From a virus, in the IMG/VR virus record IMGVR_UViG_3300022594_000009, positions 1 to 48,586 of that record: a stretch of DNA of 48,586 nucleotides; one strand, 5' to 3'. Positions 1 to 48,586 of this stretch are shown piece after piece; position 1 is the first letter of the stretch, and each line of letters opens with the position of its first letter. The notes under the pieces are model-generated. The model made no database searches, was not told the DNA's origin, and saw only the letters and a list, made by a program, of their open reading frames with translations. Made by a program: the position numbers and the translations under genes.

Positions 1-614
1 GCCTGTTGAAATTCGCCTTCTAATAAGGTGATACCTCTTTCTAATCCAATTTTCTTAAGATAAGCCGCAGTACTTCTGCTTTCAAAATGCCACATAGGTA
101 CACACGGGATATCCGCAGTTGCTCCAAATGGTACTTTGTTTTCTTTAATAAAATGGTTGGCAAAATATGCTTCTGCACTTGGAATGTTATTGCCAATAAT
201 AGTACGCTGGTATCGTTCTTTTGCACTTTCAGCGGTCATTAACGACATTAGTGTTCCTATAGATAATTCATCTCTGTTTTCTTCAAAGTAGTCAGTCCAC
301 CCATTAAGGTAAGGAGCATAATCAGTTTGCAAAGCATGAATAAATTCTGTGCCAACTCCGTTCCAGTCAGTAAACTTTCCGCCCAGTTTTGGTGTAGCAT
401 TGACTTGGCGAATAAAATCATTAGTGTCAATTTTTAAATGTTTTAATAGCGTTACAAATGTAGTACTACCGCTTTCGCCGGCAATAATTGGAGGACGATT
501 AGGATCTTCAATAACAACAACTTCTGCCTTTGGCCAGTTGCGTCTAACAAACAAAGCAGTTAGCCATCCTGCTGTACCGCCTCCTAATACAACAACTTTA
601 GAATTTGTATACAT
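1..614 (-). CDS. Flavin-dependent (tryptophan-type) halogenase, 3' end outside window
   Basis: About 204 N-terminal residues, read on the minus strand from the ATG at 614 to the window edge without a stop. FAD-binding GGGTAG lies at residues 11-16. A GESGST segment at 46-51 aligns with the GVGEGST of its neighbours. K76 in PKLGGKF aligns with the catalytic lysine of RebH/PrnA (K79). The family uses FADH2, O2 and chloride or bromide to make HOX, which reaches substrate through this lysine. The start overlaps the end of the upstream halogenase by 17 bases, so translation is probably coupled. The C-terminal half, including the WxWxIP and PLE motifs, is not visible. Family assignment is firm; the substrate is unknown and need not be tryptophan. 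Confidence 0.85.
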   Translation of the reverse strand, partial: MYTNSKVVVLGGGTAGWLTALFVRRNWPKAEVVVIEDPNRPPIIAGESGSTTFVTLLKHLKIDTNDFIRQVNATPKLGGKFTDWNGVGTEFIHALQTDYAPYLNGWTDYFEENRDELSIGTLMSLMTAESAKERYQRTIIGNNIPSAEAYFANHFIKENKVPFGATADIPCVPMWHFESRSTAAYLKKIGLERGITLLEGEFQQ

Positions 615-2103
615 GTGCCTTATCTCTTTCTTTAATTATATTCAATGCTTCTCTGTGCGAAAAGAACGTATCATTCTCATCGCTTAACTTAGTTGCTTTC
701 ATAAATCGATCAGTGTCTAATGAGTGCGCCCCCATGTGAGCTTCATATTTTTGTTTGATATATTCGTTATCAAACATACCTAGCCCGTGCATTACTTGAC
801 CAAAATTTAAGAATGAAAATAATATCATAGGTTGATTAAACAAGTTAATGTTTGGATAACCTTTCTTAAAATATTCTAAATATTTTGCATTAAATTCAGT
901 AGGAACAATTTCGTTTTTACACCAACGCCAGAACTCACTGTTATCACGTTTGGTAAAATAATGTAACTGTATAAAATCTACAATATTTTCTGAAATAATT
1001 TTCATATGTTTATTGTAGCGTTCGGCAGTTAGTTCTTCGCCACGTTCATAAAAGAATAAATCAGGCAACAGCATAGATGCTTGTTGAATAGTAGTACCTA
1101 TACTGCTTGCTTCAAGCGGTTCAACAAATATACCACTTAACCCAACCATGACACAATTTTTAATCCAATAGTTTTCTACATAGCCTGCACTAAACTTAAC
1201 TTTTTTGCCAATGCTAAGTGATTTCTCAATACCTAATTTATCTTTATAGTGTTGTGATACTTCATCGTAGGCTTGAGTTTCATTCATAAACTCATCACAA
1301 AACACATATCCATTGCCGTATCGGTCTTGTGTAGGTATGCGCCATACCCATCCACTACTTAATGCAGTCGCTTCCGTGTAGGGAGGTATAACTTCAGTAT
1401 AGTCTGTTGGAAACGCAATAGCACTATTCATAGGTAATTGCTTAGAACAATCAACCCACTTTGCTCCTAACTTGCTACCAATAATTCTTTTAAACCCACT
1501 ACAGTCAACATAAAATTCATAGGCGTGGTGTGTACCTGTTACGTCAACTAACTCTTTAACATATCCATCTTCGTCAAGGATAACATCTTCAACTTCAGTG
1601 TCTATAATTGTAATCTTTCGTTCTTTACACACCCTATGTAAAAAGTCATTAAGTTTATTAGTATCAAAATGATATTGGCTTAGTATGTCATGCACGGGTT
1701 CGATGTGATAACCGTCTTGCGCCTTCTTCCACATAGTGTCCAATGGATCCCAATCCTCGCCAATCATTCGCAACCAGGTAAATGGTAGTCCGTGTACCTT
1801 TGATACTGATCCGTACTGCTCAGATAAACTATGGAAATAGCTTTTTCCATCACCATTCCAATCAGTGAACTTAATACCTATTTTAAATGTAGCTCCAGTT
1901 TCTCTAACTAATGAGAATATGTCAATATCAACATGCCGCATAAACACACGCCAGTGTTCTGTTGAGCCTTCTCCAACCCCGATGATTCCTAATTTTGAAC
2001 TTTCAATCATAGTAATTTTAAGGTTAGGCCACGCCTTACGTAACATTAACGCAGTAACTAACCCGCTAGTGCCACCACCTAATATGCAAACTGAATTAAT
2101 CAT
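598..2103 (-). CDS. Flavin-dependent (tryptophan-type) halogenase
   Basis: 501 residues, the normal length of the family. Visible motifs: GGGTSG (9-14), GVGEGST (42-48), FKIGIKF with K74 at the catalytic-lysine position, WVWRIP (a match to the diagnostic WxWxIP that separates halogenases from monooxygenases), and FVEPLEASS with the glutamate equivalent to RebH E346. All catalytic elements are therefore present. It is the middle gene of three halogenases. Its ATG overlaps the TGA of the preceding gene as ATGA, and its tail overlaps the next start by 17 bases, indicating one operon. No flavin reductase is seen in the window, so FADH2 would have to come from elsewhere. Substrate unknown. Confidence 0.93.
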   Translation of the reverse strand: MINSVCILGGGTSGLVTALMLRKAWPNLKITMIESSKLGIIGVGEGSTEHWRVFMRHVDIDIFSLVRETGATFKIGIKFTDWNGDGKSYFHSLSEQYGSVSKVHGLPFTWLRMIGEDWDPLDTMWKKAQDGYHIEPVHDILSQYHFDTNKLNDFLHRVCKERKITIIDTEVEDVILDEDGYVKELVDVTGTHHAYEFYVDCSGFKRIIGSKLGAKWVDCSKQLPMNSAIAFPTDYTEVIPPYTEATALSSGWVWRIPTQDRYGNGYVFCDEFMNETQAYDEVSQHYKDKLGIEKSLSIGKKVKFSAGYVENYWIKNCVMVGLSGIFVEPLEASSIGTTIQQASMLLPDLFFYERGEELTAERYNKHMKIISENIVDFIQLHYFTKRDNSEFWRWCKNEIVPTEFNAKYLEYFKKGYPNINLFNQPMILFSFLNFGQVMHGLGMFDNEYIKQKYEAHMGAHSLDTDRFMKATKLSDENDTFFSHREALNIIKERDKAHVYKF

Positions 2104-3602
2104 AGTGAGTATTCTATTCCTTTTAATCTCTGTTTGACAAGATCAATAGCTTCTTTATGTTTTATCCGACCCTCTGTAGTCGACCCGTGCATTTGTTTCA
2201 TATTATTTTCACACCATGCTCTATATCTTTGTCCGTATTGTGTTTCATACAGCTCTTTAATTTTAGCAGTATCAAACATTCTTAACCCATGCATAACTTG
2301 TGCCCAGTTTAGACAATCATAAATTCTAAACAAGGACATAGTCCCGTCTTCAGGCAATAATACCTGATTGATAAAATTTGTTTTAAAGTTTTCTAAATTT
2401 TCTTTATTGAACTCTGTCATTTTTATATCGTGTTTACACCAGCGCCAAAACTCTGTATCTTCTCGTTGTGTAAAATAATGTAACTGAATAAAGTCGAGGA
2501 CGTTAAACATCATATCATCAAACACTCGATTGTATTCAGTAATAGTTGCAGTATCATTACGATGCCAATTCCATAGTGCAGAAGCTAATAATCTTGATTG
2601 TTGAATAGTAGTTGAAATACTGCTAGCCTCAAGCGGCTCGACAAAATTACTGCTAAGACCAACGCTAACGCAATTTTTAATCCAAACCTTATTTACTTTT
2701 CCCGATGTAAAGTTAATCTTCCTACCAATGTTGATAGTATTTTTATAATGTGTTTGTATTTCTGCGATTGCTTGATCTTCAGTAATAAATTGATCACTGA
2801 ACACATATCCGTTGCCAAACCGTCCTTGAACGGGACTACGCCACGCCCACCCGCTATCCATAGCCTTTGCTAGAGTGTACACTGGGATGTCATCTTGATC
2901 AGTAGTTTGAAATGCCACTGCACTATTCATTGGTAAGTGTGCTGACCAATCAACCCAAGTAGCACCTAATTTAGACGATATAACTCTTTTAAATCCGCTA
3001 CTATCAATAAAAAAGTCCGCGGCATACTGTTGATTATTAGAGTCAACTATTGATTTGACAAATCCGTCAGAATCTAATATACAATCAACAACTTCAGCTT
3101 CGACAACTTTTATACCACGTGCAACACATAGTTTTTCTAAATATGAATTTAGTTTTTCACTGTCAAAGTGAAACTGATAGTAGTCAGTTAATGGTTCCAT
3201 TACCATATTGTCTTCAAGGACTAGTTTCCAATGCATATCTTCAGCTTTAATGCCATCTGCAATTAATCGCATCAAAGTATGTGTTGCACCAGTATGCGGA
3301 TCCATCCATACAAAGTCCTCCGGCAGGCTGTGATAAAAACTAGTACCGTCGCCGTGCCAGTTTTCAAATTTAATACCAGTTTTAATAGTTGCGCCGCAAT
3401 GCTCGATTAGTTCTATAAAATTAATTCCAACAGCATTGGCAAATCGTGTCCAGTGTTCGGTAGATCCTTCGCCAACACCAATAGTTCCAATCTTATTGGA
3501 CTTAACTAATGTAATATTTAGATGTGGAATAGATGATTTAAGATACAATGCATTCATTAAACCAGCATTGCCGCCACCTAGTACACAAATTGAGTTTATC
3601 AT
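2100..3602 (-). CDS. Flavin-dependent (tryptophan-type) halogenase, variant WxWxIP motif
   Basis: 500 residues, clearly a paralogue of the 598-2103 product. It has GGGNAG (9-14), GVGEGST (42-48), K74 in IKTGIKF and FVEPLEASS. The diagnostic WxWxIP reads WAWRSP: isoleucine is replaced by serine while both tryptophans and the proline are kept. It is the first gene of the minus-strand halogenase operon, with its start only about 80 bases from a divergently transcribed oxygenase. The TGA overlaps the next gene's ATG. Whether the serine change alters activity cannot be judged from sequence. Confidence 0.92.
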   Translation of the reverse strand: MINSICVLGGGNAGLMNALYLKSSIPHLNITLVKSNKIGTIGVGEGSTEHWTRFANAVGINFIELIEHCGATIKTGIKFENWHGDGTSFYHSLPEDFVWMDPHTGATHTLMRLIADGIKAEDMHWKLVLEDNMVMEPLTDYYQFHFDSEKLNSYLEKLCVARGIKVVEAEVVDCILDSDGFVKSIVDSNNQQYAADFFIDSSGFKRVISSKLGATWVDWSAHLPMNSAVAFQTTDQDDIPVYTLAKAMDSGWAWRSPVQGRFGNGYVFSDQFITEDQAIAEIQTHYKNTINIGRKINFTSGKVNKVWIKNCVSVGLSSNFVEPLEASSISTTIQQSRLLASALWNWHRNDTATITEYNRVFDDMMFNVLDFIQLHYFTQREDTEFWRWCKHDIKMTEFNKENLENFKTNFINQVLLPEDGTMSLFRIYDCLNWAQVMHGLRMFDTAKIKELYETQYGQRYRAWCENNMKQMHGSTTEGRIKHKEAIDLVKQRLKGIEYSL

Positions 3603-3644
3603 AGTCAGTTCTTCTCGAAGTTTTTTTGTAGTTTAATATATATC

Positions 3645-3666
3645 ATTATACACGCAGATAATCTGC
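3645..3666. promoter_or_regulatory. Divergent intergenic control region with perfect 13-base palindrome
   Basis: Between the divergent halogenase operon and the oxygenase gene. GCAGAT-A-ATCTGC at 3654-3666 is a perfect inverted repeat. Beside it, 3650-3645 reads TATAAT on the minus strand, a plausible -10 for the halogenases, although no good -35 was found. The palindrome lies just upstream of that -10, where a dimeric regulator could act on both directions. Inference only. Confidence 0.4.
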
Positions 3667-3682
3667 AGACCTGAGAGGAACT

Positions 3683-3841
3683 ATGTCCGAAAAGCAACTA
3701 TGGCCTTTGTTTTCAAAGCCAATTTTTAAAACACACTTAGACGTTTCTAAAGTAGATTTGTCTAGCATTAAATGGGCAAAAAATTATCAAAACTGGATTA
3801 GTGAATCTCAAAATGTTTTAGATGATCCTGCATTAACTTAG
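3683..3841 (+). pseudogene. N-terminal piece of 2OG-Fe(II) oxygenase ended by in-frame TAG
   Basis: An ATG at 3683 follows a good ribosome binding site (GAGAGGAA). The frame reads 52 codons (start MSEKQLWPLFSKP) and meets TAG at 3839-3841, then continues open in the same frame to 4273. The joined frame (196 codons) looks like one normal small oxygenase, so the TAG splits a single gene. It is one base from GAG, CAG or AAG. A nonsense mutation, sequencing or assembly error, or amber readthrough are all possible. No other convincing interrupted gene was seen here, which argues against a recoded genome. Confidence 0.7.
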
Positions 3842-3889
3842 TTTGCTAATCAAATTTCTGATAATCTTATAGAATATTTTTACGGAATT

Positions 3890-4273
3890 ATGGGTGCAAG
3901 TCCTAATGTAAAAATGTATGTTACTGAAAGTTGGTTTAATAAAACAGAAAAAGGTCAAAGCCATCACAGACACTGGCATCCTAATAGTATCCTATCGGGA
4001 GTAGTTTATATTGACAGCGAAGGCGACAGCGGCCGCATTAAATTTATAACAAGTCAGTATGATACAGTTGAGTATAATATTGTTGAATCTAATTTGTATA
4101 ATTCACGTAGCTGGTCAGTTGCGCCAGAAGCAGGCACTATGCTAATATTTCCTAGCAACGTAGAACATATGGTTGATGAGTATCTTGGTGATAAGCCAAG
4201 ATTAAGTTTGTCGTTTAATACGTTTGTAGGCGGAGATGTTAACGTAGATCCGCTAACTCGCCTTAAACTTTAA
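3890..4273 (+). CDS. 2-oxoglutarate/Fe(II)-dependent oxygenase, C-terminal part after TAG
   Basis: 127 residues from the first ATG after the in-frame TAG at 3839. It carries the family signature HHRHWHPNSILSGVVYI (iron-binding HxH followed by the HPNS-LSG-Y pattern of the 2OG-FeII_Oxy_5 type), then FPSNVEHMV with the distal histidine and a downstream arginine expected to bind 2-oxoglutarate. The ATG at 3890 has no clear ribosome binding site, so this is probably the tail of a 196-codon gene starting at 3683 rather than an independent gene. It is divergent from the halogenases, and its stop overlaps the stop of the convergent gene by three bases. Substrate unknown. Confidence 0.7.
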   Translation: MGASPNVKMYVTESWFNKTEKGQSHHRHWHPNSILSGVVYIDSEGDSGRIKFITSQYDTVEYNIVESNLYNSRSWSVAPEAGTMLIFPSNVEHMVDEYLGDKPRLSLSFNTFVGGDVNVDPLTRLKL

Positions 4274-5100
4274 ATTTTATTTTTAGGATATTTGTTTCTA
4301 AAATAGTTAAACAGGTCAGTAATAATTCTAATTTTATTGCCAACTGTATCTGTTTTAGGAAAACGACTGTGATTTGAAAACACATACGCATCTTCAACTT
4401 CACGATCAACATCATTAGCACTATCAACAATAAATTCTACATTTTTGCTGTTGAGTAATTCTCTGCTAACTGGCACATACTGTACAAGTGGTGTGCCTGC
4501 TTTAACTAATGTCTCGCCTTCGGTGACATGCCAAAATAGCTGTACACTAACGGCATGCATATAGCGTGGATCAACAATACCAATAGCCGCAGTAAAACGT
4601 TCTTCATTAGTATACGTCACTGGAATTTGTAGGAATACAATATCGTCACTGGCTTTAACACGCCATGGAGTTTCAACTTTAATTCCGCTATGATGGAACT
4701 GTTGATTGCTATGTGGACATTCACGTGGTATTAGTGGTTCAACTTGAGGAGGACTGTGCCAGCTAATGTAATAATCAGTTCCACCAAACGTATACTTGTC
4801 ACTATGGCGTTTAAATGCAAACGGGTGTTCCCACGATATTTCAGTAGGACCTTTACCGGTCTTAATAATAAAATCAGCAGGCGCACAAATAACATACCCG
4901 GCTCTATTAATTTGTTTGATTGCAGGACAATTTAATACAGTTTGATTTCCTTGTTCGGGACGATTGCGATCTATATTACCTAGACCATTCCAGTCTCGTT
5001 CAACAAGTGTATTTTTTATAACTGGATAGATTGTTGCTACGTTTTGGTCAAGCGAATAAAATCTTACCCAGCTTTTCTTTTTCTTAAACCAGCTAAACAT
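4270..5100 (-). CDS. Unknown conserved protein, DUF6065-like
   Basis: 276 residues, soluble, no signal peptide. It begins with a basic stretch (MFSWFKKKK). The central AGYVICAPADF followed by tryptophan- and histidine-rich segments resembles, from memory, phage and bacterial proteins grouped as DUF6065; this match is tentative. Its ATG overlaps the stop of the Nudix gene (TAATG), so it is the last gene of the gp14-gp15-Nudix operon. It ends tail-to-tail with the interrupted oxygenase, sharing a TTTAAA. Function unknown; it could work with the adjacent modification genes or be a virion accessory. Confidence 0.6.
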   Translation of the reverse strand: MFSWFKKKKSWVRFYSLDQNVATIYPVIKNTLVERDWNGLGNIDRNRPEQGNQTVLNCPAIKQINRAGYVICAPADFIIKTGKGPTEISWEHPFAFKRHSDKYTFGGTDYYISWHSPPQVEPLIPRECPHSNQQFHHSGIKVETPWRVKASDDIVFLQIPVTYTNEERFTAAIGIVDPRYMHAVSVQLFWHVTEGETLVKAGTPLVQYVPVSRELLNSKNVEFIVDSANDVDREVEDAYVFSNHSRFPKTDTVGNKIRIITDLFNYFRNKYPKNKI

Positions 5101-5549
5101 TAAATTAACTCCACTAAATCAAATACAGTTTGTAATTTTGTACGGATTGTTTTTGAACTAAAACTATTACGCAACCCCTGATGTAACGGTTTAGGAGCAT
5201 AGTCTATTGTTGACCATGCCCAAGCAATATGTTCATCACTTAATGTTGGTAGGAATTCATCTTCTACTACACACAGATATGTATGAAAGTTAAAAACTTT
5301 ATCGTTACTAACAAATGTTTCAAGGGGAATTGTTTTGATGATAGCGGGCATGAAACCAATTTCTTCTTCTATTTCACGCTGTAGGCCCTGCCAAGGATTT
5401 TCACCTTCTATAGTAGTACCACCTACTAGGCCCCAAGTGCCTTTATGCTTGCCAGTTGCCTTTTGAACTAATAAAAAACGCCGTGTGCTTTTAGCGTAGA
5501 CAAGTGCTCCGCTACAAACAATACGATCTTTTACAGTTCTATTCTCCAT
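5100..5549 (-). CDS. Nudix hydrolase
   Basis: 149 residues. A complete Nudix box spans residues 44-66: G44, E50, R58-E59-I60, E62-E63 and G65-F66 fit GX5EX7REUXEEXGU exactly. The glutamates bind Mg2+ for cleavage of a nucleoside diphosphate linked to another moiety; the actual substrate cannot be told. The start lies inside the 3' end of gp15 (19-base overlap), and its stop overlaps the next ATG, so it is co-translated with neck and tail genes. That is an unusual partner for a nucleotide-hydrolysing enzyme. Alternatives are NADH, ADP-ribose, mRNA cap or dNTP hydrolysis. Confidence 0.92.
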   Translation of the reverse strand: MENRTVKDRIVCSGALVYAKSTRRFLLVQKATGKHKGTWGLVGGTTIEGENPWQGLQREIEEEIGFMPAIIKTIPLETFVSNDKVFNFHTYLCVVEDEFLPTLSDEHIAWAWSTIDYAPKPLHQGLRNSFSSKTIRTKLQTVFDLVELI

Positions 5550-7030
5550 TGGCCCGCTTTATATTCACCTTCAAAGCTCTTTTTCCATTGGATACCATTC
5601 CACATGTACTGAACTCCAGTGTATATATTCGTTTGATAGACTAGTCTCTCAGATTCTTGAGCGGCCTCAAATATAATGCGCCAGCTATTTCCATCCCATT
5701 CAATAATGTCGTTTGCTTTTGCAATAAAATCAACACCACTATTAGATTTCCAAGCATCAGGGCCGTTAGCGGCCGGTGTTCCAGCTTGGCCAGTATAATC
5801 ATTATCAAACTCGTTTACTGGAGAACCAATATCTTCAATGATTAAGAAACGATCGCCAGCTACTACGTTCTGCATACCTTGCCCTGGATAAACTTTTTGC
5901 GGATCAATAATAGCATCAAAATTACCTGGAGTATTTCTAACACTAGTATATCCGTTATATGCAGTTAAGTCTACATTTGAATTAATTGTATCTCGGTCCC
6001 AGTTTACAGTTAACACAGTATTGTCAAGCGGATTAAGTGCTACCGTTCCTACTACATCAACACCATTTGGTTGTGTTAAGAATAATCTACTTGATCCAGA
6101 ATGGAATTTTCCAGGATACTGACCTAATAAAGTGTCCCATGTAATTGGCGGCCCTTGACGCTTTGGCACTTCAAGGGCGTGTGCAGGCAATACATTTTCA
6201 TTCTTACCTAACAATACCGCTGACCCAACTCCAGTACGATCATTATATACCGATAACTGAAACCCGCCAGGCACTGTAGTACCTTTGGCAATTACACTTG
6301 ACAAGGTAATTGTGTCACCACTTAGTGAAACTCCAAGGCCATCAATGTATCCGTCAGTAGTTACATTAATATCACTATTCATACTAGTAATGATACTAGT
6401 AATAACACCAAGATGTTTAACTTTAACAGGCGGGCTAATCCATATAGGAGCATCAACTGTTAGTGTAGCAATGCTAATTGGGCTTTCATTGCCGACTGGA
6501 ACTTGACGACTATCCCAATTAATGCTAGCAAGATTTAATACACTTAAACTAGTCCAGTCAATATAGTTGTCTGTAGTTTGTAATTCTAAACTTGGATTAA
6601 ACAACACAAGAATTTGTTCAAGTATTTGTAATTTTTGTTCAGCACTAGTTGACCAAATATCTACTTTTAATGTTAACTTAAATGGAGTTGGCATTAAACG
6701 TTCAACTGTATAATTCTTTCCTTGACCTTCAGTGTATTGTCCGTCAACAATATCGCGCTCTCTAATATGTACTTTGCCAACATAAGTAGCATCGCCCATG
6801 CGTTCACGATCAATGTCTAACGCACTAATATAAATGGCAATGCGAGGAGCACTACTAATAACATTTTCGCTGTTTTGTCTAACAATAGATGCAACTTGTC
6901 TGTCTTGATCACCGTACATAACTGGAATTTGATGCAACGAGCCATCCCCATACTTAACTACAAAGTTGCTAAACACTCTGATAGTCTGTACAAGGTATCG
7001 TCTAATTTGTCCGTCGTAAAAGAATTGCAT
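5531..7030 (-). CDS. gp15: Tail sheath stabiliser / tail completion protein, gp15-like
   Basis: 499 residues; T4 gp15 is about 270. The N-terminal ~200 residues follow the T4 pattern: FFYDGQIRRY at the start, SNF, an IPVMYGD segment, PRI..YISALDIDRERM, PTPFKLTLKVDIW, then EQILVLFNP. gp15 forms the hexameric ring that caps the sheath and links tail to neck. The C-terminal ~280 residues are an extension not found in T4, with a tryptophan-rich end that resembles modules in the adjacent gp14-like protein. The ATG overlaps the gp14 stop (TAATG). The T4 equivalence is confident; the role of the extension is unknown. Confidence 0.85.
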   Translation of the reverse strand: MQFFYDGQIRRYLVQTIRVFSNFVVKYGDGSLHQIPVMYGDQDRQVASIVRQNSENVISSAPRIAIYISALDIDRERMGDATYVGKVHIRERDIVDGQYTEGQGKNYTVERLMPTPFKLTLKVDIWSTSAEQKLQILEQILVLFNPSLELQTTDNYIDWTSLSVLNLASINWDSRQVPVGNESPISIATLTVDAPIWISPPVKVKHLGVITSIITSMNSDINVTTDGYIDGLGVSLSGDTITLSSVIAKGTTVPGGFQLSVYNDRTGVGSAVLLGKNENVLPAHALEVPKRQGPPITWDTLLGQYPGKFHSGSSRLFLTQPNGVDVVGTVALNPLDNTVLTVNWDRDTINSNVDLTAYNGYTSVRNTPGNFDAIIDPQKVYPGQGMQNVVAGDRFLIIEDIGSPVNEFDNDYTGQAGTPAANGPDAWKSNSGVDFIAKANDIIEWDGNSWRIIFEAAQESERLVYQTNIYTGVQYMWNGIQWKKSFEGEYKAGQWRIEL

Positions 7031-8427
7031 TAAAAGTCTGCCTCTGGTTTATATTTTAAAGCCTTAGATAGACTTTGTTTTACAGCTTCTCTATTATTGC
7101 ATAACTGTAAATTCCATAATCCGTCATACGGAATAACTTGTTGTTCATTTTTAATAATAGGTAGTGTGATTCTAACCTTGCCTAAGTGATTTGTAATGAC
7201 ACTTCCGTTAACTTCATATCCTGCTGTAGTTGTTTCAAGTTTAAAGAATATATATGTAGAAGTTTTATAATCAATATTTGTATCAATAACAAATTGACCA
7301 GCAGTGCATCTAACTATATCAGTATCAATAATATCATTATAGATGTATTCGCTATTATTAATGAAGCCAGTCTTATATGTTTGACGATCATCATTATTAG
7401 TCATTGTCATACGTACAGCATCTTCAACTTTGACCCAACGTGCGCCATCGAAGCGGAACAATCTATTTGGTAAAAAGTCAGTACGCAAAAAGAAATCATC
7501 TTCTGCCGCGCCGTCTGGAAATTGTATACCGTGACCAAATGCATAACCATTTTGAGGTATACCATCACCAACAAGATAACCAGTGTATCCAGTTTTTAAT
7601 GCTTTGCCTTCTGTAGCACTAGCATTGTATCCAACGTTGCTGGCATCAAGTAATGGATCTACAGCATCAACAGTTTTTAATGTTGTCTTACCGGTGTCGT
7701 CTACACCTAATGTATAAAACTGTCTAGTCTCATATCCACTTTGCGGCGCATTTGCTTCAGCTTCTGAAAGTACTGCATTGTTAATTGCAATTTCTTTATT
7801 GTAAGTTGATAGCAAATCGTTTAGTGTCTGGCCATTAGGAGCTGGATCACCGTTGCTGTCAAGAGCTGGCTTGTTAAGAATATCAGCAAACTGTTGACTA
7901 TTGGTAATTTTCTTAATCTTTAATCTGTATAGATGTGGATACCACGTAGAGCTAAATCCTTCTGACGCACGACCTACGTCTTCAATTACATAATAACGTG
8001 GTAATGATATGTCGCTATCATTAAGTGCAAACGTATCACGTAAATGCGGCAACTCAATAACGTCACCGCTGATAGGTTTACGACCAACATATTTGATAAA
8101 ATCATTAATATGTACGGTCATGAATAATGTGTCTTGATCAATAAACAGACCAAATGCGCTTAGGTTAAAGTCAATGTTCTGTACATTATACAACCCGCGA
8201 ATTCTGTAAATTTCTTGGTCGTATTTTCTATCACGATTTTCAAGAAAAACTACGTCCTGAATTCCAGTAACTCCTAACGTTTGTGTAGGGTCTGTAGGAT
8301 CCATAGGACCAATGTATTTGTGCAAGTACACGTCTGTACCGCCAACTTGGAACATTTCCGAAATTTGACGGTCTATAAACTTGTAGTCTTGCCCTCGTTC
8401 GGGCTTGTATAAAGATAATCGTGGCAT
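7030..8427 (-). CDS. gp14: Neck protein, gp14-like
   Basis: 465 residues, longer than T4 gp14 (about 256). The start (PRLSLYKPERG) is followed by SEMFQVGGTDVYLHKYIGP, resembling the gp14 region before its conserved GVECYY segment, then ISGDVIELPHLRDTFAL, comparable to GDLIYFP in T4. gp14 forms the neck ring between portal and tail. A middle insert (about 170-350) and the RFDGARWVKVEDAVR motif are shared in style with the gp15 C-terminus. It starts five bases after GATAAATA with no ribosome binding site, suggesting a leaderless late transcript. Assignment rests on order next to gp13 and gp15 and on weak motifs. Confidence 0.6.
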   Translation of the reverse strand: MPRLSLYKPERGQDYKFIDRQISEMFQVGGTDVYLHKYIGPMDPTDPTQTLGVTGIQDVVFLENRDRKYDQEIYRIRGLYNVQNIDFNLSAFGLFIDQDTLFMTVHINDFIKYVGRKPISGDVIELPHLRDTFALNDSDISLPRYYVIEDVGRASEGFSSTWYPHLYRLKIKKITNSQQFADILNKPALDSNGDPAPNGQTLNDLLSTYNKEIAINNAVLSEAEANAPQSGYETRQFYTLGVDDTGKTTLKTVDAVDPLLDASNVGYNASATEGKALKTGYTGYLVGDGIPQNGYAFGHGIQFPDGAAEDDFFLRTDFLPNRLFRFDGARWVKVEDAVRMTMTNNDDRQTYKTGFINNSEYIYNDIIDTDIVRCTAGQFVIDTNIDYKTSTYIFFKLETTTAGYEVNGSVITNHLGKVRITLPIIKNEQQVIPYDGLWNLQLCNNREAVKQSLSKALKYKPEADF

Positions 8428-8432
8428 AATGA

Positions 8433-8440
8433 TATTTATC
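8433..8440 (-). promoter_or_regulatory. T4-late-like promoter, leaderless start of gp14-like gene
   Basis: GATAAATA on the minus strand, followed by TCATT and then the ATG at 8427. If transcription starts six bases after the octamer, as in T4 late promoters, the first base of the mRNA is the A of AUG. Confidence 0.6.
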
Positions 8441-8444
8441 GCCA

Positions 8445-8452
8445 GCTAAATA
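8445..8452 (+). promoter_or_regulatory. T4-late-like promoter for gp13
   Basis: GCTAAATA is 17 bases before the gp13 ATG, leaving room for the TTGGAGAA ribosome binding site. It lies five bases from the opposing gp14 promoter, so the two late units diverge from about 20 bases. Confidence 0.45.
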
Positions 8453-8469
8453 TAGTTGGAGAACTAAAA

Positions 8470-9264
8470 ATGGCCGATAATTATCCACAAGACCCTAATA
8501 AGTCAGACAGCACAATAGAACGTAATAAAGTCTTTGAATACGTAAAAGACATGCTGGGCGACGGCATGGTTGAAGTAGAGCTTGACCCTAAGCACTATGA
8601 AACAGCCCTTGATCGCGCCATTAATCGTTTCCGTCAAAAGAGCTCAAACTCTGTAGAAGAAAGTTACATGTTTTTAGAGCTAGAACAAGACGTTAACGAG
8701 TATAGATTGCCCGATGAAGTCGTAGAAGTACAAAGTATTTTTAGACGTTCAGTAGGCTCACGTAGCGGTTTAGGTGCAGGTGGAACATTGTTCGAACCAT
8801 TCAACTTGGCGTACACAAACAGCTACTTACTATCAGGTTCTATGATGGGCGGACTAGCAACTTATGAGTTGTTTTCTGGATACCAAAAACTTGTTGGTAA
8901 AATGTTCGGTAGTTATATCGAATTTAAATGGAAGCCAACAAGCCATATTTTAACAATCTTACAACGTCCCTTTGCTCAGGGCGAACAAATTCTAATCCGT
9001 TGCCATAACTATCGCCCAGATTTTGTATTACTACAAGATATCTATGCAAAACAATGGCTACGTGATTACACTCTTGCAGTTTGTAAGATGATGCTCGGTG
9101 AAGCACGTTCAAAGTTTGGTTCTATTGCTGGGCCAGGATCAGGCGGAATCACGTTAAATGGTGCCGCACTATTATCAGCCGGTAAGGAAGAATTGACTAA
9201 CTTAGACAAAGAAGTTGACAATATGGTTGCAGGTGGCACACCATTAACCTTTATTATTGGCTAA
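8470..9264 (+). CDS. gp13: Neck / head completion protein, gp13-like
   Basis: 264 residues. It has the typical gp13 layout of marine T4-like phages: an N-terminal helix (RNKVFEYVKDMLGDGMVEVEL), ALDRAINRFRQKSSNS, a VNEYRLPDEVVEVQSIFRR strand segment, then a long glycine-rich middle and ILIRCHNYRPD. gp13 joins the portal to gp14 and closes the packaged head. It is transcribed divergently from gp14-like and gp15, whereas in T4 the three genes are collinear. The ATG at 8470 is supported by GGAGA nine bases upstream. Confidence 0.78.
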   Translation: MADNYPQDPNKSDSTIERNKVFEYVKDMLGDGMVEVELDPKHYETALDRAINRFRQKSSNSVEESYMFLELEQDVNEYRLPDEVVEVQSIFRRSVGSRSGLGAGGTLFEPFNLAYTNSYLLSGSMMGGLATYELFSGYQKLVGKMFGSYIEFKWKPTSHILTILQRPFAQGEQILIRCHNYRPDFVLLQDIYAKQWLRDYTLAVCKMMLGEARSKFGSIAGPGSGGITLNGAALLSAGKEELTNLDKEVDNMVAGGTPLTFIIG

Positions 9265-9272
9265 GAAATAAT

Positions 9273-9301
9273 TTGACCTTGTAACAAAACTGTTATATAC
9301 T
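9273..9301 (+). promoter_or_regulatory. Sigma-70-type promoter for dNMP kinase gene
   Basis: TTGACC (9273-9278), a 17-base spacer and TATACT (9296-9301), close to consensus. The predicted start near 9308 precedes an AGGAGA ribosome binding site and the ATG at 9324. This marks the gene as early-type, unlike the late-type neighbours. Confidence 0.7.
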
Positions 9302-9323
9302 GTAGCATCTTTAGGAGATCTAC

Positions 9324-10016
9324 ATGATTATAGGCGTCTGCGGTTTTATTGGTTCTGGCAAGGATACTATTGCCGATTATCTTACTAACTTTCACGGTTT
9401 CCGACGAGAATCGTTTGCTAACAGTTTGAAAGACGCAGTTGCCCAAGTGTTTGGTTGGGATAGAACCATGCTAGAAGGACGCACAAAACAAGCCCGCGAA
9501 TGGCGTGAACAAAAAGATGCATGGTGGTCAGAGCGTTTAGGAATGGATATTACTCCTCGTTGGGTACTACAATACTGGGGTACAGAAGTATGTCGCAAAG
9601 CATTCCATGATGATATATGGATTGCAAGTCTAGAAAACAAACTCCGTAACAGTAAAGACGACATTGTTATTAGTGACTGTCGTTTTCCTAATGAAATTAA
9701 GTCAATTAAAGAAGCAGGCGGTATTGTTATCCGTGTAAAACGTGGTGACGATCCTGAATGGTACCGTGATGCCGCTGATATGAACGCTGGCCCTAAGTGT
9801 ACTAATTGGGCATTAGCAAGTGGTCGTATGTCAAAGCTGAATATTCACGCTAGTGAAACAGCCTGGGTAGGTACTAAGTTTGATGCTACTTTAACTAACG
9901 ACACTACTATTGATGACTTGTTTGCTAAGGTTAAAGATCTGGTACAAGATCACCCTGCTTCCACTTCGCTCCCTCTCGGTGAAGTAATCGCTGACAGTTC
10001 GCACACACCGTCTTAA
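9324..10016 (+). CDS. gp1: Deoxynucleoside monophosphate kinase, T4 gp1-like
   Basis: 230 residues. A P-loop at 7-14 (GFIGSGKD) with the Asp that marks this kinase family is followed by a helical lid region rich in Trp and Arg and the ISDCRFPNEI segment typical of gp1. It phosphorylates dNMPs for phage DNA synthesis. It has its own sigma-70-like promoter. The last ~27 residues (after FAKVKDLVQDHP) look non-conserved and lie antisense to the conserved C-terminus of the HNH gene, which suggests the tail was gained by overlap. The ATG is supported by AGGAGA. Confidence 0.88.
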   Translation: MIIGVCGFIGSGKDTIADYLTNFHGFRRESFANSLKDAVAQVFGWDRTMLEGRTKQAREWREQKDAWWSERLGMDITPRWVLQYWGTEVCRKAFHDDIWIASLENKLRNSKDDIVISDCRFPNEIKSIKEAGGIVIRVKRGDDPEWYRDAADMNAGPKCTNWALASGRMSKLNIHASETAWVGTKFDATLTNDTTIDDLFAKVKDLVQDHPASTSLPLGEVIADSSHTPS

Positions 10017-10257
10017 GATTAGTATGACGGCAATTGTTTAAATCGCCGTCTACATGATATACATTAAACACTTCTTTAAACAGTGATTTGAAACCGCATT
10101 TATCACATGCGGTTTTCATTTTGTAGCCGGCAGTTTGCCATCTTGGCTGTTTAACACCCTTGATGCATAGCCCGCACTGACTCCTATAAAAAGGCTTGCC
10201 TAGTTTATAGTAATTAATCGCGACTGGTGCTCTTCCGCAGTTACACAAAGGTCTCAT
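9931..10257 (-). CDS. Small HNH / zinc-ribbon protein
   Basis: 108 residues with four cysteine pairs (CNC, CGLC, CDKC, CANC) and the HNH-type segment NVYHVDGDLNNC..NLKTVCANC. Very similar small proteins are, from memory, conserved in cyanophage myoviruses. It could be a metal-binding nuclease (homing- or packaging-related) or a non-catalytic zinc protein; the final H of a classical HNH is not obvious. It converges on gp1 with an 86-base coding overlap. Its ATG sits five bases after CTTAAATA, suggesting a leaderless late mRNA. Confidence 0.8.
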   Translation of the reverse strand: MRPLCNCGRAPVAINYYKLGKPFYRSQCGLCIKGVKQPRWQTAGYKMKTACDKCGFKSLFKEVFNVYHVDGDLNNCRHTNLKTVCANCQRLLHREGAKWKQGDLVPDL

Positions 10258-10262
10258 GCGAA

Positions 10263-10270
10263 TATTTAAG
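10263..10270 (-). promoter_or_regulatory. Late-like promoter, leaderless start of HNH gene
   Basis: CTTAAATA on the minus strand, then TTCGC, then the ATG at 10257. It deviates from TATAAATA at one core position, but the five-base spacing equals that of other late units here. Confidence 0.45.
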
Positions 10271-10322
10271 CCTTTTTGAAACCTTTTTGGTCGGCTATTA
10301 CAAGCCTAAAACGTCCAAAACC

Positions 10323-10330
10323 TATAAATA
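10323..10330 (+). promoter_or_regulatory. T4-late promoter for tail sheath gene
   Basis: TATAAATA with perfect consensus, 32 bases before the sheath ATG at 10363. The leader carries a GGAGATC ribosome binding site. The promoter shows that the in-frame ATG at 10276 is not the start. Confidence 0.75.
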
Positions 10331-10362
10331 CATATAGAATTAGTATTCACGGAGATCAACAA

Positions 10363-13300
10363 ATGGCCCAACTAAGTTCACCAGGCGTAGCAGTAACGGT
10401 AATTGACGAGAGTTTTTATACCCCTGCAGCCCCAGGTACAACACCTTTAATTATCGTTGCTTCTGCTGAAAGTAAGCAGAATGGCGCAGGCACTGGTACT
10501 GCTCCAGGTACATTGGCAGCTAACGCTGGTAATGTTTACTTGTTAACAAGCCAGAAAGATTTATCAGATACATTTGGTACACCAGTATTCAAAACTGATG
10601 CCAATAACAATCCAGTACACGCTGGCGAGCAAAACGAGTATGGTCTACAAGCGGCATACAGCTACTTAGGCGTAAGCAATCGTGCTTATGTTGTACGTGC
10701 TGATATTGACCTAGCTCAGTTAGATCCATTAGCAGATGCTCCAGCTGGTATGCCAGATGATGGTACATTCTGGTTTGACACAGCTAACACCAAGTTTGGT
10801 ATTTTTGAGTGGAATGCGGCTCCTGCAAGTGTAACTGGCGGACAAACATTTACAGTAAAATATCCATTAGTAGTTAATGATACTGCTAAAGTTGATGCAC
10901 AAACAGGTGCTCCAAAAGCAAGTTTAGGCGCTATTGGCGATTATGCTATTGTAGCAGTTTCAACACTAAATGTACTATGGTACAAGAAAGCGGCTACTGA
11001 TACTCCAGGCGGCGTATGGGTAGATGTAGGCGGTCCTGAGTGGACAGCAAGCTGGCCAACTGCTTCAGGTACAATTAGTAGTCCAGACCTAAGCAATGCA
11101 GATACATTCACTATTAATAATACATTAATTGCTAATCCATCTAATATTGCTGACCTAGCAAGTAAAATTAATACAGCGGCAATTGACGGTGTTACAGCCG
11201 CAGTTATCAACGGTAAACTAGAATTATTTTCAACAGGTGTTGATATCACTATTGTTGGAGCACTAGCAGGTGATGTAGGTTTAGCAGAAAAAACTTACAA
11301 AGCTCCTCAACTAGCAATGCAGAGCCATACACAAATTCCATCATTTAAGATTACAGATTTTGATAAGACTGTAGTTGCAAATGGTCGCGCAACTGGTTCT
11401 GTATGGGTTAAAACAACACAGCCTAACTTAGGCGCACGTTGGATTGTTAAACGTTATAATTCAGCAACTAGCGCATGGGAAGAAAAGGCAGCACCACTAT
11501 ATCCTACAAATCAAGCAGCCTTAGCTGGTATTGATCCAACTGGCGGCGGTATTAATTTAGGCTTAGGTCAGTTGTATGTTCAATACAATACTGCTGAAGA
11601 AACTCCAGCGTATGCTAACTTTAAATTGTTTGTACGTACAGGCGTAGGTGCTACTAAAGTATCAACTACTAGCATGAAAACTATGGTAGCCGGTGATGAT
11701 ATCAGATTCACTATTAGCGAAAGTTTAAAAGATGGTACAATGACAGCACCACAACAAATTGAGTTTGTAACTGCTGGTGATGGTACTGATGGTGAAACAT
11801 TATCAAATAGAATTAATGCCGCAGGATTTACATATATCATTGCTGATTATGATCCAGCAACTGGTATCGTTACAATCAGCCACAAAAATGGTGGCGACTT
11901 TAGAATTGTTGATAACGATGCTGGCCAGTCTGGTGTTGCTGCCGTAGCACTTGGCGCACAAGGACATGATTATTCAGCAGGCTTACGTGTTTCAGTTACT
12001 GCACCAGATTTAGCACACGGAACACAAGCAGTTATTACTCCAGTAGTAGCTAGTGGTGTTATTACTAACTATCTAATCACTAATGCTGGTAACGGTTATA
12101 CAACAGCACCAACAGTTACATTAGTTAAGCCAGCAACTGGTACAGCAACTGGTACTGGTGCCGGAACAACAAGTACTATTACACTAAGCACAATTCCAAC
12201 TAATCCAATTTATGTTGGTATGGTTGTTACAAACGGTGGATCTGGAATCCAAGCAAACACAAAAGTTACAGGTGTTACAGGTTCAGGTGCAAGCCAAACT
12301 ATTTCATTAAGCCTACCACTTACATCAAGCGTAAGCGGTACACTAACATTTACTGATACAGGTAGTGCGGCTAACCCAGGTACTGTAACATTAACTGATC
12401 CAGCAGAGAAATTTACATTAGGTACATTAATTGCTGGCGCATCAAACTTGTACCCAGATCCAAGCGATGCAAACAACGCACACAAGTATGTTGCAAGTTT
12501 GTGGGCTGAAACAATTGGTGGTAGCGGATTTGCTGTACCGAGCGCACATGCTCCATCGACAATTTCAATGGACGGACAGTTATGGTATAACTCAATGATC
12601 GATGAAGTGGATATTATGATCCACAACGGTACACATTGGGTTGGTTACTTAAACTATACACAAAATCAAGTAGGCGGCACAACAACAGACCCAGCAGGTC
12701 CAATTGTTAGTGCTAGCAAGCCAACTGTACAAAGTGATGGCACAGCATTAGCTAACGGTGATTTGTGGATTGACACTAGCGATTTAGAAAACTTCCCAAG
12801 ACTTTACAAGTACAACTACTTGACTAAGAAATGGATTCTAGTTGACAATAGCGACCAGTCAACAGAAGAAGGTATTTTATTCCATGACGCACGTTGGACA
12901 ACAGCGGCGGCAAAGGGTAATGCTGATGCTTCAACAATCGCAGAATTGTTAAGCGACAACTTCTTAGACTTTGACGCACCAGATCCTGCACTATATCCAA
13001 AAGGTATGTTGTTGTGGAATCTACGTCGTTCAGGATTTAACGTTAAGCGTTTTGTACGCAACTACGTAGACATTCTAGCTGATAATCATCGTTACAATAG
13101 CGGTGAGTCAATGAGCGAATACTATCCACATCGTTGGGTTAGCGAAGCCGCTAACAATGAAGACGGATCAGGTTGTTTTGGCCATAAGGCACAACGTAAG
13201 GTTGTTATTCAGAAGCTACAAGCTCTTGTTAACAGCAACCAACAAATCCGTGATGAAGAATCACGTGTGTTTAACTTAATTGCTACTCCAGGTTATCCTG

Positions 13301-14124
13301 AGTTAGTAGGCGAAATGGTTTCATTGAACTACGATCGTGGATTGACTGCGTTTGTTGTTGCTGATACACCAGCTCGCTTACATCCAGATGCTACAACATT
13401 AAGCAATTGGGGTAATAACGTTAACGGTGCTCTTGAAGACAACGATTTAGGTCTTGTATCAAGCGATGAGTACTTGGCATTCTTCTATCCATGGGGATAC
13501 ACAAGTGATAACATTGGTAACAACATTGCTGTTCCACCAAGCCACATGATTTTACGTACAATCGCTCTAAGCGATAATGTTTCTTATCCATGGTTTGCAC
13601 CAGCAGGTACACGCCGTGGTGGTATTACTAACGCAACAGCAGTTGGTTATATTACTAGCGAAGGTGAGTTTAAGTCAGTTGCATTGAATAACGGACAACG
13701 TGACACATTAGCTAGCGTTAAAGTTAACCCAATTACATTCATTACAGGAACAGGCTTAGTTAACTATGGTCAATATACTCGTGCTAAGAACGCAAGTGCA
13801 TTAGATCGTATTAACGTAGCACGTTTAGTAGTTTACTTGCGTCGTCAGTTTGCACAGTTGGCAAAACCATATGTGTTTGAACCAAACGATAAAATCACAC
13901 GTGATGAAATTAAAGGTGCGGCAGAAAGCCTATTGTTAGAATTAGTAGGACAACGTGCCCTATACGACTACCTAGTAGTGTGCGATACAAGTAATAACAC
14001 ACCAGCTAGAATTGATCGTAACGAGCTATACTTAGACGTTGCTATCGAACCAGTAAAAGCAGTGGAATTCATTTACATTCCATTACGCTTGAAAAATACT
14101 GGCGAGATCAAAGGTCTAGGTTAA
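10363..14124 (+). CDS. gp18: Tail sheath protein, gp18-like, greatly enlarged
   Basis: 1253 residues from the ATG at 10363 (start MAQLSSPGVAVTVIDES, a typical sheath start); T4 gp18 is 659. The C-terminal ~400 residues carry the conserved sheath core, with RFVRNYVDI, a RGLTAFVVADTP segment, SPYPWFAPAGTRRGG-like SYPWFAPAGTRRGG, and the end VCDTSNNTPARIDRNEL.. VKAVEFIYIPLRLKNTGEI. Sheath subunits polymerise around the tube and contract on infection. About 600 extra residues in the middle are Ig-like or beta-repeat material, including an AGNGYTTAPTVTL module shared with other virion proteins. These probably decorate the tail surface. The ATG is supported by GGAGA and an upstream late promoter. 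Confidence 0.93.
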   Translation: MAQLSSPGVAVTVIDESFYTPAAPGTTPLIIVASAESKQNGAGTGTAPGTLAANAGNVYLLTSQKDLSDTFGTPVFKTDANNNPVHAGEQNEYGLQAAYSYLGVSNRAYVVRADIDLAQLDPLADAPAGMPDDGTFWFDTANTKFGIFEWNAAPASVTGGQTFTVKYPLVVNDTAKVDAQTGAPKASLGAIGDYAIVAVSTLNVLWYKKAATDTPGGVWVDVGGPEWTASWPTASGTISSPDLSNADTFTINNTLIANPSNIADLASKINTAAIDGVTAAVINGKLELFSTGVDITIVGALAGDVGLAEKTYKAPQLAMQSHTQIPSFKITDFDKTVVANGRATGSVWVKTTQPNLGARWIVKRYNSATSAWEEKAAPLYPTNQAALAGIDPTGGGINLGLGQLYVQYNTAEETPAYANFKLFVRTGVGATKVSTTSMKTMVAGDDIRFTISESLKDGTMTAPQQIEFVTAGDGTDGETLSNRINAAGFTYIIADYDPATGIVTISHKNGGDFRIVDNDAGQSGVAAVALGAQGHDYSAGLRVSVTAPDLAHGTQAVITPVVASGVITNYLITNAGNGYTTAPTVTLVKPATGTATGTGAGTTSTITLSTIPTNPIYVGMVVTNGGSGIQANTKVTGVTGSGASQTISLSLPLTSSVSGTLTFTDTGSAANPGTVTLTDPAEKFTLGTLIAGASNLYPDPSDANNAHKYVASLWAETIGGSGFAVPSAHAPSTISMDGQLWYNSMIDEVDIMIHNGTHWVGYLNYTQNQVGGTTTDPAGPIVSASKPTVQSDGTALANGDLWIDTSDLENFPRLYKYNYLTKKWILVDNSDQSTEEGILFHDARWTTAAAKGNADASTIAELLSDNFLDFDAPDPALYPKGMLLWNLRRSGFNVKRFVRNYVDILADNHRYNSGESMSEYYPHRWVSEAANNEDGSGCFGHKAQRKVVIQKLQALVNSNQQIRDEESRVFNLIATPGYPELVGEMVSLNYDRGLTAFVVADTPARLHPDATTLSNWGNNVNGALEDNDLGLVSSDEYLAFFYPWGYTSDNIGNNIAVPPSHMILRTIALSDNVSYPWFAPAGTRRGGITNATAVGYITSEGEFKSVALNNGQRDTLASVKVNPITFITGTGLVNYGQYTRAKNASALDRINVARLVVYLRRQFAQLAKPYVFEPNDKITRDEIKGAAESLLLELVGQRALYDYLVVCDTSNNTPARIDRNELYLDVAIEPVKAVEFIYIPLRLKNTGEIKGLG

Positions 14125-14143
14125 TATAAACGGAGCATAAAAT

Positions 14144-14782
14144 ATGTCAATCGCATCATTAAGTAGATTCACAGTACCGTTAGCTTCAGGACAATCAGCA
14201 GCCTCACAAGGTATGTTGATGCCTAAGCTAAAGTATCGCTTTAGAGTTTCATTTGAAAACTTTGGCGTATCAGCAGGTACTACAGAACTAACAAAACAAG
14301 TAACTGAGGCAGCTCGTCCAAGCGTCGATTTTGCCGATCAAAAGTTAGAAGTTTACAACTCAACAATTCACTATGCTGGTAAACCAACATGGCAAGCATT
14401 CAGTGTTAAGTTACGTGATGACGTAACTGGCGCTGTATCTAAGCTAGTTGGCGAACAAATGCAGAAACAATACGACTTCTTTGAACAAAGTTCAGCGGCT
14501 TCAGGCGGTGACTATAAGTTCACAATGCGTATTGAAATGTTAGACGGTGGTAACGGCGCAACAACTCCAACAGTTTTAGAAACTTGGGAGTGCTATGGTT
14601 GCTACGTACAGAAAGTTAACTACAATGCTCTTGCTTACAGCGGTAATGAAGCAATGACTATTGATTTAAGTATTCAGCCAGATAACTGTGTACAAGTTGG
14701 CGCAAGCGCAGGATTTGGAACACCTAACTTCAAGCAAACCCGTAGCACAAACGCTACTGGTGGCGGTGGTCAAATAGGTTAA
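14144..14782 (+). CDS. gp19: Tail tube protein, gp19-like
   Basis: 212 residues. Motifs of the T4-like tail tube family are visible: the basic LKYRFRVSFENFG segment, EAARPSVDFADQKLEVYNS, YAGKPTWQAFSVKLRDD, and a C-terminal YNALAYSGNEAMTIDLSIQPD. Hexamers stack into the inner tube of the contractile tail. It follows the sheath gene by 19 bases with a GGAG ribosome binding site, and the unit ends at an intrinsic terminator. Confidence 0.93.
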   Translation: MSIASLSRFTVPLASGQSAASQGMLMPKLKYRFRVSFENFGVSAGTTELTKQVTEAARPSVDFADQKLEVYNSTIHYAGKPTWQAFSVKLRDDVTGAVSKLVGEQMQKQYDFFEQSSAASGGDYKFTMRIEMLDGGNGATTPTVLETWECYGCYVQKVNYNALAYSGNEAMTIDLSIQPDNCVQVGASAGFGTPNFKQTRSTNATGGGGQIG

Positions 14783-14787
14783 TAAAC

Positions 14788-14811
14788 AAGCCCACGCAAG
14801 TGGGCTTTTTT
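14788..14811 (+). terminator. Intrinsic terminator after gp19
   Basis: Stem AAGCCCAC / GTGGGCTT, loop GCAA, followed by a T run. It closes the sheath-tube unit. Confidence 0.9.
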
Positions 14812-14845
14812 ATGGCTATACATAAACTACCCAGTTTACTAATCA

Positions 14846-14853
14846 TATAAATA
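14846..14853 (+). promoter_or_regulatory. T4-late promoter, leaderless start
   Basis: TATAAATA, then TTAGT, then the ATG at 14859. No ribosome binding site precedes the ATG; the predicted +1 is the A of AUG. Confidence 0.7.
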
Positions 14854-14858
14854 TTAGT

Positions 14859-15845
14859 ATGGCACTAACACCTACAAACTATCTTAGAAATACTAGTGAA
14901 ATAGTACAGCGAACATCGCAGACTGCGAATCGCTTGTTTGCTGACGATAAATTTCGTCTAGCACCTAAACACAAATTTTTATACCACGTAGCTTTTAGTA
15001 TTAATCAAGCCGCATTACAAAGCATTGATCTAGTTCAGCGCCATCGTAATGAAATTAATATGTTGGTTAAATCATGTGATTTGCCTAACTTTACACTAAA
15101 TGTAGAAACATTAAATCAGTATAACAGAAAGAAAAATGTTATGACTGGCAGTAAGTATAATCCAATCAACATGACATTTCATGATGATAATATGGGATTA
15201 ATTAATCAGATGTGGCAAAACTACTATAGTTATTATTATGCTGATCCAACATCGGCACAGGATGCTGGCGCATATAATAGGACTGCAACCAAAGGTGCTA
15301 ACTATATCAACAACAATTATGGTTTAGATAATGGAGCAACATTGCCTTTCTTTGATAAGATTACTATCTATCAAATGGCACGACATGAGTATGTTAGTTA
15401 CACACTTATAAATCCAGTTATTACTGCTTGGAACCATAATAAATTAGATTACGCTCAAAGTGGGGTACATGATAACAATGCTACATTTGCATATGAAGCA
15501 GTTGCATATGGTTCAGGAACTGTTGACTCTGGTGACCCAGAAGGATTTGCATTAGAGCATTATGACTTTACACCAAGTCCGTTGACTGGCAAAGAAGGTG
15601 ATACTGCTAGTCCTAGTTTTGCAAAAGGAACAGTGACTAACAATGCTCAACAATATCTTGATAATTTAACACAAACAGTTAACGGTTATCAAAATACACA
15701 ACAGTTAAATGCTGGCGGTAATGTGGGTTTATTATCTAACATTGGTGGGACAGCAAACCAGGGCGTTAGCGGATTGCAGGGAATTTCATTCCCAGTAGCA
15801 GCCTCAAAAACTAATACTGTTGTTGCAAAACAAATTAAATTCTAA
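14859..15845 (+). CDS. Tail-tube-fold protein, gp19/gp54-like paralogue
   Basis: 328 residues. The segment from residue ~35 (KHKFLYHVAFSIN) through MLVKSCDLPNFTLNVETLNQ, NPINMTFHDD and MWQNYYSYYYAD follows the gp19 tube fold, and an alpha-beta end (FFDKITIYQMARHEYVSYTLINPVITAW) is typical of longer tube-like baseplate proteins. T4 gp54, the tube initiator, is about 320 residues, so this is a fair candidate. The C-terminal ~100 residues are low-complexity. It lies directly after gp19 but on a separate late promoter. It could also be another baseplate or tube-terminator protein. Confidence 0.65.
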   Translation: MALTPTNYLRNTSEIVQRTSQTANRLFADDKFRLAPKHKFLYHVAFSINQAALQSIDLVQRHRNEINMLVKSCDLPNFTLNVETLNQYNRKKNVMTGSKYNPINMTFHDDNMGLINQMWQNYYSYYYADPTSAQDAGAYNRTATKGANYINNNYGLDNGATLPFFDKITIYQMARHEYVSYTLINPVITAWNHNKLDYAQSGVHDNNATFAYEAVAYGSGTVDSGDPEGFALEHYDFTPSPLTGKEGDTASPSFAKGTVTNNAQQYLDNLTQTVNGYQNTQQLNAGGNVGLLSNIGGTANQGVSGLQGISFPVAASKTNTVVAKQIKF

Positions 15846-15856
15846 TAAGGTATATT

Positions 15857-16225
15857 ATGGCAATTAACTTACCACCAGCTACGTCTAATGACAGCGCAGA
15901 TTCAGTCAAATCTTTTTTCAATACATTTTTTACAGAACAAGTTAGTTTTCCAGTAGATCAAATTGATGCCACTGTTGCTTTCTTTTTAAAGAACGGGTTT
16001 GATGTAGAAAGTGCAAGAAGCACTAGTATTGTATTATTAAATCAAGCACGTACCGACAATGTAAATGTATTCCAATTAATTGATACATTAAAAACTCTTA
16101 ACACAATACAGTTAAGTCAAGTAGTCGCACAAATTTTAAATTCAAATAGAAATAACGCTAGCCTATTAGGTTATAGAATTGCAAATTTAGCCGACAACTA
16201 TGAAACAAGAAATATTCTAGTTTAA
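15857..16225 (+). CDS. Small conserved protein, probable virion or tail component
   Basis: 122 residues, no recognised domain. It has a mostly helical look (SVKSFFNTFF, DATVAFFLKNGFDVESARSTSIVLLNQA, VFQLIDTLKTLNTIQLSQVVAQILN). Similar small genes occur beside tail and head genes in marine T4-like phages, from memory. It sits between the tube-like protein and gp4, two bases from the latter, so it is in the same transcript. The ATG is preceded by AAGG. Confidence 0.7.
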   Translation: MAINLPPATSNDSADSVKSFFNTFFTEQVSFPVDQIDATVAFFLKNGFDVESARSTSIVLLNQARTDNVNVFQLIDTLKTLNTIQLSQVVAQILNSNRNNASLLGYRIANLADNYETRNILV

Positions 16226-16226
16226 C

Positions 16227-16664
16227 ATGTCCTCAAAATTTGCACGTGGCAAGTTTACAATGACTAGGCCAGAAAAATATGTTGGTAATAAAATGCCCGT
16301 GTACAGATCAAGTTGGGAATGGAGTTTTATGCGATTTTGTGACACTAATGAAAGTGTCCAAAAATGGGCAAGTGAAGCAGTAAATATCCCCTATCGAGAT
16401 CCGCTAACTGGCCGCAACACTATATATGTACCTGACTTCTTTATACAATATGTAGATAAGGTGGGAAAGGTACATATTGAGTTAATTGAAATTAAACCAG
16501 CTAGTCAAGCCATCTTAGAACGTGTGGGCAAGAACAAATATAATCAAGCGCAGTTTGTCAAGAATCAAGCCAAATGGGCAAGTGCTACCCTTTGGTGTAA
16601 ACAGCAAGGTATTAAGTTTCGCATAGTAAGCGAAAATGATTTATTTCACCAAGGCGGAGCATAA
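16227..16664 (+). CDS. gp4: Head completion protein, gp4-like (PD-(D/E)xK fold)
   Basis: 145 residues, T4 gp4 length (about 150). Matches include the start with GKF..RPEKYVGN, YRSSWEWSFMRFCDTNESVQKW, VNIPY, VPDFFIQY and IELIEIKPASQ. D70 and E88-x-K90 form a PD-(D/E)xK nuclease-type centre, in line with the TnsA-like fold of this family. gp4 acts on the packaged DNA end and closes the head. It starts one base after the upstream stop, with no ribosome binding site, and is probably translationally coupled. Followed by gp16. Confidence 0.88.
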   Translation: MSSKFARGKFTMTRPEKYVGNKMPVYRSSWEWSFMRFCDTNESVQKWASEAVNIPYRDPLTGRNTIYVPDFFIQYVDKVGKVHIELIEIKPASQAILERVGKNKYNQAQFVKNQAKWASATLWCKQQGIKFRIVSENDLFHQGGA

Positions 16665-16672
16665 GTAGTATT

Positions 16673-17161
16673 ATGACTAAGAAACTTGAAGAACTTTTAA
16701 ACTTACCTGCTAGTAAAGATATTATCAAAGCAGAAGAAAAAAAGAAGCAAAAAGAGCTATCTAAACCTGAGCCGTTTTTACGCGACATGGCTGAATTTGA
16801 TAAAATTGCAGCCGCATTGCCACAGGTTAAAGGGTTAGGGGATATTGCTGACGGTGAGCTAGATGCACTAGCCCAAAAAGCTCAAGATGCTTATGATGAT
16901 ATTATGGACCTAGGTATGAACGTTGAAGCACGTTATAGCGCACGACTATTTGAAGTTGCTGCCGGTATGCTAGGACATGCTATTGACGCTAAGTCAGCAA
17001 AACTAGACAAAAAATTAAAAATGATTGAGTTACAGCTTAAGAAAGCTAAACTTGATCAAGACGCAAACGGTACAGAAGACCAAGGAATTAACTTAAACGG
17101 CGACGGGTTTATTGTTAGTGATCGTAACAGTTTGCTAGAAAAATTAAAGAATTTGAAATAA
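16673..17161 (+). CDS. gp16: Small terminase subunit, gp16-like
   Basis: 162 residues (T4 gp16: 164). The organisation is conserved: an acidic and lysine-rich N-terminus, a central helical pair (DIMDLGMNVEARYSARLFEVAAGMLGHAIDAKSAKLDKKLKMIELQLKKAK, about 80-125) forming the oligomer core, then a short strand FIVSDRNSLLEKLKN near the end. gp16 rings recognise DNA and stimulate the gp17 motor. CATAAGTA lies five bases before the ATG, resembling the leaderless late pattern, but a purine-rich stretch also precedes it. Confidence 0.8.
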   Translation: MTKKLEELLNLPASKDIIKAEEKKKQKELSKPEPFLRDMAEFDKIAAALPQVKGLGDIADGELDALAQKAQDAYDDIMDLGMNVEARYSARLFEVAAGMLGHAIDAKSAKLDKKLKMIELQLKKAKLDQDANGTEDQGINLNGDGFIVSDRNSLLEKLKNLK

Positions 17162-17164
17162 ATA
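17157..17164 (+). promoter_or_regulatory. Possible late promoter before internal head protein gene
   Basis: AATAAATA overlapping the gp16 stop, 18 bases before the ATG at 17183, with AGGA between. Weak match at the first position. Confidence 0.35.
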
Positions 17165-17182
17165 TAGTATCAGGACTATAAC

Positions 17183-17806
17183 ATGAAATCATACAAAGAA
17201 TATCTAATTGAGAGCAAAAGCACTTACGATTTTAAAGTAAAAATCGCCGGTGATTGCCCTAAAGATTGCACAATGCTAATTAAACGTGGACTATCAAAGT
17301 TTCAAGTTGAAGCTTGCAGTTCAGGAAAAAGTACTCCAATCCAGGAAACTCAAGCAGATTTTCCAAGCCTTAAAAATGTCGGTGTAACAACATTTGATGT
17401 GTCAACAGCATATCCAGCAACCAGCGCAGAAATTGCGGCATTGATTGCAGAGCATACTAGTCTTAGTGTAGGAAGTATTAAAGTACGCAATGAAAAAGAA
17501 TTAGCAGAAGAAGAATTAAATCATGCTAACGATGAAGCAAGCGGAGAATCTTTACTAGAGAAACCAGAGCTTGAAGCTGAAGACGGCCAAAGTCTTGTTG
17601 GTGACAAACATACTATGAGCATGTTAAAAGAATTAACTAAAGCTAAGAAAGAATTAACACAGTATAAAGGTGTTAATGAAAAAATCTTAGCAAAGAAAGC
17701 TCCTAGTGAAAAAGCTGACAAACAAAAAGTAACAACTAACAATACAAGTCCTGTAGGCAGCAGGAAGGTAACATTACCAACAGCAAAAACTGCCAGAGGA
17801 CAATAA
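17183..17806 (+). CDS. Candidate internal head protein with capsid-targeting sequence
   Basis: 207 residues, highly charged, lysine- and glutamate-rich C-terminal half. The start MKSYKEYLIE-S closely parallels the T4 capsid-targeting sequence MKTYQEFIAE, which directs internal proteins (IPs, Alt) into the prohead and is cut after LxE/IxE by the gp21 protease. Here LIE-S fits. After cleavage, about 197 residues would stay in the head and could be injected. It lies between gp16 and gp17. No domain is recognised; a core scaffold protein is the alternative. Confidence 0.6.
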   Translation: MKSYKEYLIESKSTYDFKVKIAGDCPKDCTMLIKRGLSKFQVEACSSGKSTPIQETQADFPSLKNVGVTTFDVSTAYPATSAEIAALIAEHTSLSVGSIKVRNEKELAEEELNHANDEASGESLLEKPELEAEDGQSLVGDKHTMSMLKELTKAKKELTQYKGVNEKILAKKAPSEKADKQKVTTNNTSPVGSRKVTLPTAKTARGQ

Positions 17807-17807
17807 T

Positions 17808-18392
17808 ATGAATTTTCAAGACTTATTAGCAAAAATGAAACATCTTGATGAAGCTCCAGCAATTGAGCCAAAAGATGAACTTCAAGGCGGTGCAGGTGCA
17901 TCTGATGAATGTGAGCCTACTAGTACTCCAGCCGATGCATTATTTGGCGAGCGCAGTATGGAAGAGTGTGGCATGCCAGGCATGGATAACATGCCCCATG
18001 GTATGATGGGCGCACCTAAGCAATCCGATAACGTTAGTATGAACGTTAGCCTAAACGGTCAAGGCGCTGGCGGTGTTCGCGATTTAATGAACATTTTACA
18101 TAATATTGAACAAGGTACTGGCCATGCACACAGCGAACCCGATCATGGTGCTGAAGATGATATTCTTGTTGGTATTGGTGAAGAGCAAGATGACGGCGGA
18201 TTCCAAGATGCTACAACTGAGCCTGATCCAGAAACTCAAGACGTTGATGCGGTAACTCGTACCGGAAATGATATTCACAGCCAAGGTGGAGAAGCTGAAA
18301 AAGTTAACGGCGGTGGTAATCCACTAGGCGTAAGCGAGGCGTTACTTGCTAGATTATCTAGCATGTACACTGAAATTAAAGAAAGTCGCTAA
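17808..18392 (+). CDS. Acidic candidate internal head protein
   Basis: 194 residues, strongly acidic with glycine- and methionine-rich patches (MPGMDNMPHGMMG). The start MNFQDLLAKMKHLDE-AP ends in LxE-A, a possible prohead-protease site. The end (SEALLARLSSMYTEIKESR) is helical. The gene starts one base after the previous stop, with no ribosome binding site, so it is coupled to it. The same function class as the 17183 product is inferred, not shown. Ends at a strong terminator. Confidence 0.55.
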   Translation: MNFQDLLAKMKHLDEAPAIEPKDELQGGAGASDECEPTSTPADALFGERSMEECGMPGMDNMPHGMMGAPKQSDNVSMNVSLNGQGAGGVRDLMNILHNIEQGTGHAHSEPDHGAEDDILVGIGEEQDDGGFQDATTEPDPETQDVDAVTRTGNDIHSQGGEAEKVNGGGNPLGVSEALLARLSSMYTEIKESR

Positions 18393-18429
18393 AGATTGTT
18401 CGTTGCAGTTGGGTAGATTAAGTACCCCA

Positions 18430-18455
18430 AAACCACCCTTCGGGGTGGTTTTTTT
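18430..18455 (+). terminator. Intrinsic terminator before gp17
   Basis: Stem AACCACCC / GGGTGGTT with UUCG loop and seven Ts. The gp17 promoter begins within the T run region, leaving no spare sequence. Confidence 0.92.
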
Positions 18456-18456
18456 A

Positions 18457-18464
18457 TGTAAATA
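18457..18464 (+). promoter_or_regulatory. Late-like promoter, leaderless start of gp17
   Basis: TGTAAATA, then AAGTT, then the ATG at 18470. There is no ribosome binding site because the preceding bases are the terminator. Confidence 0.55.
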
Positions 18465-18469
18465 AAGTT

Positions 18470-20065
18470 ATGGCAAAAAGTTTAGATGGCGTCTTAACCA
18501 AAAAAGCGCATACAAAAGAAAAGTTTAGTGAAGCACAAGTCAATGACTTGTTAATGTGTGCTGACCCCAAAGAAGGGTACATGTATTTTGTTAAAAACTT
18601 TTTTCATATCCAACATCCTACTCGAGGCAAAGTTAAATTTGAACCATTCGAGTATCAAGAAAAATTATTACACAGTTATCATGATTTCCGTTTTAATGTA
18701 AACATGATGCCGCGTCAAAGTGGTAAGACAACATGTGCCGCAGGTTATTTGTTATGGTATGCAATGTTTCATCCAGATCAAACTATTCTAGTAGCCGCAC
18801 ACAAATACACAGGCGCTCAAGAAATTATGCAACGTATCCGCTACGGATATGAATTGTGCCCTGACTATATCAGAGCCGGCGTTACAAACTATAACAAAGG
18901 TTCAATGGAGTTTGAAAATGGATCTCGTATTGTATCAGCAACTACAACTGGCAACACTGGTCGCGGTATGTCAATATCCTTATTATACTGTGATGAGTTT
19001 GCATTTGTACAACCAAATATTGCAGAAGAGTTTTGGACATCTATATCGCCAACACTAGCAACTGGTGGTAAGGCAATTATTACATCTACACCTAACTCAG
19101 ATGAAGATACATTTGCAATTATCTGGAAAGAAAGCCAGGACGCATTTGATGAGTTTGGTAATGAACGTACTGACGATTTAGGTCGCAACGGTTTTCATGG
19201 ATATCGTAGTGAGTGGTGGGAACATCCTGATCGTGATGACAACTGGAAAAAAGTTGAATTAGGACGTATCGGTGAAGAACGCTTCCGTCGTGAATATGGT
19301 TGCGAATTCTTGATCTATGATGAAACATTGATTAGTGCTCTTAAACTTACTGATATGTTAGGTAAAGAGCCTAGCTTTAGAATGGGGCAAATTCGTTGGT
19401 ATAAAAAACCAACTCCTGGCAGCACCTATCTAGTAGGATTAGATCCTAGTTTAGGTACTGGTGGCGACTATGCAGGTATTCAAGTATTTGAGTTGCCTAG
19501 TATGATACAATGTGCAGAATGGCAACACAATTTGACTATTGTACAAGATCAAGTAAAACTGCTTCGCGATGTAATTAGATATATCCAAGATGAAATTGGT
19601 GAGGATTATAATAATAGCATTTACTGGAGTGTAGAAAACAACACGTTAGGCGAAGCCGCGTTAGTGGTAATTGCTAACTTAGGTGAAGAAACATTTCCGG
19701 GATTATTTTTAAGCGAGCCTGTACGTAAAGGGCATGTTCGTAAATTCCGTAAAGGATTTAACACAACACATGGTAATAAAATATCAGCTTGTAGTCGTTT
19801 AAAGTATTTTATTGAAGAAAATAAAATGACAATTAATAGTAAATCATTAATTAGCGAGCTTAAAACGTTTATTGCCTCGGGTGTTACTTTTAAAGCTAAA
19901 GACGGGCAACATGACGACCTTGTTAGTGCGCTACTACTAATTGTACGCATGACCGTTATTTTAGCAGAATGGGATCCGGCAATTTTTGAGAAACTAAGCA
20001 TCGAATCTGCCCTAGACGACGATTGGGAAGCACCGTTGCCTATATTTGTTTCCAGCAACCTATGA
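18470..20065 (+). CDS. gp17: Large terminase subunit, gp17-like packaging motor and nuclease
   Basis: 531 residues (T4 gp17: 610). ATPase half: PRQSGKTT (81-88) is the Walker A with the terminase-type Q/R, LLYCDEFAFV (171-180) is Walker B with catalytic Glu, and TSTPN (206-210) is the coupling motif. Nuclease half: VGLDPSLGTGGD (D325) and, near residue 490, HDDLVSALL supply the RNase-H-like acidic residues. It translocates DNA into the prohead and cuts the concatemer. It is preceded directly by a terminator and late promoter, and the stop overlaps the possible early start of the next gene. Confidence 0.97.
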   Translation: MAKSLDGVLTKKAHTKEKFSEAQVNDLLMCADPKEGYMYFVKNFFHIQHPTRGKVKFEPFEYQEKLLHSYHDFRFNVNMMPRQSGKTTCAAGYLLWYAMFHPDQTILVAAHKYTGAQEIMQRIRYGYELCPDYIRAGVTNYNKGSMEFENGSRIVSATTTGNTGRGMSISLLYCDEFAFVQPNIAEEFWTSISPTLATGGKAIITSTPNSDEDTFAIIWKESQDAFDEFGNERTDDLGRNGFHGYRSEWWEHPDRDDNWKKVELGRIGEERFRREYGCEFLIYDETLISALKLTDMLGKEPSFRMGQIRWYKKPTPGSTYLVGLDPSLGTGGDYAGIQVFELPSMIQCAEWQHNLTIVQDQVKLLRDVIRYIQDEIGEDYNNSIYWSVENNTLGEAALVVIANLGEETFPGLFLSEPVRKGHVRKFRKGFNTTHGNKISACSRLKYFIEENKMTINSKSLISELKTFIASGVTFKAKDGQHDDLVSALLLIVRMTVILAEWDPAIFEKLSIESALDDDWEAPLPIFVSSNL

Positions 20066-20071
20066 TAAATA
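20064..20071 (+). promoter_or_regulatory. Late-like promoter before the 815-residue virion protein gene
   Basis: GATAAATA overlapping the gp17 stop region, followed by TAAC and the ATG at 20076. Spacing is four rather than five bases; no ribosome binding site. Confidence 0.5.
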
Positions 20072-20075
20072 TAAC

Positions 20076-22520
20076 ATGAACTCTAATTTAGACAAAATTG
20101 CTAAAGACCTGTACGGTAAGATACAAACCCGTTTTCAGAACATTAAAATTGGTGATGAAAACGCCACTGTTTTAAGTAAAAAGGAAGATATTCCACATGC
20201 TCGATTCTTTGAATTTGAGTATGAAGAAGGTGGGGAACCACTAGGAACTATCGCTATTACTCTTGATGCTGAAGACGGTGTGGTTGTGCAAGTTAGTGGA
20301 GATCTTGTAAACGATGACGATGAAACTACTCATCACGGCGCTTATAAATTCATCCGTAGCTTTAGACAATTTGCTAAAGATAGACTGCTTAACTTTGATG
20401 TGCAAAACATCGGTAAAAGCAATATGGACAAAAGAGATTATCAGTTTCAGGCGAAACGCAAGGAAGAACCAGTTATGGCACAAGCTCCAATTATGGAAAA
20501 CAAGATGTACGGCAATGCCCGTATGAGCTACCAAGATTTAGGCGAAGCTCGTTTAGTAGTTAAACATAGCCAGCCTATTAACTTAGAGCTACCAGCAGGC
20601 AGAACAATGCACATTGAAAACATTTACATTGAAAATGCCGTAGGAGAACGTTTCCGTTATCCATTTAAACATTTAAACGGTGCTCGTGCATTAGCAGAAC
20701 ACATCAAGGCAGGCGGCAATCCATATGATGCTATTGGTAAACATATTTGTAGTTTATCCGAAGAACTAGCAAGCCTACGTAAGTTTAAAGGTTATGTTAA
20801 TCGTCAAGAACAATTATCAGAAGCAATGAGCAACGTAACAAGTCGTGTTATGGAACGCATTGAAGAAATTAAAAAGACAGTACAACAATTACAGCGTCCT
20901 GCATACTATCAAGCATTTGCAGAATCATTTGAAGCACAAGAAGAACAAATGCTTCCAGAAGAAATTGTTAATGACCTTATTGATCGTTTGACAATTCGTA
21001 CATTTAATGAAGAATTAAAATCAGTATTCCCATTCATTGCTAAATTTGTTGATGAATCAGAGTTGCCAGTATTAGAAATTGGCGCAGATGACATCCTAGG
21101 TGAAAAAGAAGGAAACTTTACTACTCATAAAGGCGGCAAGGTATCATATAAAGACGGTGTTACCCGTCATGAGAAAACAGATTACGACAACGGTGAAGGC
21201 CCTGAATTGGGATATGCAATAGCTAAGTCTCAGGGCTCAAGACACAGCAAAGCGCACCTTGATCACGATGCAAACGATAGGCCAAATTTTAAACACCCAG
21301 AAGATCAATTTGAGTCTTTCATGGATGATCTTATCCGTGAAGATAGAGATGAAATCTTTAGTCCTAACAAAGATGCACAAAATGCCGCTATTGATCAATT
21401 GAATAAGATCATGGATAAAGAATTAAAGGGCGGCCCTGAAGGTGTTAATGCTATTGAAAGTTTAAAGGGTCTAATTGATGACCCAGAATTTTTAGATAGC
21501 TTGCGTGACATTGATCCAGACTTAGATGTTCGCCCATTGATTCAACAATATGTAACACTAGCAGATCCTAGTGTTGCTACACAATTACATTTTGGTGGTG
21601 ATACGTCAGAAGGTGGCGAAGAAGAAGCTCCAGTTCCTCCGCCGCCAGCACCTGCTCCAGAAGCTCCGCCTGCACCTGCTCCAGATGCATCAGCAATGGC
21701 AGCACCTCCAGAGGCAGTGGCTGCTCCAGGCGCACCGGCAGAAATGCCACCAGAGGCTGCTCCGGCCCCAATAGCAGAAAGCATTTTAAATGCATTACGT
21801 AAAGCATCTAAAGCAGGCGCAACATTAGAGACACAATTAGATTTTGGTCATGGCACTAAGACTATTGCTGAAATTATTGCTGAATGCGGTATGGAACCAC
21901 AAGATGTTGGTTACGAGCAAGAAGGCAATGGCTTAGAGGATATGTTAAAGTTTGTCAGCGGATTCTATAATAAAGATGAAGGCAACTTCCCTTTAGGTGG
22001 TATGCGTGTTAAAATCAAAGTTAAGAAAGGTTTTGAAGATGGGCAGTTTGGTAATGCTAGTGAAGAAGACTTAATGAAAGTTCTTAAGTTTATTGATCAC
22101 AAAGATCCAAGCGGCGACGAGCAACATAATGTATTGCGACTAGCTGGTGTTAAAACTCCAGCACCGCACGATCATGAAGTTGATGAAGGCGGTGAAATGC
22201 CTGATTTTGGTTCAATGATGCAACAGATGCAACAGCAGTTAGGACAAATGCAAAACAATCCTAACGGACAATCTGCATCACCTACTGCACCACAAATGAA
22301 ATTTAGAATGCCTAAATTTGGTGATGACGACACTGATGATGGCGAAATTGATTTTAACAATCCAGACGATATTGGTCAAAGAATGCAAAAGAAAATTGGC
22401 GGAGTGTTTAATAAAATGCAAGGCCAGGTACCTAATCAGAACGTTCAATTCCCAGGCGGGCAAATGAACCCTGCAGACATGATGAAACAAATCATGCAAA
22501 AAATTAACTTTGGGAAATAA
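20076..22520 (+). CDS. Large conserved phage protein, probable virion or head-associated
   Basis: About 814 residues from the ATG at 20076 (MNSNLDKIAKDLYG); an in-frame ATG at 20046 lies inside gp17 and upstream of the promoter. It has no recognised enzyme motif. Regions: N-terminal beta domain (to ~110), a segment with YQDLGEARLVVKHSQPINLELP (~150) that I associate with conserved marine T4-like phage proteins, a helical part with coiled coil (VTSRVMERIEEIKKTVQQLQ), an Ala/Pro/Glu linker (~510-565), then a glutamine- and methionine-rich end. The low-complexity linkers suggest a virion component. It follows gp17, with the next gene two bases away. Confidence 0.75.
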   Translation: MNSNLDKIAKDLYGKIQTRFQNIKIGDENATVLSKKEDIPHARFFEFEYEEGGEPLGTIAITLDAEDGVVVQVSGDLVNDDDETTHHGAYKFIRSFRQFAKDRLLNFDVQNIGKSNMDKRDYQFQAKRKEEPVMAQAPIMENKMYGNARMSYQDLGEARLVVKHSQPINLELPAGRTMHIENIYIENAVGERFRYPFKHLNGARALAEHIKAGGNPYDAIGKHICSLSEELASLRKFKGYVNRQEQLSEAMSNVTSRVMERIEEIKKTVQQLQRPAYYQAFAESFEAQEEQMLPEEIVNDLIDRLTIRTFNEELKSVFPFIAKFVDESELPVLEIGADDILGEKEGNFTTHKGGKVSYKDGVTRHEKTDYDNGEGPELGYAIAKSQGSRHSKAHLDHDANDRPNFKHPEDQFESFMDDLIREDRDEIFSPNKDAQNAAIDQLNKIMDKELKGGPEGVNAIESLKGLIDDPEFLDSLRDIDPDLDVRPLIQQYVTLADPSVATQLHFGGDTSEGGEEEAPVPPPPAPAPEAPPAPAPDASAMAAPPEAVAAPGAPAEMPPEAAPAPIAESILNALRKASKAGATLETQLDFGHGTKTIAEIIAECGMEPQDVGYEQEGNGLEDMLKFVSGFYNKDEGNFPLGGMRVKIKVKKGFEDGQFGNASEEDLMKVLKFIDHKDPSGDEQHNVLRLAGVKTPAPHDHEVDEGGEMPDFGSMMQQMQQQLGQMQNNPNGQSASPTAPQMKFRMPKFGDDDTDDGEIDFNNPDDIGQRMQKKIGGVFNKMQGQVPNQNVQFPGGQMNPADMMKQIMQKINFGK

Positions 22521-22522
22521 TT

Positions 22523-23233
22523 ATGAATAACAATTTTAAAGGTCTACGTCATTACATTGACATTATTAGTGAAGCCGCAGTAGTGTCAGGTGATGGCACT
22601 CCAGTAACTAGCGGTGCTGGCATACCAGTAACTAGCGGAGCACCGGCGGCTGCACCTGCTGGCGCAACAGCAAGTGGTAGTGCTAATCCTTGGGAAGGTA
22701 AAGATCCTGCTAAGGCAGCGGCCTGGGCAAAGTTAAGTCCAGAGGACCAAAAATGGTTAGGCGGAGCAGATCCAACTGATACAATTATTTTACAACGTGC
22801 TCCAAATAAAGGTGCGGCCCCTGCGGCACCAGCAGGAACACCAGTAGCTGATGCTGTTAAAGCAAGTGGTCAGCCAGATGATGCAACCGGTGTAGACGCG
22901 GCAGTTGCGGCACAAGCTGATAACAGTGGCGCGGCACCAGCGGCAACAACTAATTTTGACAGTATGCCATTTGGTAAAGCATTCCAAACAGCACAAGCTC
23001 AAGGATTGAAACAGTTTACTTGGAAAGGTAAACCATATGCTGTGCAAGCTAAAGGATCACAGGCAGCTAAGCCAGCAAAACCTGCAAGCCCAACTGCTAT
23101 GAAAGCGGCCGGTGCAGGACAAGCCGGTGTAGTAAACCCAGATGGTATGAACTTTAACCAAATGAGCGCAGAAAGTGTTGCTTACGGAGAAGATCAAACT
23201 TTAGCACGTATTGTTGAATTGGCAAGACGATAA
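22523..23233 (+). CDS. Ala/Pro-rich protein with possible capsid-targeting start
   Basis: 236 residues, rich in Ala, Pro, Gly. The N-terminus ends in HYIDIISE-AA (IxE-A), a possible gp21-type cleavage site, as in the two proteins before gp17. Around residues 150-175, FGKAFQTAQAQGLKQFTWKGKPYAV matches a short module (F-A-G-F-W-G-K-Y) seen, from memory, in marine phage virion proteins. No enzyme motif. It ends with an intrinsic terminator that isolates it from gp32. Confidence 0.6.
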   Translation: MNNNFKGLRHYIDIISEAAVVSGDGTPVTSGAGIPVTSGAPAAAPAGATASGSANPWEGKDPAKAAAWAKLSPEDQKWLGGADPTDTIILQRAPNKGAAPAAPAGTPVADAVKASGQPDDATGVDAAVAAQADNSGAAPAATTNFDSMPFGKAFQTAQAQGLKQFTWKGKPYAVQAKGSQAAKPAKPASPTAMKAAGAGQAGVVNPDGMNFNQMSAESVAYGEDQTLARIVELARR

Positions 23234-23270
23234 TCATATTTAGGCAAGATAAGTCTTGCAATGATAAATA

Positions 23271-23306
23271 AAAGCGTGTACAATTACTTGTATGCGCTTT
23301 TTCTTT
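23271..23306 (+). terminator. Intrinsic terminator between head genes and gp32
   Basis: Thirteen-base stem (two G-U pairs) from AAAGCG to CGCTTT, loop TTAC, then TTTTCTTT. A GATAAATA lies just before the stem without a following gene start in range. Confidence 0.85.
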
Positions 23307-23380
23307 AAGTAGATCTTAAAGAGAAATAAGGCAAACTAGCCGAAAGGCAAAAAACATAGGCATATTACAGGAGAAATACT

Positions 23381-24361
23381 ATGGCTACATTAGCAGAAAT
23401 TAGAGCAAAACTTAAGGCATCCGAAAATAAAGGATCAGACAATAACAGAACAGGTGGAGACAATTCCATTTATGCATTCTGGAATTTAAAAGAAGGCGAT
23501 GAATCCGTACTGCGATTCTTACCAGATGGTAACGCCGATAACACATTTTTCTGGGTTGAACGTGCAATGATCAAATTGCCATTCGCCGGAATTAAAGGTG
23601 AATCTGAAAGCAAACAAACTATCGTTCAAGTACCATGCGTAGAAATGTATGGCGATACTTGCCCAATCCTATCTGAAGTACGTGCGTGGTTTAAAGACCC
23701 AGCGTTAGAAGATATGGGTCGTAAGTATTGGAAGAAACGTAGTTATATTTTCCAAGGCTTTGTTGTAGAAGACGGTCTTGCAGAAAAAGAAACTCCAGCA
23801 AATCCAATCCGTAGATTTATTATTGGTCCTCAGATCTTTACATCAATCCGTGCGGCTTTGGTCGATCCAGAGTTGGAAGACTTGCCAACAGATTATGTAC
23901 ACGGTATTGACTATCGTATGAAGAAAGGTTCAAAAGGCGGCTACGCTGATTACTCAACTTCATCATGGGGTCGTCGTGAGCGTCCATTAAGCGATGCTGA
24001 ACAAGAAGCAATCAAAACACATGGCTTGTTTAACTTATCAGATTTCTTGCCAAAGAAACCAACTGAAGTTGAGTTGAAAGTTATGAAAGAAATGTTTGAG
24101 GCTTCAGTTAACGGCGAAGCATACGACATGGAACGTTGGGGTCAATACTTCAAACCAGCTGGCATGAGTCAGAACACTGGTGACCCACAAAAGGCCGCCG
24201 CTCCTAAGGCAGCTCCTGTTGCATCATCACACGATGATGAAGATGATACTCCTGCTCCAGTAGCAAAGGCAGCACCAGCGGCTGCTCCAGCAACTGAATC
24301 TGCAGGTGGTGATTCACGTGCCCAAGACATCTTGGCAATGATTCGCAATCGTCAGAAGTAA
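23381..24361 (+). CDS. gp32: Single-stranded DNA-binding protein, gp32-like
   Basis: 326 residues (T4 gp32: 301). It has an N-terminal basic helix (LAEIRAKLKAS) for cooperativity, an aromatic-rich core with PCVEMYGDTCPILSEVRAWF, and an Ala/Pro/acidic C-terminal tail (about 255-310) ending in QDILAMIRNRQK. The T4 zinc motif is reduced: two cysteines (about 86 and 93) remain, but CPVC is CPIL. It coats ssDNA and organises replication and recombination. A strong AGGAGA ribosome binding site precedes the ATG, and a UUCG hairpin follows. Confidence 0.95.
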   Translation: MATLAEIRAKLKASENKGSDNNRTGGDNSIYAFWNLKEGDESVLRFLPDGNADNTFFWVERAMIKLPFAGIKGESESKQTIVQVPCVEMYGDTCPILSEVRAWFKDPALEDMGRKYWKKRSYIFQGFVVEDGLAEKETPANPIRRFIIGPQIFTSIRAALVDPELEDLPTDYVHGIDYRMKKGSKGGYADYSTSSWGRRERPLSDAEQEAIKTHGLFNLSDFLPKKPTEVELKVMKEMFEASVNGEAYDMERWGQYFKPAGMSQNTGDPQKAAAPKAAPVASSHDDEDDTPAPVAKAAPAAAPATESAGGDSRAQDILAMIRNRQK

Positions 24362-24366
24362 TAGGC

Positions 24367-24386
24367 AAGGGGACTTCGGTCCCCTT
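24367..24386 (+). terminator. UUCG hairpin after gp32
   Basis: Stem AAGGGGAC / GTCCCCTT with TTCG loop, but no T run. More likely an mRNA-stabilising or attenuating hairpin between gp32 and uvsX than a full terminator. Confidence 0.6.
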
Positions 24387-24412
24387 AAATCATCATTCAG
24401 GAGAATTAACTT

Positions 24413-25471
24413 ATGGCCACAAAAGCCTTCGATTTATCGAAATTTAGAAAGACCTTGACCAAAAGTATTGATGGTCTAGGCATTGGATTTAACGATCCAA
24501 CGGATTGGGTTAGTACAGGCAATTTTGCTTTAAACTATCTAATCTCAGGTGACTTTAACAAAGGTATTCCTTTGGGTAAGGTTACAGTATTTGCTGGCGA
24601 ATCAGGTGCTGGCAAGTCATACATTTGTTCAGGTAACATTGTTAAGAATGCACAAGCTCAAGGTATCTATGTTATCCTTGTAGACAGTGAAAATGCATTA
24701 GATGAAAAGTGGTTACACGCACTAGGTGTAGATACTAGTGAAGATAAACTTCTCAAGTTGAACATGGCTATGATTGATGACGTGGCAAAAACAATCCATG
24801 AATTCATGAATGAATACAAAGCTATGGAACAACGTCCTAAAGTTCTTTTTGTCATAGACAGTCTGGGTATGTTGCTTACCCCTACCGATATCAATCAGTT
24901 TGAAGCCGGTGATCTTAAGGGCGACATGGGTCGTAAACCTAAAGCATTAACAGCATTAGTTCGCAACTGTGTTAATATGTTTGGTAACTATAACGTAGGT
25001 ATGGTTTGTACAAATCACACATACGCAAGCCAAGATATGTTTGATCCAGATGACAAAATTAGTGGCGGACAAGGATTTGTATATGCAAGTTCTATTGTAG
25101 TTGCTATGAAGAAGTTGAAATTAAAAGAAGACGAGGATGGTAACAAAGTTTCAGAAGTAAATGGTATTCGTGCCGCTTGCAAAATTATGAAAACTCGTTA
25201 TGCTAAACCGTTTGAAACATTACAAGTTAAAATTCCATATGAGACTGGTATGAATCCTTACTCAGGACTTGTTGACTTGTGCGAGAAGGCCGGCTTGTTG
25301 AAACAAGAAGGTAACAGACTCAAGTGGGTTGACCCAGAGACAGGTGAGGAATTCAAATTCTACCGAAAAGAATGGAAAGATGATAAATTAGATATGATAA
25401 TGAAGAAATTCGATATCAGTATGGCTAAACCAACTACCGTTCCTGAGGAGATTGACGAGAATGTTGAATGA
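24413..25471 (+). CDS. uvsX: Recombinase UvsX (RecA family)
   Basis: 352 residues (T4 UvsX: 391). Walker A GESGAGKS (62-69), Walker B LFVID (145-149), and loop-like segments around KISGGQGFVYASSIVVAMKK. It forms filaments on gp32-coated ssDNA and drives strand exchange for recombination-dependent replication. Good AGGAGA ribosome binding site. Its 3' end overlaps the next gene by 11 bases, and UvsY-like follows, as expected for one recombination operon. Confidence 0.96.
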   Translation: MATKAFDLSKFRKTLTKSIDGLGIGFNDPTDWVSTGNFALNYLISGDFNKGIPLGKVTVFAGESGAGKSYICSGNIVKNAQAQGIYVILVDSENALDEKWLHALGVDTSEDKLLKLNMAMIDDVAKTIHEFMNEYKAMEQRPKVLFVIDSLGMLLTPTDINQFEAGDLKGDMGRKPKALTALVRNCVNMFGNYNVGMVCTNHTYASQDMFDPDDKISGGQGFVYASSIVVAMKKLKLKEDEDGNKVSEVNGIRAACKIMKTRYAKPFETLQVKIPYETGMNPYSGLVDLCEKAGLLKQEGNRLKWVDPETGEEFKFYRKEWKDDKLDMIMKKFDISMAKPTTVPEEIDENVE

Positions 25472-25703
25472 AACACAAATTGGTGATATCTGGTTATTAT
25501 TCGCCGACTTTATTGATAAGAAAAACCATGAAGCAATAGCAGAGCGTTATGTTGATTTGCTAGCAGACTTTGGAGTCACTGATCGTGTACTCTCGGCCGC
25601 TAGTGGAGTAGACTCAACACTTGATGCCGCTATTGAATACTATATGGATGTTCCGGATGAAGACGGCGAAGATGAAGATGACTACGGAGAATTGGAGTTT
25701 TAA
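25461..25703 (+). CDS. Small acidic protein between uvsX and uvsY-like
   Basis: 80 residues from the ATG at 25461, inside the uvsX 3' end. Helical N-terminal part (IGDIWLLFADFIDKKNHEAIAERYVDLLADFGV) and a very acidic tail (DEDGEDEDD). Its stop overlaps the next ATG (TAATG). Its function is unknown; the acidic tail could contact DNA-binding partners such as gp32 or UvsX. An alternative start at 25452 adds three residues. Confidence 0.7.
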   Translation: MLNETQIGDIWLLFADFIDKKNHEAIAERYVDLLADFGVTDRVLSAASGVDSTLDAAIEYYMDVPDEDGEDEDDYGELEF

Positions 25704-26158
25704 TGAGCTGGTATGTTAAGGTAAGCAAGGATATTAGTTATATCCCAGACGCTGTAGATTATTTCAATGCAGAATTGCTTGAAGCTAAACTTGAATGCCG
25801 TATTACCGGCAATGTAGAGAAAGCCGCGGCAAATATGCCTGGAATTGTTGAACAACGATTTGGACAACTTCAAGAAATTGAGGCTATCCTTGAGTATCTT
25901 AATATTGAACTACGCCGTTTAAAAAGCCAACATTTCCGTAAGTACTTAGAAAACTACCAACGTGCTCTAAGTAGTCGTGATTGTGAAAAGTTTGTTGAAG
26001 GTGAGGCAGATGTAGTTGACTTTGAAAAAATTATCAACGAGTTTGCCTTGCTACGCAACAAATGGTTAGGTATTACCAAGGCACTTGATCAGAAACAATG
26101 GCAAATTACTAATATTGTAAAATTACGTGTTGCTGGTATGGAAGACGCTACGTTATAA
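25703..26158 (+). CDS. uvsY: Recombination mediator, UvsY-like
   Basis: 151 residues (T4 UvsY: 137), all-helical, with the pattern of UvsY: an N-terminal helix, a central LRRLKSQHFRKYLENYQRALSSRDCEKFVEGEADV region, and a final segment ending in KQWQITNIVKLRVAGMED. UvsY loads UvsX onto gp32-covered ssDNA. Position directly behind uvsX supports it. Sequence resemblance to T4 UvsY is low. Ends at an intrinsic terminator. Confidence 0.7.
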   Translation: MSWYVKVSKDISYIPDAVDYFNAELLEAKLECRITGNVEKAAANMPGIVEQRFGQLQEIEAILEYLNIELRRLKSQHFRKYLENYQRALSSRDCEKFVEGEADVVDFEKIINEFALLRNKWLGITKALDQKQWQITNIVKLRVAGMEDATL

Positions 26159-26181
26159 TCAATTTGCCCAAAAGGTGTCTA

Positions 26182-26214
26182 ATAGGTCTTAAATATTTTA
26201 AGGCCTATTTTTTT
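26182..26214 (+). terminator. Intrinsic terminator after uvsY-like gene
   Basis: Twelve-base stem ATAGGTCTTAAA / TTTAAGGCCTAT (one G-U pair) followed by seven Ts. Confidence 0.9.
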
Positions 26215-26227
26215 CTAAAAGGTTGCA

Positions 26228-26257
26228 TTTACTAAAAAGTTAGTGTACACTTATACT
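26228..26257 (+). promoter_or_regulatory. Sigma-70-like promoter upstream of uvsW unit
   Basis: TTTACT (26228-26233), 18-base spacer, TATACT (26252-26257). The -10 touches the ATG at 26258, so an mRNA starting seven bases on would lack that ATG. Either the start codon is further in or the promoter is not used as drawn. Confidence 0.35.
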
Positions 26258-27448
26258 ATGATAACAGTTGACAAAATATTACTAAATCTTGTTCAGTCTA
26301 ATACTCCAGTTTTAGAAGAAGTATTGCAAAAACGCGACAGTAAGGTCCTCCGTAGTTTAACAACGGCAATTAGCAGTCCAACATTTATAACTGAAAACCA
26401 AGCAAAACTATTAATTAAGATTTTATCAGAAAATAGTGAAAAATTGTGTTTAGACAAGACCACTGTAAGTTGTATGCTTGATGCACCAACATGGTCAAAA
26501 CACTTTAGAGAAGTTGATAGAACAAAAAAATTATACACTGGCAACAACAGTACCGGTGAGTTGTCAATTATTATAGAATTTGCATTTTCTGCTGGTCTAC
26601 GCAAAATTATGCAATCAGTTGAGAAGAAAATTTCAGGACTATTAACAATTCATCCTGGCAAGGTTTACCACGCAGACCTCGATGAAAAAAATATTGTCTT
26701 CCTTGTAGACACATTTAAAAAATTAGATTTCGATATTGATGAAAAATTGATAAATTTTTACAATATCATAAAAAGTTGGTCGAAAAAAGAGGTAGCCGAG
26801 CAGTTCTATCTAACCAACATTACTCACGATAACTTCCAAACACACATCACTGCTGACCTTGGCATTGATACTGCCATCAATCAAAACATCATAAATGACC
26901 GAAGTTTACGCTATCAATATTTTACCGAAGAAAATGGAAAAAATCCGGAAAATTTGACAGAAACACTAGCCATGCGAAATGATACAAGAGTGTGGGTAGA
27001 CAAAAAAATTACTGACATCGAAGAAATTTTCCAAAGCGTCAATGAACTAAAAAGATTTCCAATGATGTTAGTCTTTGACGGTTTTGATGAAAAGCGGTGT
27101 CTTCAAGATTTGACAAAAATTAGTGAAATTTTGGAAAAAAACGGAATTTTTGATAATGTCGGAATTTACTTCCGTTTAGAAAATTCTGAGACAGGCAAAG
27201 AATTTAATAAATTTATTGCTGACAACAAATACAATAGTCAGCTAACTCAACATACAAAAGTAGTCGGCGTACAAAATGGAAAAATACCAAAATTTCTCCT
27301 AAAATCTGCCTGGAAACCATTAAGCATTATTAGTCTTAATACATCATTAAGAAATACAAAAACTTCTGTGTACGCAAATTGTTGTGATTTAGTTATTACT
27401 TATTCTGATGCACAGCCATTAATCGAGTCGAGGTTCAAATGGCAATAA
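26258..27448 (+). CDS. Unknown protein encoded upstream of uvsW
   Basis: 396 residues from the ATG at 26258; a GTG 15 bases earlier is possible. No domain recognised. Helical N-terminal half; a middle part with FPMMLVFDGFDE and a C-terminal VYANCCDLVITYSDAQPLI suggest an alpha/beta core. The gene overlaps uvsW by 10 bases, so the two are co-translated, which hints at a role in fork remodelling or branch migration with UvsW. I recall genes in this position in marine T4-like phages without known function. Confidence 0.75.
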   Translation: MITVDKILLNLVQSNTPVLEEVLQKRDSKVLRSLTTAISSPTFITENQAKLLIKILSENSEKLCLDKTTVSCMLDAPTWSKHFREVDRTKKLYTGNNSTGELSIIIEFAFSAGLRKIMQSVEKKISGLLTIHPGKVYHADLDEKNIVFLVDTFKKLDFDIDEKLINFYNIIKSWSKKEVAEQFYLTNITHDNFQTHITADLGIDTAINQNIINDRSLRYQYFTEENGKNPENLTETLAMRNDTRVWVDKKITDIEEIFQSVNELKRFPMMLVFDGFDEKRCLQDLTKISEILEKNGIFDNVGIYFRLENSETGKEFNKFIADNKYNSQLTQHTKVVGVQNGKIPKFLLKSAWKPLSIISLNTSLRNTKTSVYANCCDLVITYSDAQPLIESRFKWQ

Positions 27449-28905
27449 AATTAGTCATTAGAGATGAAGTAAACATTAAATTAGAGAATTTGCCGCTTGA
27501 TGCTCGCAAAAAACTAGCCAACGCATTTAAGTATGAAGTTGGCTACGCACGATATCATCCTGCATTTAAGTTAGGCCGTTGGGATGGGATGGTTAGCCTA
27601 TTCGGGCTTGGCGGCAACGGCTATTTGAGTCAGCTTGAGACCATCTTAGAGATCCTGAGTAAGATGAATATTTCCATTGATGAAGTGGAAGATTTACGCA
27701 CTACAAATAAAATTGAATTTGAACCAGTCACAGAAAATTACTGGGCAGATCAAGGAAAGGTTTGGCCAAAAGGTCATCCTGAAGAAGGCAAACCTATCCT
27801 GTTACGTGATTATCAAATTGATGCAATCAACACATTTTTAACTAATACTCAAGCACTACAAGAAATTGCCACGGGCGCAGGCAAAACTATTACAACTGCT
27901 ACATTAAGTCAACTTGCAGAAAAATATGGACGCACAATTACAATCGTTCCTAACAAAAGTCTTGTAGAACAAACAGAAGAAGATTTTATTAACGTTGGTT
28001 TAGACGTTGGAGTTTACTACGGCGATCGAAAGGATCTTAATAAAACCCATACAATTTGTACTTGGCAAAGTCTTAACATTCTTGACAAGAAAAGCAAAAA
28101 TCACGAGCACGATATTGTTACACTAGCAGAATTCTTAGACGGTGTACGCACAGTTATTGTCGATGAAGTCCACATGGCAAAAGCAGAAGTGTTAAAGAAT
28201 TTATTAACACAAAATTTGTGTAATGCCGCAATTCGCTGGGGATTAACTGGAACAGTACCAAAAGAAAAATATGAGTATGAACAGATTTTTGCAAGTATCG
28301 GTCCAGTAGTAGGCGGTATTAAAGCGCATGAATTACAAGAAAAAGGAGTGTTGTCCACTTGTCATGTTAATGTTGTACAAATGGTTGACATTCAAGAATT
28401 TAGAGCGTATAGTGATGAATTAAAGTATCTTGTTACAGATGAAGACAGGATGATTTATATTAGCAAACTTATTAAAGGCATAGCAGAGTCAGGCAATACT
28501 TTGGTTTTGGTTAACAGAATCGATTCAGGCAAATTTTTAATTAATGAAATAGAAGACGCAGTCTTTATCTCAGGTGAAGTTAAAACAAAAGATAGAAAAG
28601 ATGAATATGATGAAGTTAAGACAAGTGATAATAAGATCATTGTTGCAACTTATGGTGTAGCGGCGGTTGGTATTAATATTCCGCGAATCTTTAACTTAGT
28701 ATTGTTAGAGCCTGGTAAATCGTTTGTACGTGTTATTCAATCAATAGGACGTGGAATTCGAAAAGCACAAGATAAAGATTTCGTTCAAATCTGGGATATA
28801 ACCAGTACCTGTAAGTATGCAAAACGGCACCTTACAGAAAGAAAGAAATTTTACAAGGACGCCAAGTATCCGTTTACTATTACTAAAACGGACTGGCAAA
28901 AATAA
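27439..28905 (+). CDS. uvsW: DNA/RNA helicase UvsW
   Basis: 488 residues (T4 UvsW: 503). N-terminal double-stranded DNA-binding region (to ~110, with YHPAFKLGRWDGMVSLF), Walker A ATGAGKT (144-150), DEVH (242-245), GLTGT (motif III type), and C-terminal motif VI-like QSIGRGIRKAQ. A superfamily 2 helicase that unwinds R-loops and branched DNA, switching replication from origin to recombination mode in T4. Follows and overlaps the unknown gene. Confidence 0.95.
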   Translation: MAIKLVIRDEVNIKLENLPLDARKKLANAFKYEVGYARYHPAFKLGRWDGMVSLFGLGGNGYLSQLETILEILSKMNISIDEVEDLRTTNKIEFEPVTENYWADQGKVWPKGHPEEGKPILLRDYQIDAINTFLTNTQALQEIATGAGKTITTATLSQLAEKYGRTITIVPNKSLVEQTEEDFINVGLDVGVYYGDRKDLNKTHTICTWQSLNILDKKSKNHEHDIVTLAEFLDGVRTVIVDEVHMAKAEVLKNLLTQNLCNAAIRWGLTGTVPKEKYEYEQIFASIGPVVGGIKAHELQEKGVLSTCHVNVVQMVDIQEFRAYSDELKYLVTDEDRMIYISKLIKGIAESGNTLVLVNRIDSGKFLINEIEDAVFISGEVKTKDRKDEYDEVKTSDNKIIVATYGVAAVGINIPRIFNLVLLEPGKSFVRVIQSIGRGIRKAQDKDFVQIWDITSTCKYAKRHLTERKKFYKDAKYPFTITKTDWQK

Positions 28906-28911
28906 GGACTC

Positions 28912-29418
28912 ATGCAGATATTAACTTTAGACAATCAAACATTTTCATTAAACAATTTACCGGATGAAGTAGATGAAAATACCAGGTTTGCAGTATTAGA
29001 TAACAGCGAACCAAAGGAACCAGATTTCTTCTTTATGCCGCTAATATTTTTAGAAAGCTTCAATGCACCAGCAATGGTATTGCGTATAGGTGAAGATGAA
29101 GTAACTATGCCAATTGATTGGTGTATTGCAGTAGGCGATAGTTCTGCGGCAAGCGATATTGAAATTTTACCGTTAACTAGTTTAAACGACAGAGGATTTG
29201 AAGCACTAATTTTTAATCCACTAAGCTCGTTTAGGGTAGAGTTTAAAAAGATCGAAATTGTAAATTTTTACAATGATGTCAAATGGTATTTTCCTAAAAT
29301 GAAAAATGGACAATTATTGGCAACGCCTACAAGATTTGGCGAAAAACCAGACTGTGCATATTTTGTTAAAGAAATTAGCCGTCAGAGCGAAATCATACAA
29401 TTGGATAAGATTTTATAA
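28912..29418 (+). CDS. Unknown conserved phage protein
   Basis: 168 residues, no recognised domain, mostly beta by appearance. A central segment with MPLIFLESFNAPAMVLRIGEDE and PIDWCIAVGD is well structured and likely conserved. It sits six bases after uvsW with an AAGGA ribosome binding site. The short TAA-linked next gene follows one base later. Function unknown. Confidence 0.7.
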   Translation: MQILTLDNQTFSLNNLPDEVDENTRFAVLDNSEPKEPDFFFMPLIFLESFNAPAMVLRIGEDEVTMPIDWCIAVGDSSAASDIEILPLTSLNDRGFEALIFNPLSSFRVEFKKIEIVNFYNDVKWYFPKMKNGQLLATPTRFGEKPDCAYFVKEISRQSEIIQLDKIL

Positions 29419-29419
29419 T

Positions 29420-29689
29420 ATGGGACAACTTAAACCAGGAGCAACACTCATATACGAGCGTGATAACGGAACTGTATATGCAAGAGAAATGGGCGCAGAT
29501 CCATCAACTAGGAAACCAATTGGTTGGGACTATGATCCGCGAACTAGTGATGGTAGACCATTGCATGATCATATAATGGATGATAAAATGTGGGGCGAGA
29601 TTCGGCGAGAAGCAAAAACCAATCCTACTTTACAAAAGGCCTTAGACCGTGTTATAATGTTATACAAATTAAGTAAGGAACGAGTATAA
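29420..29689 (+). CDS. Small conserved protein
   Basis: 89 residues from the ATG at 29420 (MGQLKPGATLIYERDNGTVY); the frame is open further upstream, but that part overlaps the previous gene. Its features are a short beta start and a helical tail (MWGEIRREAKTNPTLQKALDRVIMLYKLSKERV). Such small proteins occur in other T4-like phages from memory, without assigned function. The stop overlaps the next ATG (TAATG), and the gene contains a promoter for it. Confidence 0.7.
   Translation: MGQLKPGATLIYERDNGTVYAREMGADPSTRKPIGWDYDPRTSDGRPLHDHIMDDKMWGEIRREAKTNPTLQKALDRVIMLYKLSKERV
29629..29658 (+). promoter_or_regulatory. Sigma-70-like promoter for oxygenase genes
   Basis: TTTACA (29629-29634), 18-base spacer, TATAAT (29653-29658), inside the 3' end of the 89-residue gene. 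Predicted start near 29665, with AAGGAACG before the ATG at 29689. Confidence 0.55.
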
Positions 29690-30318
29690 TGAGTTTAAAG
29701 GTAGCTTATTTTCAACCAGTAATTTTAGCAATTGATGACATTCCGCCAGTGGAGTTTAGTCGGTTATATAATCTTGTTGAGCAATTTCACGCACATAGCG
29801 AACTTAATGATATTGGAAATCCACTAATTAGTGCTCGTGGAGGCCAACAAGTACAAGTATATCCAAATACAATCGATATCGACGTAGCATGGCTTGTTTC
29901 ATATCTCGAAACACTTTGCCAAGGTTATATGGAATTAGTTACTGCACAATCTGGTGCAGAAGAATTAAAATATTGTAAGCCAGTAGTTACAAGTATATGG
30001 ACCATTCGACAAGAGCAAGGGCACTATCAAGAAATGCATAGTCATCCTAACGGTAATGTCAGCGGAAATATTTATATTACTGTACCTGATTTAAATGAAG
30101 GCAGTAACGCAAGCGATAGTCAGATTTTATTCCGTATGCCACAAAGTAAAGATGTTACTAAATTCATTATGAATGATACATGGAAATTTACTCCAAAATC
30201 TGGTACAGTTATTTTGTTCCCTAGCTACTTGCCGCATACTGTTTATCCATGGGAAGGGCAAGGTTACCGAACTGCATTGGCATTTGATGCAATGCTAAGA
30301 CCAAAAGATGAAACATAA
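29689..30318 (+). CDS. 2-oxoglutarate/Fe(II)-dependent oxygenase
   Basis: 209 residues. Jelly-roll motifs: QEMHSHPNGNVSGNIYI with H117 and H119, LFPSYLPHTVYPW with H183, and R194 (GYRTALAFD) for 2-oxoglutarate. Same 2OG-FeII_Oxy_5-like pattern as the interrupted gene at 3683-4273, though clearly a different sequence. Oxidises an unknown substrate; phage copies are common in marine myoviruses and their targets are unsettled. Overlaps the next oxygenase-like gene by 11 bases. Confidence 0.88.
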   Translation: MSLKVAYFQPVILAIDDIPPVEFSRLYNLVEQFHAHSELNDIGNPLISARGGQQVQVYPNTIDIDVAWLVSYLETLCQGYMELVTAQSGAEELKYCKPVVTSIWTIRQEQGHYQEMHSHPNGNVSGNIYITVPDLNEGSNASDSQILFRMPQSKDVTKFIMNDTWKFTPKSGTVILFPSYLPHTVYPWEGQGYRTALAFDAMLRPKDET

Positions 30319-30982
30319 AATACCAGTAGTAGTTGTTGATAATTTTTTTGAAGATCCTGATGTAGTCAGAGACTATGCATTATCTTTAGATTATTTTAAA
30401 GTAGACGACAACTACCCTGGTGTACGTACCGAGTTATTGGATAAACTTAATCCTGAGTTTTTTGAATCACTTAGTATGCGGTTGTTCTCATTATTGTATG
30501 ATTTTAATGTTCAATCAGCAGGTGGCTATGTTCAAGCATGTTTTCAATTAATTACTGAAGAGTATGAAGAGGGTTGGGTACATAGCGATTTGAGCACAGA
30601 TGATTGGAGTGTAGCAGGTGTAATTTACTTAACTCCCGAAGCACCACGTAATGGCGGTACTTCAATGTATCGATTATGTTCAGATCAGCATCCGGAGCAA
30701 AGTGAATTTAAAAATAAGTTCTATGCAAATGGGCACGTAGATATTGTTGATTATCGTAAAGCACGTGATGCATTCAATCAACACTATGAAAAAACATTAG
30801 AAGTTAGTAACATATATAATCGATTAATAATGTATAATACTGAACAGCTACATAGAGGAGACAAGTTTTTTGGCCTAAGTAAAAATACTGCAAGACTTAC
30901 CCTTGTATTTTTTGCAAAAGTACTTGGTGATCAACCAACTCCGATACCTCGAATGAACACGTATAAAATAACAGGAATATAA
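30308..30982 (+). CDS. 2OG-oxygenase-like protein (DUF6445 type)
   Basis: 224 residues. N-terminal PVVVVDNFFEDPDVVRDYAL, then WVHSDL with H92-x-D94, a VAGVIYLTPEAPRNGGTSMY strand pair, and TEQLHRGDKFFG with H182 and R196 in ARLTLVFF. The HxD...H...R arrangement fits the cupin-type 2OG/Fe(II) oxygenases; the layout resembles DUF6445, from memory. It is coupled to the previous oxygenase, so the two may act on related substrates. Target unknown. Confidence 0.75.
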   Translation: MKHKIPVVVVDNFFEDPDVVRDYALSLDYFKVDDNYPGVRTELLDKLNPEFFESLSMRLFSLLYDFNVQSAGGYVQACFQLITEEYEEGWVHSDLSTDDWSVAGVIYLTPEAPRNGGTSMYRLCSDQHPEQSEFKNKFYANGHVDIVDYRKARDAFNQHYEKTLEVSNIYNRLIMYNTEQLHRGDKFFGLSKNTARLTLVFFAKVLGDQPTPIPRMNTYKITGI

Positions 30983-30986
30983 AACT

Positions 30987-31466
30987 GTGAGTGATAAAAT
31001 AGAACTAAAAGAAAAGATTCAAGCTGTTGACGAGAATGTCCGCGAGTTATGGGATGCTATGGATGCTGAACAGCAAAAAGCTCTTAAAAATGAATTCTTT
31101 ATACTTAACAGATATATTAGCAGTGCCAAGGGAGAAAAACGCGAAGTACAAGAACATTATGTTTTAGCAGTTAATGAATATTTTAATAAAAATTGGAATG
31201 ACTTGCAAAAGCATCCTAAACTGCTATGGCTATTGTTGTGTATGTGTAGCTACAATGGTCAAAAGAAAGTGTTCCACGAGTGGATTGGTGCAAAAAAGAA
31301 AACAGGAAGTAATAGTAAGAAAGTAAAGTTCCTTGCAGAGATTTATCCAAGTAAAAAAATAGATGAAGTCGAGTTGTTGGCAAGTCTAGCAACTGATAAA
31401 GAAATTAAAGAGCTTGCCAAGAAATATGGCATGGATGATGCAACTATCGCTAAAAAGTTAAAATGA
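30987..31466 (+). CDS. Candidate clamp-loader small subunit, gp62-like
   Basis: 159 residues from a GTG start. The helical pattern FFILNRYISS..VNEYFNKN...LQKHPKLLWLLLCMCSYNGQKKVFHEWI and a C-terminal TDKEIKELAKKYGMDD follow the phage clamp-loader A (gp62) layout of an FxxNRxxS, NEYxN, then K/R-rich W segment. Sequence similarity to T4 gp62 is low and gp44/gp45 are not adjacent, so this is tentative. Location among replication genes agrees. Its TGA overlaps the next ATG. Confidence 0.45.
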   Translation: MSDKIELKEKIQAVDENVRELWDAMDAEQQKALKNEFFILNRYISSAKGEKREVQEHYVLAVNEYFNKNWNDLQKHPKLLWLLLCMCSYNGQKKVFHEWIGAKKKTGSNSKKVKFLAEIYPSKKIDEVELLASLATDKEIKELAKKYGMDDATIAKKLK

Positions 31467-32155
31467 TGGCATTGGCAGAACAACCATACGTGTGTCAGTA
31501 TTGTAAAAAAGGGTTCATGAAAGAGAACACTTTAATGGTTCACGTGTGCGAACAAAAGCGTAGAGCACTAGCAAAGACTGAAAAGCATGTGGTAATTGGA
31601 TATGATACATTCAATCAGTTTTATAAAACTAGTCAAAACTTTAAGGGTGAGAAATCTTATGAAGATTTTGCTCGAAGTCCTTATTATAATGCGTTCGTCA
31701 AGTTTGGTAGTTTTGTTAGCAATGTAAATCCGTTGTATCCAGACAAGTTTATAAAGTATGTAGTTACTTCTGGTGTTAAATTAGATCACTGGTGTAGAGA
31801 AGAATTATATGATGCGTATGTAGTTGATCTTATCAAACGTGAACCAGTTGAAGTAGCATTAGAAAGAAGTATTATTCATATGCAAAACTGGGGCGAAGCT
31901 AACAGTGCCTCTTGGAATCATTATTTCTTGTATGTTAGTTTAAGCCGTGCGACCTACGATATTAAAGATGGTAAGATTAGTCCGTGGTTAGTACTTAATA
32001 GTGCTAGCGGTAAAGATATGTTACGCAAATTTAATGATTCTCAATTAACAGCAATTGGTTCAATTATGGATGTACCTTATTGGTTAAGTAAATTTAAAAA
32101 ATTGCCAGCTGATGTTGAACTAGTTAAACAAATCGTCAAAGAATCAAATATATGA
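31463..32155 (+). CDS. Zinc-finger protein of unknown function
   Basis: 230 residues. N-terminal finger YVCQYCKKGFMKENTLMVHVC uses C11, C14, H27 and C29 or another ligand, close to a C2H2-type finger. The rest is helical with no recognised motif; WGEANSASWNHYFLYVSLSRATYDIKDGKISPWLVLNS is the most distinctive stretch. Starts inside the previous stop (ATGATGG) and ends overlapping the next small gene (ATGA). A DNA- or RNA-binding role in replication is inferred from the finger and location. Confidence 0.7.
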   Translation: MMALAEQPYVCQYCKKGFMKENTLMVHVCEQKRRALAKTEKHVVIGYDTFNQFYKTSQNFKGEKSYEDFARSPYYNAFVKFGSFVSNVNPLYPDKFIKYVVTSGVKLDHWCREELYDAYVVDLIKREPVEVALERSIIHMQNWGEANSASWNHYFLYVSLSRATYDIKDGKISPWLVLNSASGKDMLRKFNDSQLTAIGSIMDVPYWLSKFKKLPADVELVKQIVKESNI

Positions 32156-32331
32156 AGACTAGAAAACTAAAAGATGGTACTGAAGTTAAAGAACTAGAGT
32201 TACCGGTTACATTAACTGTGTACACACGATGCCCAGAAAAATATAAATTGGTTGACTTAGAAACGGGTCAAGAATATATAGGATATCCCACTATAGGAAA
32301 TTCTAGTTGGAGGAAAATTAAAGATGCCTGA
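32152..32331 (+). CDS. 59-residue protein coupled to the DnaE-like gene
   Basis: 59 residues (start MKTRKLKDGTEVKELELPV), beta-rich look, one Cys. Starts in the TGA of the zinc-finger gene (ATGA) and its own TGA overlaps the next ATG (ATGCCTGA), so three genes are tightly coupled. Conserved-looking junctions support reality despite the size. Function unknown. Confidence 0.65.
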   Translation: MKTRKLKDGTEVKELELPVTLTVYTRCPEKYKLVDLETGQEYIGYPTIGNSSWRKIKDA

Positions 32332-32902
32332 TATTGATATTGACTTTGCTGATAGAACAAAAGCATTAGACGTATTCAAACACGTCACTGCCGCAATTGA
32401 AGACAACGGAACTTTTAAGAAGCACAATACTGGAATATACTGTACTAGTGTGCCGTACAATCCGCTTACTGGATTAAGCACTATTGATTACAAACAAGCA
32501 GAAGATAGAGGTTATTTTAAAATTGATTTCTTAAATGTTAGTGTATACGATGGCATCAAGGATAGAAAACACTTACATGAATTAATGAATACGGAACCGC
32601 TATGGGACTTACTGCTACAAGACGATTTTACCAATATGCTCTTTCACGTGAATGGACACGGCTCAATATTAAGAGAAATGAAGCCGCAATCGATAGAGCA
32701 ACTAGGTGCGGTTCTAGCAATGATCCGTCCCGCCAAGCGTTATTTGATAGGGAAAGATTGGAACGACGTTTTCGCAGAGGTGTGGGAAAAGCCTGTCGGA
32801 GATGAGTATTATTTTAAGAAGGCACATGCGATTGCTTACGCACATGTAATTGTGGTGCAGATGAATTTAATCTGCGAAGGTATTAGCTACGGGTTTAGTT
32901 AA
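32324..32902 (+). CDS. Minimal DnaE-like (family C polymerase palm) protein
   Basis: 192 residues. In order it shows PDIDIDF (2-8; the bacterial DnaE motif PDFDIDF with two catalytic Asp), HNTGIY..PLTG (34-50; like the DnaE HACGVV..PL region), YFKIDFLNV (64-72; like KFDFLGL with the third catalytic Asp, D68), MLFHVNGHGSILREMKPQS (105-123; like LFQFES-G-M-LKKLKP), a RPA at 136-138, and KKAHAIAYAHVIVVQ (165-179; like KSHAAAYALVSYQ). A full DnaE has over 1100 residues; exonuclease, PHP and tau-binding parts are absent. Whether it polymerises is unknown. It ends four bases inside the convergent gene. Confidence 0.7.
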   Translation: MPDIDIDFADRTKALDVFKHVTAAIEDNGTFKKHNTGIYCTSVPYNPLTGLSTIDYKQAEDRGYFKIDFLNVSVYDGIKDRKHLHELMNTEPLWDLLLQDDFTNMLFHVNGHGSILREMKPQSIEQLGAVLAMIRPAKRYLIGKDWNDVFAEVWEKPVGDEYYFKKAHAIAYAHVIVVQMNLICEGISYGFS

Positions 32903-33273
32903 CGAGTTTTTCTAACTAACTGTACACTCTTACGTTTGACACGCTTTAGAGTTAAGTTCATTAAATTTACAACTGGCCCTAGTGTAATCCTGACGTCTTT
33001 ACTATTAAAAGTTTTAATAGCATACGCAAACGGATGTATTTGATCTCTGCAGAAAATATTAATTGGAAATTGTCGATTTGATTCCCACCACCAAATTTCT
33101 CCTATTTCTAAGAAAAGTTTAGTTTCCTCTGGCGTCTTAATAGCATTTAAATCATAGAAGCTAGTGACAAACTGATCTTGGTTTATGATAATGCCCACAT
33201 ACTCTTCCTCACCGTAGGTCAGCACCGAAATAAACGGTAGATTTTGTTGTATATTGTCTCGTAGTTTTGCCAT
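32899..33273 (-). CDS. Conserved small protein of unknown function
   Basis: 124 residues from the ATG at 33273 (MAKLRDNIQQNLPFISVL); a longer frame to 33330 crosses the divergent start and is unlikely. Middle GEIWWWESNRQFPINIF and the basic end KRVKRKSVQLVRKTR resemble, from memory, a conserved cyanophage gene of unknown role. The C-terminus is highly basic, suggesting nucleic-acid contact. Divergent from the structural gene at 33300, and the late octamer for that gene overlaps this ATG. Confidence 0.7.
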   Translation of the reverse strand: MAKLRDNIQQNLPFISVLTYGEEEYVGIIINQDQFVTSFYDLNAIKTPEETKLFLEIGEIWWWESNRQFPINIFCRDQIHPFAYAIKTFNSKDVRITLGPVVNLMNLTLKRVKRKSVQLVRKTR

Positions 33274-33278
33274 AAATA
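33271..33278 (+). promoter_or_regulatory. Late promoter for structural gene
   Basis: CATAAATA followed by CTATT, matching the extended T4 late consensus. Lies 21 bases before the ATG at 33300 with AAAGGG between, and overlaps the opposing gene's ATG. Confidence 0.6.
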
Positions 33279-33299
33279 CTATTAAAGGGTTTCTGCCAT

Positions 33300-34388
33300 A
33301 TGCGAAAAATTTCAAGTTATTTATATCCAAATAGGATTCAACTATTGGCTGATGTGGCAGGATTTTCTACGGAGTATACTAACGTGTATCAAAGAACAGT
33401 AAACATTTATAAAGGCGTGGATAACGTCATAGAGTTCGACATTAAGAATGCCGACCAAAAGCGTATTGACTTATCAGGCCTTCATAATATTATGATGCAT
33501 GTTATGGACTCACAAGGGAATAGTATAGGCAATTATACTGTAACCCCGTTTGATCAAAGTACTCGCAAGGGACTAGCAAGTGTAACTATTCCTATTGCAG
33601 ATCTTACTGATCTAATTCCTCAATTTTTAAGATACAGTGTAACACATGACATTAGCGGTAACCCGCAAGTACTATATGCCGATAGCAGATTTGGTGCAGT
33701 AGGTACTATTGAACTTATCGGCAGTGCTATTGCAACAACTCGTCCTTCAAGAGAATTTAACAGCTTCACTGCTGAAATTGATTTAAAAGGCACTCCAACA
33801 TATCATAGTAGTGCAATTCCTGTGAGATTCTATGAAGCAGTTAAAACAGAATCTGTTAACTTTGATATTCAGTTAAGCGGACTAATTGGCTCTATCTGGA
33901 TTGAAGGTACTAAAAATTCTACAATTAATACCGAAGCATTTAAACACGCAGACTTTCTATGGTCGAGCACATATACCGCAAGTGCTCCAGGAAATGGGCA
34001 CCCAACTATTCCTGCAATCAATGTAGGTGACTATCAATATCTTCGAGTATCATATACTACTCCAATATCAAACGGTATTGGTTCAAGTTTTGAAGTACAT
34101 CGTGAAAATGGTGTATATACCGTTAACCTTCGTGCGGGCGGCACAGGCTATGCAGTTGGTAGCCAAATGAAAGTTTTAGGTAGTGTAATGGGCGGAGTTG
34201 ACGGAGTAAATGATTTAATTATTTCAGTTACTGCCGTAGATGCAAGCTCAACTGGTTACATTTCAAGCTATGCTGTAAGCTCAATTACATCATTTACTAC
34301 GTCTGGAACTGCCGCAGTTGGGTCTGGAACTTATATAGTAACGGGCACTAATCTTACCGGAACAGTTGACAAGATTACCGTAAGTTAA
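33300..34388 (+). CDS. Virion structural protein (tail or baseplate)
   Basis: 362 residues. Begins MRKISSYLYPNRIQLLADVA and has NVYQRTVNIYKGVDNVIEFDIKNADQKRIDLSGLH, a pattern common at the start of phage baseplate or fibre proteins (a stranded domain that polymerises or binds). Near residues 270-320 it has the glycine-rich beta module AGGTGYAVGSQMKVLG, also seen in the sheath and in the 2234-residue protein. Late promoter upstream. The primase promoter lies inside its 3' end. Exact tail position unknown. Confidence 0.7.
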   Translation: MRKISSYLYPNRIQLLADVAGFSTEYTNVYQRTVNIYKGVDNVIEFDIKNADQKRIDLSGLHNIMMHVMDSQGNSIGNYTVTPFDQSTRKGLASVTIPIADLTDLIPQFLRYSVTHDISGNPQVLYADSRFGAVGTIELIGSAIATTRPSREFNSFTAEIDLKGTPTYHSSAIPVRFYEAVKTESVNFDIQLSGLIGSIWIEGTKNSTINTEAFKHADFLWSSTYTASAPGNGHPTIPAINVGDYQYLRVSYTTPISNGIGSSFEVHRENGVYTVNLRAGGTGYAVGSQMKVLGSVMGGVDGVNDLIISVTAVDASSTGYISSYAVSSITSFTTSGTAAVGSGTYIVTGTNLTGTVDKITVS

Positions 34389-34395
34389 GTATAAT
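34366..34395 (+). promoter_or_regulatory. Consensus sigma-70 promoter, leaderless start of primase
   Basis: TTGACA (34366-34371), 18-base spacer, TATAAT (34390-34395): both boxes perfect. Six bases separate the -10 from the ATG at 34402, so the usual start point falls on the ATG itself. Confidence 0.75.
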
Positions 34396-34401
34396 AACGC
34401 T

Positions 34402-35376
34402 ATGAGCCTCATAGCGGATACAATACAACAATACCTCCCTGCAAAGCGTAAACATACTCCAAGTGGTTGGATAAGTTTTAACGCGGTTTGTTGCGACGAC
34501 AAACGACAAAGAGGCGGGCTCATATTCAATGCAGGTGACGCAGTCAGTTACCATTGTTTCAATTGTGGATTTAAATGCAGTTGGCAACCTGGTAGACCCA
34601 TTAGTCAAAAAATGAGTAAGTTCATGCGTGATCTTAACATGCCTGATGATGTTATCAGCCAAATAAGATTAGAAGCATTGCGACTAAATGAAAACTCAAC
34701 AACAGAAATCCGCTCAGTAGTTCCAAAGTTTGATGCACGAGCATTACCAGAAGACTCAGTTCTTATTTCAAGTTTAGACCATATCCCGGATAAGTTAGTT
34801 CCAGTCCTAGAATACCTGGCACAGCGTAATCTGTTCCTTGAAGATTATCCATTCTATTGGACACCAAAGATAGGGTTTAGCAATAGAGTTATTATACCTT
34901 TCCTCAAAGACAATGTCATTGTAGGATACACCGCTCGCTCCATAGGAGATGGTAAACCCAAGTATATATCGGAACAACAACCGGGATATGTGTTTAATTT
35001 AGACAAACAACACAATAATCGAGAATTCGTTATCGTTTGTGAGGGGCCGTTTGATGCGATAAGTATTGATGGATGTGCATTACTTGGCGCTGAAATTAAA
35101 GACAGTCAAAACTGGTTACTAAAGCAATTAGGTAAAGAAATTGTGTTAGTACCGGATAGGGATGAAGCAGGCCAATCGACACTTGAGCAAGCAATAGAAT
35201 ATGGTTGGTCAGTTAGTATGCCCGATTGGCCTGAAGGTGTTAAAGATGTCAATGATGCAATCTGCAAGTTGGGCCGATTAGCAACATTATGGTTAATTGT
35301 TTCAGCAAAGGAATCAAACAGCCTTAAGATACAGTTAAGAGCAAAGAAATGGTTTAAGGAAACACATGAAATTTGA
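34402..35376 (+). CDS. gp61: DNA primase, gp61-like
   Basis: 324 residues (T4 gp61: 342). Zinc-binding region C30-C31 and HCFNC (C52, C55), then the TOPRIM core: EGPFDAI (E214, D218) and PDRDEAG (251-257, D252, D254). Synthesises RNA primers with helicase gp41. Codon use and length are normal. Preceded by a perfect sigma-70-like promoter with no room for a ribosome binding site. The TGA overlaps the next gene. Confidence 0.93.
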   Translation: MSLIADTIQQYLPAKRKHTPSGWISFNAVCCDDKRQRGGLIFNAGDAVSYHCFNCGFKCSWQPGRPISQKMSKFMRDLNMPDDVISQIRLEALRLNENSTTEIRSVVPKFDARALPEDSVLISSLDHIPDKLVPVLEYLAQRNLFLEDYPFYWTPKIGFSNRVIIPFLKDNVIVGYTARSIGDGKPKYISEQQPGYVFNLDKQHNNREFVIVCEGPFDAISIDGCALLGAEIKDSQNWLLKQLGKEIVLVPDRDEAGQSTLEQAIEYGWSVSMPDWPEGVKDVNDAICKLGRLATLWLIVSAKESNSLKIQLRAKKWFKETHEI

Positions 35377-35911
35377 TTATGTTGTAGACCAAAATTTCTT
35401 CTTAACTGAAGAATATGTTTCTATTTCAAACAGTCTAATTGAGGACAAATGTGACCTTACAGACCTAGGTGCAGAAACTGTAGAAAAGACTGCAATAGTT
35501 AATATTACTCGATGGGCACACGCCAAACAGTATCTTTCAAGATTAGAAAATGCAGTTGTCGGAATTAATAGAGAAGTATTTGGATTAGATTTGTATCCAT
35601 TAGTTGACACTGACACAGTACATTTTAATCAATATCATGCATTGTATAATGGAAAATATGATTGGCATAAAGACGGTGAAAAAAACAATCTTTATGACTA
35701 CAAATTGACAATTTTAGTCAATGCCTCAACAGATGAATATGATGGCGGGCATTTAGAGTTATTCATCAATGGGCCAAGACATATTAAAGAATTTGACACA
35801 CCCGGTTCTGTTTTAATTTTTCCATCCTATATTGAACACCGCGTTACACCAGTGACACAAGGGACAAGAAAATCCATATCAATGTGGATGTTAGGACCAA
35901 ATTTTAGGTAA
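35366..35911 (+). CDS. 2-oxoglutarate/Fe(II)-dependent oxygenase, PKHD/prolyl-hydroxylase type
   Basis: 181 residues. N-terminal DYVVDQNFFLTEEYVSI, then YDWHKDGE with H101-x-D103, DGGHLELF, FPSYIEHRVTPVTQGTRKSISMW with H158 and R168. This is the PKHD-type Fe(II) hydroxylase arrangement, distinct from the two upstream oxygenases. Overlaps primase by 11 bases and precedes a tiny gene and the carbamoyltransferase. Substrate unknown. Confidence 0.88.
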   Translation: MKFDYVVDQNFFLTEEYVSISNSLIEDKCDLTDLGAETVEKTAIVNITRWAHAKQYLSRLENAVVGINREVFGLDLYPLVDTDTVHFNQYHALYNGKYDWHKDGEKNNLYDYKLTILVNASTDEYDGGHLELFINGPRHIKEFDTPGSVLIFPSYIEHRVTPVTQGTRKSISMWMLGPNFR

Positions 35912-35915
35912 ATTT

Positions 35916-36029
35916 ATGAAAAAAATAATTGACATTTTAACTTACCCTTGGCGCAAGTTTCAAGAGCGACAAGCATTTAAAAAGCGTATGGAAAAGCTAC
36001 GCCAACAAGATCCGTTTATCTACAAATGA
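35916..36029 (+). CDS. 37-residue conserved basic protein
   Basis: 37 residues: MKKIIDILTYPWRKF... ending in RQQDPFIYK. Below the usual size cut, but the start and end patterns (K-x-K-x-K-R-M-x-x-L-R-x-x-D-P-F-I-Y) match a small gene I recall beside replication genes in cyanophages. Starts five bases after the oxygenase stop, and its TGA overlaps the next ATG (ATGA). Amphipathic and strongly basic; function unknown. Confidence 0.6.
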   Translation: MKKIIDILTYPWRKFQERQAFKKRMEKLRQQDPFIYK

Positions 36030-37498
36030 TTACCTGGGGCATATCAGCAAATAGTCACGATGCGGCACTTGCCGTATTTCTTGACGAGAAATTGGTGTTT
36101 GCAAGCCATAGTGAACGATTCAGCGGAGTTAAGAACGATCGCGATTTAGACTTGAAAATGATTGCTTATGCCAAGCAACGCTTTGGTGGTGCTCCTGATC
36201 GAGTTGTTTGGTATGAGCAACCTTTCAAGAAAACCTTAAGACAGTTGTGGGCTGGACAAGGCTGGAAAAAACGTGATAATGACATCGAAATTTACATGGC
36301 ACGTTATGAAATTGATGCACCTATCGAATACGTTAGTCATCACCATAGTCATGCCGCGGCAGGCTATTATACTAGCGGATTTGATGATGCATGTGTGTTG
36401 GTCATAGATGCAATTGGTGAATTTGAAACTATGACTATATGGAAAGGTCAAGGCAATGAATTGACAAAATTGTGGAGTAAAAGTTATCCACATAGTATAG
36501 GATTGTTTTATAGTGCTATGACACAGCGCATTGGTCTTAAACCTAATGAAGATGAATATATTACTATGGGCATGGCGGCATACGGCCGTAGAGATTTATT
36601 TCATTCGATGCTTACCGACATTGTAGATAGTTTTGAAAAGTTTACTTTTAAGAAGAATTTACACAGGGGTTGCCTCGATTGGCGCCCAGAGTTAACAGTT
36701 AAAGATAGTTTTGAAATTGCGGCAAGTACGCAGTATGTATATGAACATTACTTCATAGAGGCATTAAGAAAAGCAGAAAAAATAAGTGGCAGTAAGAACT
36801 TAGTGCTTATGGGCGGTTGTGCGTTAAACTGCCTAGCCAACAGACATACTGGCGATTTCTTTGATAACACGTGGATAATGCCCAACCCGGGAGATGCAGG
36901 CAGTGCCATAGGCTCCGTGTTATCAAAACACCCTAACTGGCGAATTGAACCGAAGTATTTTACTCCGTTCCTTGGCTATGATATGGGAAGTCGTACTAGT
37001 AATGAAGAGATTGTTAACTATTTAGAAGACAATCAAATATGCGGACTAGCTAGAGATAAAGCAGAATTTGGTCCTAGAGCATTAGGCAACAGAAGTTTAT
37101 TAGCAGATCCTCGCGGACAAGATATAAAGGATAAAGTAAATGCAATCAAACAACGACAAGAATTTAGACCCTTTGCTCCAGCAATACTCGAAGAGCTTGT
37201 GGATGAGTACTTTGATATGCCTCGCACTTGGGATAATAGTAGGTATATGCAGGTGGTCGCTCATTGCAGGAATCCTGAGCGTTATCCTGCCATTGTGCAT
37301 CGTGATGGAACTTCACGTGTACAAACTGTACCGAACGATGGAAGCCCGTTTAGAAAACTCCTAGAGTTGTGGTATGCTCGAACAGGGTGTCCAATGCTGT
37401 TGAATACGAGCTTGAATATTAAAGGACAGCCAATGGTTAATGACCATGCAGATGCTAAAAACTTTGAACGCCACTATGGTGTTAAAGTGTTTAATTAA
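36026..37498 (+). CDS. Carbamoyltransferase, NodU/CmcH family
   Basis: 490 residues. N-terminal Kae1/ASKHA-like domain: WGISANSHDAALAVF, the metal/ATP motif HHHSHAAAGYY (H105-H109), and VLVIDAIGE. C-terminal domain: EFGPRALGNRSLLADPR and LNTSLNIKGQPMVN, both family hallmarks. The family uses carbamoyl phosphate and ATP to carbamoylate hydroxyls of antibiotics, Nod factors and related sugars. In phages the target is unknown; hydroxylated bases made by nearby oxygenases or glycans are possibilities. Coupled to the 37-residue gene. Confidence 0.9.
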   Translation: MITWGISANSHDAALAVFLDEKLVFASHSERFSGVKNDRDLDLKMIAYAKQRFGGAPDRVVWYEQPFKKTLRQLWAGQGWKKRDNDIEIYMARYEIDAPIEYVSHHHSHAAAGYYTSGFDDACVLVIDAIGEFETMTIWKGQGNELTKLWSKSYPHSIGLFYSAMTQRIGLKPNEDEYITMGMAAYGRRDLFHSMLTDIVDSFEKFTFKKNLHRGCLDWRPELTVKDSFEIAASTQYVYEHYFIEALRKAEKISGSKNLVLMGGCALNCLANRHTGDFFDNTWIMPNPGDAGSAIGSVLSKHPNWRIEPKYFTPFLGYDMGSRTSNEEIVNYLEDNQICGLARDKAEFGPRALGNRSLLADPRGQDIKDKVNAIKQRQEFRPFAPAILEELVDEYFDMPRTWDNSRYMQVVAHCRNPERYPAIVHRDGTSRVQTVPNDGSPFRKLLELWYARTGCPMLLNTSLNIKGQPMVNDHADAKNFERHYGVKVFN

Positions 37499-37502
37499 GT
37501 GT

Positions 37503-37508
37503 TATAAT
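37503..37508 (+). promoter_or_regulatory. Possible -10 box, leaderless start of gp41
   Basis: TATAAT seven bases before the ATG at 37516, with no ribosome binding site in that gap. No convincing -35 at 17 bases upstream. Confidence 0.4.
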
Positions 37509-37515
37509 AGACTAT

Positions 37516-38946
37516 ATGAAACAGAATACAGATTACGGATTTGATATACAGAAAGTATATTTAGAAATGATGCTAGCAGATGCGGCGACATTTAGTCGTT
37601 GCCAAAGCATCTTTGATCATACGCTTTTTGATAGAAAACTACAAACAGCCGCAGAGTTTATTAACCAGTATGTTGAAGAACATAATGTAGTACCTACACA
37701 AGAAATTATTAATGCGGCAACTGGTGTAAACTTTACAGTACCACATGATTTACGTGAAGAACACTTTGACTGGTTGCTAAGTGACTTTGAAACATTTACT
37801 AGACACAAGGGCCTTGAACGTGCTATCCTTGAAGCCGCAGACATGCTGGAAAAAGGTGATTATGGTACAGTTGAAGAAAAGATTAAGAAAGCAATTCAAG
37901 TAGGACTACAGAAAGATTTAGGCACTGACTATTGGTTGGATCCTAGGGCACGTCTAATGAAGATTAAGGATAATAACGGTCAAGTTAGTACTGGATGGAA
38001 GAGTGTTGATGACAAACTGTTTGGTGGTATGAACCGTGGAGAGTTGAATATCTTTGCAGGCGGATCAGGTGCAGGTAAGTCATTATTTCTAGCAAACTTA
38101 GGTATTAATTGGGCGTTACAAGGACTAAATGTTGTTTACTTAACATTAGAACTTTCGGAAGAACTTGTTGCTATGCGTATGGATGCAATGGTCACAGGAA
38201 TGGCAACTCGTGAGATTTTTAAGAATCTTGATGACGTTGAAATGAAGGTTAAAATGATTGGCAAGAAGTCTGGTACATATCAGGTCAAGTATATGCCAAG
38301 CGGTAAAACAGCCAACGATATTCGCAGTTATTTGAAAGAATATGAAATTAAAACAGACCGCAAAGTTGACGTATTGCTTGTTGACTACTTGGACTTGTTG
38401 ATGCCGCAAAGCAAGAAGATTAGCCCAGCAGATTTGTTTATTAAAGACAAATATGTATCTGAAGAGTTGCGTAACCTAGCTGTAGAAAAGAACTGTGTGT
38501 TTGTTACTGCGGCACAGTTGAATCGTGGTGCTGTTGAAGAAGTTGAATTTGATCACAGTCATATTTCAGGTGGCTTGTCCAAGATTCAGACAGCGGATAA
38601 CGTGTTTGGTATCTTTACAAGTCGTGCTATGCGTGAGCGTGGACGTTATCAAATTCAGTTGATGAAGACACGTAGTAGTAGTGGTGTTGGTCAGAAAATT
38701 GACTTAGAATTTAATATCGACAGTTTGCGTATTAGTGATTGCGAGCAAGAAGACGGATACGGTAGCGGAGCTCAATCAGCTGGTAGCAGTTTACTAAGTC
38801 AAATTAAAGCTCGCTCAACAGTAGATCCAACAACTGGCGAAGTTAATCCTAATAGTCTAGTTCCAGTTCCTAAAGTTAAAGCACAAGTTGAAAGTAGTAA
38901 ACTTAGAGAGTTGTTAAATAATCTTCCAAGTGACGACATCGAGTAA
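37516..38946 (+). CDS. gp41: Replicative DNA helicase, gp41/DnaB-like
   Basis: 476 residues (T4 gp41: 475). Walker A GGSGAGKS (182-189), Walker B VLLVDYLDLL (286-295), RecA-like core with a TLELSEEL segment and QLNRGAVEE, ending in an acidic tail. It is the ring helicase that works with gp61 at the fork. It follows the carbamoyltransferase on the same strand, with primase upstream of that, a split of the usual gp41-gp61 pairing by three accessory genes. Confidence 0.95.
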   Translation: MKQNTDYGFDIQKVYLEMMLADAATFSRCQSIFDHTLFDRKLQTAAEFINQYVEEHNVVPTQEIINAATGVNFTVPHDLREEHFDWLLSDFETFTRHKGLERAILEAADMLEKGDYGTVEEKIKKAIQVGLQKDLGTDYWLDPRARLMKIKDNNGQVSTGWKSVDDKLFGGMNRGELNIFAGGSGAGKSLFLANLGINWALQGLNVVYLTLELSEELVAMRMDAMVTGMATREIFKNLDDVEMKVKMIGKKSGTYQVKYMPSGKTANDIRSYLKEYEIKTDRKVDVLLVDYLDLLMPQSKKISPADLFIKDKYVSEELRNLAVEKNCVFVTAAQLNRGAVEEVEFDHSHISGGLSKIQTADNVFGIFTSRAMRERGRYQIQLMKTRSSSGVGQKIDLEFNIDSLRISDCEQEDGYGSGAQSAGSSLLSQIKARSTVDPTTGEVNPNSLVPVPKVKAQVESSKLRELLNNLPSDDIE

Positions 38947-39009
38947 TCTTGTTGTAATCTAGTTTTTTATTGAAAATGATAAGTACGTATATAATACTTG
39001 GAGAAAATA

Positions 39010-39453
39010 ATGGAACTGCATCACATCAAGGACGTCAACGATCCACTAACTAGGGTCATTCAGGATGATCCGGTGCGCCCACATATTCCGTTATCGCAAC
39101 GTATTAATGATACTGCTGAAATTTTAATTCTAAAAGCAGGAGAAGAGATCTTAGCCGCAACTTGTATGCAATGGCTTAAGGAAATTCCGGAATCTGAAGA
39201 GGATCTTAAGGCAACTGATCCTAGTAAAGATGTAGCAGTATTTTATACTATTTGGAGTTATAGCCCAGGTGCAGGCGCACAGCTTCTAAAGGAAGCTGCC
39301 AAATGGTTAAAAGAAGAGTACAAAGATATTAAAAATATCGTTACTTTAAGCCCACAAACAGAAATGGCTAAACGTTTTCACCTAAAAAACGGTGCTAGCA
39401 TTAGACGCCAAAATGAAACTTCTGTTAACTACGAGTACTACAGCAAAGACTAA
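39010..39453 (+). CDS. GNAT-acetyltransferase-like protein
   Basis: 147 residues from the ATG at 39010 with GGAGA six bases upstream; an upstream TTG is unlikely. Segment AVFYTIWSYSPGAGAQLLKEAAKWL followed by NIVTLSPQTEMAKRFHLKNGAS has the GNAT motif A/B feel (a loop before a helix, then an RFxxxNGA end). The Q/RxxGxG/A loop is not clear, so catalytic competence is uncertain. Substrate unknown. A -10-like TATAAT lies upstream at 38990. Confidence 0.55.
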   Translation: MELHHIKDVNDPLTRVIQDDPVRPHIPLSQRINDTAEILILKAGEEILAATCMQWLKEIPESEEDLKATDPSKDVAVFYTIWSYSPGAGAQLLKEAAKWLKEEYKDIKNIVTLSPQTEMAKRFHLKNGASIRRQNETSVNYEYYSKD

Positions 39454-39464
39454 TATCCTAAAAC

Positions 39465-39472
39465 GGTAAATA
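39465..39472 (+). promoter_or_regulatory. Late-like promoter for fibre gene
   Basis: GGTAAATA followed by CTATG, near the T4 late extended consensus. The fibre ATG at 39497 is 24 bases on, preceded by ACAGG. Confidence 0.5.
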
Positions 39473-39496
39473 CTATGTTAAACATAGGATTACAGG

Positions 39497-40363
39497 ATGT
39501 CAGCTCCAGTACGATCAATTAGATTATCAGAGTACCACTCTGCCACATTAGATAGAAATACCTATAGTTCTGGTGAGATATTTTACGATTTAGACAATAG
39601 AACCCTTCGAATAATGAACGGGCGTACTGCGGCTGGTGCAATATTAGCTAATCAAACCTATGTAGATTCAGCAATTACTACAGCAATTGCCAGTGTTAAT
39701 ATTGCTGGAAAAGCAAACTTATCGGGTGCTACATTTACAGGGGCAGTTAGTAGTCCCGGTTTTACTGGTCCGTTAACTGGCGCAGTTACAGGTAATGTCA
39801 CAGGTAACTTAACTGGAAATGTAACTGGAAATGTAACTGGAAATGCAAGTACAGCTACTAAGTTTGCCGCAAGTAAAACTATCAACGGTGTTGCATTTGA
39901 CGGTAGTGCTAATATCAATGTAGGCACCCTAGTCAACGGCGCAAATACTGTGACACTTGGCCCAACTGGTAAATTAACATTACCAGATAGTAGTGATATA
40001 TCAGTAGTATCGGGATTCTTAACATTAAACAATTCATTGCAAATTGGCGCAGGCGGCGGGCTACTTAATAAAGATAATGCCACCTGGGCACTATACGGTC
40101 AAAATACTGATCCTGGAACTATTATCACATTACCAGGGTTAGACGATGCAACAGCTGGAACTCCACTTAGTCTACGTAACGACTTCTCAGGAGGTATTGA
40201 ACTCCAGGGAACTACTACTGTTAGCGGGCCACTTGCAACAACCAATGATATAACTGTTGGTGGCAACGCGGTGATAAGTACTGCACCAACGCTAGTAACA
40301 CACGCAACAAACAAAAAGTATGTCGATAAAAAAGCAGTCGCAATGGCAGTTGCTTTAGGATAA
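39497..40363 (+). CDS. Tail fibre-like protein
   Basis: 288 residues. N-terminal RLSEYHSATLDRNTYSSGEIFYDLDNRTLRIMNG is a common attachment start of phage fibre proteins. A GNVTGN-type repeat (about 98-117) is followed by STATKFAASKTINGVAFDGSANI, a widespread fibre motif, and the C-terminus is beta-rich. Trimeric fibre or baseplate decoration likely. Starts 14 bases before the giant structural gene's upstream partner and shares its late unit. Confidence 0.78.
   Translation: MSAPVRSIRLSEYHSATLDRNTYSSGEIFYDLDNRTLRIMNGRTAAGAILANQTYVDSAITTAIASVNIAGKANLSGATFTGAVSSPGFTGPLTGAVTGNVTGNLTGNVTGNVTGNASTATKFAASKTINGVAFDGSANINVGTLVNGANTVTLGPTGKLTLPDSSDISVVSGFLTLNNSLQIGAGGGLLNKDNATWALYGQNTDPGTIITLPGLDDATAGTPLSLRNDFSGGIELQGTTTVSGPLATTNDITVGGNAVISTAPTLVTHATNKKYVDKKAVAMAVALG
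39791..39846 (+). repeat. Tandem 12-base fibre repeat
   Basis: Four to five near-identical 12-base units of the GGAAATGTAACT type encoding GNVTGNLTGNVTGNVTGN. Copy-number change would alter fibre length. Confidence 0.75.
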
Positions 40364-40377
40364 TCAAGGATCATTAA

Positions 40378-43300
40378 ATGTCAAAAAAAATAATTTCTAC
40401 TTATAAGTTTATACCTGGAGGAATCCCTAAAGCGTATAATCAATATCCTAACACCGTTGCAGTATTAACAGCCAACAGGGATTTTATAGTAGCAGAAGGT
40501 AATGCTTACCTAACACAACAAGTAGCTGCCAACTCAGGAAATTCACAAAGCATTTACTACGGTTATACCTACACTCAGACTAGATCAATTAAATGCCAAC
40601 GAGATATTGGATACATTGTAGACGCTGTAATTTATGATTTAACCTACGGTGGTAATTCTGCAACATATCAAATGGCATCACGTTTTTATGTTAACGGTGT
40701 GCTACAAATTTTACAACCAGCTGTAGAATTAGCATTGTATTCATGGCTCAAAGGTAAGATTGATACTAATATTTTAACCAACACTGCCTATACAAGATTA
40801 AACAGTACAAATACACAAACACTATTATCCAACCGCGCAGAAGTCGCTGGAATTACCCAATTTGATTTACTACTAGGGTATGTTACTAATGTAATGTCCA
40901 CTGGATTAAGCACATTACCTACACCAATTGCTCCAGACAGTCAAAATGGTGGATTAGTACCTAATGCTGTAAAATTGTTAGATGAAAACAAACGATTTAT
41001 CCAAGAAGAAACTATTGCTTATATTGCATATAACGTTGCAAATAATATTGCACCATACGCATACTATACATATAATGCAGAAAAGTGTCGTCGAGATGTT
41101 AGCTATGTTCTTAGCGGATATATTAGCGATTTACAACACGGTGGCAACAGAGCAACTGCGTCAAATGCTAATAAGTATTTTGAATTTGGTGTTCCGCAGG
41201 TTGACGGCGACAGACAACCTGAAATATACGCTCACACATTTATTAAAAACTTAATTGAAAATAATATTTTACCTAACGTAGCATTCAGTGCCAGACAAAC
41301 AGCAGTTCCTCAAGTAATTGACTTATCAGTTGCCGCAGAACCATATGCTAACAGTTTAATCTCAATATTATCAGAAATTGTTATTCAAGTTATTACTAAC
41401 GGATTAAGTTCTTCTCCAGTTGTAATATCAAATAGAGGAGCAATTAAGTTTCCAGGATTCTTTAAGTTAAAAGATATACTTTTAATTACAAATACTACAC
41501 GCAACACTATTCTATATAATTTTTCAGATCCGGATACTGCGGCTGAATTAACTTATTCAGAACAATTTGATAGTGACTTCCCAGCGGCACTATATGGCGT
41601 AGAAAAAATTACAACTCTCACCCTTGATGTTGATACAACTGGTATGATGGTTACTGATAGTATTCAGATATTTGTTGAAGGCAAGGAGCAAGCAGTTAGA
41701 TTAAATTCTATTGCAACTGACGCAATGGAACGTATGAAAGTTGGTATTCCACAGTCCATGCTTGACGCTGACTTTGAGTACGGACTACAACCAACTAAGT
41801 GGCAAGCAATTTCAATGATGCGTAACTATCCATCAGTGTATGAAATTCCAGGTAGTGATTTACCGGTAATATCTGTTAACACCGATGCTAGTGCTGGCAC
41901 TGGTAACGTTGGTGCAAGTTTAATTACAGTGGTTACTGCGGCAGGACACGGCTTTTCAGTTAACGATGTGTTTACTATTAAAGCGTTGGCAGCTTCTGTA
42001 AAAGGATTTGGCCGCGCAGAAGGTACCTTCCAAGTTGCTAACGTTGTTAACAGTACAACATTTAACTATTACGCTAAATCTAAAGTAGGTACTGTTAATC
42101 CTACATTATTAAGTTCTAATTATACACAACTACGTAAGGCAGGATACTACACAGGTGCTTCAGTTGGTACACCAAGTTTCCTTGTTTATTCAAACGGACA
42201 AAGCGGCACAATTACAACAAGTTTAATTACTCCAGTTGGCGCTAACATTATTGGTTTCAGCGGCACTGCTCCAGTAGTTGGCGCACCATTAACCGGGACT
42301 GGAATTAATTCAGGAACACAAATTACTGCGGTTACCGGTAACGGCGGCTCAGTAGCAGTTACAAGATTAACTAGTACTGCAATCGTAGGAGCAACAAGTC
42401 TTGTTGTTCAATCTACTTCAGGGATTAGTGCAGGACTAGTAGTTAACCGTGGTGACGGTGTAGCAGTATCAGTGACTGACATTCAAGGAAATACTGTAAG
42501 TCTTAGCGGAGCATTAACTAGCAAAATATTAGGTACTAATCAAACTTATACAGGTTTAACTGGTACAACAGGCGGCGCTGGCTCGGGTGCAACGTTTGAC
42601 GTATCTCGTTTAAACACAGTTTATCAAGCGGCAATTGGTGGATCAAACGGACAAGGGTATGTTGCTAACGATACTATTACAATTGACGGCACTGGTGTTG
42701 ACGGGGTTACTTCTACAAACGATGTAGTTATTACAGTAACTTCGGCAGCACCATTATTATCAGTTACAGCATTGGATCCAACTTCATTAACTCCTGGTAC
42801 TGGATACGCTGATCAGATCAACGTAGATACTGTAAACAATACCGGTGCCGGTACAGGATTAACTGTTGATATTGTAACAGGCGGTGGCGGTGTAATTGAC
42901 ACAGTGACTATTAATAATCCAGGATCTGGATATGCTATTGGGGACAATCTAACTATTTCTGCTGGTAACGGTGATGCGGCTATTAACGTCCTGTCAGTAG
43001 CAGTCGGCGGCGATATTATTGCATTCACAGTATCTGGTACTCCAGTCACTACACCAAACGTTAACTTTATTAGCTCGTTCACAATGAACGATGTTACAAC
43101 AGCGCAGATTGCAAGTAGCAACACTGGCCTATCATATACGTCCATTGCTACTATTGAAATTGGATTCTTATCAGCACACGGATTTGTCCCTGGCGATAGT
43201 ATCACTGTTCAAATTAACAGCTCTGGCTCAAACGCACAACTTGCCAGCGGTAGTTATTACGTTGAGCAAGTACCAACAGCAACAACCTTAAGATATACAG

Positions 43301-46300
43301 CACGTACCCCTGGTATTATTGCTAACACCTTAACTGGTGTAGTATATGCTCGTCCAGACAGTTACTTTGTACATAGACCATATGACGGTGGTGTACAATT
43401 AGGTACAGGCGGTCCAGCACACGGTGCTACAGCAATTCGTATGAGTAAGAAATATATTCGTTACCAATCTGGTAAGGGTGTTATGTACAACACGGGTGCG
43501 TTATTTGCTCCAAGTTATGACTTATCAACAGTTTCAGCAAACGGAACAGCCGTAGGTAGCACTATTACTATTGCTACCGATGATACAGACCACGGTTGTC
43601 AAATTGGTGCTCAAATTACTATTACAGGTGTTACTACTAGCGGGTACGATGGCATTTATACTGTAACTAGGATTGTTGACGAGCGTACATTAACAGTTAC
43701 AGCAGTTACTACACTTGGGTCAACAACTCCTGTACTAGGTAGTCCATGTTATATGAGTGTCCGTGGATGGCACGGTGCTACAATTCGTTCTGGTACATTT
43801 GATGATCAGAACGGTATGTTCTGGCAGTATGATGGTATTAGAATGGCTTTAGTAAAGCGTTCAAGCACTAATAACATTGCAGGTACTATCAGTATCCAAG
43901 CTAATAATAATTTAGTAACAGGTGTTGGAACACGATTTACACAACAGTTAGCAGTAGGTGATCGTATTGTTATTAAAGGTATGAGTCATGTAATATCTAC
44001 ACTTACAAGCGATACTGTAATGACAGTAACACCAGACTATCGCGGTGTTAACGACGTTGTTGGTGGCAAAGCTATGAAAACCATTGACCTTGTTGTGCCG
44101 CAAGAAAGTTGGAACCTTGATCCGCTTAACGGGTCAGGTGCATCAGGATATACACTTGATGTAACTAAAATGCAAATGATCGGTATGCAATGGACATGGT
44201 ATGGCGCAGGCTTTATTGACTTCATGCTACGTGGTCCAGATGGTAACTATACTTTTGCACACCGTTTCCGTAACAGCAACGTTAACTCAGAAGCTTACAT
44301 GCGTACTGGTAACCAACCTGTTCGCTATGAAGTTATCAATGAAGGTGCTAAAAATCAACTAAGTGCCGCTATTAACGCTACAGTTACAACTATTCCGTTA
44401 GTTGATGCTTACTGGTTCCCAAATGCTGGTACTGTAATGATTGATGCAGAAATGATCCGTTACACCGGTAACGACGGTAAAAACTTAACTGGATGTACTC
44501 GTGCCGCAAGTTTAACTCAATTCGTGGCAGGATCAACTCGTACATTTACAGCTGGTGTTGCGGCGTCACACTCGGCCCGAGCTGGTGTTGTGCTAGTAAG
44601 TAACACTATTACTCCAATTATTAGTCACTGGGGTTCTGCGTTTATGATCGACGGACAGTTTGACAGTGACCGTGGTTACTTGTTTAACTATTCTGCAAGT
44701 AGTATTCAAGCTACACTAGAAAAGAACACTGCGTTCTTGATTCGACTAGCACCATCAGTATCTAACGCACAAGTCGGTGACTTAGGTGATAAAGAATTGC
44801 TAAACCGAGCACAGTTATTGTTACAAGCGGTATCTGTTACTACTGACGGTATTGGTGCTACTGGACCTAACGGTAGCACAGCAGTTACAGCTGGCGGTAT
44901 TGTTATTGAAGGTATTTTAAATCCAAGTAACTATCCAACTGATCCTACAAAGATTACATGGACTGGTCTTGCATCAAGCGCGGCTGGTGGTCAGCCATCA
45001 TTTGCACAAATTGCTCCAGGTGGTTCTGTAACATGGTCTGGTAACTTTAGTCAGACAACTGCAACAGTACAAGGTGCGTTTACTACTAACCTTACAGCAC
45101 GTAGTTTTGCTCCAAGTACTAGTACGTTGACTGCTATTGGATTCAGTAGTGCGCCTACACAAACATTAACTGCGGCCAGCTTTGGTTATGCAAGTCAAAC
45201 AGCAACAGCTCTTGGATTTGCTTCAGGACAGCCATTCACTGGTACCGGTCAGAACTTAACAGCTCTTGGATTTAGTGGTACACAGCCATATGGTACAACT
45301 GCTTACAACTCAGCGACTGATACAGCACGTAATGATATTTTGATCAGTAATACTGCTTATGATGCATTAAGTCCTGTAATATTACCGGGTGATCCAATCA
45401 CAGGTACAAACTTTGCTGTTGGTACAGTTATTACCAGTATCACAAGAGGTTACAATGGTGGCGCATACACTCGCATTGTACTAAGCGCAAACCCAGTTAT
45501 AAAGAGTGCTACAAGTATTAGTGTATTGGCGCAAACAACTACTGCCAACAGATATCAAAGTGCTACCAGTGTATATCGTAATGATATTTTAATTACTAAT
45601 ACACAGTATGATGCACTAAGTCCTGCAATCATTGTTGGTAACACAATTACAGGTACTGGTATTGCTGGTGGTGCAACTATTAGTGCTATCAACAGAAGTT
45701 ATGGCGGTAGTTCATATACACAAATTGTAATGAGTGTTAACGCTGTTACAACTAGCCCAGCTGGTTCAGGTAATAACATTACTGTAACATTTGCCACACT
45801 ATATAATGCAACTTATCAGTCGGCATTAAGCTCGGCTCGTAATGACTTCTTGATTAGCGATACAAGCTATGCGGCATTGACTACTACATTAAACGTCGGT
45901 GATACATTAGGTGTAGCAACATATCTGACTGCTAATCAAACAATTAACAGTATTACTACAGGTTACATTACAATTGCCGGTACAAGTTATACACGTATCA
46001 CAATGAGTGCTGTGGCTAATGCTACAAGTACAGCGGCAGCAACTAACGGTGCTAATAACATTACTGTAACAGCAACTAGCGCAATTGGCGGCACTTATTT
46101 GGCCGCGGTTAGTGCATCACGTACTGACTTTATTATTACTCAAGCACAGTACGCAAGTATTGCCGCTAACTTTAAAGTTACTGACGTATTATCAGCATCA
46201 ACAGTATTAACAGGTAGCCAAACCGTATCTAGTGTAACACAGAACTATATTACTATTGCAGGTACTGCTTATGCTCGTATTATTATGAGCGGTAACGGTA

Positions 46301-47082
46301 ATGCTTCAAGTACAACAGGTTCAAACGTAACAGTTACATCAACTAGTGCGTTTACCAGTGCGTATGGTTCAGCTTTGGCAAGTAGTCGTTTAGACTTCCT
46401 AGTAACTGACACAGATTGGACGGCTAGCGGTATTGCCGCAGGCGATGGATTAAGTATAGCAACATATCTTACTGGTGGTCAAACTATTACATCAGTAACT
46501 CCTGCGTTTGTCAGCTTAGGTGGTACAAGTTATACTCGTGTGTTAATGAGCGGTAATGCCAATGGTACAAGTACTGCTGGTGCAGGACAGAACCAAACTA
46601 TTACCGTAACGGCAGCTGGTACATCTGCAACATACACACGTACTAACTACTTGTTCTTTGATTCAACAAGCTGGCTAGCATCTGGTGCTACAATTGGTAC
46701 TAAGATTGCCACAAGTTATACTAGCTTCCCAGCTGGTACATCAGTTAACGCGGTTACTTCACGTACATATGGTGCAACTACTGTATATCGTGTGGGCTTT
46801 ACACAATCATCTAACGGTGCTATTGCGGCATCAGCTACACCAACATTCCAGTTTGGTTCTGCTTATGCATTACCGGGTGAACAGGTATTCTCGTTCATTA
46901 CTAACCCTGGAAACGTTGATACATTGGACTTGTCAGGCTTGAAAGAATTGACTTCAACATCAATCGGTGGACGTGGTACATTCCCTAATGGTCCAGACGT
47001 ATTGGCCATTAACGTGTATAAGGTTGCAGGAACAGCTACAACTGCTAACTTGATTCTACGTTGGGGCGAAGCACAAGCGTAA
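40378..47082 (+). CDS. Giant virion structural protein, 2234 residues, tail or fibre
   Basis: The longest gene here. N-terminal ~450 residues hold two copies of a helical Cys-containing unit (CQRDIGYIVDAVIYDLTYGGN and CRRDVSYVLSGYISDLQHGGN), a pattern known in large tail proteins of marine T4-like phages. Middle: glycine-rich beta modules (GSGY, GTGY types) around residues 740-890. From ~1180, FWQYDGIRMALVKRSSTNN and WYGAGFIDFMLRG look like a folded core. C-terminal 45301-46860: six repeats. The end (SGLKELTSTSIGGRGTFPNGPDVLAINV) is typical of this protein type. Probably assembles into a fibre, spike or baseplate wedge. AAGG precedes the ATG. Confidence 0.85.
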   Translation: MSKKIISTYKFIPGGIPKAYNQYPNTVAVLTANRDFIVAEGNAYLTQQVAANSGNSQSIYYGYTYTQTRSIKCQRDIGYIVDAVIYDLTYGGNSATYQMASRFYVNGVLQILQPAVELALYSWLKGKIDTNILTNTAYTRLNSTNTQTLLSNRAEVAGITQFDLLLGYVTNVMSTGLSTLPTPIAPDSQNGGLVPNAVKLLDENKRFIQEETIAYIAYNVANNIAPYAYYTYNAEKCRRDVSYVLSGYISDLQHGGNRATASNANKYFEFGVPQVDGDRQPEIYAHTFIKNLIENNILPNVAFSARQTAVPQVIDLSVAAEPYANSLISILSEIVIQVITNGLSSSPVVISNRGAIKFPGFFKLKDILLITNTTRNTILYNFSDPDTAAELTYSEQFDSDFPAALYGVEKITTLTLDVDTTGMMVTDSIQIFVEGKEQAVRLNSIATDAMERMKVGIPQSMLDADFEYGLQPTKWQAISMMRNYPSVYEIPGSDLPVISVNTDASAGTGNVGASLITVVTAAGHGFSVNDVFTIKALAASVKGFGRAEGTFQVANVVNSTTFNYYAKSKVGTVNPTLLSSNYTQLRKAGYYTGASVGTPSFLVYSNGQSGTITTSLITPVGANIIGFSGTAPVVGAPLTGTGINSGTQITAVTGNGGSVAVTRLTSTAIVGATSLVVQSTSGISAGLVVNRGDGVAVSVTDIQGNTVSLSGALTSKILGTNQTYTGLTGTTGGAGSGATFDVSRLNTVYQAAIGGSNGQGYVANDTITIDGTGVDGVTSTNDVVITVTSAAPLLSVTALDPTSLTPGTGYADQINVDTVNNTGAGTGLTVDIVTGGGGVIDTVTINNPGSGYAIGDNLTISAGNGDAAINVLSVAVGGDIIAFTVSGTPVTTPNVNFISSFTMNDVTTAQIASSNTGLSYTSIATIEIGFLSAHGFVPGDSITVQINSSGSNAQLASGSYYVEQVPTATTLRYTARTPGIIANTLTGVVYARPDSYFVHRPYDGGVQLGTGGPAHGATAIRMSKKYIRYQSGKGVMYNTGALFAPSYDLSTVSANGTAVGSTITIATDDTDHGCQIGAQITITGVTTSGYDGIYTVTRIVDERTLTVTAVTTLGSTTPVLGSPCYMSVRGWHGATIRSGTFDDQNGMFWQYDGIRMALVKRSSTNNIAGTISIQANNNLVTGVGTRFTQQLAVGDRIVIKGMSHVISTLTSDTVMTVTPDYRGVNDVVGGKAMKTIDLVVPQESWNLDPLNGSGASGYTLDVTKMQMIGMQWTWYGAGFIDFMLRGPDGNYTFAHRFRNSNVNSEAYMRTGNQPVRYEVINEGAKNQLSAAINATVTTIPLVDAYWFPNAGTVMIDAEMIRYTGNDGKNLTGCTRAASLTQFVAGSTRTFTAGVAASHSARAGVVLVSNTITPIISHWGSAFMIDGQFDSDRGYLFNYSASSIQATLEKNTAFLIRLAPSVSNAQVGDLGDKELLNRAQLLLQAVSVTTDGIGATGPNGSTAVTAGGIVIEGILNPSNYPTDPTKITWTGLASSAAGGQPSFAQIAPGGSVTWSGNFSQTTATVQGAFTTNLTARSFAPSTSTLTAIGFSSAPTQTLTAASFGYASQTATALGFASGQPFTGTGQNLTALGFSGTQPYGTTAYNSATDTARNDILISNTAYDALSPVILPGDPITGTNFAVGTVITSITRGYNGGAYTRIVLSANPVIKSATSISVLAQTTTANRYQSATSVYRNDILITNTQYDALSPAIIVGNTITGTGIAGGATISAINRSYGGSSYTQIVMSVNAVTTSPAGSGNNITVTFATLYNATYQSALSSARNDFLISDTSYAALTTTLNVGDTLGVATYLTANQTINSITTGYITIAGTSYTRITMSAVANATSTAAATNGANNITVTATSAIGGTYLAAVSASRTDFIITQAQYASIAANFKVTDVLSASTVLTGSQTVSSVTQNYITIAGTAYARIIMSGNGNASSTTGSNVTVTSTSAFTSAYGSALASSRLDFLVTDTDWTASGIAAGDGLSIATYLTGGQTITSVTPAFVSLGGTSYTRVLMSGNANGTSTAGAGQNQTITVTAAGTSATYTRTNYLFFDSTSWLASGATIGTKIATSYTSFPAGTSVNAVTSRTYGATTVYRVGFTQSSNGAIAASATPTFQFGSAYALPGEQVFSFITNPGNVDTLDLSGLKELTSTSIGGRGTFPNGPDVLAINVYKVAGTATTANLILRWGEAQA
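45301..46860 (+). repeat. Six divergent protein repeats of about 85-95 residues
   Basis: Repeat starts near 45321, 45570, 45830, 46112, 46380 and 46635. Each contains a R-N/T/L-D-x-L/I-I motif, a Y-x-x-L segment, G-x-x-I, a T-S/Y-T-R-I-x-M-S-G strand and an NITVT-like strand. The pattern suggests tandem beta domains in a fibre shaft. Confidence 0.8.
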
Positions 47083-47088
47083 TACAAA

Positions 47089-47115
47089 CAAGCACTCTTC
47101 GGAGTGCTTTTTTTT
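47089..47115 (+). terminator. Intrinsic terminator after giant structural gene
   Basis: Stem AAGCACTC / GAGTGCTT, loop TTCG, then eight Ts. Confidence 0.92.
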
Positions 47116-47126
47116 GGAGTAATAAA

Positions 47127-47369
47127 ATGCGTGATTATTTTCCAGACCTACATGACTTTAAATATGTTGCTGATATTCAATGGCCCTCACGTGGTAGCGA
47201 GCAAATAGATTGGGTTACGGGTGTTATGGATGTCGAGCAATGGTTACTCAGCTATACAGGCCCCAAATACGATCGCTGGGCTTGGAACATGGCCACACAC
47301 TGTTATGCTGTCAGCGTGGCTTTTAAATACGACAAGCATCGTACACTATTTTTACTTAATTGGCTGTGA
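47127..47369 (+). CDS. 80-residue protein of unknown function
   Basis: 80 residues from the ATG at 47127 (GGAG eleven bases upstream); upstream frame crosses the terminator and is not used. Aromatic-rich (many Trp and Tyr), acidic start, no membrane segment. It lies alone between a terminator and a repeat-rich region. Function unknown. Confidence 0.6.
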   Translation: MRDYFPDLHDFKYVADIQWPSRGSEQIDWVTGVMDVEQWLLSYTGPKYDRWAWNMATHCYAVSVAFKYDKHRTLFLLNWL

Positions 47370-47385
47370 CGGCAGATTATTAACA

Positions 47386-47453
47386 CGCGAAGCGGAAGCG
47401 GAAAATTTTCAAGACTTTCGCGAAGCGCGGTAAAATTTTACACCCGCGAAGCG
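47386..47453. repeat. Three copies of CGCGAAGCG mini-hairpin with AT palindromes
   Basis: CGCGAAGCG at 47386-47394, 47419-47427 and 47445-47453. GAAAATTTTC (47401-47410) and GTAAAATTTTAC (47430-47441) are perfect AT palindromes placed between them. An inverted pair AACGC...GCGTT follows near 47464-47480. The heptamer GCGAAGC forms an unusually stable DNA hairpin. The region separates a plus gene from a convergent minus operon, so terminator or replication roles are both open. Confidence 0.6.
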
Positions 47454-47478
47454 GTAACGGTAAAACGCGATATTAGCG

Positions 47479-47733
47479 TTACCGTTCAAGCAACCGATCT
47501 AGTAACCCCTTAATCCTACCGGCAAACAGGTATACAAAGGTAAAGACCATAGCCCACGATATTAACCAGTTAGGCCACCAGTGTTCAAGAGTTAGGCTAG
47601 AGTTGCGAGCAGTCATGGCTAACGATGTACACAGGGTAATTAATCCGCTGTTAACCGTGATGACTATAAAGTGTGTTAATCTAGTAGCCAACAGACCAAA
47701 CTCAGCACAATAACGCAGACTACCCATCCCCAT
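47479..47733 (-). CDS. Two-pass membrane protein, DUF2798/holin-like
   Basis: 84 residues (or 82 if the second ATG at 47727 is used; its ribosome binding spacing is better). One membrane segment about 24-42 (IVITVNSGLITLCTSLAM) and another about 57-72 (WLISWAMVFTFVYLFAG), followed by a basic end RIKGLLDRLLER. It resembles DUF2798 proteins (from memory) or a class II holin. The start lies inside the upstream 50-residue gene. Last gene of the minus operon. Confidence 0.55.
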   Translation of the reverse strand: MGMGSLRYCAEFGLLATRLTHFIVITVNSGLITLCTSLAMTARNSSLTLEHWWPNWLISWAMVFTFVYLFAGRIKGLLDRLLER

Positions 47734-47828
47734 TTACTCCACAAGGATTCAGGCGGATCTGCAGGACGATATACACCCATCTCGCTGTCATAGTACCAGT
47801 CCCTACCGTTGATCTTCTGCTTATCCAT
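47676..47828 (-). CDS. 50-residue single-pass membrane protein
   Basis: MDKQKINGRDWYYDSEMGVY..., then a hydrophobic stretch (34-49, WGWVVCVIVLSLVCWLL) at the C-terminus. Not in most ORF cut-offs. Overlaps the upstream gene by eight bases and the downstream gene by 58. Basic-acidic N-terminus likely cytoplasmic. Possible lysis or membrane-modifying role. Confidence 0.55.
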   Translation of the reverse strand: MDKQKINGRDWYYDSEMGVYRPADPPESLWSKWGWVVCVIVLSLVCWLLD

Positions 47829-48105
47829 ATAGTACACTCGCTATCCAAATAGCCATACCTACACAGCAGGCCACAACAAACCACATTTGTGCGCGAGCTT
47901 GTGCTTCTGTTGGATGCTTCCACCATATAGCATGCCAAGCATCATAAGCCCATCCTGGAGGAGGATTTAATGGGTCAAACAGTTCTGGATGCGTAAATGG
48001 AGTTGGCTCTGGCTTGTATAGCTTAATGTACTCAGCTACAATCTCTTCTTTTGACAACATACGGCCGCTGTCATTATACTTGTTAAGTTCTTCTACTGTT
48101 GGCAT
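47821..48105 (-). CDS. 94-residue protein with C-terminal membrane segment
   Basis: Acidic, proline-rich N-terminus (KPEPTPFTHPELFDPLNPPPGWAYDAWHAIWW) and one C-terminal hydrophobic helix (AQMWFVVACCVGMAIWIASVLYG, 71-94). Overlaps both neighbours (ends eight bases inside the next gene, starts 23 bases inside the previous). Tail-anchored form; function unknown. Confidence 0.6.
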   Translation of the reverse strand: MPTVEELNKYNDSGRMLSKEEIVAEYIKLYKPEPTPFTHPELFDPLNPPPGWAYDAWHAIWWKHPTEAQARAQMWFVVACCVGMAIWIASVLYG

Positions 48106-48328
48106 AATAGTCCTTTATAGTGTCATTATGTTGCTTTACATTAGCTACAATACCCGCAACTAGCGCATTTGGATTACTAGCGTTGGCATTAATACGCTCT
48201 ATATCCTCTATGGCTGTTTCCAGTATGTCCAATCGATCTTCCATGGCATATACACGGTTACGCAAGCTGGTACTTTGAGCAACGCTTAGTATAGCTGATA
48301 AGAGTTTGGGGGCAAGTGTGTGTAGCAT
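48083..48328 (-). CDS. 81-residue coiled-coil protein
   Basis: Starts MLHTLAPKLLSAILSVAQ and has a likely coiled coil (RNRVYAMEDRLDILETAIEDIERINA, about 23-48). First gene of the minus operon. Its start codon lies at the edge of the palindrome ATATACTAGTATAT. No ribosome binding site; leaderless possible. Function unknown. Confidence 0.5.
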   Translation of the reverse strand: MLHTLAPKLLSAILSVAQSTSLRNRVYAMEDRLDILETAIEDIERINANASNPNALVAGIVANVKQHNDTIKDYYANSRRT

Positions 48329-48340
48329 ATACTAGTATAT
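48327..48340. promoter_or_regulatory. Perfect 14-base palindrome at operon start
   Basis: ATATACTAGTATAT covers the minus-strand TATACT and the edge of the 81-residue gene's ATG, so a bound protein would block transcription and translation start. Confidence 0.4.
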
Positions 48341-48586
48341 AGCGAATGGGTTCTGGGCCGAGAAAATTTTCCTGTGCAAAAAAAATTAGGGAAGTACTTA
48401 CGCACCGTAACCTGGTGATTTTGGGCTAGTTTAGAGGCCCCAATTGGGTCCTTGCTTCGCAATTTAGATTCGCGTAAAAAATTATAAAGAAGTACTTACA
48501 GATTCATGATGGTGATTTTGCACCTATATACCATGAAATTTTGCGTTGTTGCTGTTGTATAATAACAACAAATTAATATGTATAGC
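48329..48586. other. Gene-free region with two direct repeats
   Basis: No convincing gene. It holds two copies of an A-run, GAAGTACTTAC (48391-48401 and 48489-48499), and TGGTGATTTTG (48413-48423 and 48510-48520), about 98 bases apart, a GAAAATTTTC palindrome (48362-48371), and an inverted GCTTCGC (48454-48460). Repeats may be promoter, origin or packaging elements. The window ends inside it. Confidence 0.5.
48384..48520. repeat. Pair of direct repeats, unit about 40 bases
   Basis: Copy 1 about 48384-48423, copy 2 about 48480-48520. Both share an A-rich start, GAAGTACTTAC, and, after 11 and 10 variable bases, TGGTGATTTTG. The variable middle differs completely, so two conserved blocks flank a spacer, as expected for protein-binding or promoter boxes. 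Confidence 0.6.

Follow-up and report, generated by a model that had tools for sequence, protein, structure and literature searches.

Leader-bearing, probably head-interior proteins encoded around the terminase gene of an uncultivated myovirus related to PA5oct/RaK2/121Q jumbo phages

In T4, capsid targeting sequences are 10–19 residues long and are cut at L/I-x-E (PMC9026906). Three genes around the large terminase gene of an uncultivated virus begin with leaders that resemble these sequences, which raises the question of whether their products are packaged into the head, trimmed there, and perhaps injected into the host. The window, i.e., the whole stretch of 48,586 nucleotides analyzed here (IMG/VR record IMGVR_UViG_3300022594_000009), is a 48.6-kb virus fragment that contains a myovirus head and tail block in the order sheath, tubes, gp4-like head closure, TerS-like, gene A, gene B, TerL, gene C, gene D, SSB, and UvsX. 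The genes from head closure to gene D described below all lie on the plus strand. A head closure/completion protein (TnsA-like, T4 gp4-like; 16227–16664) is followed by a TerS-like terminase small subunit (16673–17161; PHROG 445, E 4e-7), which lies just upstream of gene A (17183–17806; 207 aa). The leader of gene A, MKSYKEYLIE (17183–17212), has a predicted cut before S11. The protein encoded by gene B (17808–18392; 194 aa) is conserved in a central segment and at its C-terminus; its leader, MNFQDLLAKMKHLDE (17808–17852), is predicted to be cut before A16, and the Ala/Pro/Gly/Ser-rich product of gene D (22523–23233; 236 aa) has the leader MNNNFKGLRHYIDIISE (22523–22573) with a predicted cut before A18. 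The gp17-like terminase large subunit gene TerL (18470–20065) is flanked by these three leader genes, gene D standing one gene further out, past gene C (20076–22520; 814 aa), which belongs to the PHROG 13484 virion structural protein family and has PA5oct gp278 and CBB_276 as counterparts. A first-pass annotation had singled out the same three open reading frames and leaders as flanking gp17, and both the genes and the predicted mature starts at S11 and A16 were reproduced in this study; the third start, which it had put at A20 or so, is predicted at A18.

The cut motif is not rare in a single sequence, as [LIVM]xE[ASGN] with E at residues 8–24 is present in seven of the 48 window open reading frames, and relatives were examined because this is near chance. 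At least 390 IMG/VR stretches are related to gene A. Among 63 distinct sequences of its family, 62 have E at P1 and 62 have L (59) or V (3) at P3, while P2 drifts (T32, I15, V6, L5, M3) and P1′ is S54, N7, or G2. The leader itself was among the patterns used to fetch these relatives, the other search motif being QETQxDF. Eight family sequences fall outside the leader pattern; E10 is kept in seven of them, the exception being PA5oct, and six of these seven hold QETQxDF. The first search, performed without the leader pattern, gave the same leader result. For gene B, [LIV]xE at residues 9–26 was identified in all 60 distinct relatives and is directly followed by [ASGN] in 52 of them, compared with a shuffled mean of 5.1/60 and, for four further stretches of these proteins, 0/60 in three and 5/60 in the remaining one. 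In both families, conservation of the motif exceeds what chance would give. The three leaders (10, 15, and 17 residues) are within the length range of T4-type sequences, and those of genes A and B are conserved in relatives.

In several distant relatives of gene A, the P1 glutamate is gone, the site reading LTD in RaK2 and Kaldavass, YDA in PA5oct, and LSS in Phosso. Judged from these sequences, cleavage at the leader site is not universal across the relatives, because several distant ones lack P1 E. In T4, D at position 10 stops processing and leaves targeting intact (PMC9026906), and since P1 is D in RaK2 and Kaldavass, targeting may be a more general role of the leader than cleavage. The leader of gene A is predicted to be helical at residues 4–11, and the structural model contains a ferredoxin-like domain at approximately residues 15–102 (pLDDT ~75–87; 67.9 for the whole model) with a low-confidence tail. 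Its PDB matches (GlnK, S6, ACT/HMA-like; Z <8) were taken to reflect a common fold only, and no function was assigned from them.

No gp21-type protease, major capsid protein (MCP), or scaffold was found in the window, a 48.6-kb fragment that may miss them. An S77 (gp21-type) protease is encoded in 10 of 13 long related records, including all those of at least 100 kb, and also by PA5oct, so that the lack of a gp21-like protease, which the first-pass annotation had named as grounds for rejecting its reading, does not apply to the relatives. The S77 match of G002 (L018; G002:C1:45330-45707) holds one in-frame TAA, which may represent a sequencing error, an interruption, or decay. The MCPs of four related contigs contain KYL(M/V/Q)E followed by S at the T4-type position before "..LPVIRR", a position from which MCP cleavage at this site would be expected; the corresponding site is LVE followed by N in PA5oct and LRE followed by S in CBB. 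The site of the gene A family, EYL(I/V/T)E followed by S or N (LVE followed by N in some relatives), matches this MCP site of the clade.

A leader matrix based on seven leader positions of the gene A family only was used to score the 882 proteins encoded by four related contigs and the window. Its top five hits are members of the gene A family, and the next are gene D-type proteins of G008 (16.8 bits; MMEHKSFREYIQLVE then S) and G007 (9.2 bits; MKSIHEYIKLVE then A), which are otherwise unrelated to gene A and rank first and second among the 877 other proteins. The same leader is therefore present on unrelated proteins. Gene D of the window ranks 12th at 6.4 bits. Chance alone would give 2.8 matches scoring at least 6, and the sharing of the gene A family leader by gene D is suggestive only.

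Profile A3 of gene A identified homologues in PA5oct, Phosso, Vibrio 2.275, slurp01, and Kaldavass, and a tblastn search with the slurp01 homologue found 45 records, including 121Q, RaK2, GAP32, and CBB. The order sheath, tube, head closure, TerS, and gene A is shared by PA5oct, slurp01/121Q, CBB, RaK2, Kaldavass, and Vibrio 2.275. Both profile homology and gene order place gene A, and only gene A, in the PHROG 14802 virion structural protein family together with CBB_210, 121Q gp557, and PA5oct gp282, although the cut motif is not kept in all members of this group (e.g., RaK2 and PA5oct). CBB_210, the orthologue of gene A, was detected in CsCl-purified virions, where 13 unique peptides covered 60.5% of it, and CBB_213 and CBB_276, which occupy the positions of genes B and C, were also detected in CBB virions (PMC5259590). 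ESI-MS/MS notes accompany PA5oct gp282, gp281, and gp278 in a list that also includes the non-structural SSB and UvsX. PHROG and Pfam searches with gene B gave nothing, and the profiles of its family matched no named phage; with the CBB_213 group it shows a weak hhalign match (probability 30%), and profiles find nothing. Because the homology between CBB_213 and gene B is weak, virion residence holds for the orthologues of gene A only. The phAPEC6 protein gp270c was considered as a further gene A orthologue on the basis of gene order and was set aside because its listed mass of 16.2 kDa is too low.

In this uncultivated myovirus, a relative of the PA5oct/RaK2/121Q jumbo phages, the products of all three genes are probably head-interior proteins of the prohead core, targeted by their leaders and trimmed in the manner of T4. 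The first-pass annotation proposed capsid targeting and processing in T4 style, and this is supported by the leader on unrelated proteins, the MCP-like site, the S77 protease in relatives, and the presence of gene A orthologues in virions, from which we infer targeting, actual cleavage, and the position inside the head; any ejection is likewise inferential. Each protein would be made with an N-terminal leader of 10–17 residues, which would carry it into the assembling prohead; a gp21-type S77 protease would then cleave at (L/I/V)xE, on the C-terminal side of the E, as part of the maturation step that also trims the MCP, and the mature protein would be left inside the capsid with the DNA. Genes A and B would belong to the conserved set of head and packaging genes, and gene D would be a variable slot that takes other cargo and contributes a C-terminal helix similar to that of the scaffold.

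The alternative that fares best, although we regard it as unlikely, is that the three proteins are assembly-only core or scaffold components, which would bear leaders, be cut, and be largely lost from the mature head. Among T4 core proteins, gp67 and gp68 are processed by gp21 (PMC9026906) and, with gp22, would resemble the window proteins as prohead core substrates of that protease; the gene B product is small, acidic, and of low complexity, and the tail of gene D resembles that of the scaffold of its own clade. However, the mature T4 head is largely cleared of core fragments (PMC9026906), whereas CBB_210, at the coverage given above, and the PA5oct counterparts stay in mature virions.

Less probable still is that the three proteins are injected effectors like the T4 internal proteins (IPs), packaged by their leaders, delivered with the DNA, and acting against host defences, which was the role favored by the first-pass annotation. 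The window proteins are similar to IPI–III and Alt in their short leader with L/I-x-E before a small residue, in the occurrence of one leader on unrelated proteins, in the gp21-type protease of the clade, and in the expected head residence. In addition, phrog_2667 ("internal head proteins") matches the N-terminal part of the gene A family (best E 0.0014), gene A has a structural match to Ip7 of phage MX01 (E 3e-3) that we judged too weak, and gene D is variable and cargo-like. The phrog_2667 matches in T4, however, span 14 leader residues only, and profile A3 has no match in T4 or MX01, so that for gene A no sequence homology to the T4 IPs beyond the leader was found with these two profiles. 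T4 IPs are basic (PMC9026906), not highly conserved, and non-essential (PMC9026906; PMC12373910), and they are accessory and patchy, whereas genes A and B lie beside the terminase genes, are conserved with shared gene order across many jumbo-phage contigs, and encode neutral (pI 7.6) and very acidic (pI 4.2) proteins, respectively. No anti-defence homology was found in searches that did not extend to the padloc library. The best supported reading is that the system works like T4 capsid targeting and that gene A is not itself a T4 internal protein. For genes A and B, the claim of ejected anti-defence effectors is accordingly not upheld, and their conservation and synteny argue for a structural or DNA-organizing head role instead of an arms-race one, with the inner body as one candidate location.

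Evolutionary rates point only in part to the fast evolution that had been claimed for all three genes. Relative to TerL, dN is approximately 1.5–3 times as high for gene A, which is thus only moderately quick, compared with 2.5–6 times for gene B and 3.5–10 times for gene D (two pairs only for the latter), both of which do change fast. Throughout the three genes, dN is clearly below dS, which is near saturation, and nothing points to positive selection.

As improbable as injected effectors is a permanent docking role of the N-terminal helix (e.g., on portal or terminase), with the LxE likeness reflecting helix constraints and not cleavage: the leader genes adjoin TerS and TerL and distant relatives retain a similar helix without E, but variation is seen at P2 and not at P1 (E) or P3 (L/V), the P1′ residue remains small, and YLxES is also present at the MCP processing position.

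Within the head-interior reading, gene D is the one place where injected cargo holds up as plausible. Leader and body both vary among gene D-type proteins, the leader often ending in (I/L/V)xE before A or S, and gene D of the window is patchy in distribution and near neutral in charge. Positional relatives in L060 and L056 match PG_binding_1, a peptidoglycan-binding domain, at or above the Pfam cut-off; the Pfam search did not find this match in gene D of the window. These two proteins (L060:15888-17858 and L056:11474-12634) combine a leader, the PG_binding_1 match, and a LAG-type C-terminal helix. A sub-threshold dCache_3 match of gene D itself (E 0.0065; PHROG and Pfam searches) was taken as chance.

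Gene D further differs from the T4 IPs in its helix-like C-terminal tail GEDQTLARIVELARR (23186–23230), which resembles the scaffold C-termini of related phages: I(V/I)DIR(R/K)LAGL in four related contigs, VEELRRLAGIK in PA5oct, and FLNEISRNAGISKNR in CBB. The scaffold-like C-terminal pattern occurs in 11 of the 882 proteins against approximately 0.8 expected, a count that is partly circular because the pattern was drawn partly from counted proteins; the 11 comprise four scaffolds, gene D of the window, three relatives of gene C or gene D, and three others. The LAG motif anywhere in a protein is near shuffled levels in G006 and G007, and it is the C-terminal position that stands out. Any function of this helix is a guess. 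In L034 (L034:9299-10102), the segment SFDDAFRQARKAGQKQFTWKGKSYTT, which is similar to one in gene D, recurs at the end of a basic phage protein that otherwise differs; the segment may represent a short mobile module.

Very T4-like leaders are also present outside this locus, with 10 in G006 and G007 against 0.05 expected in shuffles. In G007, six genes with T4-like leaders, five of them consecutive, lie within 7.1 kb (L144; G007:C1:594-7669), with leaders such as MRYREFLLE then S, MRFKEFLIE then A, and MKINEIISE then A. One of these proteins has HTH DNA-binding matches and most are without a known family; compared with the three window genes, they are the stronger candidates for cargo that is packaged or injected. 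The number of strict T4-like leaders in PA5oct is too small for an enrichment test among MS-detected proteins. A broader and rather doubtful possibility is that head cargo in this jumbo-phage clade bears two independent targeting signals, namely a T4-type leader at the N-terminus, which is cleavable, and, at the C-terminus, a copy of the scaffold tail helix (L..I..LAG-K/R), and that the swappable slot beside the terminase and leader-bearing multi-gene arrays elsewhere form the inner body and the injected protein set.

The ejected and inner-body proteins of phiKZ, SPN3US, and 201phi2-1 are similarly located in the head interior and trimmed after E by a gp21-related protease, but their rule is S/A-x-E and the proteins are different. 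The 121Q-type phage phAPEC6 contains an inner-body rod; its authors identified no components of the phiKZ kind for it, and they report that none of the phiKZ inner-body proteins is similar to a protein of phAPEC6; the gene A family and other leader-bearing proteins are candidates for this rod. The reading proposed here would extend T4-type capsid targeting to a large jumbo-phage group and offer a sequence rule for spotting head-interior proteins. Provided that the tags function, they could serve to flag proteins that are packaged, and perhaps injected, in genomes that consist mostly of unknown genes.

Several other features were observed in the window and its relatives. In L013 (L013:9300-13488), TerL is split over open reading frames, with a GIY-YIG/NUMOD3 homing endonuclease-like open reading frame between the N- and C-terminal terminase parts and an intein-like sequence recognized by eye, which resembles a split-intein arrangement. 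At 598–3602 on the minus strand of the window, two full tryptophan halogenase genes (Pfam E 6e-101 and 4e-102) lie side by side with a similar partial halogenase open reading frame (3–635, minus strand). A carbamoyltransferase with both Pfam domains is encoded at 36026–37498 on the plus strand.
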